Positions 1 through 64,000 of a stretch of 64,000 nucleotides of DNA are shown piece after piece. This stretch comes from Haematomicrobium sanguinis DSM 21259. GTDB lineage: Bacteria > Actinomycetota > Actinomycetes > Actinomycetales > Micrococcaceae. How positions within the stretch are numbered: the stretch's first letter is position 1; each line of letters starts with the position of its first letter. Location: assembly GCF_000688395.1 (NCBI RefSeq), contig NZ_JIAG01000006.1, positions 1 to 64,000 on the forward strand, read 5' to 3'. The notes under the pieces are model-generated. The model did not search any database and was not told the DNA's origin. It saw only the letters and a program-made list of their open reading frames with translations. A program made the position numbers and the translations under genes.

Positions 1-303
1 TATCGTCGGATCGATTTCTCGCACGGTTTGAAGAATGACTCGCTGCTCAAAACTCAACCGCGAATACGCCCTCCCCCGCGCCCTCACGCCCCCGCCGCTC
101 TCCATCAACGCCGTGTCCGGTACACGAGGACCCGTCATGCCCCCGCGGGAGCCATACACCAGTTCCATACCAGCCAGTCTGGCAAACCTGTTCACACTCG
201 TGCGCGCCACCCCGACACGCTCAGCCACCCGCACCGCGGAAACACCCCGAGCAAGCAAATCAAGGCACAACGAAACCTTCCACCACGGAATCACAGCAGG
301 CAC
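1..303 (-). CDS. IS30-family transposase, N-terminal part (runs off left edge)
   Basis: Read on the minus strand from a GTG at 303, the frame stays open for 101 codons to the window edge. The protein begins VPAVIPWWKVSLCL and continues with a helix-turn-helix-like stretch around residues 24-46 (VAERVGVARTSVNRF), then YSRLSFEQRVIL near residue 85, which resembles the N-terminal region of IS30-type DDE transposases. A GGAG sits eight bases before the GTG. The catalytic DDE domain lies outside the window, so I cannot tell whether the gene is intact. Two forward frames over the same bases (28-339 and 35-373) are antisense shadows. Confidence 0.7.
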   Translation of the reverse strand, partial: MPAVIPWWKVSLCLDLLARGVSAVRVAERVGVARTSVNRFARLAGMELVYGSRGGMTGPRVPDTALMESGGGVRARGRAYSRLSFEQRVILQTVREIDPTI

Positions 304-350
304 GACACACACTCCAAAAAAACTCAGGTGTTGCACTAGCCCCTTGAAAC
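1..350 (-). mobile_element. End of an IS30-type insertion sequence (partial)
   Basis: The transposase start is followed outward by GTGTTGCACTAGCCCC (about 328-343), which looks like the GTGTTGCACT-type terminal repeats of actinobacterial IS30 elements from memory. The other end, its inverted repeat and any target duplication are outside the window, so the boundary near 345-355 is an estimate. Confidence 0.5.
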
Positions 351-610
351 CACCACCAGAATTCGCGTTTTAAGTGGCGACTCGCGGGCAGGTTCAACCC
401 CTCACTGTGATGTTATGTCAACCTCTATTGCGCGAACTTATGTAAACTAGGCTGTGCCCGCTGGCGGTTTCTACCGGTCTCGCGGGTTTTTCGTTGGTGC
501 CATTTTTGGCTGAGAGTCACTCGCACACGGCACCCGAGCGGCCCACACGCTGGCCGCGCATTGAACATGTAGTCGAGCGCCATGACCCGCGCATGAGGAG
601 TAGCAACGCA
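351..610. other. Intergenic region between IS30 end and BCCT gene
   Basis: There is no convincing gene here. A forward frame extends upstream of the transporter to 494, but that part does not look like transporter sequence. An AT-rich stretch at 413-448 (TATGTA at 439-444) may hold the transporter promoter, but I cannot fix a good -35/-10 pair. Confidence 0.4.
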
Positions 611-2473
611 ATGTCGACAACACAAACGGGGGAGAGCGGCACCCCCGCAAACGCGCCGCAAACGAGGCTAGGGGATACTTCGAGTGCGTCTAGCGCCGGG
701 ACGCCCGGCTCAACCCGAGCACCCAAGCTGGACAAGCCGGCAAACCTGCCCTTGCAAAAGTGGGTGTTCTTCCCCGCGGCCGGGCTCATCACGCTCGGCG
801 TCCTCTTGGCAGCGCTCTTCCCCACGCAAACCACCGATGTCCTGAACACCCTGCAAAGTACCGTCATTAATGGCATCGGCTGGTATTACGTGGCCATTAT
901 TGCGGTGTTCATTGTCTTTGCGCTGTGGATTGGCCTCAGCCGTTACGGCGACATCAAGCTCGGCAAAGACGATGATGAGCCTGAATTCTCGGTCATGTCT
1001 TGGTTCGCGCTGCTCTTTGCGGCGGGCATGGGCATCGGTCTGGTCTTCTGGGGCGCCGCCGAGCCGCTGAACCACTTCGCCTCGCCGCCGCCCGGCGTGG
1101 AAGGCGACCCGGTCCAAATCGCCCAGCGCGCCATGTCCCAAACGTTCCTGCACTGGGGCTTCCACGCCTGGGCCATTTACGCCGTGGTCGGTGTCGCGAT
1201 CGCGTATTCCGTCTTCCGCAAGGGCAACCCCATTTCGATCCGCTGGACCCTGGAACCGCTCTTTGGCAAAAAGCGCATTAAGGGCGGCTTCGGCAACCTC
1301 ATCGACGTGGTGGCGCTCATTGGCACCACGTTTGGTGTGGCAACCTCGCTCGGCCTGGGCGTCATGCAAATCTCGGCCGGATTGCAATCCACCGGGGCCC
1401 TGGAAATCGCGCCGGAAACCGAAAACTTGGTCCGCACTGGGCTCATCCTGGGCATCATGACGCTGACCCTTGCCTCGGTCGTTTCCGGTGTCGGCAAGGG
1501 CATGAAGTGGCTCTCTAACATCAACCTGATTTTGGCTGGTGTCCTGCTGCTCGCGGTTCTCTTCCTCGGCCCAACCCTGTTCCTGCTGCGCGAATTTGTG
1601 CAGTCGATCGGTAATTACCTGCAAAACGTGATCGGCCTGACCTTCAACACCTTCGCGTTTCGCGGAGCTGAAGGCGAAGCCTGGCAAGCCGCTTGGACCA
1701 CGTTCTACTGGGGCTGGTGGATCTCCTGGGCGCCCTTCGTCGGGATCTTCATTGCCCGTATTTCCAAGGGCCGCAGCGTGCGCGAATTCGTGGCCGCGGT
1801 ATTGGTGGTACCCAGCCTCGTCGGGTTCCTGTGGTTCTCTGTCATGGGCGGCACCGCGCTCTACCGCGAACTGTTCGGACAAGGGGGCCTGATCGATGAG
1901 GAAGGCGCGGTGGACACCAACACCGCACTGTTCACGATGCTCGGCGACCTCCCCGGCGGACTGTTGCTCTCCATCGGAGCGATGATCTTGGTGACGATCT
2001 TCTTCATCACCTCCGCCGACTCCGGTGCGCTTGTCATGGGTATGCTCTCCACCGGTGGCGACCCGGAGCCGCGCAATTGGCTTCGCGTTTTCTGGGTGCT
2101 CGCCACCGCCGCCATCGCCATTGTGCTCATGGTGACCGGAGGTTTGACAGCCATTCAGACGGCCGCCATTTTGACGGCGCTTCCGTTCTCCATAGTCATC
2201 ATCATGATGTGCTTTGCGACCGCCAAGGCGTTCCACGAGGAACACAAGTTGCTCTTGCGCGCACAGCGCCGGGTAGCGCGCGAGGAAGCCCGGGCGCACA
2301 TTGCCCAGGTGGTGCAAACCCAGGTGGAAAGCCACGTGCAAGACTCCATGGCCGAAGCCGTACAAGAGTCAGTGCAAGAGCACTACGCGGAGAATATGGC
2401 CGATCAGGTCGCCGAGGAAATCGAAGCGCAACTCAAGGATCACTTGCGTTCGGAAGCTCCCGGCAAGTCATAA
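611..2473 (+). CDS. BCCT-family osmolyte (betaine/choline/carnitine-type) transporter
   Basis: A 620-residue integral membrane transporter of the betaine-choline-carnitine family, which imports quaternary-ammonium osmolytes, usually with Na+. The glycine-rich AAGMGIGLVFWGAAEPL lies near residues 138-154. The family tryptophan box, seen as YWGWWISWAPFVGIFIAR, lies near 366-384; both shape the substrate and sodium site. The hydrophobicity pattern fits twelve membrane spans. An acidic, helix-prone cytoplasmic tail runs from about 536 to 620, like the osmosensing tail of BetP. I chose the ATG at 611 because GAGGAG sits ten bases upstream; the longer frame from 494 adds 39 residues unlike the family. 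The last 34 bases overlap the 3' end of the convergent SGNH gene. The substrate cannot be decided from sequence. Confidence 0.9.
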   Translation: MSTTQTGESGTPANAPQTRLGDTSSASSAGTPGSTRAPKLDKPANLPLQKWVFFPAAGLITLGVLLAALFPTQTTDVLNTLQSTVINGIGWYYVAIIAVFIVFALWIGLSRYGDIKLGKDDDEPEFSVMSWFALLFAAGMGIGLVFWGAAEPLNHFASPPPGVEGDPVQIAQRAMSQTFLHWGFHAWAIYAVVGVAIAYSVFRKGNPISIRWTLEPLFGKKRIKGGFGNLIDVVALIGTTFGVATSLGLGVMQISAGLQSTGALEIAPETENLVRTGLILGIMTLTLASVVSGVGKGMKWLSNINLILAGVLLLAVLFLGPTLFLLREFVQSIGNYLQNVIGLTFNTFAFRGAEGEAWQAAWTTFYWGWWISWAPFVGIFIARISKGRSVREFVAAVLVVPSLVGFLWFSVMGGTALYRELFGQGGLIDEEGAVDTNTALFTMLGDLPGGLLLSIGAMILVTIFFITSADSGALVMGMLSTGGDPEPRNWLRVFWVLATAAIAIVLMVTGGLTAIQTAAILTALPFSIVIIMMCFATAKAFHEEHKLLLRAQRRVAREEARAHIAQVVQTQVESHVQDSMAEAVQESVQEHYAENMADQVAEEIEAQLKDHLRSEAPGKS

Positions 2474-3414
2474 CGCACGGCCGCACCGGCTGGTGACACC
2501 GGTGATTGACCGATCAGGCCGCGCGCTCGCAGCTCCTTGGCCAACAGGGGCGCCGCGAGCGCGTGGCCTTCGGCGTTCAGGTGCACCTTATCCGCAAGGT
2601 AGGCGCCCAATCCGTACTGTGTCAGCCACCCGCCCACGTCGATGAACTCCACACCCATGGATGCGGCAAGGCGACCCAAAAGCTGGTCCACCTCCAGGCG
2701 CCGCCCGCCACCGTCCAGATAGCTTCGCGACAGCGTACCAATCATCACCATGGGCGAGGTCGGGTAGCTCTTGCGCAATTCGACAACGAGTGCCCGCGCA
2801 TTGTCGGCAATTTCCGCATCGCTAGCGCCGAGCCTGGCGTCATTGCCGCCGCCTTCGATAACCACCAATGCCGGCCGGCCAAAGGGCAGCACGTAGTCGC
2901 CGCCGCGAATACCGTCCAGAAAATTAGGGCCATTCGCTTTCCAATGCGCCACAAAACCGATCCCGCCCTTACCGCGAAATATGGGTGTGAGTCCGGCTTG
3001 GCGCAGCCCCTGCAACGGCCAGGTCTGGGCGCTGGGCACCCCGCGCGCACCGGCGGCTTGCGAATCGCCAATGATCACGGCGCTCGAGGATAGATCCGCG
3101 CTCGCCGTCTCGATACGTCCCGACTCCGGATTAATGACGCGGGTGCCCGGGATCAGGCTCACGCCTTGGGCCAGGTTGCCGCCACCCAGATGCACGGCTT
3201 TTGGCTGCGTGCTCGGCAGGAACGTCAGGCCCACCAATACCAGTACGACGGCGATGCTCGCCACCGCCGCGCGCGTCACCGCATCTTTCGCGCGGGTGGG
3301 AAGGGGTGCTCGGCGCTCGCCTTGGCGGGCAGACCTCGCGCACGTGTTTTGTCTGATGCGCATGGCGACCGCCCCCTTTTTTGCCTCAACCGGTGGTCTG
3401 CGTGAGTTGATCAT
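2440..3414 (-). CDS. Membrane-anchored SGNH/GDSL-type hydrolase
   Basis: A 324-residue protein with a basic N-terminus, one membrane span near residues 46-68 and an outer SGNH-hydrolase domain. The nucleophile block is IIGDSQAAG (Ser in GDS), the glycine/asparagine block is EGGGNDAR, and the catalytic Asp/His block is DKVHLNAEGH near the C-terminus. Such proteins are esterases or O-acetyl hydrolases acting on cell-surface glycans or lipids; the substrate here is unknown. A second possible start (MRIRQNTC) lies 17 codons downstream and would still keep the membrane span. It is transcribed divergently from typA and its 3' end overlaps the BCCT gene. Confidence 0.8.
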   Translation of the reverse strand: MINSRRPPVEAKKGAVAMRIRQNTCARSARQGERRAPLPTRAKDAVTRAAVASIAVVLVLVGLTFLPSTQPKAVHLGGGNLAQGVSLIPGTRVINPESGRIETASADLSSSAVIIGDSQAAGARGVPSAQTWPLQGLRQAGLTPIFRGKGGIGFVAHWKANGPNFLDGIRGGDYVLPFGRPALVVIEGGGNDARLGASDAEIADNARALVVELRKSYPTSPMVMIGTLSRSYLDGGGRRLEVDQLLGRLAASMGVEFIDVGGWLTQYGLGAYLADKVHLNAEGHALAAPLLAKELRARGLIGQSPVSPAGAAVRYDLPGASERK

Positions 3415-3574
3415 ATGTTAGTTCCCCCACGTTTTTGATCAGCCTCAGGTATCAATCTAGGTGTCAATTGGGGAGCAGTTGCCTGCACCCACTAGAATGA
3501 TTCACGGTGCCGTGTGCGCCCACGCTTCTGCCGCTAACGGCAATCCCCTTTTTGAAGAATTGAGTCTGTGAAGC

Positions 3575-5488
3575 ATGTCTGAACTCACTGGTTCCGCCTC
3601 CCGCAATGATTTGCGCAACGTCGCGATTGTGGCGCACGTTGACCACGGTAAGACCACCCTGGTGGATGCCATGCTCCGCCAAACGAACTCCTTTGCCGCC
3701 CACGGCGAGGTCGAAGATCGCGTGATGGATTCCGGTGACCTGGAAAAGGAGAAGGGCATCACCATCCTGGCAAAGAACACCACTGTGTTCTATGACGGGC
3801 CCGCCGCAAACGGTGAACGCATCACCATCAATGTGATCGATACCCCCGGCCACGCCGACTTTGGCGGCGAAGTGGAACGCGGACTGTCAATGGTGGACGG
3901 TGTGGTGCTGCTCGTAGACGCCTCCGAAGGCCCGTTGCCGCAAACCCGTTTTGTGCTGCGCAAGGCGCTCGCCGCCAAGTTGCCGGTGATCCTGGTTGTC
4001 AACAAGACCGACCGCCCGGACGCGCGTATTGACGAGGTCGTCTCGGAAACCATGGACCTGCTCCTGGGACTCGCGTCTGACTTGGCAGACGAGGTCCCCG
4101 ACCTCGACCTCGACGCAGTACTGGAAGTTCCCGTGGTGTATGCCGCCGCCCGCGCCGGTGCCGCCTCGCTGGATCAACCTGCCGATGGCAGCATTCCGGA
4201 CAATGACAACCTGGAACCGCTTTTCCAGACCATCATCGAACACATCCCGGCCCCGACCTATGACCCCGAGGGCGTCTTGCAGGCACACGTCACCAACTTG
4301 GACGCTTCGCCGTTCCTGGGGCGTCTTGCGCTGCTGCGCATTTACAACGGCACCTTGAAGAAGGGGCAACAGGTCGCGTGGGCCCGTCAAAACGGCGAAG
4401 TCAAGACCGTGAAGATCACCGAACTTCTCGCCACGAAAGCGCTGGAGCGTGTGCCAGCCGAGCAAGCCGGACCGGGCGAGATCGTCGCCGTTGCCGGTAT
4501 TGAAGACATCACGATCGGCGAAACCCTGACCGACGTCAATGATCCGCGTCCGTTGCCGCAAATCACCGTGGATGACCCGGCGATTTCCATGACGGTGGGC
4601 ATTAACACGTCTCCTTTGGCGGGCAAGGTCAAGGGCGCGAAGGTCACTGCGCGCCAAGTCAAGGACCGCCTGGACAAGGAACTGATCGGTAACGTGTCGA
4701 TTCGCGTGCTCCCGACCGAGCGACCGGACGCCTGGGAAGTGCAGGGCCGCGGCGAATTGGCGCTCGCGATCCTGGTGGAGCAAATGCGCCGTGAAGGCTT
4801 TGAGCTGACCGTGGGTAAGCCGCAGGTGGTGACCAAGACCATTGACGGCAAGATCCACGAACCGATGGAACACATGACCATCGACGTTCCCGAAGAATAC
4901 TTGGGTGCCGTCACCCAGTTGCTGGCCGCGCGCAAGGGCCGCATGTCCAATATGTCCAACCACGGCACCGGTTGGGTGCGCATGGAGTTTGTGGTTCCGG
5001 CACGCGGATTGATCGGCTTCCGCACTAAGTTCTTGACCGACACGCGCGGTGCTGGCATCGCCTCGTCAATCTCGGAGGGCTACGAGCCGTGGACCGGCGA
5101 CATCGAGTACCGCACCAACGGTTCGCTCATTGCCGACCGCGCCGGCGTCGCAACCCCGTTCGCGATGATCAACCTCCAAGAGCGCGGAACGTTCTTTGTC
5201 CAGCCCACCTCCGAGGTGTATGAAGGCATGATCGTGGGCGAGAATTCGCGCGCGGATGACATGGACGTGAACATCACCAAGGAGAAGAAGCTCACCAATA
5301 TGCGCTCCTCCACGGCGGACTCCTTTGAAGGTCTCACCCCGCCGCGCACCTTGACCCTGGAAGAGTCGCTGGAGTTTGCTCGCGAAGACGAGTGCGTCGA
5401 GATTACGCCGGAGGCCATCCGCATCCGCAAGGTGATCTTGGATCAGAACGAACGCATGAAGGCGGCGCGCGCACGGGCCCGCGCCTAA
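3575..5488 (+). CDS. typA: Ribosome-associated GTPase TypA/BipA
   Basis: A translational GTPase of 637 residues that binds the ribosome and supports growth in cold and stress. G1 is AHVDHGKT (about 22-29), the switch II region is [11 protein letters not shown] (from about 88) and G4 is NKTD (about 143). The rest matches the EF-G-like domains and the TypA-specific C-terminal domain ([16 protein letters not shown]). No strong ribosome binding site precedes the ATG. A possible promoter lies upstream (TTGGGG at 3468-3473, TAGAAT at 3493-3498, 19-base spacer). Length and motifs are normal for the family. Confidence 0.96.
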
Positions 5489-5506
5489 ACTCGCGGCGAA
5501 GACGCG

Positions 5507-5512
5507 TAATCT
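5507..5512 (+). promoter_or_regulatory. -10 box TAATCT, leaderless geometry
   Basis: TAATCT ends six bases before the ATG at 5519, placing the transcription start at or next to the start codon. Confidence 0.5.
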
Positions 5513-5518
5513 AGAGCG

Positions 5519-6100
5519 ATGAGCAGAGCGCAACCCGGAGCAGAGAACGCTGTCCCTGGAGCTGAACCGACGGGGGAGGCAAGAATTACCTCAGGCAATC
5601 CTGTCGGTGCCGGGACGCCACCAGGTGAGAAGCCCTATGTGGCGCAAGGCAACTATTATTGGGCGCCGAATGGGTTGAGCGTTCCCGAACCGGAACAGCA
5701 GGGTGTTGCCACCCCGCTCAATGCACTCCTCCGGGCGCTGGTCGCCGGGATCGTTATTGCGGCGCTCGGTACTGTTCTTCATGCCAATGTGGTGTGGCTC
5801 AACGAATCGACGTGGTTCCCGGTGGGAATTTTCGGCTCCTTCGCCCTGGCGGTCTGCCTGTGCGTGCTTGTCGGTGCCTCGAGCGGGCGCCCGATCTTCG
5901 CCGTGATTACCGGGCTGATTGCCTATATCGGTGTGGGGCTCATGATGTTCGGTGTCCCCAAACAAGGGCTGATCGCCACTAACACGGCCATTCCGGTCCC
6001 CAGCACCGCCATGGGCTGGGTGTGGGTCATTTCGCTCGCTGTCGCGATAGCTGTCGGCTACTGGTTGAGTATGCGCGCCCTGCGAAAACCGCAGCGCTAA
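5519..6100 (+). CDS. Hypothetical four-span membrane protein
   Basis: A 193-residue protein. The first ~60 residues are Gly/Pro/Ala/Glu-rich and soluble, with a short YYWAPNGLSVP stretch; four hydrophobic spans follow (about 67-90, 101-122, 126-147 and 163-183), ending in a basic tail. I do not recognise a family. Its place directly after typA suggests read-through, but a -10 box six bases before the ATG also allows its own leaderless transcript. Its stop overlaps the 3' end of the convergent ArsR-type gene by four bases. Confidence 0.65.
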   Translation: MSRAQPGAENAVPGAEPTGEARITSGNPVGAGTPPGEKPYVAQGNYYWAPNGLSVPEPEQQGVATPLNALLRALVAGIVIAALGTVLHANVVWLNESTWFPVGIFGSFALAVCLCVLVGASSGRPIFAVITGLIAYIGVGLMMFGVPKQGLIATNTAIPVPSTAMGWVWVISLAVAIAVGYWLSMRALRKPQR

Positions 6101-6591
6101 CCTGCGGTATTATCCAGGTGGTGGGCTAGGAAGAGCGAGGTGGGAGTCCCGTCCGGGTCCGGTTCCCGCCGTGCGTAATCGTTGAGAACGTCTCGCAGCC
6201 GTCCCATCATTTCGGTGCGGTTGGCGTCATTGAGTTTCACGCCCATGCGCCACACATCCAGTTCTTCGGGGGTAAGCCCATCGATTTCCTGGAGAAACGT
6301 TTCAATCATTACCGGTGCGCCATTAGGCATATTGACGCCCCAGGAGAGTCCCGTTGCCTTATACGGGATTTCCTTGGCGCCGCGGTTCCCGGTACGCACA
6401 TCTTGCGCCTCAAGGAAACCGGTGGCTAAAAGAGTGCGGACGTGATGCAAAGCAGTGGCCGGATTGAGATCGAGTTTTTGCGCAATTTCCTTATTGGTGT
6501 GAGCCTCATGCAAGCAGAGCCTCAAAATGCGCATGCGAACCGGGGAGCTAAGCGCCCGCCCTCGAGCTTGTGCAATGTCATCGGTACTCAT
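6097..6591 (-). CDS. ArsR-type winged-helix transcriptional regulator
   Basis: A 164-residue protein with an N-terminal winged helix-turn-helix: ALSSPVRMRILRLCL, then NKEIAQKLDLNPATALHHV as the recognition region, and a wing near residues 60-75. No Cys pair typical of metal-sensing ArsR proteins is visible, so it is probably a helix-turn-helix regulator of another kind. The C-terminal half (residues 85-164) is helical and unassigned. The ATG at 6591 was chosen over the longer frame because a clean TATACT box sits six bases before it and the HTH starts soon after. Confidence 0.8.
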   Translation of the reverse strand: MSTDDIAQARGRALSSPVRMRILRLCLHEAHTNKEIAQKLDLNPATALHHVRTLLATGFLEAQDVRTGNRGAKEIPYKATGLSWGVNMPNGAPVMIETFLQEIDGLTPEELDVWRMGVKLNDANRTEMMGRLRDVLNDYARREPDPDGTPTSLFLAHHLDNTAG

Positions 6592-6597
6592 GCTTCG

Positions 6598-6603
6598 AGT
6601 ATA
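6598..6603 (-). promoter_or_regulatory. -10 box TATACT, leaderless geometry
   Basis: On the minus strand TATACT is followed by CGAAGC and then the ATG of the ArsR-type gene. This is the best -10 match in the window. Confidence 0.55.
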
Positions 6604-6663
6604 GGCGCAAATACCCCTGTGATTGAAATAGTCCAACCAGTTTTGCGAAAAAATGCCAATCAG

Positions 6664-6897
6664 TCAGGCGCGTACTTTCCGGGGATCTGGCGGCTCTGGC
6701 ACCACTTTCGCCAATCGCACTGTGTCCAATTCGACACTGCGCTCACCCTTTCGGGTCAGCAACGTCACGGTGGTCGATGTGCGCCGTTGAATGTACCCGA
6801 TGACGTCCGTCATTCCGGACTCAATGGCGTATCGGATGACTACTCTCGTGCCCAGCGGAAGCTCGGTGAGAAGTGCTACAAAACGTTGCGCGCCCAT
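6664..6897 (-). CDS. Small SH3-like domain protein (Rv0428c N-domain type)
   Basis: About 77 residues: LPLGTRVVIRYAIESGMTDV followed by alternating strands and ending RLAKVVPEPP. This pattern matches, as I recall it, the SH3-like domain found at the N-terminus of the mycobacterial Rv0428c-type GNAT acetyltransferases; here it stands alone with no acetyltransferase domain. Function is unknown. The ATG at 6897 is preceded by CATACT seven bases upstream; an in-frame GTG at 6915 is the alternative start. It is divergent from fdxA. Confidence 0.65.
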   Translation of the reverse strand: MGAQRFVALLTELPLGTRVVIRYAIESGMTDVIGYIQRRTSTTVTLLTRKGERSVELDTVRLAKVVPEPPDPRKVRA

Positions 6898-6979
6898 ACC
6901 CCCAAGTATGCACACCGCCGGTTACTGGGCGATAATGAAACGGTGCCCAATTGGCGCAGACTCAGAAAGGTTCAGCTCG

Positions 6980-7309
6980 TTGACTTATGTGATTGCGCAA
7001 CCTTGCGTGGATGTAAAGGACAAAGCGTGCATCGAAGAATGCCCGGTCGATTGCATTTATGAAGGCGAACGCACGCTCTATATCCAACCTGACGAATGTG
7101 TCGACTGCGGCGCCTGCGAACCCGTCTGTCCGGTCGAGGCCATCTATTACGAAGATGACGTCCCAGAAGAATGGGAAGAGTACTACAAGGTCAACGTCGA
7201 ATTCTTTGACGAAGTAGGGTCGCCCGGCGGCGCCGCAAAGCTCGGAAACACCGGGCTGGACCACCCCTTCATCAAGGCGCTTCCGCCGCAGAATCAGGAT
7301 CATGCCTAA
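6980..7309 (+). CDS. fdxA: 7Fe ferredoxin FdxA
   Basis: A 109-residue electron carrier. Cysteines at 9, 17, 21, 25, 40, 43, 46 and 50 reproduce the Azotobacter FdI pattern: 9, 17 and 50 for the [3Fe-4S] cluster, 21, 40, 43 and 46 for the [4Fe-4S] cluster, and 25 free. An acidic tail follows. The start is a TTG at 6980, with AGAAAGG nine bases upstream; the frame opens earlier but that part is unlike ferredoxin. The 3' end overlaps dapC by eight bases, so the two are translationally coupled, as in many actinobacteria. Confidence 0.93.
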   Translation: MTYVIAQPCVDVKDKACIEECPVDCIYEGERTLYIQPDECVDCGACEPVCPVEAIYYEDDVPEEWEEYYKVNVEFFDEVGSPGGAAKLGNTGLDHPFIKALPPQNQDHA

Positions 7310-8474
7310 GTTTGGACTCGATCTTCCGGATTACCCGTGGGAGTCGCTTGCGCCCTATCGAGAGATCGCTGCCACGCACCCGCAGGGCGTCATCGATCTC
7401 TCCATCGGCACGCCCATTGACCCCACACCGGAGGTTATCCAGGACGCCTTACGCCACGCGAGCGACGCACCGGGATATCCCACCACCCACGGAAGTCGAG
7501 AACTTCGCGAGGCCATCGCCCAGTGGTTCTCGCGCCGCCGCCAGTCGCCTGAGGTGAACCCGGACGGAGTCCTGCCGACCGTCGGTTCCAAAGAAGCCGT
7601 TGCCTGGCTCCCCGCCCTTTTGGGGTTGGGCAACGGCGATATTGTGGTCTACCCGCGCGTCGCGTACCCCACCTATGACATGGGTGCCCGGCTCGCCGGC
7701 GCCGAGGGTATCGCGGCGGATTCGCTGGAGGAACTCTCCGCCGAGCAACGCGGCCGCGTCAAACTCGTGTGGATCAATTCACCGGGGAACCCCACCGGAA
7801 ACGTCCTGGATAAAGACGCATTGGCGAAGATCGTCGAGCAGACTCGCCAGGTCGGTGCCGTCCTGGCCTCGGACGAGTGCTACGCCGAATTGGGGTGGGG
7901 CAGGTGGGACGTGCAGCTGGGCGGTGAGCCGGTCCCCAGCCTCTTGAACCCGGAGGTCAACGGCGGTTCGCTAGACGGCTTGATCGCCCTCTATTCGCTG
8001 TCCAAGCAGTCCAACCTGGCAGGCTACCGGGCCGCGTTTATGGCAGGAGATCCCTCCCTCATCGAACCGGTGCTGACCGCCCGCAAGCACGCCGGAATGA
8101 TCGTTCCTGCTCCCGTGCAGAACGCTATGATTGCTGCCCTGGGCGATGAAGCCCACGTGGTGGAGCAAAAGGGACGGTACCGGGCGCGCCGCGAAGTGCT
8201 CCGCCCCGCGCTCACCGCACTGGGTCTCACCATCGAGGAATCGCACGCGGGACTTTACTTATGGGGATCGTTCACCGGCGGCGACGCCGAACCCACTGCG
8301 CAAGACACCTGGGACGCCGTCGAACGCTTTGCCCGCATGGGGATTGTGGTGGGCCCGGGAGTCTTTTACGGCAAGGATGGCGACGGCTTCGTGCGGGTGG
8401 CCCTGACCGCCTCGGATGAGGATATCGAGGCCGCCGCTGCGCGCATGCACCTGGCGGAGGACACCCGCTCGTGA
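7302..8474 (+). CDS. dapC: Succinyldiaminopimelate transaminase DapC
   Basis: A 390-residue fold-type I PLP aminotransferase that makes N-succinyl-LL-2,6-diaminopimelate in the succinylase branch of lysine/DAP synthesis. NSPGNPTGNV and SDECYAELGW are typical class I aminotransferase motifs, and the PLP lysine is in YSLSKQSNLAGYRAAF. The overlap with fdxA and the presence of dapD and dapE 8 kb downstream support DapC over a general aspartate aminotransferase. Confidence 0.92.
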   Translation: MPKFGLDLPDYPWESLAPYREIAATHPQGVIDLSIGTPIDPTPEVIQDALRHASDAPGYPTTHGSRELREAIAQWFSRRRQSPEVNPDGVLPTVGSKEAVAWLPALLGLGNGDIVVYPRVAYPTYDMGARLAGAEGIAADSLEELSAEQRGRVKLVWINSPGNPTGNVLDKDALAKIVEQTRQVGAVLASDECYAELGWGRWDVQLGGEPVPSLLNPEVNGGSLDGLIALYSLSKQSNLAGYRAAFMAGDPSLIEPVLTARKHAGMIVPAPVQNAMIAALGDEAHVVEQKGRYRARREVLRPALTALGLTIEESHAGLYLWGSFTGGDAEPTAQDTWDAVERFARMGIVVGPGVFYGKDGDGFVRVALTASDEDIEAAAARMHLAEDTRS

Positions 8475-8565
8475 AAGCGCAGTGCACACCACAGAATTAG
8501 GGCATCTCGCTACTAGCCGGTAGCGTTTAAATCGATGTGTCTCACGGTAGAGATTGAGGATATTC

Positions 8566-9849
8566 ATGGCTGAAACCCCTGAAGCGACGTTGAACTATGG
8601 CTCCGAGAGCCTCCCCTTGCCACTGGTGCAAGCTCAGGAGGGCAACAACGGCTATGACGTGTCCAAATTGTTGAAGGACACCGGGAACGTCACCTATGAC
8701 CCGGGCTTCATGAACACGGCCGCAACCAAGTCCGCGATCACCTACATTGATGGTGACGAGGGCATCTTGCGCTACCGCGGCTACCCCATTGAGCAGCTGG
8801 CGCAAAAATCAAGTTTTGTGGAAGTCTCATACCTGCTCATTTACGGTGAGCTCCCCACCCCCGAGCAGCTTTCCGCTTTTGACCAGCGCATCCGCCGCCA
8901 CACCCTGCTCCATGAGGAACTCAAGGGCTTCTTTGGCGGATTCCCGCGCGACGCTCACCCCATGCCGGTCCTCTCCTCCGCGGTTTCGGCGCTGTCCACC
9001 TTCTATCAGGATTCCCTGGACCCGTTCGATCACGAACAGGTTGAGGTGTCGACCTACCGGTTGATGGCCAAGGTGCCGGTCATCGCGGCCTACGCACACA
9101 AGAAATCCATCGGGCAGGCGCTGCTGTACCCGGACAATTCGCTGAACCTGGTGGAAAACTTCCTGCGCCTGTGCTTCGGCAACCCGGCCGAGCCGTTTGA
9201 GCTGGACGAGGATATGGTCCGAGCCCTGGATCTGTTGCTCATCCTGCACGCCGATCACGAGCAGAATTGCTCCACCTCCACGGTGCGCTTGGTCGGTAGC
9301 GCGGACGCGAACCTCTTCGCGTCCATTTCCGCGGGCATCAACGCACTGTTTGGTCCCGCACACGGCGGCGCCAACGAGGCCGTTCTGAAAATGCTGCGCC
9401 AAATCCGCGACTCCGGCGAACCGGTCGAGAAGTTCGTGGAGCGGGTGCGCAACAAGGAAGAGGGCGTCAAGCTCATGGGCTTTGGGCACCGCGTGTACAA
9501 GAACTACGACCCGCGCGCCAAAATCGTCAAGGCCACCGCAGATCAGATCCTTTCCAAGGTTTCCGGGGGCGACGAGCTCCTGGACATTGCGGTCAAGCTC
9601 GAGGAGATCGCGCTCGCCGACTCCTACTTCGCGGACCGGAAGCTCTACCCGAACGTCGACTTCTACACCGGCCTCATCTACAAGGCGATGGGCTTCCCGG
9701 AGAAGATGTTCACGGTGCTGTTCGCAATTGGTCGACTGCCCGGCTGGATTGCGCAGTGGCGCGAAATGATCGAGGACCCGGCCAAAAAGATCGGCCGCCC
9801 GCGCCAGATTTACACCGGCAGCCTAGAGCGCAACTACCCCCCCGCCTAA
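8566..9849 (+). CDS. gltA: Citrate synthase
   Basis: A 427-residue enzyme that condenses acetyl-CoA and oxaloacetate at the entry to the TCA cycle. GPAHGGANEAVL (His near 267), FGHRVYKNYDPRAK (His near 308) and the LYPNVDFYTG region (Asp near 366) give the three catalytic residues of type II bacterial citrate synthases. The ATG at 8566 has GAGGA five bases upstream. It is followed by two palindromic elements and appears monocistronic. Confidence 0.96.
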   Translation: MAETPEATLNYGSESLPLPLVQAQEGNNGYDVSKLLKDTGNVTYDPGFMNTAATKSAITYIDGDEGILRYRGYPIEQLAQKSSFVEVSYLLIYGELPTPEQLSAFDQRIRRHTLLHEELKGFFGGFPRDAHPMPVLSSAVSALSTFYQDSLDPFDHEQVEVSTYRLMAKVPVIAAYAHKKSIGQALLYPDNSLNLVENFLRLCFGNPAEPFELDEDMVRALDLLLILHADHEQNCSTSTVRLVGSADANLFASISAGINALFGPAHGGANEAVLKMLRQIRDSGEPVEKFVERVRNKEEGVKLMGFGHRVYKNYDPRAKIVKATADQILSKVSGGDELLDIAVKLEEIALADSYFADRKLYPNVDFYTGLIYKAMGFPEKMFTVLFAIGRLPGWIAQWREMIEDPAKKIGRPRQIYTGSLERNYPPA

Positions 9850-9925
9850 AATCGACTGTGCAGAACACGCACGCGACACGCCGTAAAAGTGTGCAATATC
9901 TGCACAGTCGATATCGAGTGTGCGC
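9849..9925. repeat. Repeat copy A1 with 14-bp inverted arms
   Basis: ATCGACTGTGCAGA (9851-9864) is the exact reverse complement of TCTGCACAGTCGAT (9899-9912), with a 34-base loop. The whole 78-base segment, including loop and 3' flank, recurs almost unchanged at 56305-56383 (copy A2). It starts at the gltA stop codon, so it may end or stabilise the gltA transcript. Confidence 0.85.
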
Positions 9926-9981
9926 GTGAGACAGGCGCATGGTCGCCATTAACCCGCGGCGAACTTTCACAGCAGAGAAGA

Positions 9982-10037
9982 ACGACGGCGATGCGCGCCC
10001 AGGTGCCTTAAGGCACCGGGGTGGGTATCGCCGTCGT
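9982..10037. repeat. Nested palindrome with ACGACGGCGAT arms
   Basis: Outer arms ACGACGGCGAT (9982-9992) and ATCGCCGTCGT (10027-10037) are exact complements. Inside lies a perfect 16-base palindrome, GGTGCCTTAAGGCACC (10002-10017), with CCCA/TGGG pairs between. Probably a strong hairpin between gltA and the ligase gene. Together with A1 it fills most of the 320-base gap; no gene is visible there. Confidence 0.75.
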
Positions 10038-10170
10038 ACATCTTGTGGTGACCGCCGATTAAGGTCACGGGCCGGCAACCTTTGCCTATAACCCGCTAGG
10101 TAACCTCCCCAAACCCGAGGTCGCCGCGATACACTCCAATCACCAATTCCCGGTGTCAAGGAGGATCGCT

Positions 10171-11736
10171 GTGCCCGAATTTAATCTCGCGTCGTTGTTG
10201 GAAAGCAGTGCTGAACGGTTCCCGGAGCGAACGGCGATTGTGCTCGGCGAGACACGGCTGAGTTATGCGCAGTTGAACGCGAGCGCAAATCAGGTGGCGA
10301 ATCTGCTTGTTTCGCGCGGTATTGGCGTGGGGGACAAGGTTGCGCTCATGATCCCCAATCTTCCCTATTTCACCAGCATTTATTACGGGATTCTCAAGGC
10401 TGGGGCGGTGGCGGTGCCGCTGAATGTCTTGCTGAAGGAGCGCGAGATTGCATATCACCTTGAGGATTCCGATGCCGTGGCGCTGTTTGCGTTCGAGGGA
10501 AGCGATGAACTGCCTATTGGCCGCGAGGCGCACGCGGCCGTGCAACAGGTTGGCACTGTGCGAGAGTTTTTCCTCGTGAACGCGAACCCGGGTGCGTCCG
10601 GCTCCGAGAAGGGCGTCGAGACGTTCGCGGCGGCGGTGTCAGGGCAGGCGCCGACCTTCGATTCGGTACCAACCGATGAGGATGATACCGCGGTTATTCT
10701 CTACACTTCGGGGACCACCGGGCGGCCCAAGGGCGCCGAACTTCGGCACCGGAACATGCGCGATAACGCGCTGGTGACTCAGGAACTCTTCGGGGCAGAT
10801 CCGGAGAATCCGGACACGTTTTTAGCGGTGTTGCCGCTCTTTCACACGTTTGGGCAGACGGTCATTCAAAATGCGGCGCTCGCCTTTGGCGGGACGATCG
10901 TCATGCTGCCGAGGTTCGACGCGGCGGCCGCCATCGCGGCAATGCTCAAGGAGAAGGTGAGCTTCTTCGCCGGGGTGCCCACCATGTATTGGGGATTCTT
11001 GGGTGCGCTGGATGAGACCGTGGACGTTGGTACGTTGGCCGCGAATCTGCGGATGGCGGTTGCCGGCGGGTCGGCGTTGCCGGTGGAGATCCACCGCAAA
11101 TTTGAGGACAAGTTCGGGGTGGTCATTGCCGAGGGGTATGGGCTGTCCGAGACGTCGCCGGTGGCCGCGTTCAAGCCTTTCGGCGCGCCGGCGCGGCCCG
11201 GCTCCATCGGTACCGAAATACCCGGGGTGCAGCTGAAGCTGATTGATCCGTCCTCGTGGGAGGAGATTGATTGGACGCCGGATGCCATTGGTGAAATTGC
11301 CGTGAAGGGGCACAACGTGTTTACCGGGTATTACAACCGGCCCGAGGCCACCAGCGAGGCGCTCAGCGAGGACGGCTGGTTCCGGACCGGGGACCTCGCT
11401 CGCCGCGATGCGGACGGCTGGTATTACATTGTGGATCGCTCCAAGGACATGATCATTCGCAACGGCTTCAACGTGTACCCGCGCGAAATCGAAGAAGTGC
11501 TCATGACCCATCCCGACGTGTCCCTGGCCGCGGTGATCGGAGTGCCGCACGAAGAGCATGGCGAGGAAATCAAGGCGGTGGTGGTGCTCGCGCCGGATGC
11601 TAGCGCTACGGGTGAGGACCTCGTGGAGTGGAGCAAAGCAAACATGGCCAACTACAAGTATCCGCGACTGGTGGAGGTGGTGTCCGCGCTGCCAATGACG
11701 GCAACCGGTAAGATTCTCAAGCGTGAGCTCAGTTGA
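10171..11736 (+). CDS. Long-chain acyl-CoA ligase (AMP-forming)
   Basis: A 521-residue adenylate-forming enzyme that activates a carboxylate, most likely a fatty acid, to its CoA thioester. The phosphate-binding motif YTSGTTGRPKGAE is near residue 178. YGLSETSP and GWFRTGDLARRDADGW follow, then the hinge DRSKDMIIRNGFNVYPREIE, and the catalytic lysine is in TATGKILKREL at the end. The GTG start at 10171 has AAGGAGG six bases upstream. The chain length preferred cannot be read from sequence. The 3' end overlaps the DUF6314 gene by 14 bases. Confidence 0.92.
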   Translation: MPEFNLASLLESSAERFPERTAIVLGETRLSYAQLNASANQVANLLVSRGIGVGDKVALMIPNLPYFTSIYYGILKAGAVAVPLNVLLKEREIAYHLEDSDAVALFAFEGSDELPIGREAHAAVQQVGTVREFFLVNANPGASGSEKGVETFAAAVSGQAPTFDSVPTDEDDTAVILYTSGTTGRPKGAELRHRNMRDNALVTQELFGADPENPDTFLAVLPLFHTFGQTVIQNAALAFGGTIVMLPRFDAAAAIAAMLKEKVSFFAGVPTMYWGFLGALDETVDVGTLAANLRMAVAGGSALPVEIHRKFEDKFGVVIAEGYGLSETSPVAAFKPFGAPARPGSIGTEIPGVQLKLIDPSSWEEIDWTPDAIGEIAVKGHNVFTGYYNRPEATSEALSEDGWFRTGDLARRDADGWYYIVDRSKDMIIRNGFNVYPREIEEVLMTHPDVSLAAVIGVPHEEHGEEIKAVVVLAPDASATGEDLVEWSKANMANYKYPRLVEVVSALPMTATGKILKRELS

Positions 11737-12214
11737 TCAAGCGGTCCTGCTAGAAGCGGACGCTTGGGTGCGCAGCCTGCCCGGCCTGTGGCGATTCTCG
11801 CGTGCCGTGGCGCACGGTGACGGTACGGTCTTCCAAGCGATCGGCGAGGCGAGGTTCGAGCCGTGGTCCCGCGAGGGGTCTGCTGCGGGCGCGACGCCGG
11901 GGGCTCGCGTGGGGATTTCCACGCCGCTTCGATGGCGCGAAAAGGGCGAGCTACGCCAGCGCGACGGCGAACATGCTTCGAGCTTTGAGCGCGAATTGCG
12001 CCTGGTGCCGCGCGGGGACAGCTGGTGGGTGCAATTTGCCGACGGCCGCGACTTCCACCCGGTACAAGACGGCGCATTCCTGCACGAGTGCGGACGCGAC
12101 ACGTACTCAGGCAACCTGGAGTTGCGCGCGGACGGATCATTTCAGCTGACCTGGACGGTGCGCGGCCCGAAGAAAAGCTACTGGATGGTCACCGAGTATC
12201 GGCGCGGCGATTAG
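11723..12214 (+). CDS. DUF6314-family protein
   Basis: A 163-residue soluble protein with the pattern of a small lipocalin-like barrel: LPGLWRFSRAV at the N-terminus, FADGRDFHPVQDGAFLHECG in the middle and WTVRGPKKSYWMVTEYRR at the end. These are hallmarks of DUF6314, as I recall the family; its function is unknown to me. The GTG start lies inside the end of the acyl-CoA ligase gene, so the two are co-transcribed and a link to acyl metabolism is possible. Confidence 0.75.
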   Translation: MSSVDQAVLLEADAWVRSLPGLWRFSRAVAHGDGTVFQAIGEARFEPWSREGSAAGATPGARVGISTPLRWREKGELRQRDGEHASSFERELRLVPRGDSWWVQFADGRDFHPVQDGAFLHECGRDTYSGNLELRADGSFQLTWTVRGPKKSYWMVTEYRRGD

Positions 12215-12223
12215 CTGGTGTCC

Positions 12224-13129
12224 CTAATTGGCCTGCTTGAGCATGGTGACGAGGTTCTTGGACCCGTTGACCGCAACGGCACCGGCCTCGAGTACCCGTT
12301 TTTTCAGAAGAACATCGGACGTAAAAACACTGACCAAGGCCCTCTCGCCGGCCAATCGCGCCACGTGATCCACAATCGCGCCGTCGCCGTCTCGAGGCGC
12401 ATCCACCACCTGCACACGACCGGAACTCTTCACGCCCTTCGCTTGCCCCTCCACAACCAGTAACCACTCTGGGAATGCCTCGCTTGGCCGCGGCGCGCCC
12501 TCGGAACTCGGCACGTCAAAGTCATGGAACAGGCTCGCGCTGACCGCCGGATTCGTCTTTGCAAAACGCTCAATGTTATCCCGCATCCGGGTGGCCGCTC
12601 CGCGACGGTCCTTCCACCATCCGTCCGGTGTGCTACCCATGACGTTGGCGACATCCACGACCAGCACCGGTTTACGGCCCAAGAGCGGCGCGAGAACTGG
12701 CCACGCGGCGGCGAACGCCGGGTGCAAATCTCGCTTTTCCACCTGATCCACCGGAACCCAGGCGACATCTTGGCTCTCACTGTCGGTGACTTTCGGCTCA
12801 AACGCCGCGACCACGTCCGCAATGACGGTGGTGTAGGTCCACACCCCGCGATCCAACACGAAACTGTATTGTGCCTTCAGCGCGCCGTCGGGGATCCCGG
12901 CTTCCTCCTGAGACTCCCGGAACGCGCCCTCGATCGCACACTCGTCGCGGTGCCGCGCACCCCCGGGGATACCCCACGTATCTCCGTGATGGCTGAAACT
13001 CGCCCGATGCTGCAGTAACACTGAGCCGGTGGCCGCATCAAAAGCGAGCACCCCGGCTGCGCCGAACTTCCCCCAGTGCTTGTTGCCTTCGCCGTCTTCG
13101 ACCCATTCGTCGCCCGATTGTCCGCTCAT
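12224..13129 (-). CDS. NUDIX hydrolase fused to a NYN/PIN-like domain
   Basis: 301 residues in two parts. Residues 20-145 are a NUDIX domain; the box from Gly57 to Ile79 has the full G-x5-E-x7-R-E-x-x-E-E-x-G-I spacing, so pyrophosphohydrolase activity on a nucleoside-diphosphate compound is likely. Residues 152-301 (KPVLVVDVANVMGSTPDGW, later DAPRDGDGAIVDHVARL and VSVFTSDVLLKKRV) resemble the NYN/YacP type of PIN-like nuclease fold, with acidic residues at the usual places. The combination suggests nucleotide or RNA-end processing, which is inference. A TAGGCT box six bases before the ATG suggests a leaderless transcript. Confidence 0.8.
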   Translation of the reverse strand: MSGQSGDEWVEDGEGNKHWGKFGAAGVLAFDAATGSVLLQHRASFSHHGDTWGIPGGARHRDECAIEGAFRESQEEAGIPDGALKAQYSFVLDRGVWTYTTVIADVVAAFEPKVTDSESQDVAWVPVDQVEKRDLHPAFAAAWPVLAPLLGRKPVLVVDVANVMGSTPDGWWKDRRGAATRMRDNIERFAKTNPAVSASLFHDFDVPSSEGAPRPSEAFPEWLLVVEGQAKGVKSSGRVQVVDAPRDGDGAIVDHVARLAGERALVSVFTSDVLLKKRVLEAGAVAVNGSKNLVTMLKQAN

Positions 13130-13135
13130 GCTCCC

Positions 13136-13141
13136 AGCCTA
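13136..13141 (-). promoter_or_regulatory. -10 box TAGGCT, leaderless geometry
   Basis: On the minus strand TAGGCT is followed by GGGAGC and the ATG of the NUDIX-NYN gene. Confidence 0.5.
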
Positions 13142-13160
13142 GCCGTGACCTGCGGCAAAA

Positions 13161-13222
13161 TTGAGGGGCGTTTCGACATTTTAGGGCGGTATAGAACCCT
13201 AAAATGTCGAAACGCCCCTCAA
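13161..13222 (-). terminator. 26-bp-stem hairpin after galE
   Basis: Arms 13161-13186 and 13197-13222 are exact reverse complements around a 10-base loop (CGGTATAGAA). Read in the galE direction the stem is followed by TTTT, so it can act as an intrinsic terminator between galE and the NUDIX-NYN gene. The stem is far longer than usual for a terminator. Confidence 0.75.
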
Positions 13223-13251
13223 AAGATGAAGAACGACGGCGTGTCCCCGAC

Positions 13252-14268
13252 TTAGGCGCTTTGGTAACCATTCGGGTTGTTCTTTTGCCAACGCCAGTGA
13301 TCCTGCACCATGGCGTCCAGGTCAAGTTTGGCGGACCAGCCCAAATCGGCAAGTGCGGCGGACGGGTCGGCGTAGCTGACCGCGGCGTCGCCCGGGCGAC
13401 GGTCGGTGAGCTCATAGGGGACGGGTTTGCCTGCCGCCCGGCCAAACGCCTCGATGACTTCTAACACGCTGGAGCCGCGGCCGGTGCCGAGGTTCCACCG
13501 GTACACGCCGGTGTGGTCGCGCAAATAGTTCAGGGCCGCAACGTGGCCTTCGGCAAGGTCCATGACGTGAATATAGTCGCGGATACCGGTGCCGTCAGGG
13601 GTGGGGTAGTCGCTCCCGAAAACCATGACCTTCTCGCGCCGACCCACGGCAACCTGCGCCACAAACGGCATGAGGTTGTTGGGGATGCCCGTCGGATCTT
13701 CGCCAATACGGCCCGAAGGGTGCGCACCCACCGGGTTAAAATAGCGCAGCAACGCCACACGCCATTCGGGATCGGAATGGGCAAGGTCGGTGAGGATGTC
13801 TTCGATCTGTTCCTTGGTGCGCCCGTACGGGTTGGTGGCGTCCAGGGGCATTTTCTCCACCAGCGGCACCTCTTCAGAGGCACCGTAAACGGTTGCCGAT
13901 GAGGAGAACACGATGGTCTTGACCCCGTTCGCGTCCATCACACGCAACAGGTTGAGCGTGCCCGCAACGTTATTGTGGTAATACTCCAGCGGCTTCTCCA
14001 CGGACTCGCCGACGGCCTTAAACCCGGCAAAGTGAATGACCGCCTCGGGGGCTGTTGCCTCAAAGAGCGCGGTGAGCCCGTCCACATCCAGCAGGTCCGT
14101 ATTGTGGAATTCGACGCTTTTCCCGGTCAGTTCCTCCACCCGGCGCAAGGACTCTTCGCTCGAGTTGGACAGGTTGTCCATTACCACCACCTCGTGTCCA
14201 GCCTCTAAGAGCGCTAGTACGGTGTGCGAGCCGATGAATCCACTACCGCCGGTCACCAAAATTTTCAC
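13252..14268 (-). CDS. galE: UDP-glucose 4-epimerase
   Basis: A 338-residue short-chain dehydrogenase/reductase-type enzyme that interconverts UDP-glucose and UDP-galactose for galactose use and surface glycans. The NAD-binding motif GGSGFIG is at 7-13, the catalytic Ser is near 124 in FSSSATVYG, and the YxxxK pair is Tyr148/Lys152 in NPYGRTK. The start is a GTG. A TAGAAT box 42-47 bases upstream and a run of GCCGT repeats just beyond it may control expression. Confidence 0.94.
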   Translation of the reverse strand: MKILVTGGSGFIGSHTVLALLEAGHEVVVMDNLSNSSEESLRRVEELTGKSVEFHNTDLLDVDGLTALFEATAPEAVIHFAGFKAVGESVEKPLEYYHNNVAGTLNLLRVMDANGVKTIVFSSSATVYGASEEVPLVEKMPLDATNPYGRTKEQIEDILTDLAHSDPEWRVALLRYFNPVGAHPSGRIGEDPTGIPNNLMPFVAQVAVGRREKVMVFGSDYPTPDGTGIRDYIHVMDLAEGHVAALNYLRDHTGVYRWNLGTGRGSSVLEVIEAFGRAAGKPVPYELTDRRPGDAAVSYADPSAALADLGWSAKLDLDAMVQDHWRWQKNNPNGYQSA

Positions 14269-14309
14269 GGAGCCTACTTTCTCTGCTGCAACTAACTCGT
14301 CTCTTGTGA

Positions 14310-14315
14310 ATTCTA
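14310..14315 (-). promoter_or_regulatory. Candidate galE -10 box TAGAAT
   Basis: On the minus strand TAGAAT lies about 45 bases before the galE GTG. No good -35 hexamer is seen at 16-18 bases, so the promoter may need an activator. Confidence 0.4.
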
Positions 14316-14340
14316 TGGCACCGAGCGGTAGAGTCCGCGT

Positions 14341-14370
14341 GCCGTGCCGTGCCGTGCCGTGCCGTGCCGT
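14341..14370. repeat. Pentanucleotide repeat (GCCGT)x6
   Basis: Six perfect consecutive copies, followed by one altered copy GCCGG. With the TAGAAT box as the galE -10, the array covers about -38 to -67, just upstream of where the -35 would lie. Confidence 0.95.
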
Positions 14371-14416
14371 GCCGGTCCGCCCGGCCAGAGAACATCCCTG
14401 CGAAGCGGCGGCGCAA

Positions 14417-15289
14417 TTAGTTCGGCGAGCCGCTAGGTCCGGCTACGGTAATGAGCACCTGGCCATCGGTCGATTCGCGGTTCTGCCAGCCACCCGCGGT
14501 GCGGTCCCATTCCAGGCCGCCAAAATTGACCCGTTCAATCTGAAACATTTCCGCATTGGCGACGGCCCAGTGCGCCACCGCCCACGCCGCCGATCCCGTA
14601 GCCGCGATCGAGAGCGTGGAGCCGGCCTGGCTAGCGGGCAATGGCCCAAACGCGGTGGCCGCGGCCGTCGCCAGCGCGTTGAGATCCCCCGGGGCCGTGG
14701 TTGGAGGCAACAGACAGTTCAGAGTGCCCTCAGATTGTCCGGTCAGCGAGGACGCAAACGCGCGCGCCGCCAACTCCCTGCGGGCATAGGCCTCGGGAAA
14801 CGCGGAGTTTTGGACGGCTTGCGCGGCTTCGGTGAGCGGGATGTTCTGATAGTCGGGAACCCGCAGCAAACGGTCGTAGAAGATGTTGGTGGCATAAACC
14901 GGGTCCATGACCTGCGCTTCGGTTCCCCATCCTTGTGACGGGCGTTGCTGATACAGGCCGCGAGAATCCGGACCGGCTTGATCGCCATAGTCCAGGTTTC
15001 GCAGGCTGGATTCCTGCATCGCGGTGGCAATGGCAATCGAGGCGGCGCGCGGCGGCAGGCCGCGTTGCACCGAAATTCCGGCAATGAGCGCGGCAAAGGA
15101 CGCTTGAGACGGGTTGAGGCTGTACGTCGCATCGCCCACCTGCGCCTCGCAGACAGCAACCCGCACCGGTGGCGTCTCCTCCCGGGAATTGACGGCCAGA
15201 ATCCCGCCAATAATCACGCCGGAGGCCACCAGTACCACGAGCGCCACAAAGACCGCGATACGCGTCGCCGCGGATGCCTTCCTAGCCAC
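14417..15289 (-). CDS. Membrane-anchored lysozyme/transglycosylase-like secreted protein
   Basis: 290 residues with an N-terminal membrane span at about 10-33 and an outer domain containing ATAMQESSLRNLDYG, DSRGLYQQRPSQGWGT and DPVYATNIFYDRLLRVPDYQ. This set is common in actinobacterial secreted proteins (sometimes mislabelled heavy-metal transporters) and resembles a lysozyme-like fold in which the Glu of MQES would be catalytic. No enzymatic role is proven by this. It starts with GTG. It lies upstream of galE with 148 bases between. Confidence 0.65.
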   Translation of the reverse strand: MARKASAATRIAVFVALVVLVASGVIIGGILAVNSREETPPVRVAVCEAQVGDATYSLNPSQASFAALIAGISVQRGLPPRAASIAIATAMQESSLRNLDYGDQAGPDSRGLYQQRPSQGWGTEAQVMDPVYATNIFYDRLLRVPDYQNIPLTEAAQAVQNSAFPEAYARRELAARAFASSLTGQSEGTLNCLLPPTTAPGDLNALATAAATAFGPLPASQAGSTLSIAATGSAAWAVAHWAVANAEMFQIERVNFGGLEWDRTAGGWQNRESTDGQVLITVAGPSGSPN

Positions 15290-15381
15290 TCGCGGATACC
15301 AGAAACGGTGCTAGTAGCCCGGCCGCGCCGCTCACACGTGCGCTCATAGGCACGCCAGCAATGGCGCCACAGCCAACCGCA

Positions 15382-16347
15382 CTAATTCTTGTGAAGCGCA
15401 CTATTGAGCTCAATACCGCCGCCGGAACGCGGCAGGGCTTCCACCGCACCGGTCGTTGAATTGCGTCGGAACAACAAGTTCGGCACACCGGCAAGTTCGC
15501 GCGCCTTGACCACCCGTGCGGCGCCTTCGCCGTCAACCAGATTCACGCGCGTTCCGGCCGTCACATAGAGCCCCGCTTCCACCACCGAATCATCGCCAAT
15601 CGGAATCATGACCCCAGAATTCGCCCCCAGCAGCACCCGCTCGCCAAGCGAAATCTTAATGCTGTTTCCGCCCGAAAGCGTCCCCATAATCGAGGCTCCG
15701 CCACCGACGTCGCTTCCCTCACCGACAATCACACCGGCCGACACCCGGCCCTCAATCATGGAGTGTCCCAGAGTCCCGGCATTGAAGTTCACAAACCCCT
15801 CGTGCATCACGGTTGTCCCTTCGGCGAGGTGGGCCCCCAACCGCACCCGGTCCGCGTCGGCAATCCGCACGCCGGTCGGCATCACGTAATCCAGCATCCG
15901 CGGAAACTTGTCGACCCCATATACGGTCACCGGCCCGCGCGCACGCAACCGCAGGCGCATCGCTTCGAAGCCGTCCACCTCGCACGGCCCAAAATTTGTC
16001 CACACATTATTGGGTAGTAACCCGAAAATGCCGTCCAGATTGACGGTGTTGGGCTGCACCAAACGGTGTGAGAGCAGGTGCAGACGCAGGTAAGCATCCG
16101 GGGTGGACTTCGGCGGCGCATCCACATCGATCACCTCGGAGACGACCTCCATATGCACCCCGCGCGCATCATCGGTGCCGGCGGCGGCCGCGGCATCTAA
16201 GTCTGCACGCAACGATTCATCGATCACAGCATCAAGGCTCGGGTTCGGGAACCAGGTGTCCAAAATGGCACCGGACGCGCTCACGGTGGCAAGGCCCAAA
16301 CCAGATGCCGGGCGCGCGGGAACGGCGGAAGAATCGGTAGAAGTCAT
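15382..16347 (-). CDS. dapD: Tetrahydrodipicolinate N-succinyltransferase DapD
   Basis: About 321 residues. It transfers succinyl from succinyl-CoA to tetrahydrodipicolinate, the step before DapC. The middle part (about 165-270) has the hexapeptide-repeat pattern of a left-handed beta helix ([47 protein letters not shown]). The long N-terminal domain and total length are those of the actinobacterial DapD type. The ATG at 16347 has TAGGAT seven bases before it; a start three codons earlier is also open. It is divergent from dapE. Confidence 0.92.
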
Positions 16348-16354
16348 AGCCAAC

Positions 16355-16360
16355 ATCCTA
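16355..16360 (-). promoter_or_regulatory. -10 box TAGGAT for dapD
   Basis: On the minus strand TAGGAT is seven bases before the dapD ATG at 16347. Confidence 0.4.
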
Positions 16361-16415
16361 CCGAGGCGCGGCCGTGTTCTACGCCCCGGCCCTCCACCCG
16401 CGGGGCGATATTGCG

Positions 16416-16421
16416 TAGTGT
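16416..16421 (+). promoter_or_regulatory. -10 box TAGTGT for dapE
   Basis: TAGTGT ends six bases before the dapE GTG at 16428. With the dapD box this makes a compact divergent promoter region of about 80 bases. Confidence 0.5.
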
Positions 16422-16427
16422 TGAGGG

Positions 16428-17543
16428 GTGACTTCTCTCAACCTCACCCAAGACGTAGCCGACCTCACTGCCGAGCTCATCGACATCATGAGCGTCTCCG
16501 GCCACGAGGGTCCGATTGCCGATGCCGTCGAAGCGTCCCTTAGGGCCTTGGGACACCTCAGTGTTCACCGGGAGGGTGACGCGATTGTCGCGCGCACCGA
16601 CCTCGGGCGCGCGGAACGGGTGATCCTGGCCGGCCATCTTGATACCGTCCCGCTTCCCACGGCGCCGGGTTCGCGAGGCACCGTCCCATCCACCTGGGAG
16701 AAGAACGACGGCGATGACTCACCTCAAGCGCGCACGCTTTACGGGCGCGGGGCTACAGATATGAAGGGCGGAGTTGCCGTTCAACTCGCCCTGGCCGCCC
16801 TACTCACCGAGCCGACCCGAGACATCACCTACGTGTTCTACGATCACGAGGAAGTGGCCGCTGACCTGAGCGGTCTCAAGCGGCTCGTCGATCGCGTCCC
16901 AGAGCTGTTGAGCGGAGACTTTGCGATCTTGCTGGAACCGACCAATGGGAACGTCGAGGGCGGGTGCAACGGAACCATCCGCTTTGAGGTGCGGGCCAGC
17001 GGCAAGGCAGCGCATTCGGCGCGGGCGTGGATGGGGGAGAACGCCATCCATAAACTCGGCCCCGTGTTGGTGGCGCTCGCCGCCCATGAACCCCAGACGC
17101 TCACCGTGGATCGCCTGGACTACCGTGAGAGTCTCAACGGCGTGATCGTCACCGGTGGCAGCGCGGGCAATGTGATCCCGGATCGAGCAGTGCTGGAGAT
17201 CAATTACCGTTTCGCCCCGAGCCGTACTCCTGACGATGCGGAAGACTACGTCCGAAAGGTCTTGGGGGAGTCTCTGAACGGCGTGGAATTTGTCCGCACC
17301 GACGCCGCGCCGGGAGCTCGGCCCGGGCTAGACCACCCTGCGGCGGCAAGCTTCGTTGAGGTGGTGGGAACCACCCCCATGCCAAAGTTCGGCTGGACGG
17401 ACGTCGCCCGGTTTAGCGCGTTAGGAATTCCTGCGGTCAACTTCGGCCCAGGAGACTCACTGCTGGCCCATTCGGACAATGAACATGTGAGCGCCCAAGC
17501 AATCCACGACTGCTTGGGCGCCCTTAAAGCCTGGTTGAGCTAG
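16428..17543 (+). CDS. dapE: Succinyl-diaminopimelate desuccinylase DapE
   Basis: A 371-residue M20-family metallohydrolase that removes succinate from N-succinyl-LL-DAP. Metal-binding motifs are AGHLDTVP (His/Asp near residue 68), [10 protein letters not shown] (Asp) and YDHEEV (Glu pair), with a His near the C-terminus ([10 protein letters not shown]). The GTG start has a -10 box six bases upstream. A 13-base word carrying ACGACGGCG inside the gene (16700-16713) recurs between genes elsewhere in the window. The stop lies two bases from the stop of the convergent gluD. Confidence 0.93.
17491..17521. terminator. Hairpin in the 3' end of dapE
   Basis: GCGCCCAAGCA (17491-17501) and TGCTTGGGCGC (17511-17521) are exact complements around a nine-base loop, inside the last dapE codons. 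There is no T run. It may serve both convergent genes, or may only reflect codon choice. Confidence 0.4.
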
Positions 17544-17545
17544 TA

Positions 17546-18415
17546 CTAGACCGCCCGGCCGTCCTGAATGGCCTCCACCGGGACCGGCGCCTCGATGGTT
17601 TTCTTGCTCCGACGCAAACGACGCTCCAACCACACTGCAAAGCCGGAGAGCACTAAACAGGTGGCGATGTAGATCGTTCCGCCCACGAGAGCGGCAGGAA
17701 TGATCGGGTTTTCGTATGCCGAGAGTCGGAAGAACTGGCGAATCGCATAGAGCAACTCTTCATAGGTAATGATGAACCCGAGTGCCGTGTCCTTCAGCGC
17801 CACCACTAGTTGGGCAATGATGACCGGTAACATGTTGCGGATGGCTTGCGGCAACAGAATCGAGGTCATGACCTGGGATTTACGCAACCCGATCGCGTAT
17901 CCCGCTTCGCTTTGACCCTTGGGTAGCGCTTGAATCCCGGCGCGGAACACTTCGGCCAGAACGGACCCGTTGTACAAGATCAGAGCCGTGACCACGGCAA
18001 CATACGGTGTCATGCTGATACCGATGGTCGGCAAACCGTAGTACATGAGCATCATAAAAATCAGCACCGGGATGGCACGGAAAAATTCGGTAATCCAGGT
18101 GACCGGAATGGAAATCCACTTGTGCACGGACAAGCGCCCCATAGCCAGAACGAGGCCCAATGCCAAGGCGCCAATCGCCGCGACTACGAAGGCACGGAGG
18201 GTGGCTAGCCACCCTTCAAAGAGCAAATTCCAGGCCGCGGGTAAGGTGAAGACGGACCACTTACGGGCGCTGAATTGGCCGGCCTCGGCCAACCGCCAAA
18301 TAATGAGTGCGGCGAGCGCGGCCACAATCACCATGGTGAGGATTGAAAGCATGAGGTTTCGACGCTTAGCCTTGGGGCCGGGCGCATCATAGAGAACTGT
18401 TGCTTCGCTACTCAT
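17546..18415 (-). CDS. gluD: Glutamate ABC transporter permease GluD
   Basis: About 289 residues; one of two membrane permeases of the gluABCD importer. It has a cytoplasmic N-terminus, about five to six membrane spans, and the binding-protein-dependent permease signature in ALPKGQSEAGYAIGLRKSQ (the EAA loop that contacts the ATPase). Its ATG overlaps the gluC stop by four bases (ATGA), so translation is coupled. Confidence 0.9.
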   Translation of the reverse strand: MSSEATVLYDAPGPKAKRRNLMLSILTMVIVAALAALIIWRLAEAGQFSARKWSVFTLPAAWNLLFEGWLATLRAFVVAAIGALALGLVLAMGRLSVHKWISIPVTWITEFFRAIPVLIFMMLMYYGLPTIGISMTPYVAVVTALILYNGSVLAEVFRAGIQALPKGQSEAGYAIGLRKSQVMTSILLPQAIRNMLPVIIAQLVVALKDTALGFIITYEELLYAIRQFFRLSAYENPIIPAALVGGTIYIATCLVLSGFAVWLERRLRRSKKTIEAPVPVEAIQDGRAV

Positions 18416-19092
18416 GCCGCGATCCTCCACTTCTTCTCAAATGCTCGTTGCAGTAGTGACAGGATGCTCACAATCAGTAGGAATCCAAGGCAGACCCACA
18501 GGAGCCCCACGAGCATATTCTCGCCGCGTTCAGAGAGGTACGCTCTGATCGCGCCCGCCTCAAAGACGGAGAACCCGGCAGCGACCGTCGTGTTTTTTGC
18601 CAGAGCAATAAAGACGCTCATGAGCGGCGGGATCACGGCGCGAAATGCTTGCGGCAGGATGATCAAGCGCATGGACTGCAGGAACGTCAGGCCGATGGAG
18701 CGTGCCGCTTCGGCTTGTCCCAGCGGCACAGTATTGATCCCGGCGCGAATCGCTTCGGCAACGTATGTTGCGGTGTAGACCGACAGCGCCCCCACAGAGA
18801 GTGAGAAACTGTTGCCTACGTTGGGGAACACCAACGGGAGCGCGAAAATCGCATACAAGAACACCAGGGTCAGCGGAGTATTGCGCACCAGGTTCACGTA
18901 TGCCCAGCCCAGCGCCCGGAGCGGGGGAACCGGGGATACCCGGAAGGCGGCCACAATGGTGCCCAGAATGAGGGAGAATACGGCCGACCAAACAAAGAGA
19001 TAAATCGTTGTCAGGAACCCCTGGGAGAAAAGTTCCCAGTTGTTAATCAAGACATCCACATGGACCCCTGTCGGATTGAGTGAGATAGACAT
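18412..19092 (-). CDS. gluC: Glutamate ABC transporter permease GluC
   Basis: About 226 residues with the same fold as GluD: five spans and the EAA loop VPLGQAEAARSIGLTFLQS. The ATG at 19092 (MSISLNPTG) was chosen; the upstream extension runs into the hairpin between gluB and gluC and is unlike permeases. It forms the membrane channel together with GluD. Confidence 0.9.
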   Translation of the reverse strand: MSISLNPTGVHVDVLINNWELFSQGFLTTIYLFVWSAVFSLILGTIVAAFRVSPVPPLRALGWAYVNLVRNTPLTLVFLYAIFALPLVFPNVGNSFSLSVGALSVYTATYVAEAIRAGINTVPLGQAEAARSIGLTFLQSMRLIILPQAFRAVIPPLMSVFIALAKNTTVAAGFSVFEAGAIRAYLSERGENMLVGLLWVCLGFLLIVSILSLLQRAFEKKWRIAA

Positions 19093-19096
19093 GAAA

Positions 19097-19131
19097 CGCG
19101 GTGTGGGGGCGCCATGCGCCCCCACACCGCG
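19097..19131 (-). terminator. 16-bp perfect stem between gluB and gluC
   Basis: Arms 19097-19112 and 19116-19131 pair perfectly around a three-base loop. There is no T run. Such GC-rich stems after binding-protein genes usually act as partial terminators or RNA stabilisers, giving more GluB than permease. That role is inferred from position. Confidence 0.7.
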
Positions 19132-19137
19132 TCGCGT

Positions 19138-20064
19138 TTAGCTGGCCGGGTCAACCGTGGGTTGTTCAACCTTGGTTCCGGACTTGCCGAGGGTGGCGTC
19201 ATAGATCTTCGTCCACGTATCCCCGCCGTCGGTCAGGGTCGTGTTGAAGAACTCGGTTAGCGCCGTATCGCCCTTGGGCAGGCCAATGCCGTAGCGTTCC
19301 TCGGTGAACGGTTCGCCAACCACCTTGAGGGTGTCCGGCTTCTCGGAGGCGAAGCCAATCAAGATGGCCTGGTCGGTCGAGACGGCATCTACTTCCCCGC
19401 TCTCAAGTGCCTGGACACATAGGGAGTACTTGTCGTATTCGAACGGCTCCGCCTCGGGGAAGTTCTCGCGAATGTTCTGAATCGGAGTTGAGCCGGTGGC
19501 CGAGCACACTTTCTTACCAGCGAGGTCCTTCTCGCTCTTAATGTCTTCGTTGTCCTTCTTGACCAGGATTCCCTGGCCGGTCACGAAGTACGGTCCCGCG
19601 AAATTGATTTGCTGCTTGCGCTTGTCGGTGATGGAGTAGGTGCCGACGTAGAAGTCCACGTCTCCATTCTGGATGGCTTGCTCGCGGCTCGCCGACGGGA
19701 TGGTCTTGAACTCAATCTTGTCCTCCGGGAATCCCAGCGACGCAGCCATCCATTTGGCGATCTCAATGTCGAAACCCACGCGCTCATCGGTCAAGGGATC
19801 CAAGTAACCCAAGCCCGGCTGGTCATCCTTGACACCGATGGTGACCTTGTCGGCGGCTTTCATCTTGTCGTAGGTGGGACTTCCGGTGAGATCGACATTG
19901 GTTGCGACGTCATAAGTGAGCGCCGAATCTCCATTGTCGCCGCCGAGTCCGCCACCGTTGGTGGACCCGCCGCTTGAGCCCGAGTCTCCACCGCAACCGC
20001 TGAGTGCGAGTGCGGCGATCGCCATCGACGCTACAACGCCGTAGCTTGCCTTCTTGATTTTCAT
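19138..20064 (-). CDS. gluB: Glutamate-binding lipoprotein GluB
   Basis: A 308-residue extracellular solute-binding protein of family 3. The signal peptide ends in the lipobox LSGC (Cys24), so it is lipid-anchored. A Gly/Ser linker follows, then KVTIGVKDDQPGLGY, ERVGFDIEIAKWMAASLG and VDFYVGTYSITDKRK, which are typical of amino-acid-binding proteins, including the Arg that usually holds the ligand carboxylate. AAAGGAA precedes the ATG. Confidence 0.93.
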   Translation of the reverse strand: MKIKKASYGVVASMAIAALALSGCGGDSGSSGGSTNGGGLGGDNGDSALTYDVATNVDLTGSPTYDKMKAADKVTIGVKDDQPGLGYLDPLTDERVGFDIEIAKWMAASLGFPEDKIEFKTIPSASREQAIQNGDVDFYVGTYSITDKRKQQINFAGPYFVTGQGILVKKDNEDIKSEKDLAGKKVCSATGSTPIQNIRENFPEAEPFEYDKYSLCVQALESGEVDAVSTDQAILIGFASEKPDTLKVVGEPFTEERYGIGLPKGDTALTEFFNTTLTDGGDTWTKIYDATLGKSGTKVEQPTVDPAS

Positions 20065-20119
20065 GGTGTTCCTTTCGTCGGTGCGTGCAGTGCGCTCGCA
20101 CCCTTTGTGGTCGGGAGGT

Positions 20120-20896
20120 TTACTTCAAGATCTTGGACAGGAAATCCTGTGCTCGGCTACTTTGCGGGTTGGTGAAGAACTCTTCCGGCGTGGCCTCTTC
20201 GACGATCTGACCATCGGCCATGAAGATCACTCGGTCGGCCGCCTTGCGGGCAAATCCCATTTCGTGAGTAACCACGACCATGGTCATACCCTCCTTGGCG
20301 AGCCCCACCATGACATCCAGCACCTCATTGATCATCTCCGGATCCAGCGCCGAAGTCGGCTCGTCAAAAAGAATCAACTGTGGCTTCATCGCCAAGGACC
20401 GGGCAATCGCGACACGCTGCTGCTGGCCACCGGAAAGTTGCGCCGGATACTTTTGCGCCTGGTGATCAACCCCGACGCGTTTGAGAAGCTCCATTGCCTC
20501 GCGTTCGGCCTCGGCCTTTTTCATGCCCTTGACCTTGATTGGGCCCAGGGTCACATTTTCCAAAATGGTCTTATGCGCAAAAAGGTTAAAAGACTGAAAC
20601 ACCATGCCCACATCGGCACGCAACTTTGCCAAGCCGCGCCCCTCGTCGGGAAGCACCTTGCCTTCAATGGTGATGGTGCCATCATCGATGGTTTCCAGCC
20701 GATTGATAGTGCGGCACAGTGTCGACTTGCCAGAACCAGATGGTCCGATGACCACCACCACTTCACCCGGCATCACGTCCAAGTTGATGTCCTGCAGCAC
20801 ATGAAGTTGCCCAAAGTGTTTGTTCACATTTTGCATGGACACGAGCGCCTCGCCGGACGCACGGGTGGCAGGGGTTTCGCTCGCCTCAATTGTCAT
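20120..20896 (-). CDS. gluA: Glutamate ABC transporter ATPase GluA
   Basis: About 258 residues; the ATP-hydrolysing subunit and first gene of gluABCD. Walker A is GPSGSGKST, the signature is LSGGQQQR, Walker B is [12 protein letters not shown] and the switch His is in VTHEMGF. The longer frame from 20956 starts at TTG and adds 20 residues unlike the family. The ATG at 20896 is preferred; a nearby ATG four codons earlier is possible. Gene order gluA-gluB-gluC-gluD is as in corynebacteria. Confidence 0.93.
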
Positions 20897-21003
20897 GAGT
20901 AAGATCATGCCGAATCTTGGGCCGTGACGCCAATCACAATGCGCATTTGTGCGCAATTGTGACCCAAGAGCAACGTGAGCGGCGCACAGCCGCGGCCAGC
21001 ATT

Positions 21004-21009
21004 TACGCT
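21004..21009 (+). promoter_or_regulatory. -10 box TACGCT, leaderless geometry
   Basis: TACGCT ends six bases before the ATG at 21016. Confidence 0.5.
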
Positions 21010-21015
21010 AAAGAC

Positions 21016-21771
21016 ATGTGTGCAAAAGAGAAATCCCCCAAGAAGCGTTCCCTCCACCGCCGCGGCCAAACCGAATATCGCGGTGATCTGGCCAATGTCG
21101 AAATGGCAGACAAGGCCCTCCTTGACACGCAAGATAAACAGGATTTCACCTCAACCGACCCTTGGCGGGTGCTGCGCATCCAAAGCGAATTTGTGGAGGG
21201 GTTCGATGCCCTCGCGGGCCTCGGGGCGGCCATTAGCGTCTTTGGGTCGGCGCGCACCAAACCGGGATCGCCCCGCTACGAGTTCGCCGAAAAAATAGGC
21301 GCCCTTCTGGCCGAGAAAGGCTACGCCGTCATTACCGGCGGCGGACCGGGAACCATGGAAGCCGCAAACAAGGGCGCCACGGAGGCAGGCGGGCTTTCCG
21401 TGGGACTCGGCATTGAGCTCCCGCACGAACAAGGCATTAACCCCTACGTGGAACTGGGCATCAACTTCCGCTACTTCTTTGCCCGCAAGGTCATGTTCGT
21501 GAAATACGCGCAAGGTTTCGTGGTGCTCCCCGGCGGCTTTGGCACCCTGGACGAACTCTTCGAAGCCATCACACTCGTCCAAACCGAAAAGGTCACCTCC
21601 TTCCCGATCGTTCTGGTCGGCACCGAATTCTGGGGTCCGCTTCTGGACTGGATCAAGGGAACGCTGGCCGCCGAGGGGATGATCTCGGAAAAGGACGTCA
21701 ACCTGCTCCACCTCACCGACAGCGCCGAAGAAGCGGTCGAACTCGTCACCCAAGGCAAGGACGCCCACTAG
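21016..21771 (+). CDS. LOG-family protein (cytokinin-riboside phosphoribohydrolase-like)
   Basis: 251 residues with a Rossmann-like LOG fold. GGGPGTMEAANKGA and the family motif PGGFGTLDELFE (from about residue 172) mark the nucleotide site. LOG enzymes release the base from nucleoside monophosphates; the long N-terminal extension (residues 1-55) matches the actinobacterial TIGR00730 group, where the true substrate is uncertain. The start at 21016 is supported by the -10 box spacing; the longer frame upstream is not conserved-looking. Confidence 0.85.
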   Translation: MCAKEKSPKKRSLHRRGQTEYRGDLANVEMADKALLDTQDKQDFTSTDPWRVLRIQSEFVEGFDALAGLGAAISVFGSARTKPGSPRYEFAEKIGALLAEKGYAVITGGGPGTMEAANKGATEAGGLSVGLGIELPHEQGINPYVELGINFRYFFARKVMFVKYAQGFVVLPGGFGTLDELFEAITLVQTEKVTSFPIVLVGTEFWGPLLDWIKGTLAAEGMISEKDVNLLHLTDSAEEAVELVTQGKDAH

Positions 21772-21796
21772 CCACCAAAATGTCGGGGCACTCTGG

Positions 21797-21802
21797 CAAG
21801 AT
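21797..21802 (+). promoter_or_regulatory. -10-like box CAAGAT, leaderless geometry
   Basis: CAAGAT ends six bases before the ATG at 21809. The first base departs from the T of the usual box. The GGAGG just before the ATG is too close to be a ribosome binding site. Confidence 0.35.
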
Positions 21803-21808
21803 GGAGGC

Positions 21809-22195
21809 ATGGAATGGGTAGTCCTTGCCGTCGCCATTGCGGCGCTCGCCGTCATTATCTTTGCCGCCGTCTTCATGAGCACCTCCGAGCGCGCCACGAC
21901 GGGCGGCAACCAAAAAGGCGTTGCGCGCCAGGCTGAGAAACTCACCGAGCAGCCCGGGTTGCCGGCAGCAGACCCGCTGTTGCCTCCGGTCCTCCTCCCG
22001 GAGGACCCGGTAGCCGAGGACATTGACAAGGTGCGCTTCGCCGTCGGATTTAACGGCTACCGCGTCGAAGAGGTCGATGACTTTCTCGACAAGGTTCGCG
22101 ACGAACTAACCCTGCGCAACCAGCGCATTGCCGAGCTCGAAGCCCGATTGGGTGCGCGGGGCGCCACTGCCGCGGCGAAAGCGGACGAAGCTTGA
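21809..22195 (+). CDS. DivIVA-domain membrane protein
   Basis: 128 residues: one N-terminal membrane span (about 4-24), a variable linker, then a DivIVA-like segment (VRFAVGFNGYRVEEVDDFLD, about 75-94) leading into a short coiled coil (residues 95-118). DivIVA-type domains sit at curved membrane and link to polar growth or division; this is a short member. The 3' end overlaps tag by four bases. Confidence 0.75.
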   Translation: MEWVVLAVAIAALAVIIFAAVFMSTSERATTGGNQKGVARQAEKLTEQPGLPAADPLLPPVLLPEDPVAEDIDKVRFAVGFNGYRVEEVDDFLDKVRDELTLRNQRIAELEARLGARGATAAAKADEA

Positions 22196-22785
22196 GCGAG
22201 AGCCTGATCCGCTGCAGCTGGGCGCGACACACCGAGATCGAACGCGACTACCACGACACCGAATGGGGCCGCCCGGTCACCACCAATAACGGATTGTTTG
22301 AGCGGTTAAGCCTCGAAGCATTCCAATCGGGGCTCAGCTGGCTCACCATCTTGCGCAAGCGCGAGGCTTTTCGGGCAGCATTTGCGAACTTTGACGCCCA
22401 GAAAGTCGCCCAGTACGACGGCGATGCCATCCACACGCTCTTGGCTAACCCTGACATTGTGCGCAACAGGGCAAAAATTGAAGCGACCATCGCCAATGCG
22501 CAGGCCCTCCTCGAATTGGGTCCCGGAGAAAGTTTGCACGGGATTCTCACCAAATTCGCCCCCGCCGTGCACCGGATCCCAGCCACCCGAGACCACATTC
22601 CGTCAAGCACGCCGGAATCGGCGGCCCTGGCCAAACACTTGAAAGCACGCGGCTTTCGGTTCGTGGGGCCCACCACCGCCTACGCCATGATGCAAGCGGT
22701 CGGCATCGTCAATGACCACGAAGCCAGCTGCTGGGTCAACACCCAAGCCCAGTTGCAGCACGCGAGAGCGGGGGAGAACTCATGA
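22192..22785 (+). CDS. tag: DNA-3-methyladenine glycosylase I
   Basis: A 197-residue base-excision repair enzyme that removes 3-methyladenine. RCSWARHTEIERDYHDTEWG at the N-terminus, FQSGLSWLTILRKREAFR, and GFRFVGPTTAYAMMQAVGIVNDH near the end are Tag signatures; Cys and His at both ends would form the zinc site (Cys8, His21, His and Cys in NDHEASCW). It starts with TTG overlapping the previous stop and its own stop overlaps the next ATG, so it is mid-operon. Confidence 0.93.
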   Translation: MSESLIRCSWARHTEIERDYHDTEWGRPVTTNNGLFERLSLEAFQSGLSWLTILRKREAFRAAFANFDAQKVAQYDGDAIHTLLANPDIVRNRAKIEATIANAQALLELGPGESLHGILTKFAPAVHRIPATRDHIPSSTPESAALAKHLKARGFRFVGPTTAYAMMQAVGIVNDHEASCWVNTQAQLQHARAGENS

Positions 22786-24191
22786 GCATGCCGCGAGAAC
22801 CCAGGCACTCGCGCTCGCGCACCGCCCAGAAGGAGCCAGGCAACGATCTTCCTGCGCAACCGGAGAACCACGGCGAGCCGCGCGAGCAAGTCGGGAACAC
22901 GCCGTCGGACCTCACCGAAGCACCCGCTTACGGCAAGGGACCCCAGCGGCCGCAAGCCGAAAGCGCGGAGGGCGGAACAAGCACATTCACCGATGACTTC
23001 CTCGCCTCCTTCGTGAACCTGGTCCGGCCGCTCGGGCGCTTGCCATGGTGGGCGCAAGTGTCCTTGGTGTTCCTGGCTACGCGACTGATCTCCTTCGCGA
23101 TTTTGGCCGCAGTGGCGCTGCAGCAAGGCCTTTCGCCGTGGGGCAACGCGAAGCCCTCGTACGGCGACTTCATCAACATTTGGGATGCCGAGTGGTACAA
23201 CCGCATCTTTAGCGAGGGCTACCCGAGCGAGATTCCGCGCAATCAGGACGGCGTCGCGCAGAGCAACCAGTGGGCGTTCATGCCGCTGTTCCCGGGGATT
23301 GTCCGGGGTCTAGCGGCGCTCACCGGCGGCAACTGGGCGAGTCTGGCGCCGATCGTCGCGATACTTTTTGCGTGGGCGGCCGCGCTCATGATCTATCAAC
23401 TGTTTCGGCTCAAGACCTCGCACCGCAACGCGATGTGGGGGATGGCGCTCGTGTTCCTCTTCCCCGCCTCGGCGGTGTTCCAGGTGCCTTACGCCGAATC
23501 GACCAACCTGTTTTTCCTGGCGTTGGCGCTGTACCTGGTGATCCAGAAACAGTACTTGTGGGCCATTCCGATCGTGTTTTTCTCCGCGCTCTCCCGCCCG
23601 GTTGGAGTGCCGTTCGCGCTCATGCTGGGACTCTATTTTCTCTACCGGTGGATGAAACACAAGCAGATCCCTTTCCCCGTGTCCGAGGTGTGGCGCCTGG
23701 TGGTGTTGGGCATTGCTTCCGGTGCTGCCGCGCTTGCCTGGCCGATCATCGCGTGGATGTACACCGGAGAGCAAAGCGCCTACACCGATACCGAAACCGC
23801 ATGGCGGTATAGCGAGCTGGTGCCGTTCTTGCCGTGGTTTGAGCGGGGGAACGCGCTCTTCGGGCCGCTGCTCGGCGCGATTTTCCCAGTTCTGCTGGTG
23901 GTTTTTGTGTACTTCGCGTTCACGAGCAAGCCGATGCGCGCGGTCGGGATCCAGATGCAGTTGTGGTGCTTCAGCTACTTCTTCTATATCTTCGCGTTCC
24001 TGAATCCGCAGACCAGCACCTTCCGGCTCCTCATACCGCTGTTCCCGATCGCGCTGGCTGTGGTACTGATGTCCCGCTCGCGCGCGTATCGGTGGAGCAC
24101 CGCCATCATGTATGTACTGATGCAAATTGTGTGGGTGTATTGGCTGTGGAGGTGGACGCAACTGCCCGGGGGCGGAGATTACCCGCCGTAA
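22782..24191 (+). CDS. PIG-V-like mannosyltransferase (GT-C type)
   Basis: A 469-residue polytopic membrane protein. About 85 disordered N-terminal residues precede roughly nine to ten spans. The loop after the first span holds WDAEWYNRI and QSNQWAFMPLFPG, which match the actinobacterial PIG-V/GPI-mannosyltransferase-like family; the acidic pair in WDAEWY is the likely catalytic site. It probably uses a polyprenyl-phosphate sugar to glycosylate a lipid or protein at the outer face. The acceptor is unknown. The ATG overlaps the tag stop. Confidence 0.75.
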   Translation: MSMPREPRHSRSRTAQKEPGNDLPAQPENHGEPREQVGNTPSDLTEAPAYGKGPQRPQAESAEGGTSTFTDDFLASFVNLVRPLGRLPWWAQVSLVFLATRLISFAILAAVALQQGLSPWGNAKPSYGDFINIWDAEWYNRIFSEGYPSEIPRNQDGVAQSNQWAFMPLFPGIVRGLAALTGGNWASLAPIVAILFAWAAALMIYQLFRLKTSHRNAMWGMALVFLFPASAVFQVPYAESTNLFFLALALYLVIQKQYLWAIPIVFFSALSRPVGVPFALMLGLYFLYRWMKHKQIPFPVSEVWRLVVLGIASGAAALAWPIIAWMYTGEQSAYTDTETAWRYSELVPFLPWFERGNALFGPLLGAIFPVLLVVFVYFAFTSKPMRAVGIQMQLWCFSYFFYIFAFLNPQTSTFRLLIPLFPIALAVVLMSRSRAYRWSTAIMYVLMQIVWVYWLWRWTQLPGGGDYPP

Positions 24192-24351
24192 ACCCGTCAA
24201 ATTAGCGCCCGGCGCTGCACTCGGGAATAATGGGGAGTGACCAGCGCCATACGCCCGGGCATTGCCACGCCTTGAGCGCAGGATGCTGGAAACCATTACG
24301 ACGCACTCTCGAGGAACACTCAAGAGCACTTTCCCGAAGGGATGAGATCTC

Positions 24352-24519
24352 ATGGCTGCGATGAAACCGCGCACCGGCGAAGGCCCCATGGAGGCCAGCA
24401 AAGAAGGGCGCAGCATCATCCTGCGAGTCCCCACCGACGGTGGCGGCCGCACCGTGATTGAGCTCAATGCGGAAGAAGCCGTAGCATTGCGTGATTGCCT
24501 CGTCGAAGCGACGCAGTAA
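24352..24519 (+). CDS. DUF3117 small protein
   Basis: A 55-residue protein, MAAMKPRTGEGPMEASKEGR and onward, ending in EEAVALRDCLVEATQ. This is a near-standard DUF3117 sequence, found throughout actinobacteria, of unknown function. An AAGGGATGAG stretch precedes the ATG. The upstream 160 bases contain nothing else I can name. Its stop is three bases from the stop of the convergent methyltransferase. Confidence 0.9.
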   Translation: MAAMKPRTGEGPMEASKEGRSIILRVPTDGGGRTVIELNAEEAVALRDCLVEATQ

Positions 24520-24522
24520 CGA

Positions 24523-25155
24523 CTAGTTTTTGACGGCCACGATCAGGCCCGTACCAACAGGCAGCAAGGTAGAGCGGACGCCCTCTTCCTGGCTCAGCTT
24601 CTTAATGATCGCTCGCATGATCTGGGTGCTGGGTTTCCGAGATGTCGGTTGAGAAACCTGGTGCTCATCGAGCGCATCATTGATGATCAGCAATCCGCCG
24701 GCACGCAAGAGCCGCAACCCGTGGTCGACATAGTCGGCATAGTTGGGCTTGTCCGCGTCCAAAAAGACAATGTCATAGGCGTCTTTGGTCAGCCGGGGCA
24801 GAACCTCGGCGGCCTTTCCGGTGATGGGGCGTAGGCGGTTGCCCACAATCCCGTCCTCTGCCAGCGCTACCCGAGTGGCCTTGAGGTGATCGAGGTCCTT
24901 GTCGATAGCCGTCAGCACTCCGGTCGGTTTCATTCCGCGAAGCAGTGCCAGGGTGGAGATTCCGGCGCCGCTGCCCACTTCCACGGCCGTTTGGGCGCCG
25001 CGGCTGGCCGCCAGCACGGTCAAAAGCGATGCGACCGATGCCGGTACGGCCGCGACACCCAGGTCGGCTGCCCGGGATCGGGCGGCAAGCAAAACCTCGT
25101 CCTCCACCGGCAAAGACTCGGTGAAAGACCATGACGCACTCTTGTCGACACTCAC
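24523..25155 (-). CDS. SAM-dependent O-methyltransferase
   Basis: 210 residues of the catechol/caffeoyl-CoA O-methyltransferase-like family. SAM motif I is VEVGSGAGISTL (about 58-69), LTAIDKDLDHL follows, and the metal-site Asp is in DIVFLDADKPNYADY with NDAL later. In mycobacteria the same kind of gene lies divergent from sigE (Rv1220c), as here. The substrate is unknown. The GTG is preceded by AGGAG at a fair distance. Confidence 0.88.
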   Translation of the reverse strand: MSVDKSASWSFTESLPVEDEVLLAARSRAADLGVAAVPASVASLLTVLAASRGAQTAVEVGSGAGISTLALLRGMKPTGVLTAIDKDLDHLKATRVALAEDGIVGNRLRPITGKAAEVLPRLTKDAYDIVFLDADKPNYADYVDHGLRLLRAGGLLIINDALDEHQVSQPTSRKPSTQIMRAIIKKLSQEEGVRSTLLPVGTGLIVAVKN

Positions 25156-25311
25156 AAATGAACTCCTAGACGGGGGAGAATGAATTTCTAGTCTAGTCCG
25201 GCGATCGCGAATGAGCGCGGACCCCGCGCGCGCACGTCTGGCGTACAGTCAACTCCCAGTATTGCTTGACACACTAAACTTCAATCCAACCAGGTTTCCA
25301 AGGGGAATTGC

Positions 25312-25968
25312 GTGAACAAAACTGCTTCGACGGCGCCCGTAGCGGGCGCGGGCTCGATGGCGCGCGCCGGAGACCGGATTGCCGCGAGCGTAGACTCTGC
25401 AGCCGCATTGCCGGTAAGCGAGGTGCCCACTGGGGAGGAGATTGTTCGCCAGCATGGCGCCCAGGTCATGCGGTTGGCCTACCGTCTGACCGGGAACAAG
25501 CATGACGCCGAAGACCTCGCCCAAGAGGCCTTTGTGCGCGTCATTAAATCGCTGGACACCTTTCAGCCGGGAACCATGGGCGGATGGTTGCACCGCATCA
25601 CCACCAACCTGTTCTTGGACCAGGCGCGCCGCAAATCCCGCATTCGCTTCGATGCGCTACTCGCCTCGGATGACTCTCGACTCTCCACCGATGTGGGTGG
25701 CCCAGAGCGTTCCTATGAACTGAACAACCTCGATCGCGACATCATTCAGGCCCTCGCGGAATTGCAACCCGAGTATCGCGCCGCCGTGGTGCTCTCCGAC
25801 CTTGAAGGTTTTTCTTATGACGAGGTTGCCACCATGCTTGGCATCAAGCTGGGCACGGTCCGCTCCCGCATTCACCGGGGCCGCGTGCAATTGCGGGAAA
25901 AGCTGGCGCACCGGGCACCCCGCTCGAAGGTACAGCGGCCAAAAGCACCCAAACTGGGTGTCGTTTAG
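25312..25968 (+). CDS. sigE: ECF RNA polymerase sigma factor SigE
   Basis: 218 residues. Region 2 runs from about 45 to 110 (AYRLTGNKHDAEDLAQEAFV, then GGWLHRITTNLFLDQARRKS) and region 4 from about 145 to 200 (LPEYRAAVVLSDLEGFSYDEV in part, then LGTVRSRIHRGRVQL). Synteny with an O-methyltransferase on one side and tatB on the other supports SigE, the envelope-stress sigma. The N-terminal 40 residues are disordered, as in other SigE proteins. The GTG has AAGGGG seven bases upstream. A perfect TTGACA at 25266-25271 has no -10 partner at normal spacing. Confidence 0.92.
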   Translation: MNKTASTAPVAGAGSMARAGDRIAASVDSAAALPVSEVPTGEEIVRQHGAQVMRLAYRLTGNKHDAEDLAQEAFVRVIKSLDTFQPGTMGGWLHRITTNLFLDQARRKSRIRFDALLASDDSRLSTDVGGPERSYELNNLDRDIIQALAELQPEYRAAVVLSDLEGFSYDEVATMLGIKLGTVRSRIHRGRVQLREKLAHRAPRSKVQRPKAPKLGVV

Positions 25969-25985
25969 GCGAAGTGGGAACGCTG

Positions 25986-26762
25986 ATGACCACTTCAGGC
26001 GCCCACGAGCAGCCAAAGAAAGCTCCGTCACCCGGCGCCCAGCCCGCTGATTCGCGGCCCGCCGAGCCACAACCGCGCGGCGAAAAGGGTTTGTGGGCGC
26101 ATCCGGTAGCGGTGTCCGTTTCCGCGGTCACCCTTCTTGCCCTCTTGGGCCTGTTAGCGAGCGCGTATCTCTCCGGTGCGCCAAGCGCTGCGGCCCCGCA
26201 ACAAACCGGCGCTAATGAGGCGTTGCTCAACGAAATCACGTCCCTCGGCCCGAACGAGCAGATTGACCTCACCCGCGAAGAAGTCGCCCAATTGCGCGCC
26301 CTGGGCTGGTCCTGCCCGGATTACGCCACCTCTGGTTTCCGGGCCGAATGGACAACCGCGGCCATGATCAAAGGCGTGCCCACTGTCCGGCGCATCCTCT
26401 CCTATGGTCAGTACAAACTTGCCGTATACGAGCAACACAACTCGGCGCAAAAGACCGGCGACGTCCCGCTAGACATTTTCACCGGCGAGAAAATTAACGA
26501 GTCGAAATACGTCAAAGACGTCAGTCCAGACCGGACGCTCTGGATCGATGACGGACCGCCGTGGACGGCCGTCATCACCTCCAATGACGTCACCTACACG
26601 TTTGTCTCTAATCTGCCGTTACGGTGGATTCCCACCATCACCAGCCGCGCGGCTTTCAACGATTCGACCAAACTCGCCGACCCGGCCGCACCCATCGATG
26701 ACAGTGTGATGAAGCGCCTGGATCGCGGCTTCAACCGTATTTTCGCGGGGATCTTCACTTAG
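25986..26762 (+). CDS. SigE-linked single-span membrane protein
   Basis: About 258 residues: a cytoplasmic N-terminus of ~40 residues, one span at about 41-63 and a secreted domain of ~190 residues. The place right after sigE is that of an anti-sigma factor. However, the cytoplasmic part has no Cys or His zinc-binding motif, and it is too short for the usual anti-sigma domain. The outer domain (SCPDYATSGFRAEWTTAAM, later RTLWIDDGPPWTAVITSNDV) has only a loose likeness to outer-domain regulators of the RseB/MucB type. It may sense envelope stress, but that is inference from position. Confidence 0.6.
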   Translation: MTTSGAHEQPKKAPSPGAQPADSRPAEPQPRGEKGLWAHPVAVSVSAVTLLALLGLLASAYLSGAPSAAAPQQTGANEALLNEITSLGPNEQIDLTREEVAQLRALGWSCPDYATSGFRAEWTTAAMIKGVPTVRRILSYGQYKLAVYEQHNSAQKTGDVPLDIFTGEKINESKYVKDVSPDRTLWIDDGPPWTAVITSNDVTYTFVSNLPLRWIPTITSRAAFNDSTKLADPAAPIDDSVMKRLDRGFNRIFAGIFT

Positions 26763-26823
26763 ATGAGTTACCGACCCGGCAAGGCTGCACACGCGGTAAT
26801 TCCGTTTCACCCGTCTCAAACGG

Positions 26824-26829
26824 TAATCT
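26824..26829 (+). promoter_or_regulatory. -10 box TAATCT for tatB
   Basis: TAATCT ends seven bases before the tatB GTG at 26837, so tatB may have its own promoter besides any read-through from sigE. Confidence 0.45.
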
Positions 26830-26836
26830 GACATTC

Positions 26837-27247
26837 GTGCCATTTTTTGATATCAACTCGGGCGAGTTCCTGATCTTGCTAGTGATAGCCCTGCTCATTA
26901 TCGGGCCCTCACGCATTCAGGATTACACGCGCAAGGGTGCCAATATGGTGCGAGAGCTCCGACGTATGGCCAACGGCGCACGCGCGCAACTGGAGGAGGA
27001 GGTTGGCGAGGACTTCACTAATATCGATTGGAAAAAGCTGGATCCACGCCAATATGACCCGCGCAAGATCATCAAGGACGTTTTTGCGGAGGACTTCCAA
27101 GAGGCCATTGACGAGGTCAAGGACATCACCGCAGAGGTGAAAAAGCCGATTGAAGCGGACGAGCCAAGCCGTCCCGCGGTTCCCATTAAGAAGTATGTTC
27201 CCTTGGCCGCCGGTGAGCGCGCCCCCTTCGATACCGAAGCAACCTAA
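26837..27247 (+). CDS. tatB: Sec-independent translocase subunit TatB
   Basis: 136 residues: a short N-terminal membrane helix (about 8-24, GEFLILLVIALLIIGPSRI), the conserved Gly-Pro hinge, an amphipathic helix (LRRMANGARAQLEEEVGEDF) and an acidic tail. This is the TatB form of the TatA/B fold, which receives twin-arginine substrates with TatC. Its place between sigE and mrp matches other actinobacteria. It is convergent with mrp, with one base between the stops. Confidence 0.92.
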   Translation: MPFFDINSGEFLILLVIALLIIGPSRIQDYTRKGANMVRELRRMANGARAQLEEEVGEDFTNIDWKKLDPRQYDPRKIIKDVFAEDFQEAIDEVKDITAEVKKPIEADEPSRPAVPIKKYVPLAAGERAPFDTEAT

Positions 27248-27248
27248 G

Positions 27249-28376
27249 CTAATTTTTCGGCGAGACGCCGAGTTTGCGTCCGGCAAGTCCGCGCGGGCGT
27301 CCAGCGAGCGTGCGGGCAGCCTTGTGAAGTTCGACGGCGGCGGGAGAGTTGGGTGCCGCGATGACCATCGGGGTGCCACTATCCCCGGCAATTCTGAGCT
27401 CCGGTTCCAGCGGAATCGTGGCAATGAGCGGAATCTCATAGCCAAGTTCGCGACCAAGCGCGCGAGAAACATCGGCGCCGCCGCCGGCCCCGAAGACGTC
27501 CACCATGCTACCGTCGGGGAGCGCTAAGCCCGCCATATTTTCGATCACGCCGACGACCCTTTGTCCCGTTTGCGCGGCGACAGCCCCGGCACGCTGAGCC
27601 ACCGAGGATGCCGCCAATTGCGGTGTTGTGACCACCACAATTTCCGAATGCGGCAACAGCTGCGAAACGGATATGGCAATGTCCCCGGTGCCCGGCGGCA
27701 GATCCAGCAGCAGCACATCGAGATCGCCGAAATAGACATCCTTGGTGAACTGTTCGAGCGCGCGGTGCAACATCGGCCCGCGCCAGGCAACCGGCTTGTT
27801 CGCATCGAGAAACATGCCAATGGAGATGACCTTGATGTCAAAGGCGACCGGCGGCAGGATCATATCGTCCAGACGGGTGGGCTTTTGATGAATGCCAAGC
27901 AGGCCGGGGATTGAGAAGCCATAGACGTCCGCGTCAATGATGCCGACCTTGAGCCCGTCCCGCGCCATCGCCGCCGCCAGGTTGACCGCCACCGAGGATT
28001 TGCCGACGCCGCCCTTGCCGCTGGCGACAGCAATCACCTTGGTGAGCGAATCGGGGCTCGCGAAAGGGTTCTCCCGAGACTTGTTGCCACGCAAGGCTTC
28101 GGTGAGTGCGGCGCGTTGCGCCGGACTCATCACATCGAGCTCGACGGCCACGCTGCCCACGCCCGGCACCCGGGCGATAGCCGCCCGAGAAGTCTCGACG
28201 ATGTCTTCCTTTTTGGGGCACCCCGCAATGGTGAGGTAGATGCCAAGGTGCACATCGCCGTCGTGATTCACCTCAATGTTCTTGACCATGCCGAGCTCGG
28301 TGATGGGGCGGCGCAGCTCGGGGTCAAGGACGGTGCCGAGTGCCGCTTCAATGGCGGCCACGCTGGGGGTGCTCAC
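27249..28376 (-). CDS. mrp: Mrp/ApbC-type iron-sulfur carrier ATPase
   Basis: 375 residues. An N-terminal MIP18/DUF59 domain (1-90, with AGCPKKED carrying its conserved Cys) is joined to a deviant-Walker P-loop ATPase with VASGKGGVGKS at 118-128. It binds and passes Fe-S clusters to target enzymes. The CxxC pair that bridges the cluster in many Mrp proteins is not seen in the C-terminal ENMAGLALPDGSMVDVFG region; a missing pair also occurs in actinobacterial relatives. The start overlaps the DUF1003 stop by four bases. Confidence 0.9.
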   Translation of the reverse strand: MSTPSVAAIEAALGTVLDPELRRPITELGMVKNIEVNHDGDVHLGIYLTIAGCPKKEDIVETSRAAIARVPGVGSVAVELDVMSPAQRAALTEALRGNKSRENPFASPDSLTKVIAVASGKGGVGKSSVAVNLAAAMARDGLKVGIIDADVYGFSIPGLLGIHQKPTRLDDMILPPVAFDIKVISIGMFLDANKPVAWRGPMLHRALEQFTKDVYFGDLDVLLLDLPPGTGDIAISVSQLLPHSEIVVVTTPQLAASSVAQRAGAVAAQTGQRVVGVIENMAGLALPDGSMVDVFGAGGGADVSRALGRELGYEIPLIATIPLEPELRIAGDSGTPMVIAAPNSPAAVELHKAARTLAGRPRGLAGRKLGVSPKN

Positions 28377-28972
28377 GAGTGGGTGGCGCCCTTCTCTCCG
28401 CTGACTTTGGGCAGGGAGGAGGTGTGGTCGCTGGGTTTGCGGCGTTTCTTGGCGGGGGACTCGCCAGTCTCGTTGGCGTCGACAAGCTCCTCAAGCAGTG
28501 AACGCAATTCGCTGCGTACGTAGTCGCGGGTGGCCACCTCGCGCAGCGCGATGCGCAATTCGGCGATTTCACGGGTGAGGTACTCGGTGTCCAGCAGGTT
28601 GCGTTCGGCGCGCTGCCGGTCCTGCTCGACGCTCACCCGGTCGCGGTCGTCCTGCCGGTTTTGGGCCAGCAGCAAGAGCGGTGCGGCGTAGGAGGCCTGC
28701 AACGAAAGCATCAGGGTGAGCGCGGTGAACCCGAGTGCGGCGGAGTCGAAGCGCCAATTTTCGGGAGCCACGGTGTTCCAGAGCAGCCACACCATGCAGA
28801 AGATGGTCATCCACACGAGGAATTGCGGGGTGCCCATGAAGCGCGCAAACTTTTCGGTGGCGCTGCCGAAGGCGTCCGGGTTGGGGGAAAGGCGGGGGAC
28901 CCAGCGTGTGCGGGCGGCGCGCGGTGTGTCGAGACTGTCCTTTTGCGGGCGTTTTTTCTCAGCCACGTGCAC
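28373..28972 (-). CDS. DUF1003 membrane protein
   Basis: 199 residues: two membrane spans (about 50-70 and 80-100) with FMGTPQFLVWMTIFCMVWLL and the DUF1003 pattern around RFDSAALGFTALTLMLSLQA, followed by a charged helical part (NRQDDRDRVSVEQDRQRAER). Function unknown. It lies between the MgtE-N/CBS gene and mrp with overlapping ends on both sides, so the three form one operon. Confidence 0.88.
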   Translation of the reverse strand: MHVAEKKRPQKDSLDTPRAARTRWVPRLSPNPDAFGSATEKFARFMGTPQFLVWMTIFCMVWLLWNTVAPENWRFDSAALGFTALTLMLSLQASYAAPLLLLAQNRQDDRDRVSVEQDRQRAERNLLDTEYLTREIAELRIALREVATRDYVRSELRSLLEELVDANETGESPAKKRRKPSDHTSSLPKVSGEKGATHS

Positions 28973-30227
28973 CTCCTAGGGTTGCGTCGGTGTGATCGGT
29001 TTCGCGCCAATCATTCGGGAGCAGGTTGTCCAACACGTCATCCACTGTGACCGCGCCGACAAGACGTCCGGCCGTATTGACCACCGGGAGGGCGGAGAGG
29101 TTGTAGGTCGCCAACTCCCGCGCGGCGGCGCTGACCGGTGCCTGGTCATTAATCGGCTCTAGGTCCGCATCCACGATATTGCCCAGGTGATCGGGGGGCG
29201 GGGTGCGCAAGAGTTGCTGAATGTGCACCACGCCGAGGTAGCGGCCGGTCGGTGTTTCCAAGGGCGGACGGCACACAAAGATCATTGACGCGAGCGCCGG
29301 GGAAAGTTCCTCTTGGCGCACGTGGGCCAAGGCTTCGGCGACGGTGGACTCGGGGGAGAGGATCACCGGCACCGGAGTCATGATGGAGCCGGCCGTGTCC
29401 TCCTCATATTCGAGCAGGCGCCGCACATCCTCGGCCTCCTCCGGCTCCATGAGCTCCAGCAGTTCTTCCTTGTCCGCCTCGGAGAGTTCGTTGAGCAAAT
29501 CGGCGGCGTCGTCCGGGTCCATTTCCTCCAGAATGTCCGCGGCGCGCTCGCGATCCAGAGAGCTCAGGATCTGGACCTGGTCATCATCGGGAAGTTCTTG
29601 AAGCACATCGGCGAGGCGCTCGTCCTGAAGTTCGCTCGCGACCTCGATCCGGCGCTTCTCCGGCATGTCATGAAGGGCGTCGGCAAAGTCTGCGGGTTTG
29701 ACGTCCTCATAGGCGGCGACGAGTTGGCTCGCGCCTTGGTGGCCGTCGTCATCCCAGTGGTAGAGCTCATCCCAGTTCACAATCTTAGAGTGGCCGCGGC
29801 GCAGTCCGCGCAACCGGGAGGCGCCCACTCGGACAAAGAGTTGGTTGACGTGCCAGTCACCGTTTTTATCTTCGGCGATAGCGACGTCTTCAATGGTGCC
29901 GTCCTCTCCATCCTTGAGCCGGACCTTGCGGTCGAAGATTTGGCCGACCACGAGTAACTCCACGCCGCGCTGCTCAAAGCGACGCATATTGACCAGACCG
30001 GTGGAAATGATTTGCGAGGTATCGATGGAGGTTATGCGGGTCATGGGCACAAATACCCGACGTTTCCCGGGAACTTCCACCACAATGCCGACCGCTTGCG
30101 GTTCGGATTGCGGACCGTGATCAAGAACAACCACGTCTCGCAAACGCCCGATGCGATCCCCGATGGGGTCAAACACGTCCAAGCCAAGAAGCCGTGCCAC
30201 GAAAATGCGATTCTGGTTTTTACTCAC
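28959..30227 (-). CDS. MgtE N-domain/CBS protein without a channel
   Basis: 422 residues in three parts: a PRC-barrel-like N-terminus (about 1-145), an MgtE intracellular domain of repeated helices (about 160-275, LQELPDDDQVQILSSLDRER, MDPDDAADLLNELSEADKEE) and a CBS pair (about 283-410, TAGSIMTPVPVILSPESTVA, LSALPVVNTAGRLVGAVTVD). The membrane channel of the Mg2+ transporter MgtE is absent, so it is not a transporter on its own; it may sense Mg2+ or adenylates for a partner. It heads the operon with DUF1003 and mrp. Confidence 0.88.
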   Translation of the reverse strand: MSKNQNRIFVARLLGLDVFDPIGDRIGRLRDVVVLDHGPQSEPQAVGIVVEVPGKRRVFVPMTRITSIDTSQIISTGLVNMRRFEQRGVELLVVGQIFDRKVRLKDGEDGTIEDVAIAEDKNGDWHVNQLFVRVGASRLRGLRRGHSKIVNWDELYHWDDDGHQGASQLVAAYEDVKPADFADALHDMPEKRRIEVASELQDERLADVLQELPDDDQVQILSSLDRERAADILEEMDPDDAADLLNELSEADKEELLELMEPEEAEDVRRLLEYEEDTAGSIMTPVPVILSPESTVAEALAHVRQEELSPALASMIFVCRPPLETPTGRYLGVVHIQQLLRTPPPDHLGNIVDADLEPINDQAPVSAAARELATYNLSALPVVNTAGRLVGAVTVDDVLDNLLPNDWRETDHTDATLGGARG

Positions 30228-30233
30228 CTATCT

Positions 30234-30239
30234 AGGCTA
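30234..30239 (-). promoter_or_regulatory. -10 box TAGCCT, leaderless geometry
   Basis: On the minus strand TAGCCT is followed by AGATAG and the GTG at 30227. Confidence 0.5.
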
Positions 30240-30326
30240 CTTGTCATGGCTAGTCGGGTTCATCCTGGGTTTAAGCCTTCAGGAAAGCGTGACGCCGCAT
30301 CCAGGTATGTGGGTGAGAATAGAAGA

Positions 30327-31283
30327 ATGTCACAACCTATGGGACCTCGAACACCGATGGATTTGGCGCGCGCTCTTCCCGAGGGCGACGTGGTCGGCCA
30401 GTACCGGAATTACTTGGACGCGCAGAAGGCCGTGGATTATCTGGCGGACCAGCAGTTCCCGGTGCAAAGCGTCAGCATTGTCGGAAATGACTTGCACACC
30501 GTGGAGCGGGTGACCGCCCGGCTGAGCTACCCGCGCGTGGCTCTCTCCGGTGCTACGCAAGGTCTCATGCTGGGCTTCTTTGTGGGTCTCGTCTTTGCGA
30601 TCTTTGGCCCGCAGCCCAACTATTTTTTGCTCCTGCCCACGATGGCCATCGGTGCGGCCGTGTTCATGGTCATTTCGGTGATCCAGTATTCGCTGACGCG
30701 CGGTAAACGCGACTTCGCTTCGGTGAATGCGATCGTGGCGCGCAGCTATGACGTCATTGTGGAGCGCGAGGTCGCCGGTCAGGCTCGGCAGCTTTTGAGC
30801 CAATTGCCGATGAACCCCGGTGCTGCGGCCGTTCAGCCCTTCGGCGGTTCTGGGCACACTAGCGCTCGTCAGGATACTTCGGTGCAGCCGCCGGCGCAGT
30901 GGCCGGCTTCGTGGCAGCAGGGCCAGACGAGCCAGCAGGGCCAGACGAGCCAGCAGGGCCAGCAGGGCGGCGCGCCCGAGGGGGCGTCCGGGCAGCCTCA
31001 GTCTGGCCAGGATACGCAGGCGCAGGGCACGCAGATTCAGGGCACGCAGGCGCAGGGCCCGAATCCACCGGGAGCCACGCAGGGCGGCGCGCTCGCCGGC
31101 GCGCCCGATAACCACACCTCGGGGAATGCCAACGGCACGGATCAAGCGGCTGCCGCGGAACAAGCCCAGAGGCCGAAACCGCCCTCGCAGCGTTTCCCGG
31201 ATCTTCCCGATGGCCGCCCGATGTTTGGGGTGCGCGTGGATCCGAAAGATCAGCCTAGCGACGGCGAAAACGCCGAGAAATAG
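30327..31283 (+). CDS. General-stress-like membrane protein with low-complexity tail
   Basis: 318 residues. The N-terminal half (about 1-165) starts with VVGQYRNYLDAQKAVDYLAD, as in general stress protein 17M-type proteins, and holds two membrane spans (about 75-120). The tail is rich in Gln, Gly, Ala and Pro, built on tandem repeats (QQGQTS units, then TQAQG/TQIQG units), and ends in a short charged segment. The ATG at 30327 has GAGAAT six bases upstream; earlier frames are antisense of the MgtE-N gene. Role unknown; stress is inferred from the domain. Confidence 0.75.
   Translation: MSQPMGPRTPMDLARALPEGDVVGQYRNYLDAQKAVDYLADQQFPVQSVSIVGNDLHTVERVTARLSYPRVALSGATQGLMLGFFVGLVFAIFGPQPNYFLLLPTMAIGAAVFMVISVIQYSLTRGKRDFASVNAIVARSYDVIVEREVAGQARQLLSQLPMNPGAAAVQPFGGSGHTSARQDTSVQPPAQWPASWQQGQTSQQGQTSQQGQQGGAPEGASGQPQSGQDTQAQGTQIQGTQAQGPNPPGATQGGALAGAPDNHTSGNANGTDQAAAAEQAQRPKPPSQRFPDLPDGRPMFGVRVDPKDQPSDGENAEK
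30915..30962 (+). repeat. 18-bp coding repeat, about 2.7 copies
   Basis: CAGCAGGGCCAGACGAGC at 30915-30932 and 30933-30950, then its first 12 bases again to 30962. It encodes QQGQTS units in the tail of the stress-like protein. In-frame copy-number change is possible. Confidence 0.9.
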
Positions 31284-31325
31284 AAAACTTCCGTGTGAGC
31301 AATCTGTTGCTCACACGGAAGTTTT
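31284..31325. terminator. Intrinsic terminator between convergent genes
   Basis: AAAACTTCCGTGTGAGCAA (31284-31302) and TTGCTCACACGGAAGTTTT (31307-31325) pair perfectly around TCTG and are followed by another T. The A/T tails on both arms make it a terminator in both directions. Confidence 0.9.
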
Positions 31326-31385
31326 TAACTCAGCGCCGTTTTGGCGGCTCTGCGAGGCGCGACTCACCCGGCCGCGCGCCGGACG

Positions 31386-32963
31386 TTAATAGACGCGCTT
31401 TCCGCTTTGAACTTTTGCCATCCACGCTTCAATCTCGTCGGGATCGCGCGGTAGCGCAGCGGACAAGTTCACCGGTCCATCCTTGGTGATGAGAACGTCA
31501 TCCTCGATGCGCACCCCAATACCCCGGTACTCTTCGGGGACCGCGTGGTCGTCTTCTTTGAAGTACAGACCCGGCTCGATCGTGAACACCATGCCCTCTT
31601 GGATCTCCCCGTCGAGGTAGAGCTCCCGGCGTGCCTGCGCGCAATCGTGTACGTCCAGGCCCAAGTGGTGGCTGGTTCCGTGCGGCATCCACCGGCGATG
31701 CTGCTGTCCTTCGGGGGAGAGCGCTTCCTCGAGAGATACCGGTAGCAAGCCCCACTCCGCCAATCGCTCAGCGAGAACGGTCACGGCGGCGGTGTGCACG
31801 TCGCGGAACTTGGCCCCCGGCTTGGCCGCCTCGAATCCGGCATCCGCCGCGTCCAGCACCGCTTGGTACACCTTGCGTTGGACCTCGGAGAATGTGCCGT
31901 TGATCGGGAGCGTGCGGGTCACGTCTGCGGTGTAAAGGGAGTCGACCTCGACGCCGCCGTCAAGCAGGAGGAGTTCGCCGTCGGTCAGCGCACCGTTATT
32001 GCGGATCCAGTGCAAGACCGTGGCGTTGTTGCCGGCAGCGGCAATCGTGTCATAGCCGAGGTCATTGCCTTCTACCCGGGCACGCGTGAAGAAGGTTCCT
32101 TCCACGATCCGCTCACCGCGCGGGTGCCCGATCGCTTGGGGGAGCTCGCGGACTACGTCTTCAAACCCCTTGATCGTGGCGTCCACGGCCAATTGCATTT
32201 GCTCGCGTTCCCACTCATCCTTGATCAGGCGCAGCTCCGACACCGCTTCGGTGAGTTTGCCATCGAGTTGGTCGGCGCTTTCCAGGTTGACACCGGTGTT
32301 GATGCGGGAGGTGTCCACTAACGCGTCCACGTTGAGGTCGCTTTCGCGCACCAATCGGATCTGCACGCCGCCGATATCGGCAACCCCGGCGTTCTTCGTG
32401 ACCGCCACCTCCAGATCGGCGAGGTCCTTGACCGGAAGGTCCAGCTTGGCGGAAGTGACTTCGCGGTTATCGCGCGGACCGATCCAAAACTCGCCGTAGC
32501 GTGCGTTGGAGTAAAATTCTTCGGTGTCCCGCCCGGCAAGCTCCTTGAAATAGAGCGTCGCCTCATGGTTGCCGCCGTTATCCCCGGTGCCTTCATCTAC
32601 CGGCTCCATCACAAGGACTGCGTCCGGCTCATGGTCAATGCCAAGACCGGTCAGATGGGCAAACGCCGAGTGGGCGCGGAACCGGTAATCGGTGTCATTA
32701 GAGCGCACCTTGAGCGGCCCGGCCGGAATCACGAGGCGCTCACCGGGGAATTTCTCTGACAGGGTACGACGGCGCGTGGCCGCGAAATCGGCGACGGCAT
32801 CCTTTGCGGGGACTTGGGTATTTTCCTGCGCCCATCCTTGCGCCATGAACTCTTTGAACGCGTCGGAGTCGGGGCGTTGAGAACGGTTATTCACTCGATC
32901 GTCGAGGGCTTGGCCGTCGCCGGTGGGATTCTCGCTGGTTTCGGGGGTATTTGATTCGCTCAC
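31386..32963 (-). CDS. Xaa-Pro aminopeptidase (aminopeptidase P family)
   Basis: 525 residues of the M24B family, removing an N-terminal residue linked to proline. Metal ligands are visible: Asp in DGGVEVDSLYTADVT (two), His in HGTSHHLGLDVHD, Glu in FTIEPGLYF and Glu in GVRIEDDVLIT. The first ~65 residues are an acidic extension. The GTG start is preceded by AAGCAT six bases upstream, a weak -10. I leave the symbol blank because pepP and pepQ cannot be separated safely here. Confidence 0.88.
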   Translation of the reverse strand: MSESNTPETSENPTGDGQALDDRVNNRSQRPDSDAFKEFMAQGWAQENTQVPAKDAVADFAATRRRTLSEKFPGERLVIPAGPLKVRSNDTDYRFRAHSAFAHLTGLGIDHEPDAVLVMEPVDEGTGDNGGNHEATLYFKELAGRDTEEFYSNARYGEFWIGPRDNREVTSAKLDLPVKDLADLEVAVTKNAGVADIGGVQIRLVRESDLNVDALVDTSRINTGVNLESADQLDGKLTEAVSELRLIKDEWEREQMQLAVDATIKGFEDVVRELPQAIGHPRGERIVEGTFFTRARVEGNDLGYDTIAAAGNNATVLHWIRNNGALTDGELLLLDGGVEVDSLYTADVTRTLPINGTFSEVQRKVYQAVLDAADAGFEAAKPGAKFRDVHTAAVTVLAERLAEWGLLPVSLEEALSPEGQQHRRWMPHGTSHHLGLDVHDCAQARRELYLDGEIQEGMVFTIEPGLYFKEDDHAVPEEYRGIGVRIEDDVLITKDGPVNLSAALPRDPDEIEAWMAKVQSGKRVY

Positions 32964-33008
32964 GTCTCCATGCTTTCACTTGGCCCGTCAACACGCCACT
33001 TCACACCG

Positions 33009-33069
33009 CGCGAGTTGCCACTTGCGTCGCGAAAGGTCGCCGCAAAAGCGTCGCATGTGGCAACTCGCG
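33009..33069. repeat. Inverted repeat with 13-bp arms
   Basis: CGCGAGTTGCCAC (33009-33021) and GTGGCAACTCGCG (33057-33069) are exact complements around 35 bases. It lies between the ThiS-like gene and the aminopeptidase, both minus. A sequence one base different from the right arm (GTGGCGACTCGCG) occurs at about 375, beside the IS30 end. Confidence 0.7.
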
Positions 33070-33098
33070 AAAGGGGGGTGCGGCGTTATTGCGGGAGA

Positions 33099-33413
33099 TC
33101 AACCCCCAGAGACCGACTGGATCACGAGTATTTCTTGACCCGGGGCAATCACTGTGGCAACGCCGTCGTACTTCTTGATGTTGCGCCCATCCAGGAAAAC
33201 ATTCACGTGGCGCCGAATGGCGCCCGTCTCATCCCGCACGCGCTGAGTGAACTTGGGGTGCGTGGCTTCCAGGGAATCCAGGACGCTGGCGATGCTGCTC
33301 CCTGGCTCCACGGGTAGGAGCGCGGTGCCGTCCTCATCAAGGAGCGGAGCCAAAAAGGGTGCAAGCAGGCTCGTCACGTCCAGCGTGACGGTGTTTCGCG
33401 GCGGCTCGGTCAT
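33099..33413 (-). CDS. ThiS/MoaD-like ubiquitin-fold sulfur carrier
   Basis: 104 residues with a beta-grasp fold: VEPGSSIASVLDSLEATHPK, RHVNVFLDGRNIKKYDG, and a C-terminal Gly-Gly (VIQSVSGG), the site activated by adenylation in sulfur-carrier proteins. It starts with an ATG at 33413, 20 bases after the BNR-repeat gene, so the two are an operon. It is not the thiamine ThiS, which is at 42669. Such BNR plus ThiS/MoaD pairs are seen in other actinobacteria, where the sulfur acceptor is unknown. MoeZ at 44723 is a possible activator. Confidence 0.8.
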   Translation of the reverse strand: MTEPPRNTVTLDVTSLLAPFLAPLLDEDGTALLPVEPGSSIASVLDSLEATHPKFTQRVRDETGAIRRHVNVFLDGRNIKKYDGVATVIAPGQEILVIQSVSGG

Positions 33414-33432
33414 GGGATTAGCTCGGTCATGG

Positions 33433-34503
33433 TTAGATAGTCGCGGCGCGAATGCACAACACGTCGGCGAGGTGATCCGCAATCAGGCGGTAGGTTTCAC
33501 CGTTGTCGGCGCTCGCGTACACCGCGCCGCCGCGAGTGCCGAGGTAGATTCCGGCCGGGGCACCGTCGTCAACGGTGGCGGCGTCGCGCAGGACCACGTT
33601 CTGCTCAAAGTCGGGGAGACCAGCGGAAAATCGTTCCCAGGTATCCCCGCCGTCTTGGCTGCGGTGCACCGCGAGCTTGCCGTCAACGGGGATGCGCTCG
33701 CCATCGCTGACCAGCGGGATCACCCAAATGGTGCCCGGCTTGCTTGGGTGCTGGATCATGTTAAAACCAAAGTTCGCCGGCAGGCCCTCTTCGATGGACT
33801 CCCAGGTCTCGCCGGCATTATCGGTGCGATACACGCCGCGATGGTTTTGCGCGTAGAAGCGATGCGGGTTCGCGGGATCGGCGGCGATCTTATGTACGCA
33901 TTGGCCGTATTCGGGGAGCGGATCTGGCAAAAAGTACGCCGAGATGCCCTTATTGCGCGGGTTCCAGGTGTCCCCGGCGTCTTCGCTGCGGTAGACGCCG
34001 CCCGTGCTCATCGCTACGGTCAGCACCTCGCCGTCCGGGACGATGGAGTGGACGGCCGCCCCGCCAGCCCCGGGAAACCAGTCTTGGCGGTGCGGGTGGT
34101 CCCAGAGCGCCTGGTTCAAGCGGAACGTCTGGCCGCCGTCGGTGGATTTCCACAGGGACGTGGGCTCGACTCCGGCCCACACTTCATCCGGGTGAGCCGG
34201 GTCGCCGGGTTGGATCTGCCAGATGCGCTCCACCGCCGTGTCCGCGTCCTTGGGAAATGCGATGGCCGCGGTTTCCGGTTCGCTCCACGTTTCGCCAAGA
34301 TCCCAGGAGTGGTACACGGTGGGGCCGAAGTGTTCGGAGCGAACCCCTGCCATGAGATGAGGAGTCTCGCCGCGCGTGTCAATGGAGATGCTGGGCACTT
34401 CTTCCATGAAGAAATGGGGGCCGCTCAGCGTGAAATTTTGCCGGTCCTCGCTGCGGGCGAACCACAGGCCTTTTTTGGTGCCGATGGCGACAAGTGTGCT
34501 CAT
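33433..34503 (-). CDS. BNR-repeat (sialidase-like beta-propeller) protein
   Basis: 356 residues of repeated blades, each carrying a BNR/Asp-box turn: HSWDLGETW, KSTDGGQTF, RSEDAGDTW, RTDNAGETW, RSQDGGDTW and ASADNGETY. Six such boxes give a propeller like those of sialidases and plant photosystem II assembly factors. No catalytic triad for sialidase is visible and no signal peptide, so it is probably cytoplasmic and not a glycosidase. It precedes the ThiS/MoaD-like gene. Confidence 0.82.
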   Translation of the reverse strand: MSTLVAIGTKKGLWFARSEDRQNFTLSGPHFFMEEVPSISIDTRGETPHLMAGVRSEHFGPTVYHSWDLGETWSEPETAAIAFPKDADTAVERIWQIQPGDPAHPDEVWAGVEPTSLWKSTDGGQTFRLNQALWDHPHRQDWFPGAGGAAVHSIVPDGEVLTVAMSTGGVYRSEDAGDTWNPRNKGISAYFLPDPLPEYGQCVHKIAADPANPHRFYAQNHRGVYRTDNAGETWESIEEGLPANFGFNMIQHPSKPGTIWVIPLVSDGERIPVDGKLAVHRSQDGGDTWERFSAGLPDFEQNVVLRDAATVDDGAPAGIYLGTRGGAVYASADNGETYRLIADHLADVLCIRAATI

Positions 34504-34571
34504 ACCCCCTAATTCCACCACCGGGGTACGGTGCTGGCAATGGTTTTCTCGGGATTTGTGCGGGCACGCAG

Positions 34572-34577
34572 TAGGTT
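34572..34577 (+). promoter_or_regulatory. -10 box TAGGTT, leaderless geometry
   Basis: TAGGTT ends six bases before the ATG at 34584. Confidence 0.5.
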
Positions 34578-34583
34578 GGACTC

Positions 34584-35447
34584 ATGCGAATTGACCTGCA
34601 CACCCACTCCAACCGCTCCGATGGGACCGAAAGTCCCGCGGATCTGGTGCGTTCGGCGCGAGAGGCAGGACTGGATGTCGTGGCGCTGACCGATCACGAC
34701 ACCGTGAGCGGGTGGGCGTCAGCGGCGCGGGCCGGCGAAGAGTCCGGGGTGCGCGTGGTGCCGGGCATGGAGCTATCCACCCGCTCGCCGCATGGGGTAT
34801 CGATTCATATGCTCGCCTATGTATTTGTTCCAGCCGCCCCGGGGTTGCGTGCCGAGGCGCGCCGGTCATTCGAGGCACGGATTGGCCGTGGTCAGGCGAT
34901 TGTGGAGCGGTTGGCGGCGGACTACCCGATCAGCTGGGATCTGGTGCAAGAGCAAACTCAGCCCGGGACCACGATCGGCAGGCCCCACATCGCCGATGCA
35001 CTGGTGAGCGCCGGGGTTGTTGCCGATCGGGGCGAAGCCTTCGCGACGCTGTTGCACGGGTCATCCCCGTATTACGTCCCGCACTATGCCCCGGAGGCTG
35101 TGACCGCGGTGCGTTTGATTCGTGAAGCCGGGGGAGTGCCGGTATTTGCGCACCCCTTAGCGGACTCTCGCGGGCGCGTGGTCGGCGAGGACGCCTTTGA
35201 CGAATTAGTGGCGGCCGGGCTTGGCGGCCTCGAGGTGCATCACCGGGATAATCCTCCCGCGGCGAAGGAGTGGCTGACCGATTACGCTCACGCTCACGAC
35301 TTGATCGTGACCGGATCCAGCGATTATCACGGTGCGGGGAAGCCCAACCGCCTGGGTGAGAACCTGACCGCCGAGGATCAGTTGGAGCGCATCCTGGATC
35401 AGGGCCTGAGCGTCGAGGCGGTGTTGCGGGACGTCGAGCCCAGCTGA
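34584..35447 (+). CDS. PHP-domain phosphoesterase
   Basis: 287 residues. The N-terminal IDLHTHSNRSDGT and ALTDHDTVSGW give the PHP His and Asp metal ligands; HPLADSRGR and TGSSDYHGAGKPNRLGE complete the site. The overall form is that of the bacterial YciV/RNase AM and 3',5'-nucleotide phosphatase group, and the substrate could be 3'-phosphoadenosine-5'-phosphate or short RNA ends. Which one cannot be read from sequence. Confidence 0.85.
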   Translation: MRIDLHTHSNRSDGTESPADLVRSAREAGLDVVALTDHDTVSGWASAARAGEESGVRVVPGMELSTRSPHGVSIHMLAYVFVPAAPGLRAEARRSFEARIGRGQAIVERLAADYPISWDLVQEQTQPGTTIGRPHIADALVSAGVVADRGEAFATLLHGSSPYYVPHYAPEAVTAVRLIREAGGVPVFAHPLADSRGRVVGEDAFDELVAAGLGGLEVHHRDNPPAAKEWLTDYAHAHDLIVTGSSDYHGAGKPNRLGENLTAEDQLERILDQGLSVEAVLRDVEPS

Positions 35448-35470
35448 GCCCCGCACATCCCGCCGTTCAT

Positions 35471-35522
35471 CCGCTAATGACGTTTTCATCCGGCAATTTC
35501 GTCATGAATATGCAATTAGCGG
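35471..35522. terminator. Weak inverted repeat between convergent genes
   Basis: CCGCTAAT (35471-35478) with ATTAGCGG (35515-35522), and inside them ATGACG (35477-35482) with CGTCAT (35500-35505), with an asymmetric bulge. It lies between the PHP gene and the DNA methyltransferase. It could end either transcript, but the fold is not strong. Confidence 0.35.
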
Positions 35523-35548
35523 TTGAGCGCGCATGGGGACGGGCCGGG

Positions 35549-36403
35549 CTAGAGAAACTCCGCGTGCTCCCCGAGCCGTTTACGCATGACCTCGAGCGAC
35601 TGCGGATTCTGGTCAATACACACAAACCTCCGTCCCAGCTGCGCCGCAGCCGCACCCAGAGTCCCGGACCCGGCGAAGAAATCCAGAACCCAATCGCCGG
35701 GTGCGCTACTTGCCGTCACGATGCGGCGCACCAGTCCCAACGGTTTCTGCGTGGGATACCCGGTTTTCTCCTTGCCGGTCGGCGACACAATCGTGTGCCA
35801 CCACACATCGGTGGGAAGTTTGCCGAGTTCGCGCTTCTCCGGGGTGACGAGCCCGGGCGCCATATACGGCTCCCGGTCCACCTCGGTCGCGTCAAAGTAG
35901 TACGCATCCGGGTTCTTCACGTACACCAGGATGTTGTCATGCTTGGTGGGCCAGCGGCGCTTGGCCCGCGCCCCAAAGTCATACGCCCAGATAATCTCGT
36001 TCAAAAAGCACTCGCGGCCAAAAAGCGCGTCCAAGAGCACCTTGGCGTAATGCACTTCCCGGTAGTCCAGGTGCACATACAACGTGCCATGATCGGCCAA
36101 CAGCCGCCACGCCTCGCGCAACCGCGGCTCCAAGAACTCCCAGTAATCCTCAAAGGAATCGTCATAACTGGCAAGCGCGCCGCGAATCGTCTGGTAGCTC
36201 TGCCCCTGAAACCCGATCCGATCGCCCTGCTCGGCACGCACCATTTTCATTTCCTGGCGCCGCTGCACCCGCCCGGTATTGAACGGCGGATCGACATAGA
36301 TCAGCGAAAACGCGCCGTCCGGCAATTGCGGCAAGACGGCGGCGTTATCCCCGGCAATGACCAAGTTCGGGCCGTCCGCACGCCATGACACGTGCTCGAC
36401 CAT
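35549..36403 (-). CDS. Orphan DNA methyltransferase (N4/N6, beta type)
   Basis: 284 residues. The catalytic motif is DPPFNTG (near residue 38) and the SAM motif DFFAGSGTLGAAAAQLGRRF comes late, with Ts/target-recognition sequence between, which is the beta-class order of amino-methyltransferases. TQKPLGLVRRIV is typical. No endonuclease or specificity gene is next to it, so it looks like a solitary methyltransferase with a regulatory role. The start is four bases from the end of the DEAD-helicase gene and the two may be one transcript. Confidence 0.85.
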   Translation of the reverse strand: MVEHVSWRADGPNLVIAGDNAAVLPQLPDGAFSLIYVDPPFNTGRVQRRQEMKMVRAEQGDRIGFQGQSYQTIRGALASYDDSFEDYWEFLEPRLREAWRLLADHGTLYVHLDYREVHYAKVLLDALFGRECFLNEIIWAYDFGARAKRRWPTKHDNILVYVKNPDAYYFDATEVDREPYMAPGLVTPEKRELGKLPTDVWWHTIVSPTGKEKTGYPTQKPLGLVRRIVTASSAPGDWVLDFFAGSGTLGAAAAQLGRRFVCIDQNPQSLEVMRKRLGEHAEFL

Positions 36404-36406
36404 CGG

Positions 36407-38122
36407 CTACTGCGACTCCGGCGCCGACCGGCGGGTGCGGCGGCGGCGCCGGCCATTTCCCTCACCGTTGGATGTACGACGGCGTTGCTCGCCCCGGGCG
36501 CTCTGCTCGCCCTGGCCTTCGCTCGCCTGGGCGTTTGCGCTCGAAGAGTTCTCGGCACCCGCGCGGTTATCCTGCTTCCCGCCGGAACGGCGACGATCGG
36601 TGCGGTTGCGGTCCGAGCGGGGCTTCCGCTCGCGATTGCCCTCGCGTCGATCGCTCTGGCCGGAATTGCGTCCCGAACCGCGGCCGCCACTACGGTTGCC
36701 GCCAGTTCTGCCGGAGCTCTGGCGGGAACGTTTGCCGTCCGGGCCGCCCAAGTCTTCGACCTCTTCGGCATCTAGTCCGGCAAGCTTTTGCTCTGATTTG
36801 GGCAGGCGCCCCTTGGTTCCGGCCGGAATGTTGAGATCGCTATAGAGGTGCTCGGAAGAGCTGTAGGTCTCGACCGGCTCTGGCACATGCAGGCCCAGGG
36901 CTTTGTTGATCATTCCCCAGCGGTGCACGTCTTCCCAGTCGACAAAGGTCACGGCGGTGCCCTTGTTCCCGGCACGGCCGGTACGTCCGACACGGTGCAA
37001 GTACGTCTTTTCATCATCCGGGCACTGGAAGTTGATGACGTGGGTGATGTTTTCCACGTCAATGCCGCGGGCCGCGACGTCGGTAGCGACCAACACGTCA
37101 ATCTTGTCGCCGCGGAAGGCGCGCAACGCCTGTTCGCGTGCGCCTTGGCCGAGGTCGCCGTGAATGGTGCCAGCGGCGAAACCGCGCGCGGTCAATTCAT
37201 CCGAGAGTTTGGCCGCGCTGCGTTTGGTCTGGGTGAAGATGATGGTCTTGCCCCGACCCTCGGCCTGAAGGATACGCGCGACGACTTCATCCTTGTCCAA
37301 CTGGTGCGCGCGGTAGATGACCTGGCGGATGTCCTTCTTCGTGATGGAGTCATCGTCCGGGTCGGCGGCGCGAATGTGGGTTGGGCGGCTCATATACTGA
37401 CGTGCCATCGCCACCACCGGGCCTGGCATGGTCGCGGAGAACAGCATGGTTTGGCGCTTGCTCGGGGTGGCGGCGAGAATCGTTTCGACATCGGGCAGGA
37501 AGCCAAGATCCAACATTTCGTCGGCTTCGTCCAGCACCACCATGCGCACATCGCCCAAGTTGAGGTGCTTTTGCTTGTACAGGTCGATGAGGCGCCCGGG
37601 GGTGCCGACGACGATATCCACGCCGCGGCGCAGTCCCTCGATCTGGGGTTCGTAAGCGCGGCCGCCGTAAATGGTGATGACCCGGACCGGGAGTTTGCGG
37701 CTGGCGGTCTGCACATCGTTGGCTACCTGCACCGCTAGTTCGCGAGTCGGCACAACGATGAGGACCTGTGGGGCGCCTGGGTGTGCGAGCTGCGCTTCTT
37801 CCGGGCTGTCTTTGAGGATGACCCGGTTGATGGCGGGCAAACCGAAGCCGAGAGTCTTTCCGGTGCCGGTCTTGGCCTGGCCGATCACGTCATGGCCATC
37901 GAGTGCCACGGGCAAGGTCATCGCCTGAATGGGGAAGGGGTGAGTGATTCCGGCGTCCGCCAGGGCGGCGACAATTTCTGGCTTGAGACCAAAGTCGGCG
38001 AAAGACTCGGACTGAATTTCTTCGCGCTTAGCCTCGGTTTCGAGGTGGTTTTCAACGGGCAATTCTTCGGCAGAGTTGTCTGCATGCAAGGGCTCAATGC
38101 CCTCGTGAGTATCAGTGTTCAC
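36407..38122 (-). CDS. DEAD-box ATP-dependent RNA helicase
   Basis: 571 residues. Motif Q is FADFGLKPEIVAAL with PIQAMTLP, motif I AKTGTGKT, motif II LDEADEMLDLG, motif III SAT and motif VI HRVGRTGRAG. The last ~110 residues are a basic, Arg/Gly/Ser/Asn-rich tail for RNA contacts. It unwinds RNA in ribosome assembly or decay. The start is a GTG with CAGAAT eight bases upstream. The neighbouring RNB-type ribonuclease upstream supports RNA turnover. Confidence 0.93.
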   Translation of the reverse strand: MNTDTHEGIEPLHADNSAEELPVENHLETEAKREEIQSESFADFGLKPEIVAALADAGITHPFPIQAMTLPVALDGHDVIGQAKTGTGKTLGFGLPAINRVILKDSPEEAQLAHPGAPQVLIVVPTRELAVQVANDVQTASRKLPVRVITIYGGRAYEPQIEGLRRGVDIVVGTPGRLIDLYKQKHLNLGDVRMVVLDEADEMLDLGFLPDVETILAATPSKRQTMLFSATMPGPVVAMARQYMSRPTHIRAADPDDDSITKKDIRQVIYRAHQLDKDEVVARILQAEGRGKTIIFTQTKRSAAKLSDELTARGFAAGTIHGDLGQGAREQALRAFRGDKIDVLVATDVAARGIDVENITHVINFQCPDDEKTYLHRVGRTGRAGNKGTAVTFVDWEDVHRWGMINKALGLHVPEPVETYSSSEHLYSDLNIPAGTKGRLPKSEQKLAGLDAEEVEDLGGPDGKRSRQSSGRTGGNRSGGRGSGRNSGQSDRREGNRERKPRSDRNRTDRRRSGGKQDNRAGAENSSSANAQASEGQGEQSARGEQRRRTSNGEGNGRRRRRTRRSAPESQ

Positions 38123-38321
38123 AGAGGTTCATTCTGGTAAGGCTTGGTCAATGCTCAACGAGAAACCCGGAGCCAGCCAAGGGTGCGGCACGGAAGCCGA
38201 TCGCGATTTTCTTTGGCGCCGTGGCGCTCTGAAGTGGATTGGGTACAACTGTACGACCGGGCATCCACAAAATACTTGACCATCTTACCGGTATCTTGGC
38301 GGTTAATACGTCAAAGGCGGC
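38123..38321 (-). other. Leader region of the DEAD-helicase gene
   Basis: About 200 bases between the RNB gene and the DEAD-helicase gene, with no coding frame. Two promoter-like hexamers on the minus strand (TTGACG at 38309-38314, TAAGAT at 38282-38287) are 21 bases apart, too far for one normal promoter. GTACAACTGTAC at 38243-38254 is a GTACA/TGTAC inverted repeat and a possible operator. A second start close to the gene (CAGAAT at 38131-38136) would give a near-leaderless transcript. Confidence 0.4.
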
Positions 38322-39788
38322 TTAGGGCTGAATTGTGAACGTCACGGTGCGGGCCAGTATGTCCGCGCTTTCCAGCTTGACCTTGACCCGAGTGCCGGCT
38401 TGAGCGCTTCCTGTTGCCGACGCCGCGACCGGCGGGTGCGCGATCTGAATTGTCACTCGGGGCTTCTCTCCAGCGTCCTTGCCGTTGCTGCCATTGATAA
38501 CCACGGCGTCAAATACTTCGCCGACGCGATCGCGCAATAGGGCCGCCTCTACGGCGTCAATCGCGGCGCGGTCCGCTGCGTTCGCGATCTGATCGCCGCG
38601 TCCCATGAGTTTAGGAAGTTCGGGAAGTGCTTGACGAACCCAATCCGGGATGTCGGAATCGCTCGCGATTGCCAAACACAACGCCAGCACAAAGCGGTCC
38701 ACGAGTCGGCGTAACGGGGCGGTGGTGTGCGCATACGGGGCGCCGATTGCGGACTGCACCGCGTCCTCGGGCACGGTGCCATCAAAGGGCGTGTAACCCA
38801 CCCCGCGAAAGAGCGAGGTTGCGGCGACGAGAATCGCCAGATGCTGCGGATTTTCCGGGTCGAGCGTTCGCAAATATGCGCCATACTGCATATCTTCGGG
38901 CCACGGGGCGTTAAGTACTTGCGTCTGGAGCCGAAACTTGGCAATGGCCTCGGCTGTGGGTTCGGGCATGGTGCGCAATATGCCAATTTTGGCATCAAGC
39001 ATCAGCTGTGCCGCTTCCATACCGGTCATGAGCGATATTTGCGCATTCCAGGCTTCCACCGGTAAAGCCGGGCGCGAACGCAAACTGTACCGACCGCCGT
39101 CGTACTCAATTTCCTGATCCGGAATATTAAGGCTGGCGCCGCCGCGAAGGTTCTCGAGTTCCACCCGCTTGAGCCCGACCGTCTTTAACAAGGTGAGCGT
39201 CGGCAGAATGCGTTCGTCCTCGGGAGGCGGGGCGGAACCGTCAATCCAGGCCTGGCACTGCACGTAATTGAGCTTCGCGATGCTCTTGATCCGTGCTCGC
39301 TGCAAACTGGTTTTCTGCACTGCGCCGTCGGCGTCGAGATCAAAACGCCAGACGTAGGCGCCACGCACCTGGTCGGCGATCAGCGAGGCCGCGTCCTCGC
39401 TGAGCGATTGCGGGTGGAGCGGGATGCGCGCGTCGGGCAGGTAAATGGTTTGGGTGCGCTGGCGGGTTTCGGCGTCGAGCGCGCCGCCGGGATTGACGAA
39501 GTGCGGGACGTCGGCAATCGCGTAATGCACGGTATAGCCCGGGGTGTTTTCCTCGAGATACAGCGCCTGATCGAGGTCCATGGAGCCCTCGGGGTCAATC
39601 GTGATGAAGGGCAGGTCGGTCGCGTCCTCATCCGGGAGGCGGTACTGCTCGATCGAGCGTTGTGTGTCCTGAAGCACCTCGGGGCTGAAGTCTTGCGGTA
39701 GCTTGAATTCCTCGCGGATCGCCGCAAATGCCTTGATGAGCGTGCGTTCGCTGGACGGATTGGTGACGGTGACATGGGTTGCAGGCAC
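38322..39788 (-). CDS. RNB-domain ribonuclease (RNase II/R family)
   Basis: 488 residues. The catalytic region is TIDPEGSMDLDQALYLEE with ADVPHFVNPGGALDAETRQR, holding the Asp residues that bind Mg2+ in 3'-5' exoribonucleases, and DTPGYTVHYAIA-like context follows. ENLRGGASLNIPDQEIEYDG and TTAPLRRLVDRFVL are typical of short actinobacterial RNB proteins. The cold-shock and S1 domains of full RNase R are absent, so target range is unclear. A TAGGCT box lies seven bases before the GTG. Confidence 0.9.
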   Translation of the reverse strand: MPATHVTVTNPSSERTLIKAFAAIREEFKLPQDFSPEVLQDTQRSIEQYRLPDEDATDLPFITIDPEGSMDLDQALYLEENTPGYTVHYAIADVPHFVNPGGALDAETRQRTQTIYLPDARIPLHPQSLSEDAASLIADQVRGAYVWRFDLDADGAVQKTSLQRARIKSIAKLNYVQCQAWIDGSAPPPEDERILPTLTLLKTVGLKRVELENLRGGASLNIPDQEIEYDGGRYSLRSRPALPVEAWNAQISLMTGMEAAQLMLDAKIGILRTMPEPTAEAIAKFRLQTQVLNAPWPEDMQYGAYLRTLDPENPQHLAILVAATSLFRGVGYTPFDGTVPEDAVQSAIGAPYAHTTAPLRRLVDRFVLALCLAIASDSDIPDWVRQALPELPKLMGRGDQIANAADRAAIDAVEAALLRDRVGEVFDAVVINGSNGKDAGEKPRVTIQIAHPPVAASATGSAQAGTRVKVKLESADILARTVTFTIQP

Positions 39789-39795
39789 GGTGTTT

Positions 39796-39801
39796 AGCCT
39801 A
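39796..39801 (-). promoter_or_regulatory. -10 box TAGGCT for the RNB gene
   Basis: On the minus strand TAGGCT is followed by seven bases and the GTG at 39788. Confidence 0.5.
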
Positions 39802-39828
39802 ACGCGTGTGCCTGGAGAATGGCACGGC

Positions 39829-39834
39829 TAAGCT
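39829..39834 (+). promoter_or_regulatory. -10 box TAAGCT for the ferritin-like gene
   Basis: TAAGCT ends six bases before the ATG at 39841. The divergent RNB box is only 27 bases away, so the two promoters are interlocked. Confidence 0.5.
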
Positions 39835-39840
39835 GAGGGC

Positions 39841-40524
39841 ATGAGCGATTCTCAGCCCGTGGAGTCTCATCCGGCGCCCAACGAACAGTCCACCATCGAC
39901 CTTTTGGGCCTGATGGCGTATGGGGAGCTGTCCGCATTTGAACGGCTCGCCTATGATGCGAGATTCTCGCCCACGTTGGCCGACCGGAAAATGCTCGGGG
40001 CGCTCGCGGTATCCGAGTTTGAGCACTTCGAACGCGTGAGCGCTGCGCTCGGTTCGCTTGGCGCCGATGTCGATCAGGCGATGGAGCCGTTCCGCGCCTC
40101 GGTCGACTTCTTCCATGAGCGTACGCGGCCGGCGGATTGGTATGAATCCTTGATGAAGGCGTATGTGGCGGATTCGGTGTCCAGCGATTTTTACCGCGAG
40201 GTTGCCGACTTTTTGCCGGAATCCGCACGGGAGGTGGTGCAGTCCATTCTGAGCGATGCGCACTCCGGCGACCAGTTGAGGGATCGGTTGCGCAGGGCCC
40301 TGGATGAGGACCCGCGGCTGAGTTCTCGCCTGGCCCTGTGGGGGCGGCGGCTGGTCGGCGAAGCGCTGACACAGGCGCAGCGGATCGCGATTGAGCGGGC
40401 GGTTTTGATGGGGCTGGGCGTGGACCAACACCCCGAGCTGGCCGCCGCGATCTCCACTCCGCTCATGGCGCGGCTGACCCAGAATCACTCGCGGCGTATG
40501 AGCGAACTCGGGCTGACCGCTTGA
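39841..40524 (+). CDS. Ferritin-like (MiaE-type) fold protein
   Basis: 227 residues, all helical. TIDLLGLMAYGELSAFERLA, ALAVSEFEHFERVSAALGSL, YESLMKAYVADSVSSDFYRE and GEALTQAQRIAIERAV place Glu and His residues as in ferritin-like diiron carriers of the MiaE group. It is found next to DEAD-helicase genes in actinobacteria. Function is unknown; the metal site is plausible but a full set of ligands cannot be proved by eye. Confidence 0.75.
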   Translation: MSDSQPVESHPAPNEQSTIDLLGLMAYGELSAFERLAYDARFSPTLADRKMLGALAVSEFEHFERVSAALGSLGADVDQAMEPFRASVDFFHERTRPADWYESLMKAYVADSVSSDFYREVADFLPESAREVVQSILSDAHSGDQLRDRLRRALDEDPRLSSRLALWGRRLVGEALTQAQRIAIERAVLMGLGVDQHPELAAAISTPLMARLTQNHSRRMSELGLTA

Positions 40525-40553
40525 TCCGCGGCGCCCCGCGGCCGGGGATGCGC

Positions 40554-40613
40554 GCCCACCCGCACCGAGCCCACCCGCACTGAGCGCACCCGCACTGCGC
40601 GCACGCGCACTGC
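40554..40613. repeat. 15-bp tandem repeat, four copies
   Basis: GCCCACCCGCACCGA, GCCCACCCGCACTGA, GCGCACCCGCACTGC and GCGCACGCGCACTGC follow one another without gaps at 40554-40613, just before the thiE stop and 30 bases after the ferritin-like gene. Copies differ at two to four places. It fills the gap between two convergent genes. Confidence 0.9.
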
Positions 40614-40620
40614 GGCCGCG

Positions 40621-41280
40621 TTATTTGGGAGCGAGCTCGGGTAGCGCCGCACGTAGACGCCTCGCCGCAGCCCGGGGATCCTCGGCGTCGGTGATCGCAC
40701 GGACAACCACGATCCGGCGGGCGCCGGCGTCCACCACCTGGGTGACATTAGTTTCATCGATGCCGCCGATCGCGAAAAACGGGATGGCGGGATCTAGTCC
40801 GGCGGCGTATCTGACCAAATCTAGGCCAACCGCCGTTCGGCCGGGTTTGGTGGGTGTGGACCAGAGTGGGCCGGTGCAAAAATAGTCGAGAGTGCCTGCG
40901 GCCAAGGCGGCGTCCACATCCTGTTGCGAGTGTGTGGACAGGCCGATTGCTGGTTCCTGCCCCAGGAATGTACGGGATTGCTCAGGGGTGAGGTCCAGTT
41001 GCCCGCCGTGGAACACCGTTGCCCCGGCCAGCGCCGCAATGTCGGCGCGATCATTGACCGCCCAGAGCGCATCGAATTCTTCGGCCACGGTGCGCAACGT
41101 CTCTAGCAGCGCGAGCTCTTCTTGCGCCTCAAGGTCCTTGTCCCGAAGCTGAATGATGTCCACACCCCCGTCAAAGGCGGCGCGGAGAAAGCCGGCGAAG
41201 TCGCCTTGGGCCCGGCGGGCATCGGTGCACAAATACAGTTGCGCGCTCGCCAGTTTTGACGTCACAGCAGAATCGGTCAT
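40621..41280 (-). CDS. thiE: Thiamine-phosphate synthase
   Basis: About 219 residues, a TIM-barrel enzyme that joins the pyrimidine diphosphate and thiazole phosphate to thiamine phosphate. [20 protein letters not shown] (Lys/Arg site), [34 protein letters not shown] and [12 protein letters not shown] are ThiE signatures. It is divergent from the riboswitch-controlled thiOSG operon and is not under that riboswitch. The ATG at 41280 or the GTG three codons earlier could be the start; no clear ribosome binding site supports either. Confidence 0.92.
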
Positions 41281-41301
41281 GAACTCCACGGTATCGGCGA
41301 G

Positions 41302-41307
41302 TAAGAT
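41302..41307 (+). promoter_or_regulatory. -10 box TAAGAT before the riboswitch
   Basis: TAAGAT lies about 8 bases before the start of the riboswitch at 41315, so transcription would begin at or near the first riboswitch base. No good -35 is seen. Confidence 0.45.
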
Positions 41308-41314
41308 GAAAACC

Positions 41315-41435
41315 TACTACGGGAGCCCGCACGGGCTGAGAGGGCGCATAGCGCCGACCGTGATTCTCTACCGCGTTTCGCAAGTGGCGCGCGCACAGAA
41401 TCGAACCTGATCCGGGTCATGCCGGCGGAGGGAAG
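41315..41435 (+). promoter_or_regulatory. TPP riboswitch (THI element)
   Basis: The two conserved cores are present in order: GGCTGAGAGGG (about 41334-41344), which binds the pyrimidine ring, and GAACCTGATCCGGGTCATG (41403-41421), which binds the pyrophosphate, followed by GCCGGCGGAGGGA at the 3' end. GAGCCCGCACGGGCT forms the small P2-type hairpin before the first core. A long variable arm lies between the cores. The GGAGGGAAGG at the end is also the ribosome binding site of thiO, so translation control is likely. Confidence 0.93.
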
Positions 41436-41442
41436 GGCAAGG

Positions 41443-42668
41443 GTGGAGTCACCAACAACAGACGTAGCCGTCATCGGCGGCGGCATCATTGGCTTGATGA
41501 TTGCCCGTGAGCTCGTCCGCTCGGGGCGCCATGTCACACTGATTGACCCGGCCCCGTTCTCTGGAGCTACCAGCGTCGCGGCGGGCATGCTTGCGGACAT
41601 CGACGAATTTCATTTCCAAGAAAGCGCCCTGGCCGAATTCACCGTTGCGGCGCGCGGGATGTGGGACGAAATATTCACCCAGTACGGCGCCAGCGAATTA
41701 GGGGTGACCACCGGCATTTTGACGGTGGGCGTTGATCGTGATGACCGGGACACTATCGCCAGGTTGCGTGGGGCGTTTCACAGTGCGCAAGGCAGCGACG
41801 GATCCGAGGACAGGCTGTTGACGCTCCGGGAGGCCCAAGAGCGCGAGCCACAATTGTCGCGCCGCATTTCTGGGGCATTTTTCTCCCCGACGGGCGCCGC
41901 TCTGGACCCGGCCGCGCTCTCCGAACTCTTGTGGTCCGAGTTGCAGGAGAACTCTCGATTCTCCCACCGCCCGCTGGCCGTGAGCGGGCTCGCCGTATCT
42001 CATGGCCCGGGCTCAGACGGTATGGGCATCCGCCTCAACGAAGCGGCCGAGCCCGCCCGCGTTCTCGGCGCCGAGTGTGAGAACGGCGAAACGATCTTCG
42101 CCCAGGAGACGATCATCGCCAATGCCGTTGGGGCGGCCGCGCTCGCGAACCTCCCCGCGCCGCTTCCGCTCCGAGCGGTATACGGTGACATTCTTCGCCT
42201 CATCCCCGCGATCCCCTCGGAGCTCCCAAGACACACCCTGCGGGCCTTAGTCGGAGGCCGCAGCGTTTACCTTGTCCCACGCCGCGACCACATGGTTTTG
42301 GGAGCCACCGTGCGCGAGGACGGGCGCCCGGGAGTGAGCGCCGAGGGCGTGCACCAGCTCCTTCACGACGCCCACCTGGTGTACCCGGCAATCTTCAACG
42401 CGAGCATCCTCCGCCAGGAAAGCGGCGCGCGCCCGGGTACCCCAGACAATCTCCCGCTACTGGGCCGGTTCCTCGAGGACGAGGGCACAGAGATACCCGG
42501 ATGCGTTGTTGCGACCGGGTTTTTCCGGCACGGTGTGCTCCTCGCGCCGTTGGCGGCGCGCGCGGTTGCGGACATTCTCGACGCGCCCAAAACACCCGAA
42601 CGCTGGCGCGCCTTAGCCCCAGATCGCTTCCACTCGCGCCACGGCCAGATCGCCAGGAAGGTCAGCAT

Positions 42669-42672
<4 letters not shown>
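41443..42672 (+). CDS. thiO: Glycine oxidase ThiO
   Basis: 409 residues. The FAD-binding VAVIGGGIIGLMIARELV is at residues 8-25, with ATSVAAGMLADIDEF next; the DAO-type fold continues with RSVYLVPRRDHMVLGATV and ends in RPGTPDNLPLLGRF and a GFFRHGVLLAPLAA loop that grips FAD. It makes the iminoglycine used for the thiazole ring. The GTG at 41443 follows the riboswitch directly. The stop overlaps the thiS ATG. Confidence 0.92.
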
Positions 42673-43697
<1,025 letters not shown>

Positions 43698-43706
43698 TCA
43701 GAAACG

Positions 43707-43931
43707 TTAACGAACTGCGAATCCCACCGGGCGAGACTCGCTGGCACCGATTTCGACGTAGCCCAAAACCGATCCGGGGACGATAATAGTGCGACCCTTG
43801 GTGTCTTTGACCACCAAGTCCGTCTTATCGGCGATGGACTTGGACACCTGGGCGGCAAGGTCTTCGGCCGATTGGTCCGTTTCCACCACGATTTCTCGGG
43901 AGACGTTTTGCACACCAATTTTAATTTCCAC
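43707..43931 (-). CDS. DUF3107 small protein
   Basis: A 74-residue protein: MEIKIGVQNVSREIVVETDQ at the start, LVVKDTKGRTIIVPGSVLGY and ASESRPVGFAVR at the end. It matches the actinobacterial DUF3107 family, of unknown function. GTG start, with AAAGGG upstream. It lies 45 bases downstream of the TetR-type gene, as in other actinobacteria, and the two may be co-transcribed. Confidence 0.9.
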   Translation of the reverse strand: MEIKIGVQNVSREIVVETDQSAEDLAAQVSKSIADKTDLVVKDTKGRTIIVPGSVLGYVEIGASESRPVGFAVR

Positions 43932-43975
43932 GGTCTAGGCACCCTTTCTCAGCTTTGAATGTGTTGCGAGCGTAT

Positions 43976-44590
43976 CTAAGTTTCTTTCGGGAAGCGGCTG
44001 ATTCCGCGCCAAGCTAAACGGTAAATCAACCCGATTGCTTCCTCGATGTCTAACGCCCGGTCACTGCGCAACCATTGCAAGGTGCCCTCCTCCACCATGC
44101 CGGAGAGTCCGCGGCCCAGCAGCAAGGATTCGTCATTGCCTAAGTGCGTGTCCGCCGCAATGACTTTGGCAATGGCAGCGGCAAATCCCGTGTGGAACTT
44201 TTCTAAGAGTCGGTGCACGTCCGGGTCCACCGTCAGGTCGGATTGGAAGACCAAGCGATGCGCCTCGGAGTGTTCGTCGGCGAAACCGAAGTATGCGGCC
44301 ATGGTGGCGCGCACTCTCTCGCGGTTGTCGTCGGTTGACTCGAGTGCGCGGTCCAGCCGATCGGCCAACTCGGCGAGGTGTTCCTCCAGCAGGGCCAAAT
44401 ACAGTTCCCGTTTTCCGGGGAAGTGCTGGTAGAGCACGGGCTTAGAAACGTGAGCGGCATCGGCAATGTCATCCATGGCCGCACCGTGGTAACCGCGGCT
44501 GACAAACACTTCTCGCGCGGCCGCCAGGAGCTGTCGACGCCGCTCAAGGCGAGGCATTCTCAAGGTTCTCGACCCTCCGCCTGTAGACAC
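43976..44590 (-). CDS. TetR-family regulator
   Basis: 204 residues. The DNA-binding part is AAREVFVSRGYHGAAMDDIA, then DAAHVSKPVLYQHFPGKREL (residues ~20-66), an almost standard TetR motif. The C-terminal helical ligand domain (70-200) holds YFGFADEHSEAHRLVFQSDL. Target and ligand are unknown. GTG start with AAAGGTGG six bases upstream. It is divergent from moeZ, which it could regulate; this is inference from the layout. Confidence 0.9.
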   Translation of the reverse strand: MSTGGGSRTLRMPRLERRRQLLAAAREVFVSRGYHGAAMDDIADAAHVSKPVLYQHFPGKRELYLALLEEHLAELADRLDRALESTDDNRERVRATMAAYFGFADEHSEAHRLVFQSDLTVDPDVHRLLEKFHTGFAAAIAKVIAADTHLGNDESLLLGRGLSGMVEEGTLQWLRSDRALDIEEAIGLIYRLAWRGISRFPKET

Positions 44591-44710
44591 GAGCCACCTT
44601 TCATTGCCAAAGCTCTCCCGCCCGTACGGTGGGCAGTGTCTTTCAGTCTAAACCTTCACGGGCCAGCGGGTGGGCCAAGAAACAGTTATCCAATGCCTGC
44701 GCAGCGGGCA

Positions 44711-44716
44711 TACATT
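44711..44716 (+). promoter_or_regulatory. -10 box TACATT, leaderless geometry
   Basis: TACATT ends six bases before the moeZ ATG at 44723. Confidence 0.5.
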
Positions 44717-44722
44717 GGAAGA

Positions 44723-45895
44723 ATGCAGAATCAGGTCAACAACGGCGGGAAACTCGAACCGCTTGTCCAACCTACTGATGCGCTGAGCGACTCACAGCTG
44801 CAACGCTATTCGCGGCACTTGGTCATCCCCGGGTTTGGTGAAGAGGCGCAACGCAGGCTCGCCAATGCGCGCGTGCTGGTGATTGGCGCGGGCGGACTAG
44901 GGTCCCCGGTTCTCATGTATCTGGCAGCGGCAGGGGTCGGAACAATTGGAATCGTTGATGACGACACCGTGGACGTGTCCAATTTGCAGCGCCAAATCAT
45001 CCACGGCCAAGGCGACATCGGAACACTCAAGTCCTCATCCGCGGCACGTTCGATCGCGGAGATCAACCCGGACGTCACCGTGATCGAACACCGCGAACTG
45101 CTTGATAACTCCAACGCCGTCGAGCTCTTTTCCGGATACGACATCATCCTTGATGGCACCGACAACTTTGCCACTCGCTATCTGGTTGCCGACGCCGCGA
45201 CCCTTGCCGACAAACCATACGTGTGGGGATCCATTTTGCGCTTCGAGGGCCAGGTGAGCCTCTTTTGGGACTCCCACGGCCCCAGCTACCGCGATCTCTT
45301 TCCCGAACCGCCGCTCCCCGGCACCGTGCCTAGTTGCGCCGACGGGGGAGTGCTCGGCGTACTCTGCGGGATAGTTGGTAGCGTCATGGCGACGGAAGCT
45401 ATCAAGGCCATCACCGGCGTCGGCAAGACGGCACTGGGCACATTGATGGTGATCGACGCTCTCAACCTGAAATGGCGCACCCTTCAGATCGAGAAGGACC
45501 CTGAACGCGCTCCTGTCTCTCAATTGGGAAACTATGAGGCGTTCTGCGGAATCGACACCACCACAATGCTCCCCGAGGTCAGTGTCGAAGAATTGGCCGA
45601 ACTCCGGCATCGCGGTGAGCCCGCCATTATCGATGTGCGGGAGCAGAGCGAATGGGACATTGTGCACCTCGATGATGCGACTCTCATACCCCGCGGCCAG
45701 ATCATGAGCGGTGAGCGAGACCCTGGCGCACTCGTCCCGGCTGGCGTGGAAGAAGTCTACGTCTACTGCAAGGGCGGAACGCGGTCCTCGGAGGTTGTGC
45801 GGTATTTGCGCAATCGCGGCGTCAACGCGATCAACGTGCGCGGCGGCGTGATCGACTGGGTTGAAAAGATCGAACCGCACAAGCGCCGCTACTAA
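44723..45895 (+). CDS. moeZ: MoeZ-type adenylyltransferase/sulfurtransferase
   Basis: 390 residues in two domains. The first (1-265) is a ThiF/MoeB/E1-like adenylyltransferase: YSRHLVIPGFGEEAQRRL, the ATP-loop VIGAGGLGSPVLMYLAAAG, and DGTDNFATRYLVADA. The second (about 285-385) is a rhodanese with the active Cys in VYCKGGTRSSE. It adenylates and then sulfurates C-terminal Gly-Gly carriers, so it can serve ThiS at 42669 and the ThiS/MoaD-like protein at 33099. No metal-binding Cys pairs typical of MoeB are seen; this is common in MoeZ. Confidence 0.9.
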   Translation: MQNQVNNGGKLEPLVQPTDALSDSQLQRYSRHLVIPGFGEEAQRRLANARVLVIGAGGLGSPVLMYLAAAGVGTIGIVDDDTVDVSNLQRQIIHGQGDIGTLKSSSAARSIAEINPDVTVIEHRELLDNSNAVELFSGYDIILDGTDNFATRYLVADAATLADKPYVWGSILRFEGQVSLFWDSHGPSYRDLFPEPPLPGTVPSCADGGVLGVLCGIVGSVMATEAIKAITGVGKTALGTLMVIDALNLKWRTLQIEKDPERAPVSQLGNYEAFCGIDTTTMLPEVSVEELAELRHRGEPAIIDVREQSEWDIVHLDDATLIPRGQIMSGERDPGALVPAGVEEVYVYCKGGTRSSEVVRYLRNRGVNAINVRGGVIDWVEKIEPHKRRY

Positions 45896-45899
45896 TTCC

Positions 45900-45963
45900 C
45901 ATCTATGTAGCGCGACACGCCGAGGAAACACGTGTTTCCTCGGCGTGTCGCGCTACATAGATG
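45900..45963. repeat. Perfect 64-bp palindrome without a loop
   Basis: Bases 45900-45931 are the exact reverse complement of 45932-45963, meeting at CACGTG. It lies between the stops of convergent moeZ and hemA and could form a hairpin in either transcript or a cruciform in DNA. It shares CTATGTAGC arms with the element at 56469 and GCGACACGCCG with copies A1 and A2. Confidence 0.95.
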
Positions 45964-45971
45964 AGGGGAGG

Positions 45972-47333
45972 CTAGGCGGAATGGCGGGTCTCGGTCTCGA
46001 CGTCGGCACCGGCGCCAGCACCGGCATCGACGGGGCAGCTCGCTTGCGACGCATGGGCACCGGTATCGCCGCGCTCGCCGACCTCGAGTCCAAACAGCGA
46101 CTCAAGCGCATCGACATACTCTTGACCGCGCCCCTCGGCGGCAAGCTCGCGGGCCCGCACCGTCGGAATGTGCAAGAACTGGCGCATCATCCGGCGCAGC
46201 GCGAACTCGACCTCTTCGGCCGCCGCGGTGCACCCGTGTTGCGCACGCACCTTTGCCATCTCGGCGTCCAACACCTGCATTGTGTGCGAACGCAAAGCCA
46301 CAATCGCCGAGTCGATTTCTCGGGCGGCATTGCGCTCGGCGAACTCCTCGACCGCCGAATCCACAATGTCCCGTGCCTGCTCCACCACGGCCGCTTGCTC
46401 CAGCGGCGCCGCCATCCGCACCGACTCCAAGGTCAGCATGTCCACCCCGGGAAGCTGCCCGACACCGGGTTCAAAGTCGTGTGTCAGTGCCAAATCGATC
46501 ACGGTCAACTGCCGTGCCTCGCGTCCGGACCGTGAGCGTCCGGTGGCAAGCGAGGACGCCTGCACCTGAAAATCCCCGCCGGAGCAACCGATCAGCACGT
46601 CGGCGCTAGAAATCGCCGCATCCAACTCATCGGAGGGAACCGCGGCAACCCCGCGCTTGGCCGCAAACTCCGCGGCCCGCCCGGAACTGGAGAACACGCC
46701 AATATTGGCGGCACCGCGCTCGCGCAGCAGTGCCACCGTGGCACCGGCATACGCCCCGGTCCCGATAATCACCACGCGCCGATCCGCCCACAACGGCACC
46801 TCGGCCAGATCATCGGCCAAATCCAACGCCACCGACACAATGGAGCGGCCACGCTCGCCCAAACTGGTCTGCGCCCCGACCTCTTTCGCGGTCTTGGATG
46901 CGGACTGGAACAGCTTAGACAAGGGCTTGCTCGTCAATTGAGCCGCCTGAGCCTCGCTGTGCGCGCGGCGCACCTGCCCGGCGATCTCCCGTTCGCCCAC
47001 GACCGCGGACTCCAAGCCGGCGCTGACCGCGAAAAGGTGATGAACGGCGTCGTTCTTGGCAAAAACCTGAAACGCGCTCTCCAGGCGAGCCGCGGGAATG
47101 CCGGTGGACTCCGCCAGCCCGGCAAGGGCAATACGGCGGGTGCGTTCAACATCGGACTCTTCGGCGACCTCAATATAGAGTTCCAGCCGGTTACAGGTGG
47201 AAAGCGGAATGACGCCGGAAACCCAGGAGTGTTTAGACAGCGTGGAAGCGACCTCGGAGAAGGACGTGCTCAGCCGAGCGATCGTCTCCAGGTCTACTTC
47301 GTGATGCGATGCAACGAGTGAAATGAGAACCAC
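45972..47333 (-). CDS. hemA: Glutamyl-tRNA reductase
   Basis: 453 residues. It reduces glutamyl-tRNA to glutamate-1-semialdehyde, the first committed step of tetrapyrrole synthesis. The active Cys47 is in PLSTCNRLELY; ESAVVGEREIAGQVRRAH and the NADPH loop VIIGTGAYAGATVALL follow, and the C-terminal dimer part ends in an Ala/Gly/Glu-rich tail. GTG start with TAGCAT nine bases upstream. It is divergent from hemE across 171 bases that hold an operator-like palindrome. Confidence 0.94.
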   Translation of the reverse strand: MVLISLVASHHEVDLETIARLSTSFSEVASTLSKHSWVSGVIPLSTCNRLELYIEVAEESDVERTRRIALAGLAESTGIPAARLESAFQVFAKNDAVHHLFAVSAGLESAVVGEREIAGQVRRAHSEAQAAQLTSKPLSKLFQSASKTAKEVGAQTSLGERGRSIVSVALDLADDLAEVPLWADRRVVIIGTGAYAGATVALLRERGAANIGVFSSSGRAAEFAAKRGVAAVPSDELDAAISSADVLIGCSGGDFQVQASSLATGRSRSGREARQLTVIDLALTHDFEPGVGQLPGVDMLTLESVRMAAPLEQAAVVEQARDIVDSAVEEFAERNAAREIDSAIVALRSHTMQVLDAEMAKVRAQHGCTAAAEEVEFALRRMMRQFLHIPTVRARELAAEGRGQEYVDALESLFGLEVGERGDTGAHASQASCPVDAGAGAGADVETETRHSA

Positions 47334-47342
47334 AGCAGAACA

Positions 47343-47348
47343 ATGCTA
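47343..47348 (-). promoter_or_regulatory. -10 box TAGCAT for hemA
   Basis: On the minus strand TAGCAT is followed by nine bases and the hemA GTG. No good -35 at normal distance is seen. Confidence 0.4.
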
Positions 47349-47372
47349 ACGCGCCGCGCGCCCCAAGGAGCA

Positions 47373-47386
47373 TTAGGCAGACCTAA
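47373..47386. promoter_or_regulatory. Weak DtxR/IdeR-like dyad
   Basis: TTAGGCAGACCTAA has TTAGG/CCTAA arms and matches 12 of the last 14 bases of the 19-base DtxR/IdeR consensus; the other five bases do not match. It lies just upstream of the hemA promoter. The evidence for a working iron box is weak. Confidence 0.3.
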
Positions 47387-47398
47387 AGATGCCCCTAT

Positions 47399-47415
47399 TT
47401 CTACACGTTGTAGAA
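47399..47415. promoter_or_regulatory. Palindromic operator candidate 1
   Basis: TTCTACACGTTGTAGAA: perfect 7-base arms around CGT. It lies between divergent hemA and hemE, about 50 bases upstream of the hemA -10 and 78 bases upstream of the hemE -10. The same arms around GGC recur upstream of chdC at 50117-50133. Confidence 0.7.
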
Positions 47416-47443
47416 GTGATTCTGGCCACGATCGCCACCCCGA

Positions 47444-47491
47444 TTGCTCGCGCGTGCGCCAAACAAGTTGCTCGCGCGTGCACCAAACAAG
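47444..47491 (+). repeat. 24-bp direct repeat, two copies
   Basis: TTGCTCGCGCGTGC, then G or A, then CCAAACAAG, at 47444-47467 and 47468-47491, with one mismatch. The second copy ends two bases before the hemE -10 box, so it covers the -35 position. Confidence 0.9.
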
Positions 47492-47492
47492 G

Positions 47493-47498
47493 CAGAAT
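47493..47498 (+). promoter_or_regulatory. -10-like box CAGAAT for hemE
   Basis: CAGAAT ends six bases before the hemE ATG at 47505; a leaderless start is implied. The first base departs from consensus. Confidence 0.45.
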
Positions 47499-47504
47499 CG
47501 AAGC

Positions 47505-48575
47505 ATGACTGCGCTTTCCACGACTCTCCCCGCGAGCCACCCGCTGACCACCGGCGCCACGGCGAACGCACCGCTCATCCAGGCCTACCGCGGCCAGCGC
47601 CCGGATCGACTGCCGGTGTGGTTCATGCGCCAGGCCGGACGCTCGCTACCCGAATACCGCGAATTGCGCGAAGGCGTCGCGATGTTGGACTCGTGCCTGC
47701 GCCCCGAGATGGCCGCCGAGATCACCCTGCAGCCGGTCCGCCGCCACGGGGTCGATGCCGCGATCTTCTTCTCCGACATCATGATCCCGCTCAAGCTCGC
47801 CGGCGTCGACGTGGATATCAAGCCGAACGTCGGCCCGGTGCTCGGCGCGCCGATCCGCACCGCCGAAGACATCGCGCGCCTCCCCGAGCTGGAGGACGCT
47901 GCACTGGATCCCATCCGGGAGGCAGTTGGCCGGGTGGTCGCCGAATTGGGCACGACGCCGTTAATCGGCTTTGCGGGGGCACCGTTCACCTTGGCTGCCT
48001 ACATGGTGGAAGGAAAACCAAGCCGAGACCATTTGGGGCCGCGCACCATGATGTACGCGGATCCGGCGGCCTGGGATGCCTTGGCCTCGTGGGCGGCGCG
48101 CACCTCGGGCAAATTCTTGCGCGCCCAAATAGAGGCGGGCGCCTCCGCCGGGCAGCTCTTCGACTCCTGGGCGGGCTCGCTCTCCTTGGGCGACTACCAA
48201 GAGTTCGTTGCTCCCGCATCTGCCACCACGCTCTCTGCCGCCAAAGACCTGGGTGTGCCGCTCGTGCACTTTGGCACCGGGACCAGCGAACTGTTGGTGG
48301 CCATGCGAGATGCCGGTGCCGACGTCATGGGAGTGGATTACCGTTTGCCGCTATCCGTGGCGAATCAACGGCTAGGAGGCACCACGCCGCTGCAGGGCAA
48401 CATCGACCCGGCGTTGCTCGCTGCGCCCTGGGACGTGTTGGAAGCACACGTGCGCGATGTCGTGGAGCAGGGGCGAGCGGCTCCGTCCCATGTGGTCAAC
48501 CTGGGACACGGCGTGCCCCCGGAAACCAACCCCGAGGTGCTCACCCGTATTGTGGAATTAGTGCACTCACTCTAA
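47505..48575 (+). CDS. hemE: Uroporphyrinogen decarboxylase
   Basis: 356 residues. It removes four carboxyl groups to give coproporphyrinogen III. RLPVWFMRQAGRSLPEYREL (Arg site) and IFFSDIMIPLKLAGVDVDI (catalytic Asp) are near the N-terminus; GFAGAPFTLAAYMVEG and LGHGVPPETNPEVL follow. The ATG at 47505 is chosen; the longer frame adds promoter and repeat sequence. First gene of the eight-gene haem run. Confidence 0.95.
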   Translation: MTALSTTLPASHPLTTGATANAPLIQAYRGQRPDRLPVWFMRQAGRSLPEYRELREGVAMLDSCLRPEMAAEITLQPVRRHGVDAAIFFSDIMIPLKLAGVDVDIKPNVGPVLGAPIRTAEDIARLPELEDAALDPIREAVGRVVAELGTTPLIGFAGAPFTLAAYMVEGKPSRDHLGPRTMMYADPAAWDALASWAARTSGKFLRAQIEAGASAGQLFDSWAGSLSLGDYQEFVAPASATTLSAAKDLGVPLVHFGTGTSELLVAMRDAGADVMGVDYRLPLSVANQRLGGTTPLQGNIDPALLAAPWDVLEAHVRDVVEQGRAAPSHVVNLGHGVPPETNPEVLTRIVELVHSL

Positions 48576-48591
48576 ATACAGGAGGACGCGC

Positions 48592-50079
48592 ATGGCGGAT
48601 CGAGACAAAGCGAAACGCGCAGATGTCGTGGTCATCGGCGGCGGCATCGCCGGACTGGTGTCTGCGCTGGAGTTGGCCGATCGCGGCTTTTCGGTAATCG
48701 TGATCGAAGCCGCGGAAACCGTAGGCGGTGCTCTCGCGCAACATACCGTGGGCGGTCTGACTCTGGATGCCGGAGCCGAATCCTTCGCGACCCGCAACAC
48801 CGCGACACGCACCCTGATCGAGGAGCTGGGGCTCGCCGACGCGATCGAAACCCCCGAGCGCACCGCATGGATTCAGTACCCCGGCGAACCGGCAAGCGAG
48901 CACGCACGCGAACTCCCGGTCACCGGGATGCTTGGCATTCCCGCCGACCCCGAGAGCAAGAGCGTCACCGAGACCATCGGCACCGCCGGTGCGCTGCTCG
49001 CCCTCAAAGACCACGTGGCTCCCACCAAGAAAATTGCCGCGCAACGGCCGTTGAGCCTCGCGCAACTCGTCGAAGCGCGCATGGGCAAGGCGGTACTGGA
49101 TAAGCTCGTGCGGCCGATTGTCGCCGGGGTGTATTCGGCCGAGCCCGAAGACCTCGACGCGGACCTGGCGCTCCCGGGGATTCGCAAGCGACTGGTGGAC
49201 GCCGGTTCGCTCGCCAAGGCGGTGGCCTCGATGCGGCAAGCGGCTCCGGCCGGTTCCGCTGTCGGCTCGCTCAAGGGCGGAATGCACACCCTCGTCAAAG
49301 CCGTGGATGCGGCCCTTCGCGAGCGTGGCGTCACGATTCTCACCGACACCGCGGCGCACACACTTGAGCGGGAGGGCGAAGAGTGGGTCGTCACCATCCC
49401 GAGCCGCGGCAAAGGCGCCGCCGACGCGCACGTGGTGGGCAACGCCGTCGTACTTGCTCTCCCCGAAGCCGAGGCCAGAGCCCTGCTCAACGGAATTCTC
49501 GAGGTGCCCGGCGAGGACGCGGTGACTCCGGAAATTCACTTGGTCACGCTGGTGGTGGACAAGCCGGAGCTCGATACGGCCCCGCGCGGTTCCGGCGTGA
49601 TCGTGGCCGAGGGCGCACCCGTGCAGGCCAAAGCGCTCACCCACGCGAGCGCCAAATGGGAGTGGCTGCGCGAAGAGGCGGGGCCGGGCACGCACGTCAT
49701 ACGGCTGTCCTATGGCAAACAGGGCGACGGCGCCGACTATGCCAGCTGGGACGCACAGACCTGGCGGGACACCGCGCTCGCCGACGCATCGGTGCTGCTC
49801 GATACCGAGCTCACCGGCCAGGACGTGCTGGACTGGGACCGGGTGAGCTGGCAGGGCGCGCAACCCTCGGCGCGCTTGGGCCACGCCGCGCGCGCCGCCG
49901 CGATTCGCGAAGCCGCTCACGGCGTGCCGGGCTTGGCGTTGACCGGCGCATGGCTCGCCGGCACCGGTTTGGCCCGCGTCATCCCAGACGCTCGGGCGCG
50001 GGCCGAGGCGCTCGCCGAAAGCCTCGGCGCCCCGTTGGGGGAGGACCCAGGGATCGGGGATACGCTCGGCGGCCCCTGA
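48592..50079 (+). CDS. cgoX: Coproporphyrinogen III oxidase (HemY/CgoX)
   Basis: 495 residues. The FAD-binding VVVIGGGIAGLVSALELADR is at 12-31 and AGAESFATRNTATRTLIEEL next; the C-terminal GVPGLALTGAWLAGTGLARV closes the FAD site. Older annotations call it protoporphyrinogen oxidase (hemG/hemY). Because chdC and cpfC follow and no other branch is seen, it most likely oxidises coproporphyrinogen III to coproporphyrin III. AGGAGG precedes the ATG. Confidence 0.92.
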   Translation: MADRDKAKRADVVVIGGGIAGLVSALELADRGFSVIVIEAAETVGGALAQHTVGGLTLDAGAESFATRNTATRTLIEELGLADAIETPERTAWIQYPGEPASEHARELPVTGMLGIPADPESKSVTETIGTAGALLALKDHVAPTKKIAAQRPLSLAQLVEARMGKAVLDKLVRPIVAGVYSAEPEDLDADLALPGIRKRLVDAGSLAKAVASMRQAAPAGSAVGSLKGGMHTLVKAVDAALRERGVTILTDTAAHTLEREGEEWVVTIPSRGKGAADAHVVGNAVVLALPEAEARALLNGILEVPGEDAVTPEIHLVTLVVDKPELDTAPRGSGVIVAEGAPVQAKALTHASAKWEWLREEAGPGTHVIRLSYGKQGDGADYASWDAQTWRDTALADASVLLDTELTGQDVLDWDRVSWQGAQPSARLGHAARAAAIREAAHGVPGLALTGAWLAGTGLARVIPDARARAEALAESLGAPLGEDPGIGDTLGGP

Positions 50080-50116
50080 GCCGCGTGGGATTGCTCACAA
50101 ACCGCGCACACCGCTT

Positions 50117-50133
50117 TTCTACAGGCTGTAGAA
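50117..50133. promoter_or_regulatory. Palindromic operator candidate 2
   Basis: TTCTACAGGCTGTAGAA: the same 7-base arms as at 47399-47415, here around GGC, 69 bases before the chdC start. It lies in the only sizeable gap (122 bases) inside the haem run, so chdC-hemL may have its own regulated promoter. Confidence 0.7.
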
Positions 50134-50201
50134 GATTTCGTGGAAGCCCGGCAAGTCAATAGACTGGATACGGCAAAAACCCCGAGATTCTGGAGCAGAG
50201 C

Positions 50202-50888
50202 GTGAGCGAAACCGCCGTCACCGAAGAAAAGTTCTACACCCTGTGGACCGTTTTCAAACGCACCGGAGCCGCGGGGGGCGAAGTCGGCCCGGAGCGCGCC
50301 GCCGCGGCGTTTGACGAGTTGACTGCTTCTCTTGCCGCCGACGGGGTCACCTTGCGCGGCCTCTACGATGTCTCCGCCATGCGCGCCGACGCCGACGTGA
50401 TGACCTGGTTCCACGGCGACACCCCGGAAGCGCTGCAGGAAGCCGTGCGCCGGGTGCGCCGCAGCGACCTGTTTACTGGTGCGGAAATTGTCTGGTCCGC
50501 GATGGGCGTGCACCGCAACGCCGAATTCTCCAAGGACCACTCGCCGGCCTTCGCGCGCGGCGTGGATCCGAGCAACTGGGTGTGCGTATACCCGTTTGTG
50601 CGCTCCTACGACTGGTACATCCTCGATCCGGCCGAGCGCGGCAAAATGCTCCGCGACCACGGGCTCATGGGCCGCGATTACCCGCAAGTGCTTTCCAACA
50701 CGGTCGCGTCCTTTGCACTGGGGGATTGGGAGTGGATTCTGGCGCTTGAAGCACCCGAACTGACCGATTTGGTCGACCTCATGCGGCACCTGCGCGGCAC
50801 CGAAGCCCGCCTGCACGTGCGCGAAGAAATCCCGTTCTACACCGGGCGCCGTATTGCCGCGATCGATGTTGCCGAGGTGCTCGCGTGA
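50202..50888 (+). CDS. chdC: Coproheme decarboxylase ChdC (HemQ)
   Basis: 228 residues. It makes haem b from coprohaem, the last step of the coproporphyrin-dependent route. YTLWTVFKRTG opens the fold, the catalytic Tyr130 is in WVCVYPFVRSYDWYIL, and the distal part MLRDHGLMGRDYPQVLSNTV holds the haem-side His. The GTG at 50202 has GGAG eight bases upstream. The stop overlaps the cpfC start. Confidence 0.94.
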   Translation: MSETAVTEEKFYTLWTVFKRTGAAGGEVGPERAAAAFDELTASLAADGVTLRGLYDVSAMRADADVMTWFHGDTPEALQEAVRRVRRSDLFTGAEIVWSAMGVHRNAEFSKDHSPAFARGVDPSNWVCVYPFVRSYDWYILDPAERGKMLRDHGLMGRDYPQVLSNTVASFALGDWEWILALEAPELTDLVDLMRHLRGTEARLHVREEIPFYTGRRIAAIDVAEVLA

Positions 50889-52117
50889 GTTTCGACCCGT
50901 TTGCCGGTGTGGACGATTCCGGTTTCATGACGCCCAAAGCCTATGACGCGATTGTGCTGGCGTCCTTTGGCGGTCCCGAGGGGCAGGATGACGTGATTCC
51001 GTTCCTGCGCAATGTCACGCGCGGCCGCGGCATCCCGGACGAGCGGCTTGAAGAAGTCGCCGTGCACTACCGCACCTTTGGCGGCATCAGCCCGATCAAT
51101 CAGCAAAACCGCGACCTCCGGGCCGCCCTGGAGGATGAGCTTGCCCGCCGTGGCATCGCCTTGCCGGTGTTGTGGGGGAACCGGAACTGGGCGCCTTACC
51201 TTGGCGAGGTCCTCCAAGAAGCGTACGACGGCGGTCACCGCCAAATCTTGGCCCTCACCACGAGCGCCTACTCCTGTTATTCGAGCTGCCGGCAATACCG
51301 CGAGGACTTTGGCGGGGCGCTCACCGAGCTGGGTTTGGACACCAAACTCAATATTGACAAGGTGCGCCAATACTTTGATCACCCCGGATTTGTGGGCCCC
51401 TTTGTTCAAGGTGTGCGCGAAGACCTGGATTCGATCCGCGCCGAGATCGGCGAACGGGTGGATGCCACGGGCGAGGGACGAGTCCACATCCTGTTTTGCA
51501 CGCACTCGATTCCAACTGCAGATGCCCAGGCTGCGGGCCCGCGCGATGAATCCGGCGGACCCGCGATTGCCGAGGGCGCCTACGTGGCGCAGCACCTGGC
51601 TAATGCCGAGGTCATTATCGGGCGGCTGGAGTCAGAAGGCATCGACCTGTCCCAGGTCACGCACTCCCTGGTCTATCAATCGCGCTCCGGCGCGCCGCAC
51701 GTGCCGTGGCTGGAACCGGACGTCAACGACGCGCTGGAAGAACTGGCCGCCGAGGGCGTGACCGGTGTGGTGGTGGTACCGCTTGGTTTCGTCTCCGATC
51801 ACATGGAAGTGGCCTGGGATCTGGATACCGAGGCGAAGGACACGAGCGAGCGCCTGGGCCTCGCATTCCGGCGCACACCCACACCGGGAACGCACCCCGA
51901 CTTTGTGTCCGGTCTTGCCGATCTGATCGAGGAGCGGTTGGCCGAACCGGGAACTGACGCCGCCGCGCTCGCCTCCGGCGACGCGATGAAGGAACGCCCC
52001 GCCGCGACCTCGATCGGCCCCTGGCCGGACGTCTGCCCGGCGAACTGCTGCGTCAAGGGAGATGGCTCCAAACCGACCGTGGCAGCCATGGACTCCACGG
52101 TTGGTGTCACGCCGTGA
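50885..52117 (+). CDS. cpfC: Coproporphyrin III ferrochelatase CpfC (HemH)
   Basis: 410 residues. It inserts Fe2+ into coproporphyrin III. YDAIVLASFGGPEGQDD at the start, VHYRTFGGISPINQQNRDLR, FCTHSIPTADA (His) and VPLGFVSDHMEVAWDLD (Glu) are family blocks. Cys in SAYSCYSSCRQY and in the C-terminal DVCPANCCVKG fit the [2Fe-2S] site of actinobacterial ferrochelatases. The GTG overlaps the chdC stop and the stop overlaps the hemC start. Confidence 0.94.
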   Translation: MSFDPFAGVDDSGFMTPKAYDAIVLASFGGPEGQDDVIPFLRNVTRGRGIPDERLEEVAVHYRTFGGISPINQQNRDLRAALEDELARRGIALPVLWGNRNWAPYLGEVLQEAYDGGHRQILALTTSAYSCYSSCRQYREDFGGALTELGLDTKLNIDKVRQYFDHPGFVGPFVQGVREDLDSIRAEIGERVDATGEGRVHILFCTHSIPTADAQAAGPRDESGGPAIAEGAYVAQHLANAEVIIGRLESEGIDLSQVTHSLVYQSRSGAPHVPWLEPDVNDALEELAAEGVTGVVVVPLGFVSDHMEVAWDLDTEAKDTSERLGLAFRRTPTPGTHPDFVSGLADLIEERLAEPGTDAAALASGDAMKERPAATSIGPWPDVCPANCCVKGDGSKPTVAAMDSTVGVTP

Positions 52118-53118
52118 GCAGTGCCAGCAACGCTGACAAAGGCGTCATCCGTATTGGAACGCGCGGGAGCAAACTTGCGGTGGCGCAGTCCGGTATGGTC
52201 GCACGCGAGGTGGAAGCCATCCTCGGTGTGCCCTGCGAACTCGTCACCATCAAGACCGACGGCGATGTGCTCACCGGGTCCCTGGCGAACCTGGGCGGCA
52301 CCGGCGTCTTTGTGGCGGCGCTGCGCCAAGCAGTGTTGGACGGCCGCGTCGATATCGCGGTGCACTCGCTCAAGGACATGCCCACCGCCGATGCCCCAGG
52401 TTTGGTCATCGCGGCGACCCCGAAACGGGCGGATCCACGCGACGCGCTGTGCGCCCGGGACGGACTCACCCTGGCCGAGTTGCCCACTGACGCGAGTGTC
52501 GGCACCGGCTCCCCGCGCCGGGTCTCCCAGCTCAAGGCATTCCGTAAGGACCTGGAGACCCACGATATTCGCGGCAACGTGGACACCCGGCTGGCCAAGG
52601 TGCGTGCCAGCTCAACCGCCCAGGCGAGTCACGAAAACGGAGGGGAAGGCACCGGGGTGCTAGACGCCGTCGTACTCGCCTGTGCTGGCTTGGATCGCGT
52701 GGGGCTCGCCGAGGCAATTACCGAGCGCATCGACCCGGCAGTGATGCTCCCCGCGCCCGGGCAGGGCGCGCTTGCTCTGGAAACCCGGGCGGATTCCGAG
52801 CTCGCGCGGGCCCTCGCCGCTTATGATGATGCCCCGACCCGGCTTGCGGTGACCGCCGAACGTGCGTTGCTCGCCGCGCTCGAAGCGGGTTGCGCGGCAC
52901 CGGTGGGGGCGCTCGGAACGTTTGCGGACGGGCAGCTGCATTTGGAGGCGGTCGCCGGGACGCTGGACGGTACCACCATGTTGCGACATGCCATGAGCCA
53001 GGCGGTCAGCAGCCGGGAACAGGCCCGAGCGTTAGGGTATGAATTAGCTGAATTCCTGCTGGAGGCAGGGGCGGACCAACTGCCAGGAGTTCGCACCTCC
53101 AGCGATTCAGGGGATTAG
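52114..53118 (+). CDS. hemC: Hydroxymethylbilane synthase
   Basis: 334 residues. It links four porphobilinogens. RIGTRGSKLAVAQSGMVARE, DIAVHSLKDMPTADAPGLVI (catalytic Asp region), GTGSPRRVSQLKAFRKDLE, DIRGNVDTRLAKV are family blocks, and the cofactor-binding Cys260 is in EAGCAAPVGALG. A stretch RASSTAQASHENGGEGTG is an insert in a loop. The GTG overlaps the cpfC stop. Confidence 0.95.
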   Translation: MSSASNADKGVIRIGTRGSKLAVAQSGMVAREVEAILGVPCELVTIKTDGDVLTGSLANLGGTGVFVAALRQAVLDGRVDIAVHSLKDMPTADAPGLVIAATPKRADPRDALCARDGLTLAELPTDASVGTGSPRRVSQLKAFRKDLETHDIRGNVDTRLAKVRASSTAQASHENGGEGTGVLDAVVLACAGLDRVGLAEAITERIDPAVMLPAPGQGALALETRADSELARALAAYDDAPTRLAVTAERALLAALEAGCAAPVGALGTFADGQLHLEAVAGTLDGTTMLRHAMSQAVSSREQARALGYELAEFLLEAGADQLPGVRTSSDSGD

Positions 53119-53119
53119 C

Positions 53120-53998
53120 GTGAGTGATGCGAGTGGCCCGCTATCGGGGCAAACCGTTCTGGTGCCGCGCCCAATTGGCCGGGCCGAGCCGATAGTTCGC
53201 GCCCTTGAAGATCGGGGGGCCCAAGCGGTCGTGATGCCGCTCATTGATTTTGAGCGGGTGCAAGACTGCGAGGAATTCACCAGTGCCATGCGTTACCTGC
53301 ACTCCGGCGAATTTCAGTGGCTTTTGGTCACCAGTGCCACCACCGTGGCGGCGCTCTTGGATTGGTGCCGTTCGCAAGCGCTGAGTTTGCGCGAATTCAT
53401 CCCGGAATCGACAAAAATTGCTGCGGTCGGTAAGAGCACCGCGGCGGCCCTGCAGGCGCTCGGGCGAGAAGCCGACTTCATCTCCTCCCGCAAGCAAAGC
53501 GCGCACGGCCTGGGTGAGGATTTTCCGACGCCTACCGGGGTGGCGCACAGCGTACTGTTACCCCAATCCGACCTCGCCGACCGCGACCTTGTTGAAGCGT
53601 TGCTGGATAAGGGCTGGCAGGTGGCGCAAGTAACCGCGTATCGGACCGTCGATTTCCCGGCGGATCCCGAGCGGCGCTTGCCGCTCGGGGCGGAGCGCTC
53701 CAGCAATGGCGCGGAATGGAGCGCAAGCCAACTGCCGTTAATTATTCGGGACGCCGACACCGTGCTGTACGCGCTGATGTTGGCACCGAGCGTGGCGCGA
53801 AAGTTTATCGAGGCGGCCGGAGCCCGAATCGGTTCGGTGCGGCTGGTCGCCATTGGTGAACGGACCGCACGTGAAATCGAAAAAACCGGGCACCGCGTGT
53901 TCGCGACCGCGGCCGAGCCCACCGTAGAAGCCATGATGGCGGCATTAGAAGAGTCCGCCAGCCCTGGCCTTGGACATGGAAAGAGCGTGAAGGCATGA
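53120..53998 (+). CDS. hemD: Uroporphyrinogen-III synthase
   Basis: 292 residues, a poorly conserved two-domain enzyme that closes the tetrapyrrole ring with inversion of ring [21 protein letters not shown] begins domain 1, [16 protein letters not shown] and [20 protein letters not shown] are typical, then [12 protein letters not shown] in domain 2 and [20 protein letters not shown] at the end. GTG start two bases after hemC with AGGGG upstream; its stop overlaps hemB. Identity rests mainly on fold blocks and position. Confidence 0.85.
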
Positions 53999-54981
53999 GT
54001 TTCCCCACCGACCGGCCGCGCCGGTTGCGGCAAAGCCCGGCGATCAGGGCGATGGTCGCCGAGCACCGAATGGGCGCGCGCGATCTGATCCTGCCGATGT
54101 TCGTCAAAGAGGGGTTAGACGCGCCACAGCCGATTTCCTCGATGCCCGGGGTGGTTCAGCACAGCGAAGCGTCCCTGCTTCAGGCAGCGCGCGACGCGCT
54201 TGAGGCCGGTATTGCCGGTGTCATGCTCTTCGGTATTCCCGCGGTGCGAGACGCCGAGGGCAGCCAAGGAGTGGACCCGCAGGGCATCTTAAACCGCTCG
54301 ATTGCGGCGTTGCGCGCCGAATTCGGCGATTCGCTGGTGATCATGGCCGACCTCTGCCTGGATGAGTTCACCGACCACGGGCACTGCGGGGTGCTGCGCG
54401 AGGACGGCGCCGTGGACAATGACCGGACCCTTGAAATTTACGCTGCCATGGCGGTGGCGCAGGCGCAGGCCGGGGCCGATGTTGTAGGTCCGTCCGGCAT
54501 GATGGACGGACAGGTCGGCGTCATCCGGGAAGCCTTGGATCAAGCCGGGTTCCAGGACGTCATCATTCTCGCGTACACCGCAAAATACGCGTCCGCGTTT
54601 TACGGGCCGTTCCGCGATGCCGTGGATTCGCAACTCACGGGCGATCGGCGCACCTACCAAATGGATGCGGCAAATCGTCGCGAGGCGCTGCTGGAGTTAG
54701 AACAGGATGTGGCAGAGGGCGCGGACATCGTGATGGTGAAGCCGGCCATGTCCTACCTCGATATTCTGGCCGACGTGGCCGCAGCCTCCCCGGTTCCGGT
54801 GGCCGCCTACCAAATTTCGGGGGAGTACTCGATGATCGAGGCCGCCGCCGCGAACGGCTGGATTGACCGGAAGGCCGCGATCATGGAGTCATTGCTGTCC
54901 ATCAAGCGGGCCGGAGCCACCTTGATTTTGACCTATTGGGCGCTGGAAGCCGCCGCCTGGATTCGCGAGGGAGACGCATGA
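53995..54981 (+). CDS. hemB: Porphobilinogen synthase
   Basis: 328 residues. It condenses two aminolevulinate molecules. [12 protein letters not shown] and [20 protein letters not shown] start the barrel. The Schiff-base lysines are Lys197 in [14 protein letters not shown] and Lys249 in [29 protein letters not shown] keeps two Cys of the metal site. The ATG overlaps the hemD stop; the stop overlaps hemL. Confidence 0.95.
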
Positions 54982-56291
54982 GCAACTCGGATGACCTTTT
55001 CGCCACCGCACAAGAGCTCATGCCCGGCGGCGTGAACTCGCCGGTGCGCGCGTTCGGCTCGGTGGGTGGCACGCCGCGTCTCTTAACCGGTGCCCGCGGC
55101 GCCTATGTCACCGATGCCGACGGGCGCGAGTACGTCGACTTGGTGTCCTCTTGGGGTCCGGCATTACTCGGTCACGCGCACCCGGCGGTGCTGGCGGCGG
55201 TACATCAGGCGGTGGACCGTGGGTTGTCCTTTGGCGCATCCACACCTGCCGAAGCGGAATTGGCTTCCCTGATCACCGAGCGAGTCAGCCCGGTCGAGCG
55301 AGTGCGCATGGTGTCTACCGGCACCGAAGCGACCATGACCGCGACCCGCCTTGCCCGCGGGTACACCGGGCGGGACCTGATCGTGAAATTCGCCGGAAAC
55401 TACCACGGCCACGTCGACTCATTGCTGGCGCAGGCCGGTTCGGGAGTGGCGACGATGGCTCTCCCCGGTTCCGCCGGGGTGTCCGAGGCGGTGGCAGCCG
55501 AAACCCTGGTGCTGCCCTACAACGATCTTGACGCCGTTGCCGAAGCTTTTGGCCAACACGGTGAGCGCATCGCCGCCATTATTGTGGAGTCGGCGCCGGC
55601 CAATATGGGCGTGGTGGAGCCGCTGCCCGGCTTCAATAAGGGGCTCAAGGACATCGCCGCGGCACACGGTGCGCTACTGATTGTGGACGAAGTGTTGACC
55701 GGTTTCCGGGTGGGACCTGCGGGTTATTGGGGTGAAAACGGCGCCAATGAAGGTTGGGCTCCCGACCTCTTTACCTTCGGCAAGGTTATTGGCGGTGGAA
55801 TGCCGGTGGCGGCCCTTGGCGGCCGTGCCGAGGTGATGAACCAGCTGGCGCCGCTCGGTCCGGTGTATCAGGCGGGCACGCTCTCCGGGAACCCCGTGGC
55901 GATGGCCGCCGGTATTGCTACCTTGCAGAACGCGACCGCCGAGGTGTACGCGCACATTGACGCGCGTTCTGCCGAACTGTCCGCCGCGTTGTCTGCGGCG
56001 CTGGATGCCGAGGGCGTCAACCACTCGATTCAGCGGGCCGGCAACCTATTCTCGGTGGCCTTTGGCACCGCGGAGCGCGGAGTGCGCAACTACGCGGATG
56101 CGACGGCCCAGGAAGCGTTCCGGTACGCCCCGTTCTTCCACTCCTTGCTGGATGCCGGAGTGTACCTGCCGCCCTCGGTGTTCGAGGCGTGGTTCCTGAA
56201 CGCCGCGCATGACGACGCCGCCATGGAAAAGATCGCCGCGGCACTTCCCGCCGCCGCAAAAGCCGCCGCAAAGGCCCAACCCCACCCCTAA
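54978..56291 (+). CDS. hemL: Glutamate-1-semialdehyde 2,1-aminomutase
   Basis: 437 residues, a PLP enzyme that turns HemA's product into aminolevulinate. [19 protein letters not shown] at the start, [35 protein letters not shown] (PLP Asp) and the PLP Lys269 in [17 protein letters not shown] identify it. The ATG at 54978 overlaps the hemB stop (ATGA); the longer frame from 54936 is inside hemB. Last gene of the haem run, followed by three palindromes. Confidence 0.95.
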
Positions 56292-56304
56292 TCGCCCCAC
56301 ACCC

Positions 56305-56383
56305 CTAATCGACTGTGCAGAACACGCACGCGACACGCCGTTAAAGTGTGCATTTTCTGCACAGTCGATTTCGAGTGTGCGCT
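56305..56383. repeat. Repeat copy A2 with 16-bp inverted arms
   Basis: AATCGACTGTGCAGAA (56307-56322) and TTCTGCACAGTCGATT (56355-56370) pair perfectly around 32 bases. It is nearly identical to copy A1 at 9849-9925, arms, loop and flank included. It starts soon after the hemL stop. Confidence 0.85.
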
Positions 56384-56409
56384 GTGGTGCCCGCTCACCG
56401 GACATTAAA

Positions 56410-56463
56410 GTACGACGGCGCGTGGTCACCTTTCGTACGAAAGGTGACCACGCGCCGTCGTAC
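56410..56463. repeat. Perfect 54-bp palindrome without a loop
   Basis: 56410-56436 and 56437-56463 are exact reverse complements meeting at TTCGTACGAA. Both ends carry the motif GTACGACGGCG. No T run follows. Confidence 0.95.
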
Positions 56464-56468
56464 CTCAT

Positions 56469-56524
56469 CTATGTAGCAGTTAATGCCCATCCAGAGAAAA
56501 ACATGGGCATTAACTGCTACATAG
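56469..56524. repeat. 22-bp-stem hairpin with 12-base loop
   Basis: 56469-56490 and 56503-56524 pair perfectly around CCAGAGAAAAAC. The outer ends are CTATGTAGC and GCTACATAG, as in the 64-bp palindrome at 45900; the inner part differs. It lies just before the stop of the convergent metQ and may be its terminator. Confidence 0.9.
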
Positions 56525-56533
56525 TCGAGGGGG

Positions 56534-57385
56534 TTAGAAGGCGGGGCTGACGTCGCCGGCCGGCCAGGTGTCCTCGATGAACTTCTTGACCTCAGGGGTG
56601 TGCAACAGTTCCTCCAGCTTGGCGATGGCCGGGGTGGATTCGCCGGCGCGCCAGACCAGGAAGTTGGCGTACTTGTTGTCGGTCAGCGACTCGACCGCAA
56701 CCGCGTCTTTGGTGGAGAGGCCCGCGTCCAGGATGTAGTTGCCATTGATGATCGCAAGATCGACGGTCGGGTCCTTCAAGTCATTGACCAACAGTTCCGG
56801 CTGGTTCTCGCTAAAGGTCAGTTTTTTGGGATTTTGCTCCTCGGTGAGGGCGAGCACGCTCGCGTCATCCGGCACGTTCTCCAGCAGACCATTGGCTTCC
56901 AGGAGCTTGAGCGCGCGGGTCTGGTTGGCCGGGTCATTGGTGATGGCGATCTTGCCGCCCTCGGGGACCTCGGAAATGTCCTGGTACTTCTCCGAGAACG
57001 CGGCATACGGCTCCACGTGCACGCCTGCGCCGTGCTCGAAGTTGTAGCCCTTCTCCGCCGACTGGGATTCCAAATAGGGCAAGTGCTGGTAGAAGTTGGC
57101 GTCCAGCGAACCGTCCTGCAACGCAATGTTCGGGAGGTTGTAGTCGTCGAATTCCTTGATATCGATCTTGAGTCCGGCTTCGGGAGCCAGTTTCTCATTA
57201 ATGAATTCTAGGATTTGTGCGTGCGGACGTGGGCTTGCGCCGACGGTAATGGTGACCGGGTTTGCCGGGTCCAGTGTTGCCTGATCGGAGGCATCGGTTG
57301 AGCCGGAGTTGGCTCCGCAGGCGCTCAAGCTCATGAGCGCAGCCGCAGAAATGGCAATGGTTTTGAGCGCCAGGCGTCGTTTCAT
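56534..57385 (-). CDS. metQ: Methionine-binding lipoprotein MetQ (NlpA family)
   Basis: 283 residues. The signal peptide ends in the lipobox LSAC (Cys23). VTITVGASPRPHAQILEFIN, DYNLPNIALQDGSLDANFYQ and HLPYLESQS are typical of NlpA-type binding proteins; ITNDPANQTRALKLLEANGL follows. SD AAGGAG. It captures D- or L-methionine for MetI/MetN. Confidence 0.92.
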   Translation of the reverse strand: MKRRLALKTIAISAAALMSLSACGANSGSTDASDQATLDPANPVTITVGASPRPHAQILEFINEKLAPEAGLKIDIKEFDDYNLPNIALQDGSLDANFYQHLPYLESQSAEKGYNFEHGAGVHVEPYAAFSEKYQDISEVPEGGKIAITNDPANQTRALKLLEANGLLENVPDDASVLALTEEQNPKKLTFSENQPELLVNDLKDPTVDLAIINGNYILDAGLSTKDAVAVESLTDNKYANFLVWRAGESTPAIAKLEELLHTPEVKKFIEDTWPAGDVSPAF

Positions 57386-57455
57386 CAGGGTTCTCCTTGT
57401 GATGTGAGTGAGTGTTGAGGGACGGGAAAGGGGATTCGCCAGGGTCGCGGGCGCG

Positions 57456-58232
57456 TCAACTGGCCGTCAGGTTCCGGGCCCGGCGCGGCCGTTTGGCGGC
57501 GGCATCCCGGTTCCGATGATCGGCCTTTCGGGCCAGCCAGTCTCCGGTGAGTTGCACCGCCTGCACCAGGATCACGATGATAATGATGATCACCACCATG
57601 GTCGTGACATCGAAGCGTTGCACACCATAGTTGTATGCGAGGCGGCCGAGCCCGCCGCCGCCCACCACACCGGCCATGGCCGAGTAACCGATGATGGTAA
57701 CCACCGTGGTGGTGAACGCGGCAATCAGGCTGGGCTTGGCCTCGGGCAAGAGCACCTTGCGCACAATCTGTGTGGTGGTGGAGCCCATGATTCGGGCAGC
57801 ATCGATCTTGCCCGCATCGATCTCGCGCAGTGAAACCTCCACCAGGCGGGCGAAAAACGGGATGGTGCCGATGGTCAGCGATACCGATGCCGCAATCGGT
57901 CCAATGGAGGAGCCGGTGATGAACCGGGCCACCGGGATCAGCGCCACCATCAGGATCGCGAACGGGATCGACCGGGTGATGTTCACGATCACCCCGGAGA
58001 GGATGGCGCTCACCACCGGCATGGGTTTCAGCCCGCCGGGCGCCACAAGATAGAGCAGCACACCAAGCGGCAGGCCGATGAGGAGCGTCAGAAGCGCGGA
58101 GATGCCCACCATCTGCAAGGTCGCCACGAACTCGACCGGTAGCGCCTTGGTCAGGGCAGGGTTGCTCGTCAGGTCGCTCCAAAAATCGGTGCGGACGCCC
58201 GCGGCCATGGAGCCAGCAAGTGAGATCGCCAT
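57456..58232 (-). CDS. metI: Methionine ABC transporter permease MetI
   Basis: 258 residues, about five membrane spans, with the EAA loop IDAGKIDAARIMGSTTTQIV and IGYSAMAGVVGGGGLGRLA, typical of MetI. The ATG at 58232 overlaps the metN stop by one base (TGATG). The longer upstream frame is inside metN in another frame. The gap to metQ is 70 bases. Confidence 0.92.
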   Translation of the reverse strand: MAISLAGSMAAGVRTDFWSDLTSNPALTKALPVEFVATLQMVGISALLTLLIGLPLGVLLYLVAPGGLKPMPVVSAILSGVIVNITRSIPFAILMVALIPVARFITGSSIGPIAASVSLTIGTIPFFARLVEVSLREIDAGKIDAARIMGSTTTQIVRKVLLPEAKPSLIAAFTTTVVTIIGYSAMAGVVGGGGLGRLAYNYGVQRFDVTTMVVIIIIIVILVQAVQLTGDWLARKADHRNRDAAAKRPRRARNLTAS

Positions 58233-59269
58233 CAGCCAGCCACCTCCTCGGCAAGCTGAGAAGCCCCGGAGAGATGCGCCCGGTAGGCCCTGAAGTTCAT
58301 GGATTTTTCGCCCAAAACCTGTTCCAGCCGGGCGCGCTTCTCGGGGGAGGTTTCGGCAGGGGTATCGATGTAGAAATGGCCAAACGTTTGACCGCCCAAT
58401 TGCTCCACCGTGCCCGCCAGAATGTTCACGTCCACACCGCTCTCCCGCATGAGCCGAGCAAATTGCGGTTCGGCCGCCTCGGAACCCGAATACAGGACCT
58501 CCAGCGCGGAGGCGCTGTCCAACGATGGATCCAAGACCGGCAGCGGCAGCAACGCCTCGCTCAGCGGAGAACCGAAGTCCGCCGCCACCTCGGTGATGTC
58601 CCCGCTCTGCGCGATCTTCCCGGCGCTCAAGAGCGACACCGAATCGCACAACGATTTCACAACCGACATTTCGTGGGTGATGATCAGCACGGTGATACCC
58701 AGCCGCTCGCGCAAGGAGCGCAAGAGATCAAGGATCTCGCCCGTGGTGCTGGGGTCCAACGCGGACGTGGGTTCATCGCACAACAGCACATGCGGGTCAT
58801 TGGCCAGGGCGCGCGCAATGCCCACGCGTTGCTTTTGCCCGCCGGAGAGCTGGGAAGGATAGGACTCGGCGAACCCGGCAAGCCCCACCAAATCCAATAA
58901 CTCGGCGACCTTGCGCGAAATGTCGGCGCGCGGCACGCCGACAATCTCCAAGGGGTGCGCCACATTCTGCGCGGCGGTCCGCGAGTCCATCAGATTAGCG
59001 TGTTGAAAGACCATGCCTAAGCGGCGCCGAGCCGCGCGCAATTGCGAATCCCGCACGCCGGCCAGGTCCACACCGTCGATACTGACAGTGCCGCTCGTCG
59101 GCCGCTCCAGCAGCGTCAGGCATCGTACTAGCGTGGACTTGCCGGCGCCCGACGGCCCAATAATGCCGTGGATGCGCCCGGCGCCGACCTCCAAATCGAC
59201 GCCATCCAACGCCACAATATCGGTGGCACCGGAACGGTAGACCTTCCGCAGGTCCGTGACTGAAATCAA
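58232..59269 (-). CDS. metN: Methionine ABC transporter ATPase MetN
   Basis: 345 residues. Walker A is GPSGAGKST (about 38-46), signature LSGGQKQR, Walker [14 protein letters not shown], switch His in IITHEMSV. The C-terminal ~100 residues (from about 245) are a NIL regulatory domain that binds methionine and inhibits transport. The start is a TTG with AGGGG seven bases upstream. First gene of metNIQ. Confidence 0.92.
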   Translation of the reverse strand: MISVTDLRKVYRSGATDIVALDGVDLEVGAGRIHGIIGPSGAGKSTLVRCLTLLERPTSGTVSIDGVDLAGVRDSQLRAARRRLGMVFQHANLMDSRTAAQNVAHPLEIVGVPRADISRKVAELLDLVGLAGFAESYPSQLSGGQKQRVGIARALANDPHVLLCDEPTSALDPSTTGEILDLLRSLRERLGITVLIITHEMSVVKSLCDSVSLLSAGKIAQSGDITEVAADFGSPLSEALLPLPVLDPSLDSASALEVLYSGSEAAEPQFARLMRESGVDVNILAGTVEQLGGQTFGHFYIDTPAETSPEKRARLEQVLGEKSMNFRAYRAHLSGASQLAEEVAG

Positions 59270-59314
59270 TGGTTCCCCTCAACACAAGCGATAACTCGTC
59301 GCAAAAGCGACTCA

Positions 59315-59341
59315 TTATTACAGCATGGGGCGAACAATCAA
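59315..59341 (-). promoter_or_regulatory. Candidate metN promoter
   Basis: On the minus strand TTGATT (59336-59341) and TAATAA (59315-59320), with 15 bases between. It is one of few pairs with both hexamers in this window. The spacing is a bit short. Confidence 0.45.
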
Positions 59342-59401
59342 CAGAAATCGGCCGTCATACTCGATCACAACCGAATATTCTGATCCAATTTCACAATCAC
59401 G

Positions 59402-59424
59402 CGCAATAAGTAACGATTATTGCG
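59402..59424. terminator. AT-rich hairpin between exonuclease and metN
   Basis: CGCAATAA (59402-59409) and TTATTGCG (59417-59424) pair around seven bases. It is downstream of the exonuclease gene and upstream of the metN promoter. It could be a terminator or an operator. Confidence 0.4.
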
Positions 59425-59455
59425 TGAGGAGGCATCGCCGTCGTCATTAATTCGC

Positions 59456-60142
59456 TCACTTGCCGGATACCGGCCAACTTCCGTCGATAACCACCCCCGG
59501 TTTACTGCGCCTGAGATACTCTTGGAAGCTCGCGGCCTGCTCGCGAGCCCATATAATCTGCGCATCATGCAACGCCTCGGCCTCGATATCCACCTCCGCA
59601 AACGCCTGCGCAATTTTGAGCGCCACCTCGAGTGTGGCGATCGAGTCCGCCGCCGAGGAGTGCGCATCATCCAGACGCACACCGTAGTGTTCGGTCATCG
59701 CGACCAGGGTGCGGTTGCCGCGCCGAAAACGATCGACGCGCTTGTCCATCACCAACGGGTCCAACACCGGCCGCGGCGACACCTCGCCGAATCCGTGCCG
59801 CCTGGCCTCCGCATTGATCAGCGTGAAATCATACGGCGCGTTGAACGCCATCACCGGGGTCCCCGCCGCAAACAAATCGCGCAGCGCCCCCAGGATTTCC
59901 GGTAGCGCAACCTGCGGGTCTACGCCCTCGCGCTGCGCTTCTTCGGTGCTGATCCCATGAATTGCGCTCGCCCCCGCGGGGATCGGCACACCCGGGTTCA
60001 GCAGCCACGTCCGCTCCTCCACGAGCGAATTATCCGCGCCATAGTGCACAATTGACGCGGTCACCACACGCGCGCTGTGCGGATCCCGACCCGTTGTTTC
60101 CAGGTCAAAAGCCGCCCGCGCCTCTTCCGTCCATTTGCTCAT
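59456..60142 (-). CDS. DnaQ-like 3'-5' exonuclease (DEDDh)
   Basis: 228 residues. ExoI is FDLETTG (12-18), ExoII is AFNAPYDFTLINAEARRHGF, and ExoIII is LDDAHSSAADSIATLEV with the DEDDh His. No polymerase is fused. It may proofread for a polymerase or act in repair; the exact job is open. A TAGCGT box lies six bases before the ATG. Confidence 0.9.
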   Translation of the reverse strand: MSKWTEEARAAFDLETTGRDPHSARVVTASIVHYGADNSLVEERTWLLNPGVPIPAGASAIHGISTEEAQREGVDPQVALPEILGALRDLFAAGTPVMAFNAPYDFTLINAEARRHGFGEVSPRPVLDPLVMDKRVDRFRRGNRTLVAMTEHYGVRLDDAHSSAADSIATLEVALKIAQAFAEVDIEAEALHDAQIIWAREQAASFQEYLRRSKPGVVIDGSWPVSGK

Positions 60143-60148
60143 GTGACC

Positions 60149-60154
60149 ACGCTA
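60149..60154 (-). promoter_or_regulatory. -10 box TAGCGT for the exonuclease gene
   Basis: On the minus strand TAGCGT is followed by GGTCAC and the ATG at 60142. Confidence 0.5.
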
Positions 60155-60179
60155 GCGCCTACCTCTGACATTGAGCGCA

Positions 60180-60185
60180 TAAGCT
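60180..60185 (+). promoter_or_regulatory. -10 box TAAGCT, leaderless geometry
   Basis: TAAGCT is followed by GGATTG and the GTG at 60192. Confidence 0.5.
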
Positions 60186-60191
60186 GGATTG

Positions 60192-60608
60192 GTGCGGGAA
60201 AAGCTCACCGAAATTGTGCTCCAGGTAGTGTCCATGGTGCCCGAGGGTACCGCCCTCAGCTACAAGGACGTCGCCGAACTCATCGAGTACGCCGGCCCTC
60301 GCCAGATCGGGCGAATCATGGCCGTTGGCGGAATCACGGTGCCGTGGTGGGGGATTGTGCGGGCGGATGGGAGCCTGCCGGGCCACCTTTTTGAGCGGGC
60401 CCTGCCGGAGTATGAGCGCGAAAACACCCCTTTAAAGATGTACGACGGCGTGGCGGCGCGAGTTGATATGAAAAGGGCGCGTTGGGTGCCCACTGAGATA
60501 GAGCTCGAGGCAATCGATCGGCTGGCCGAACCGTTACACGTGGGGGCGTCCGCGCCCGATTATTGGCAGGGTGCGCGCTCACTGTCAGAGCCGGGTGGTG
60601 TGCTGTAG
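60192..60608 (+). CDS. Alkyltransferase-like protein (ATL, MGMT fold)
   Basis: 138 residues. MVPEGTALSYKDVAELIEYAGPRQIGRIMAV has the DNA-binding helix of O6-alkylguanine alkyltransferases with the base-flipping Arg, but the active Cys of PCHRV is replaced: the site reads VPWWGIVRADG. It would bind alkylated guanine and call nucleotide excision repair, as other ATL proteins do, without repair of its own. GTG at 60192 (a TTG one codon earlier is possible). Two bases before the adnA-like gene. Confidence 0.88.
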   Translation: MREKLTEIVLQVVSMVPEGTALSYKDVAELIEYAGPRQIGRIMAVGGITVPWWGIVRADGSLPGHLFERALPEYERENTPLKMYDGVAARVDMKRARWVPTEIELEAIDRLAEPLHVGASAPDYWQGARSLSEPGGVL

Positions 60609-60610
60609 TC

Positions 60611-63600
60611 ATGAATGTGGAGAGAGGGGTCACGCGGGTCGTGGACTGGGACGGGGAGCAAGACGCGTTTATTCGTAGCGAACCCGGCGGCACGAAAGTG
60701 CTGTGGGGGGCGCCGGGGACGGGCAAGAGCGCGGCCTTGCTCGAAAAGGTGGGCAACGCCGTCGAACATCAGAACATTGACCCGGACTCGGTACTGTTTC
60801 TGACGCCAAGCCGGGTGAGTGCGGGGCGGGCGCGGGAGCGGATTTCGGCGCGGCTGGGGCGAACCATGAGCGTGAATCCGGCGCGGACCTGGAGTTCTTA
60901 CGCTTTTGATCTCATTCAGCGAGCGGTCGCCGCCGGCCTGATCGAGACGGGGCAACGTGCCCCGAAACTGCTCTCCGGAGCCGAGCAGGATGTCATCATT
61001 GCCGAGCTTCTGGCCGGCCACGCGAAGGGGGAGGTGGATGGACCGGAATGGCCGGAAGGGCTGGAATTGGCGGTGCGCACACGTGCCTTCCGGCAAGAGG
61101 TCCGCGAGCTTTTTGATCGCTTAAACGAGGCGGGGTTGGACGCCGCGGATCTTGCCGAATTGGGGCGGGAACACGGTATTCCCGAGTGGGTTGGTGCGGC
61201 GCAGCTGTTTGGCGAATACCTGGATACCCTGGATTTGCGCATGCCCGAAGCGTTTGACCCGGCTCAAGTCATGCGGGCGGCAATTCTCGTCTTGCGCAAT
61301 AACCCCGAGTTCCTCGCCGCCGAGCGAGAACGACTGCGTCTTGTGGTGGTGGATGATCTGCAGGACGCCACGGGCGCGCAATTGGAACTGTTGGACGAGT
61401 TGCGCGGGTCCGGCGATCAAGCGGCGCCCGCGGTCGTGGTCGCGATTGCGCCGGATTCCACGGTGCAGGGATTTCGCGGGGCGAGCGCCGAAGCGGCGAT
61501 TGACGTGATTGAGCGTTGGCGGGCCGCGGGGAGCGTGCAGGATGTGGTGCTGGAGACGTCGCACCGGATGTCTGCGGAGGTGGCGCAGGGATGGTCACGC
61601 GTTGTCGAACGGATCGGCGTGCGCGGCGGGGGTCGGAACTCTCGCGTGCTGGACACCTCCGGTACCGCCACGGAGCAGCAGGGCGTCCGGGCGGACGTGG
61701 CGGCCAGTGTGCACCATGAGCACCGGCTCATCGGGTCTCGGATCATGGATGCTCACCTGGACGAGGGTGTGCCGTTCTCATCGATGGCCGTGATTGTGCG
61801 AAACTCTGGGATGGTAGAGCCGCTGGTGCGGTCCCTGGCGCAGCAGGGCGTGCCGGTGCAACGTGCGAGCAGTTCGGAGGTGCTGGCCAGTAACCGGGCG
61901 GCGTGGGCGGTGCTGACGGTCTTGAAGATTGCCCGGGATGCCGCGGTCTTGACCGAAGAGATCGCCGTCGAGTTGTTAGGTACACCGTTTGGTGAATCGG
62001 ATGCGGTGCGCTTGCGGCGTTTGCGGCATCAGTTGACGCGGGCGGCTGCCAAGTCCGGGCGGGAAGTGTCCCCGGAGCCAGGCGTGTTGGCGCGTGCGCT
62101 GTTGGGCGACATCGATATCCCGAATGATGCTGGCGCCGATGGGGTGGGAGCACGGCGAATTGCGGCGATGATCGCTGCGGCGCGTGGGGCGTATGCGCGG
62201 GGGGTAGACGATATTGAATTGACGCTGTGGAAGGTGTGGGAAGCGGCCGGGGTCGCCGCAACCTGGCAGCGGCTTGCACTCGGGGAGGACGGGCACGGCG
62301 ACGGTGGGCACAGTGCCGGTGGGCACAGTGAGGCGCTGGGGGCCGGGAATGACGCCGTGGCGAATTCTCGGGCGGCGCGCTCTGCCGCGGCGAGCAGCGC
62401 CAACGAGAACCTGGATGCCATGATCATACTGTTTGCCGCGGCAGAACGGTTCAATGAGCAGCTTGCCGCCGCGAACGCCCGACAGTTTGTGGAATACGTT
62501 TTGGGTCAAGAAGTGCCGATGGATTCGCTCGCGGGTCCCGACGCGGCCGAGGACTCCGTCGAAGTCATGACGGTCGCCGCAAGCGCGGGACGATCCTGGG
62601 AACGAGTTTTTATTTCCGGGGTGCAAGCGGGGGTGTGGCCGAACACTCGAATTCGCGGGCAAGTTCTCCGGAGTGCGGATTTGGCGGACCTGGTGCGAAC
62701 CGGGGTCATGCAAACCGATTACTCGACCCAAGTAAAAGACGTGGTCTATGACGAGCTAAAAACCTTTGCCGTTGCACTATCGAGAGCACGTACGCACGTC
62801 TACGTAAGCGCGGTTGACGGGGATGATGCCGCGGTTTCTCCGTTTGTCGACCTGGTTGATCCTCAAGGGCAGACGGATACGCCGCGTGAACGGGTGGTTG
62901 TGCCGCGGACAAAGAATTTGCGGAGCCTCGTTGCGGCGCTGCGTCAGAAGGCGGAAGCCGGGTACGCGGAGTGGCCGGACGCGGGGGCGGACGGAAACGC
63001 CGGCATTCGGGACGCGGTAGAGACTCTGACGTTTTTGGGGCAACCGGAACAGGGAGTCGAGGGTGCGCACCCGAACTCTTGGTGGGGGCTGCTGCCGTTG
63101 TCGAGCGATGCCGACATCATCGCCGATGGGCAAGCGGTATCGGTTTCACCGTCGCGGATTCAAACCGCGATCGATTCCCCATTGAACTGGTTCCTGTCCG
63201 CAGCGGGCGGGGAAGTCGCCACCGACTTTGCCCGCTCGCTGGGTACGCTCGTCCACGAAATTGCCGAACTACTGCCGGCCGGCACGCCACCCGAACTCTC
63301 GGCAAAACTTGAAGAGCTCTGGCCCCGTCTGAACATGCCGAACAACTGGTTGGCTGCCAAAGACCGGGAACGCGCAGAGCGCATGGTGGACAAGCTGGGC
63401 CGATATATCAATGAGGATCTGCCGGCGAGCGGCCGCGAACTGGTCGGAACCGAGGTACAGTTTCGCGCCGACGTCTCGGGCACGGACCGGTACGCGATCT
63501 TGAGCGGCATTGTGGACCGGCTGGAACGGGACGAGCAGGGCCGGCTCGTTGTCATTGACTTCAAGACCGGGCGAACGAAACCTACCGCCGAGGATGTGCG

Positions 63601-63910
63601 GGAATTGCCGCAACTGGCCGCCTACCAGGTTGCCGTAGAAGAGTCCGCTTTTGGAGACGGGTCAGGAAACGAATCCGGGGGAGCGGCGCTTGTTCAGCTC
63701 GGTACAAGCGAGGCGTCTCTCGCGGTGCAAACCCAGGGCCCACTGGGCGCGGAAACCTGGGCGCTCGAATTGCTGCATGAGGCTGTCGATGCAATGTCGG
63801 GAAACAGCTTTGCCGCCCACCACGAGGCCGGAAGCGGCGGCCAGTTCGGGGCGCGTTGCACGGTCCCATGGGTGTGCCCTCTGTGTGAAGGATTGCAGGT
63901 GACTGAATAA
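60611..63910 (+). CDS. AdnA-like helicase-nuclease (UvrD plus PD-(D/E)xK)
   Basis: 1,099 residues. The N-terminal UvrD-like part has Walker A GAPGTGKS at 33-40 and Walker B VVVDDLQDA near 244, so ATP binding is likely. The C-terminal part is a RecB-family nuclease: GTLVHEIAEL near 877, LSGIVDRLERDEQGRLVVID with the DFKTG acidic/Lys site near 981 and QLAAYQ. Near the end CTVPWVCPLCEG has three Cys, but the usual partner Cys before PLxWFL is Ser (IDSPLNWFL, near 857), so an Fe-S cluster may be absent or altered. With the next gene it should form an AdnAB-type end-resection machine. Confidence 0.85.
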   Translation: MNVERGVTRVVDWDGEQDAFIRSEPGGTKVLWGAPGTGKSAALLEKVGNAVEHQNIDPDSVLFLTPSRVSAGRARERISARLGRTMSVNPARTWSSYAFDLIQRAVAAGLIETGQRAPKLLSGAEQDVIIAELLAGHAKGEVDGPEWPEGLELAVRTRAFRQEVRELFDRLNEAGLDAADLAELGREHGIPEWVGAAQLFGEYLDTLDLRMPEAFDPAQVMRAAILVLRNNPEFLAAERERLRLVVVDDLQDATGAQLELLDELRGSGDQAAPAVVVAIAPDSTVQGFRGASAEAAIDVIERWRAAGSVQDVVLETSHRMSAEVAQGWSRVVERIGVRGGGRNSRVLDTSGTATEQQGVRADVAASVHHEHRLIGSRIMDAHLDEGVPFSSMAVIVRNSGMVEPLVRSLAQQGVPVQRASSSEVLASNRAAWAVLTVLKIARDAAVLTEEIAVELLGTPFGESDAVRLRRLRHQLTRAAAKSGREVSPEPGVLARALLGDIDIPNDAGADGVGARRIAAMIAAARGAYARGVDDIELTLWKVWEAAGVAATWQRLALGEDGHGDGGHSAGGHSEALGAGNDAVANSRAARSAAASSANENLDAMIILFAAAERFNEQLAAANARQFVEYVLGQEVPMDSLAGPDAAEDSVEVMTVAASAGRSWERVFISGVQAGVWPNTRIRGQVLRSADLADLVRTGVMQTDYSTQVKDVVYDELKTFAVALSRARTHVYVSAVDGDDAAVSPFVDLVDPQGQTDTPRERVVVPRTKNLRSLVAALRQKAEAGYAEWPDAGADGNAGIRDAVETLTFLGQPEQGVEGAHPNSWWGLLPLSSDADIIADGQAVSVSPSRIQTAIDSPLNWFLSAAGGEVATDFARSLGTLVHEIAELLPAGTPPELSAKLEELWPRLNMPNNWLAAKDRERAERMVDKLGRYINEDLPASGRELVGTEVQFRADVSGTDRYAILSGIVDRLERDEQGRLVVIDFKTGRTKPTAEDVRELPQLAAYQVAVEESAFGDGSGNESGGAALVQLGTSEASLAVQTQGPLGAETWALELLHEAVDAMSGNSFAAHHEAGSGGQFGARCTVPWVCPLCEGLQVTE

Positions 63911-64000
63911 TGTACAGCCCCGAAGAGCTTGCCGACATTCTCGGGCAGCACCGGCCCACCGCGCAGCAGTCGGCGGTGATTTCCTCGCCGATGCAACCCG
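63910..64000 (+). CDS. AdnB-like UvrD-type helicase, N-terminus (runs off right edge)
   Basis: The ATG overlaps the previous stop by one base (TAATG). The first 30 residues, MYSPEELADILGQHRPTAQQ and onward to SSPMQP, carry the Q-motif pattern PTAQQ of UvrD-like helicases such as AdnB. The position right after the AdnA-like gene supports this. The rest lies outside the window. Confidence 0.75.
   Translation, partial: MYSPEELADILGQHRPTAQQSAVISSPMQP

What the first reader, a model, noticed from the sequence alone, without database searches (positions are those of the whole stretch)
45900..45963. 64-bp perfect palindrome with no loop between moeZ and hemA
32 bases mirror exactly without a spacer. 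Intrinsic terminators have short loops and U runs; this has neither. Long perfect palindromes are normally lost by replication errors, so keeping one suggests selection or recent origin. It lies between two convergent stops.
Basis: seen in the sequence. Interest (0 to 1): 0.6.

Follow-up and report, generated by a model that had tools for sequence, protein, structure and literature searches.

The report
Repeated gene-end hairpin, not lone palindrome
The 64-base mirror sequence is real, but it is one of at least 69 copies of a long hairpin repeat that this bacterium keeps mostly right behind its genes' stop codons, most likely to mark or protect the ends of their messages.

Summary
The palindrome is real: 45900-45963, 64 bp, no spacer; 20 shuffled windows reach at most 24 bp. 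It is no lone curiosity: it is one copy of a dispersed ~70-bp hairpin family with at least 69 places in the genome, 67 intact. In subfamily A the stem closes on a variable 6-nt centre; here, and in two other intact copies, that centre (CACGTG or CGCGCG) is self-complementary, so the loop seems absent. Copies sit directly behind stop codons: 60 of 95 facing gene 3' ends lie within -20..+8 nt, against 1 of 38 facing 5' ends; 33 of 64 intact copies with two called neighbours lie between convergent genes. At 17 gene ends the stop TAG lies inside the stem. None of 138 flanks has a U-tract. Stems of the B-like copies keep pairing through compensating changes. No RAYT-type transposase gene was found. 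All four ends found of an IS110-family IS adjoin the same bond of this stem. Best reading: a REP-like, RAYT-less, unusually long 3'-end element, a shared bidirectional RNA 3'-end hairpin. New variant of a known kind; function inferred, not shown.

The parts
45897..45966 (.). Copy of the dispersed hairpin family (subfamily A), 70 nt
   Evidence: Covariance model R1, 90.7 bits on + and 89.7 on -; this copy is one of the 24 from which R1 was built
45900..45963 (.). Perfect 64-bp palindrome
45929..45934 (.). CACGTG: the variable central hexamer of subfamily A, self-complementary in this copy
   Evidence: alignment of 32 subfamily-A copies; list of centres; position
45908..45910 (+). TAG inside the stem; in other copies this triplet is the stop codon of a neighbouring gene; not used by moeZ here
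   Evidence: 17 gene ends elsewhere
45953..45955 (-). Mirror TAG on the - strand, not used by hemA here
45913..45914 (.). Bond (mirror 45949/45950) that corresponds to the IS110 insertion point in other copies; this copy is uninterrupted
   Evidence: inferred
44723..45895 (+). moeZ-like gene (ThiF + rhodanese); its stop TAA ends 1 nt before the 70-nt element
45972..47333 (-). hemA; its stop TAG begins 5 nt after the 70-nt element
56463..56530 (.). Second copy in the window, subfamily B (apical stem CAGTTAATGCCCAT)

Best explanation
The palindrome is one copy of a repetitive extragenic hairpin family. Each copy is a symmetric ~70-bp element, mostly placed directly behind a gene's stop codon and often shared by two convergent genes. 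Transcribed from either side it gives nearly the same long RNA hairpin at the 3' end of the message. That hairpin most likely works as a bidirectional 3'-end element: it stalls or ends transcription without a U-tract (perhaps with the help of factors) and/or blocks 3'-5' exonucleases, and so keeps two converging messages from running into each other. Shown by computation: family, location, pairing, compensating changes in the B-like copies, lack of a U-tract. Inferred: that it is transcribed, that it terminates or stabilises, and how copies spread. The perfect symmetry of this copy comes from a self-complementary central hexamer.
For: At least 69 places in the own genome (150 of 1909 candidates were scored). 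60 of 95 gene 3' ends facing a copy lie within -20..+8 nt, against 1 of 38 gene 5' ends; 52 of 69 copies have such a close 3' end (which leaves out the IS transposase next to one interrupted copy; searches had 61 of 96). 33 of 64 intact copies with two called neighbours are between convergent genes, against 12 of 60 adjacent pairs in the window, Fisher p = 3.5e-4. No copy lies wholly inside a called gene, though one gene call overlaps 52 nt of a copy (C13:2151). In 35 B-like and variant copies 16 of 31 pairs have changes on both sides, 72 such cells against 32.6 shuffled, 0 of 500 shuffles as high. Centres vary while stems are kept. In relatives, 8 of 16 hairpins of like layout that I read have a facing gene 3' end within -20..+8 nt.
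Against: No RNA data. No U-tract in any of 138 flanks. In the 32 A copies the number of doubly changed pairs is not above shuffles (8 against 6.6, 121 of 500), because the stem hardly varies; pairing could also be kept by template-switch repair of palindromes. Stems are not all long: the longest unbroken run is 9-35 bp and at least 22 bp in 49 of 67 intact copies. At the moeZ-hemA junction itself my hairpin scan found a long hairpin in only 4 of 22 relatives with convergent moeZ-hemA, of other sequence, so this junction does not demand it. Six copies lie between divergent genes, and 35 of 95 facing 3' ends are outside -20..+8 nt.
Confidence: 0.6

Rival explanations
1. A selfish mobile repeat (REP/MITE-like) that settles behind genes because insertion there is harmless; any effect on RNA is incidental.
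For: High copy number and conserved sequence between copies; subfamilies that share the basal arm and differ in the apical stem; stops supplied by the element at 17 gene ends would fit insertions into gene ends.
Against: No Y1 transposase gene (PF01797) found in the genome; compensating changes keep pairing in B-like copies; precise adjacency to stop codons. Target-site duplications were not tested.
Confidence: 0.22
2. A DNA-level element: a cruciform or protein-binding site (gyrase, nucleoid protein) that relieves supercoiling between convergent genes.
For: High symmetry; convergent bias.
Against: Most copies have an unpaired centre, and G-U pairs occur among the variable pairs, which suits RNA better than DNA; 31 of 64 intact copies with two called neighbours are not between convergent genes. 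Not tested directly.
Confidence: 0.1
3. The palindrome was perfected without selection by template-switch replication (quasipalindrome correction).
For: Among the 12 copies with the strict form GAGGAAA-6-TTTCCTC, 4 centres are self-complementary against 0.61 expected from their composition.
Against: Two hexamers occur twice each, so shared descent could explain it; 8 of 12 centres are not symmetric; it does not explain the position behind stop codons.
Confidence: 0.06
4. Assembly artefact (inverted-end error).
For: None found; raw reads were not available.
Against: Intact genes on both sides; 67 intact copies on 18 contigs; two further zero-loop copies with other flanks.
Confidence: 0.01

Closest known systems
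GTAG-tagged REP elements (Di Nocera et al. 2013, PMC3733652; abstract and passages seen)
   Same: Dispersed palindromes with a conserved GTAG; mostly behind coding regions, between convergent and co-directional genes; termini often supply the stop codon TAG; several organisms hold more than one type.
   Different: GTAG is paired inside the stem on both strands rather than an unpaired tag at one end; ~70 bp instead of 20-40 bp; no RAYT gene found here; the word 'actinobacteria' does not occur in that main text.
IS110/IS621 insertion into REPs by bridge RNA (PMC11208160, passages; PMC1525189, abstract and outline)
   Same: An IS110-family IS sits in the hairpin repeat; its upstream non-coding end carries a 9-nt stretch equal to the target, flush with the cut.
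   Different: Only about two IS copies; right guide and core not identified; that the region makes a bridge RNA was not shown.
Bidirectional Rho-independent terminators; uptake-signal terminators of Neisseria and Pasteurellaceae (PMC1852404, passages)
   Same: A hairpin at gene ends, shared between convergent genes; a repeated sequence forms the stem.
   Different: No U/A tails; this family has no scattered single half-sites: of 46 matches of its 14-mer only one lies outside the 69 places, and that one is the half left beside an IS end.

Membership tests
GTAG REP / RAYT system | Dispersed extragenic palindrome in many copies | tested here: met
   at least 69 places, none wholly inside a called gene
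GTAG REP / RAYT system | Unpaired GTAG at one end of the stem | tested here: not met
   GTAG is paired with the other arm in all 67 aligned copies, with one G-U among these pairs
GTAG REP / RAYT system | 20-40 bp length | tested here: not met
   68-70 nt in the 67 intact copies; both ends of the range are those of the model
GTAG REP / RAYT system | RAYT (Y1 HuH transposase) in the genome | tested here: not met
   PF01797: 0 matches at E <= 0.001; 5 of 14 control genomes ring. A transposase lost from this genome or missing from the 27-contig assembly is not excluded.
Rho-independent terminator | U-tract after the stem | tested here: not met
   0 of 138 flanks with 5 or more T in 8; 0 sites by consensus scan of 45700-46200
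Rho-independent terminator | Stem-loop shortly behind the stop codon | tested here: met
   60 of 95 facing 3' ends within -20..+8 nt
Rho-independent terminator | RNA 3' ends at the hairpin | not testable with these tools
   no transcript data
Described Rfam RNA family | Match above gathering score | tested here: not met
   0 matches in the window

The most novel reading that the evidence does not exclude
This clade carries a RAYT-independent class of long, symmetric 'stop-and-end' cassettes: a hairpin that brings stop codons on both strands plus a U-tract-independent transcript end for two convergent genes, that spreads between gene ends with modular apical stems (one of them found in another genus, L050), and that serves as landing site for an RNA-guided IS110 element.
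Probability: 0.2. Interest if true: 0.6.

Novelty: new variant of a known kind. Interest (0 to 1): 0.42.

Why it matters
If the hairpins end transcripts, this genome offers at least 69 natural tests of termination by a long stem without a U-tract, which I take from my own knowledge to be an unsettled question in high-GC actinobacteria. It also shows a REP-like repeat without a detectable RAYT gene, and a possible natural target-guide pair for an IS110 bridge RNA.

Tried and rejected
Rfam search of the window: nothing at gathering scores. RAYT search: nothing. Scan of the named genomes for the exact basal arms: 6 contigs, by title five Acidobacteria-type and one Saccharibacterium; I did not read them. 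Viral contigs: one contig with a lone arm, no second arm in the 180 nt shown. Plasmids similar to the junction: none.

I first took a stop codon at one fixed stem position in relatives for a strict rule. An alignment of 32 arms shows two registers (TGA in 10 arms in one; TAG, TGA or TAA in 17 arms in the other; 27 of 32 together), stops at other columns too, and the model used for the search itself favours GTAG. I keep it as a tendency only.

The IS110 guide match is 9 nt long; 111 of 2000 mononucleotide shuffles reach this anywhere in the 32-nt target, so length alone is weak; it is its flush position at the insertion bond that makes it suggestive. The right guide was not found by eye. The folded region was not compared with a known bridge RNA.

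On rechecking I corrected: the neighbour of one interrupted copy was the IS transposase, so the counts 34 of 65 and 61 of 96 became 33 of 64 and 60 of 95; my first wording '25-30-bp stem, 6-8-nt loop in nearly all copies' was too neat; and the RNA tetraloop is ACGU.

Full report
Observation. The stretch 45900-45963 is as described: 32-nt arms, fully complementary, no spacer, between the convergent stops of a moeZ-like gene (45895) and hemA (45972). Twenty shuffles of the window give at most 24 bp. There is no T-run on either side.

It is a repeat. The 14-mer at 45953-45966 (CTACATAGATGAGG) matches 46 times in the own genome at up to one mismatch, and 0 times for the reversed control. An alignment of 24 of these places gave covariance model R1. 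It finds 138 matches, that is 69 places on both strands, at E <= 0.001; only 150 of 1909 first-look candidates were scored, so 69 is a lower bound. 67 places are intact, on 18 contigs; 2 are interrupted by an IS. 32 intact copies form subfamily A (CGCGACACGCCGAGGAAA above the shared base); the other 35 are mostly subfamily B (CAGTTAATGCCCATGTT), with hybrids and three copies of a third kind. All share the base C-T-R-TGTAGC with few exceptions.

How long the stems are. With G-U allowed, 24-35 of about 34-35 positions pair in each intact copy; the longest unbroken run is 9-35 bp, at least 22 bp in 49 of 67. So long perfect stems are common, not universal.

Why this copy has no loop. Most A copies have a variable 6-nt centre. 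In the window copy it reads CACGTG, which is self-complementary. Three intact copies are zero-loop palindromes (68, 64 and 64 bp). Of the 12 copies with the strict form GAGGAAA-6-TTTCCTC, 4 centres are self-complementary (one of these copies is IS-interrupted) against 0.61 expected from their composition; two hexamers occur twice each, so shared descent may explain the excess.

Where the copies sit. Genes were called with a codon-usage script trained on the window, so these numbers depend on that caller. Of 64 intact copies with a called neighbour on both sides, 33 are convergent, 25 co-directional and 6 divergent; 3 more intact copies have one neighbour only. Background: 12 of 60 adjacent pairs in the window are convergent, two of them holding copies themselves; Fisher p = 3.5e-4, or 1.2e-4 with those two left out. 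Of 95 gene 3' ends that face a copy, 60 lie within -20..+8 nt; of 38 gene 5' ends, 1 does. At 17 gene ends the stop is the TAG inside the stem. Among stops of close genes TGA is rare: TAA 29, TAG 28, TGA 4, against 22, 19 and 20 in the window (the 61 still include the IS transposase).

Pairing is kept. In the 35 copies of alignment A3, 16 of 31 pairs have changes on both sides, 72 cells against 32.6 in shuffles, 0 of 500 as high; sliding the partner lowers every measure. In the 32 A copies the stem hardly varies: paired cells 90.5% against 89.0% (2 of 500 shuffles), doubly changed pairs 8 against 6.6 (121 of 500), so these say little. Related copies inflate such counts.

Not a canonical terminator. 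Of 138 flanks none has five or more T in the first eight bases, 2 have four or more; 587 of 1104 bases there are G.

Relatives. The genus holds one genome. In 197 genomes of the family, 8 including the own one have a match at E <= 1e-6 under stricter filters. The 7 others, searched again, give 33 matches at E <= 0.001, 19 places, of which I read 16. They have the same layout with genome-specific sequences; 8 of 16 have a facing gene 3' end within -20..+8 nt, and in three of one genome (L055, L154, L158) a called gene's stop lies inside the stem. L050 shares 15 nt on both arms with subfamily B. Much of these matches is structure, so kinship by sequence is clear only for L050. A pattern for a B-like stem occurs in 3 of 197 genomes, the own one included. 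hemA was found in 61 of 61 genomes; of the 29 relatives whose loci I had, 23 show moeZ, 22 of them convergent with hemA and one partial and distant (L120); my scan found a long hairpin between the genes in 4 of these 22, of different sequence.

IS110. Two copies (C14:86061, C21:10597) break off at the same bond into the same sequence. Matches to the two parts of this IS lie on four contigs: one end on C14 and C21, the other on C13 and C17; each part runs to the end of its contig, and all four adjoin halves of this hairpin. That these are two IS copies is inferred. The protein (325 aa, cut by a contig end) matches DEDD_Tnp_IS110 and Transposase_20. The IS is about 1.4 kb judged from overlapping coordinates. 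Its upstream non-coding end holds ATGTAGCGC, equal to the target and flush with the insertion bond. REPs as IS110 targets are known.

Literature. REPs behind genes, between convergent genes and supplying TAG stops are described (PMC3733652, abstract and passages); TnpA-REP recognition of GTAG (PMC8266576, passages). A survey of inverted repeats in 118,019 genomes reports conserved arms and variable spacers, more so near terminators (PMC13155455, passages). A 2025 REP survey lists Arthrobacter livingstonensis, with palindromes of at most 32 nt by default (PMC12306157, passages). A survey of stem-loop families includes Corynebacterium diphtheriae (PMC2267715, passages). PMC8355165 was seen in passages only. 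My searches listed no paper on this family; they cover open-licence papers only.

Verdict. A REP-like, long, symmetric 3'-end hairpin family without a detected RAYT gene. Likely role: bidirectional RNA 3'-end element. The single copy that was flagged is ordinary within the family.

Noticed in passing
window 3243, 10029, 22413, 32764, 33161, 36474, 39095, 49443, 51223, 52665, 56410, 56453, 60440: The 11-mer GTACGACGGCG occurs 13 times in the window against 0.05 expected (order-3 Markov) and 279 times in the genome against 0 for the pattern read backwards. 10 of 13 lie in called genes, 5 sense and 5 antisense. It resembles a DNA-uptake-like or other genome-wide signature word; it is also raised in some genomes of the family (G104: 249 against 17) and at control level in others (G180: 0 against 3).
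   Followed up: partly
window 56410-56463 and 9976-10043: A second hairpin family, inverted pairs of ACGACGGCG (the 56410 one a perfect 54-bp palindrome that abuts a copy of the first family); 32 such pairs in the genome; 32 of 69 copies of the first family have such a half-site within 150 nt, some sharing one. A hairpin with this word stands at the hemA junction in relative L122.
   Followed up: partly
L093 2554-3153, L094 2554-2911, L012 1-1268, L151 1508-2775: Parts of an IS110-family insertion sequence; all four ends found adjoin the same bond of the hairpin stem.
   Followed up: partly
window 13161-13222, 31264-31345, around 43684-43707, 56298-56379: Other long hairpins at or between gene ends; 31264-31345 has A/T ends like a classical bidirectional terminator.
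   Followed up: no
L044 1688-1755, L091 2501-2568, L092 2501-2568: A rarer third apical variant (CGCGAAATACGCG-like) with mismatches in the upper stem.
   Followed up: no
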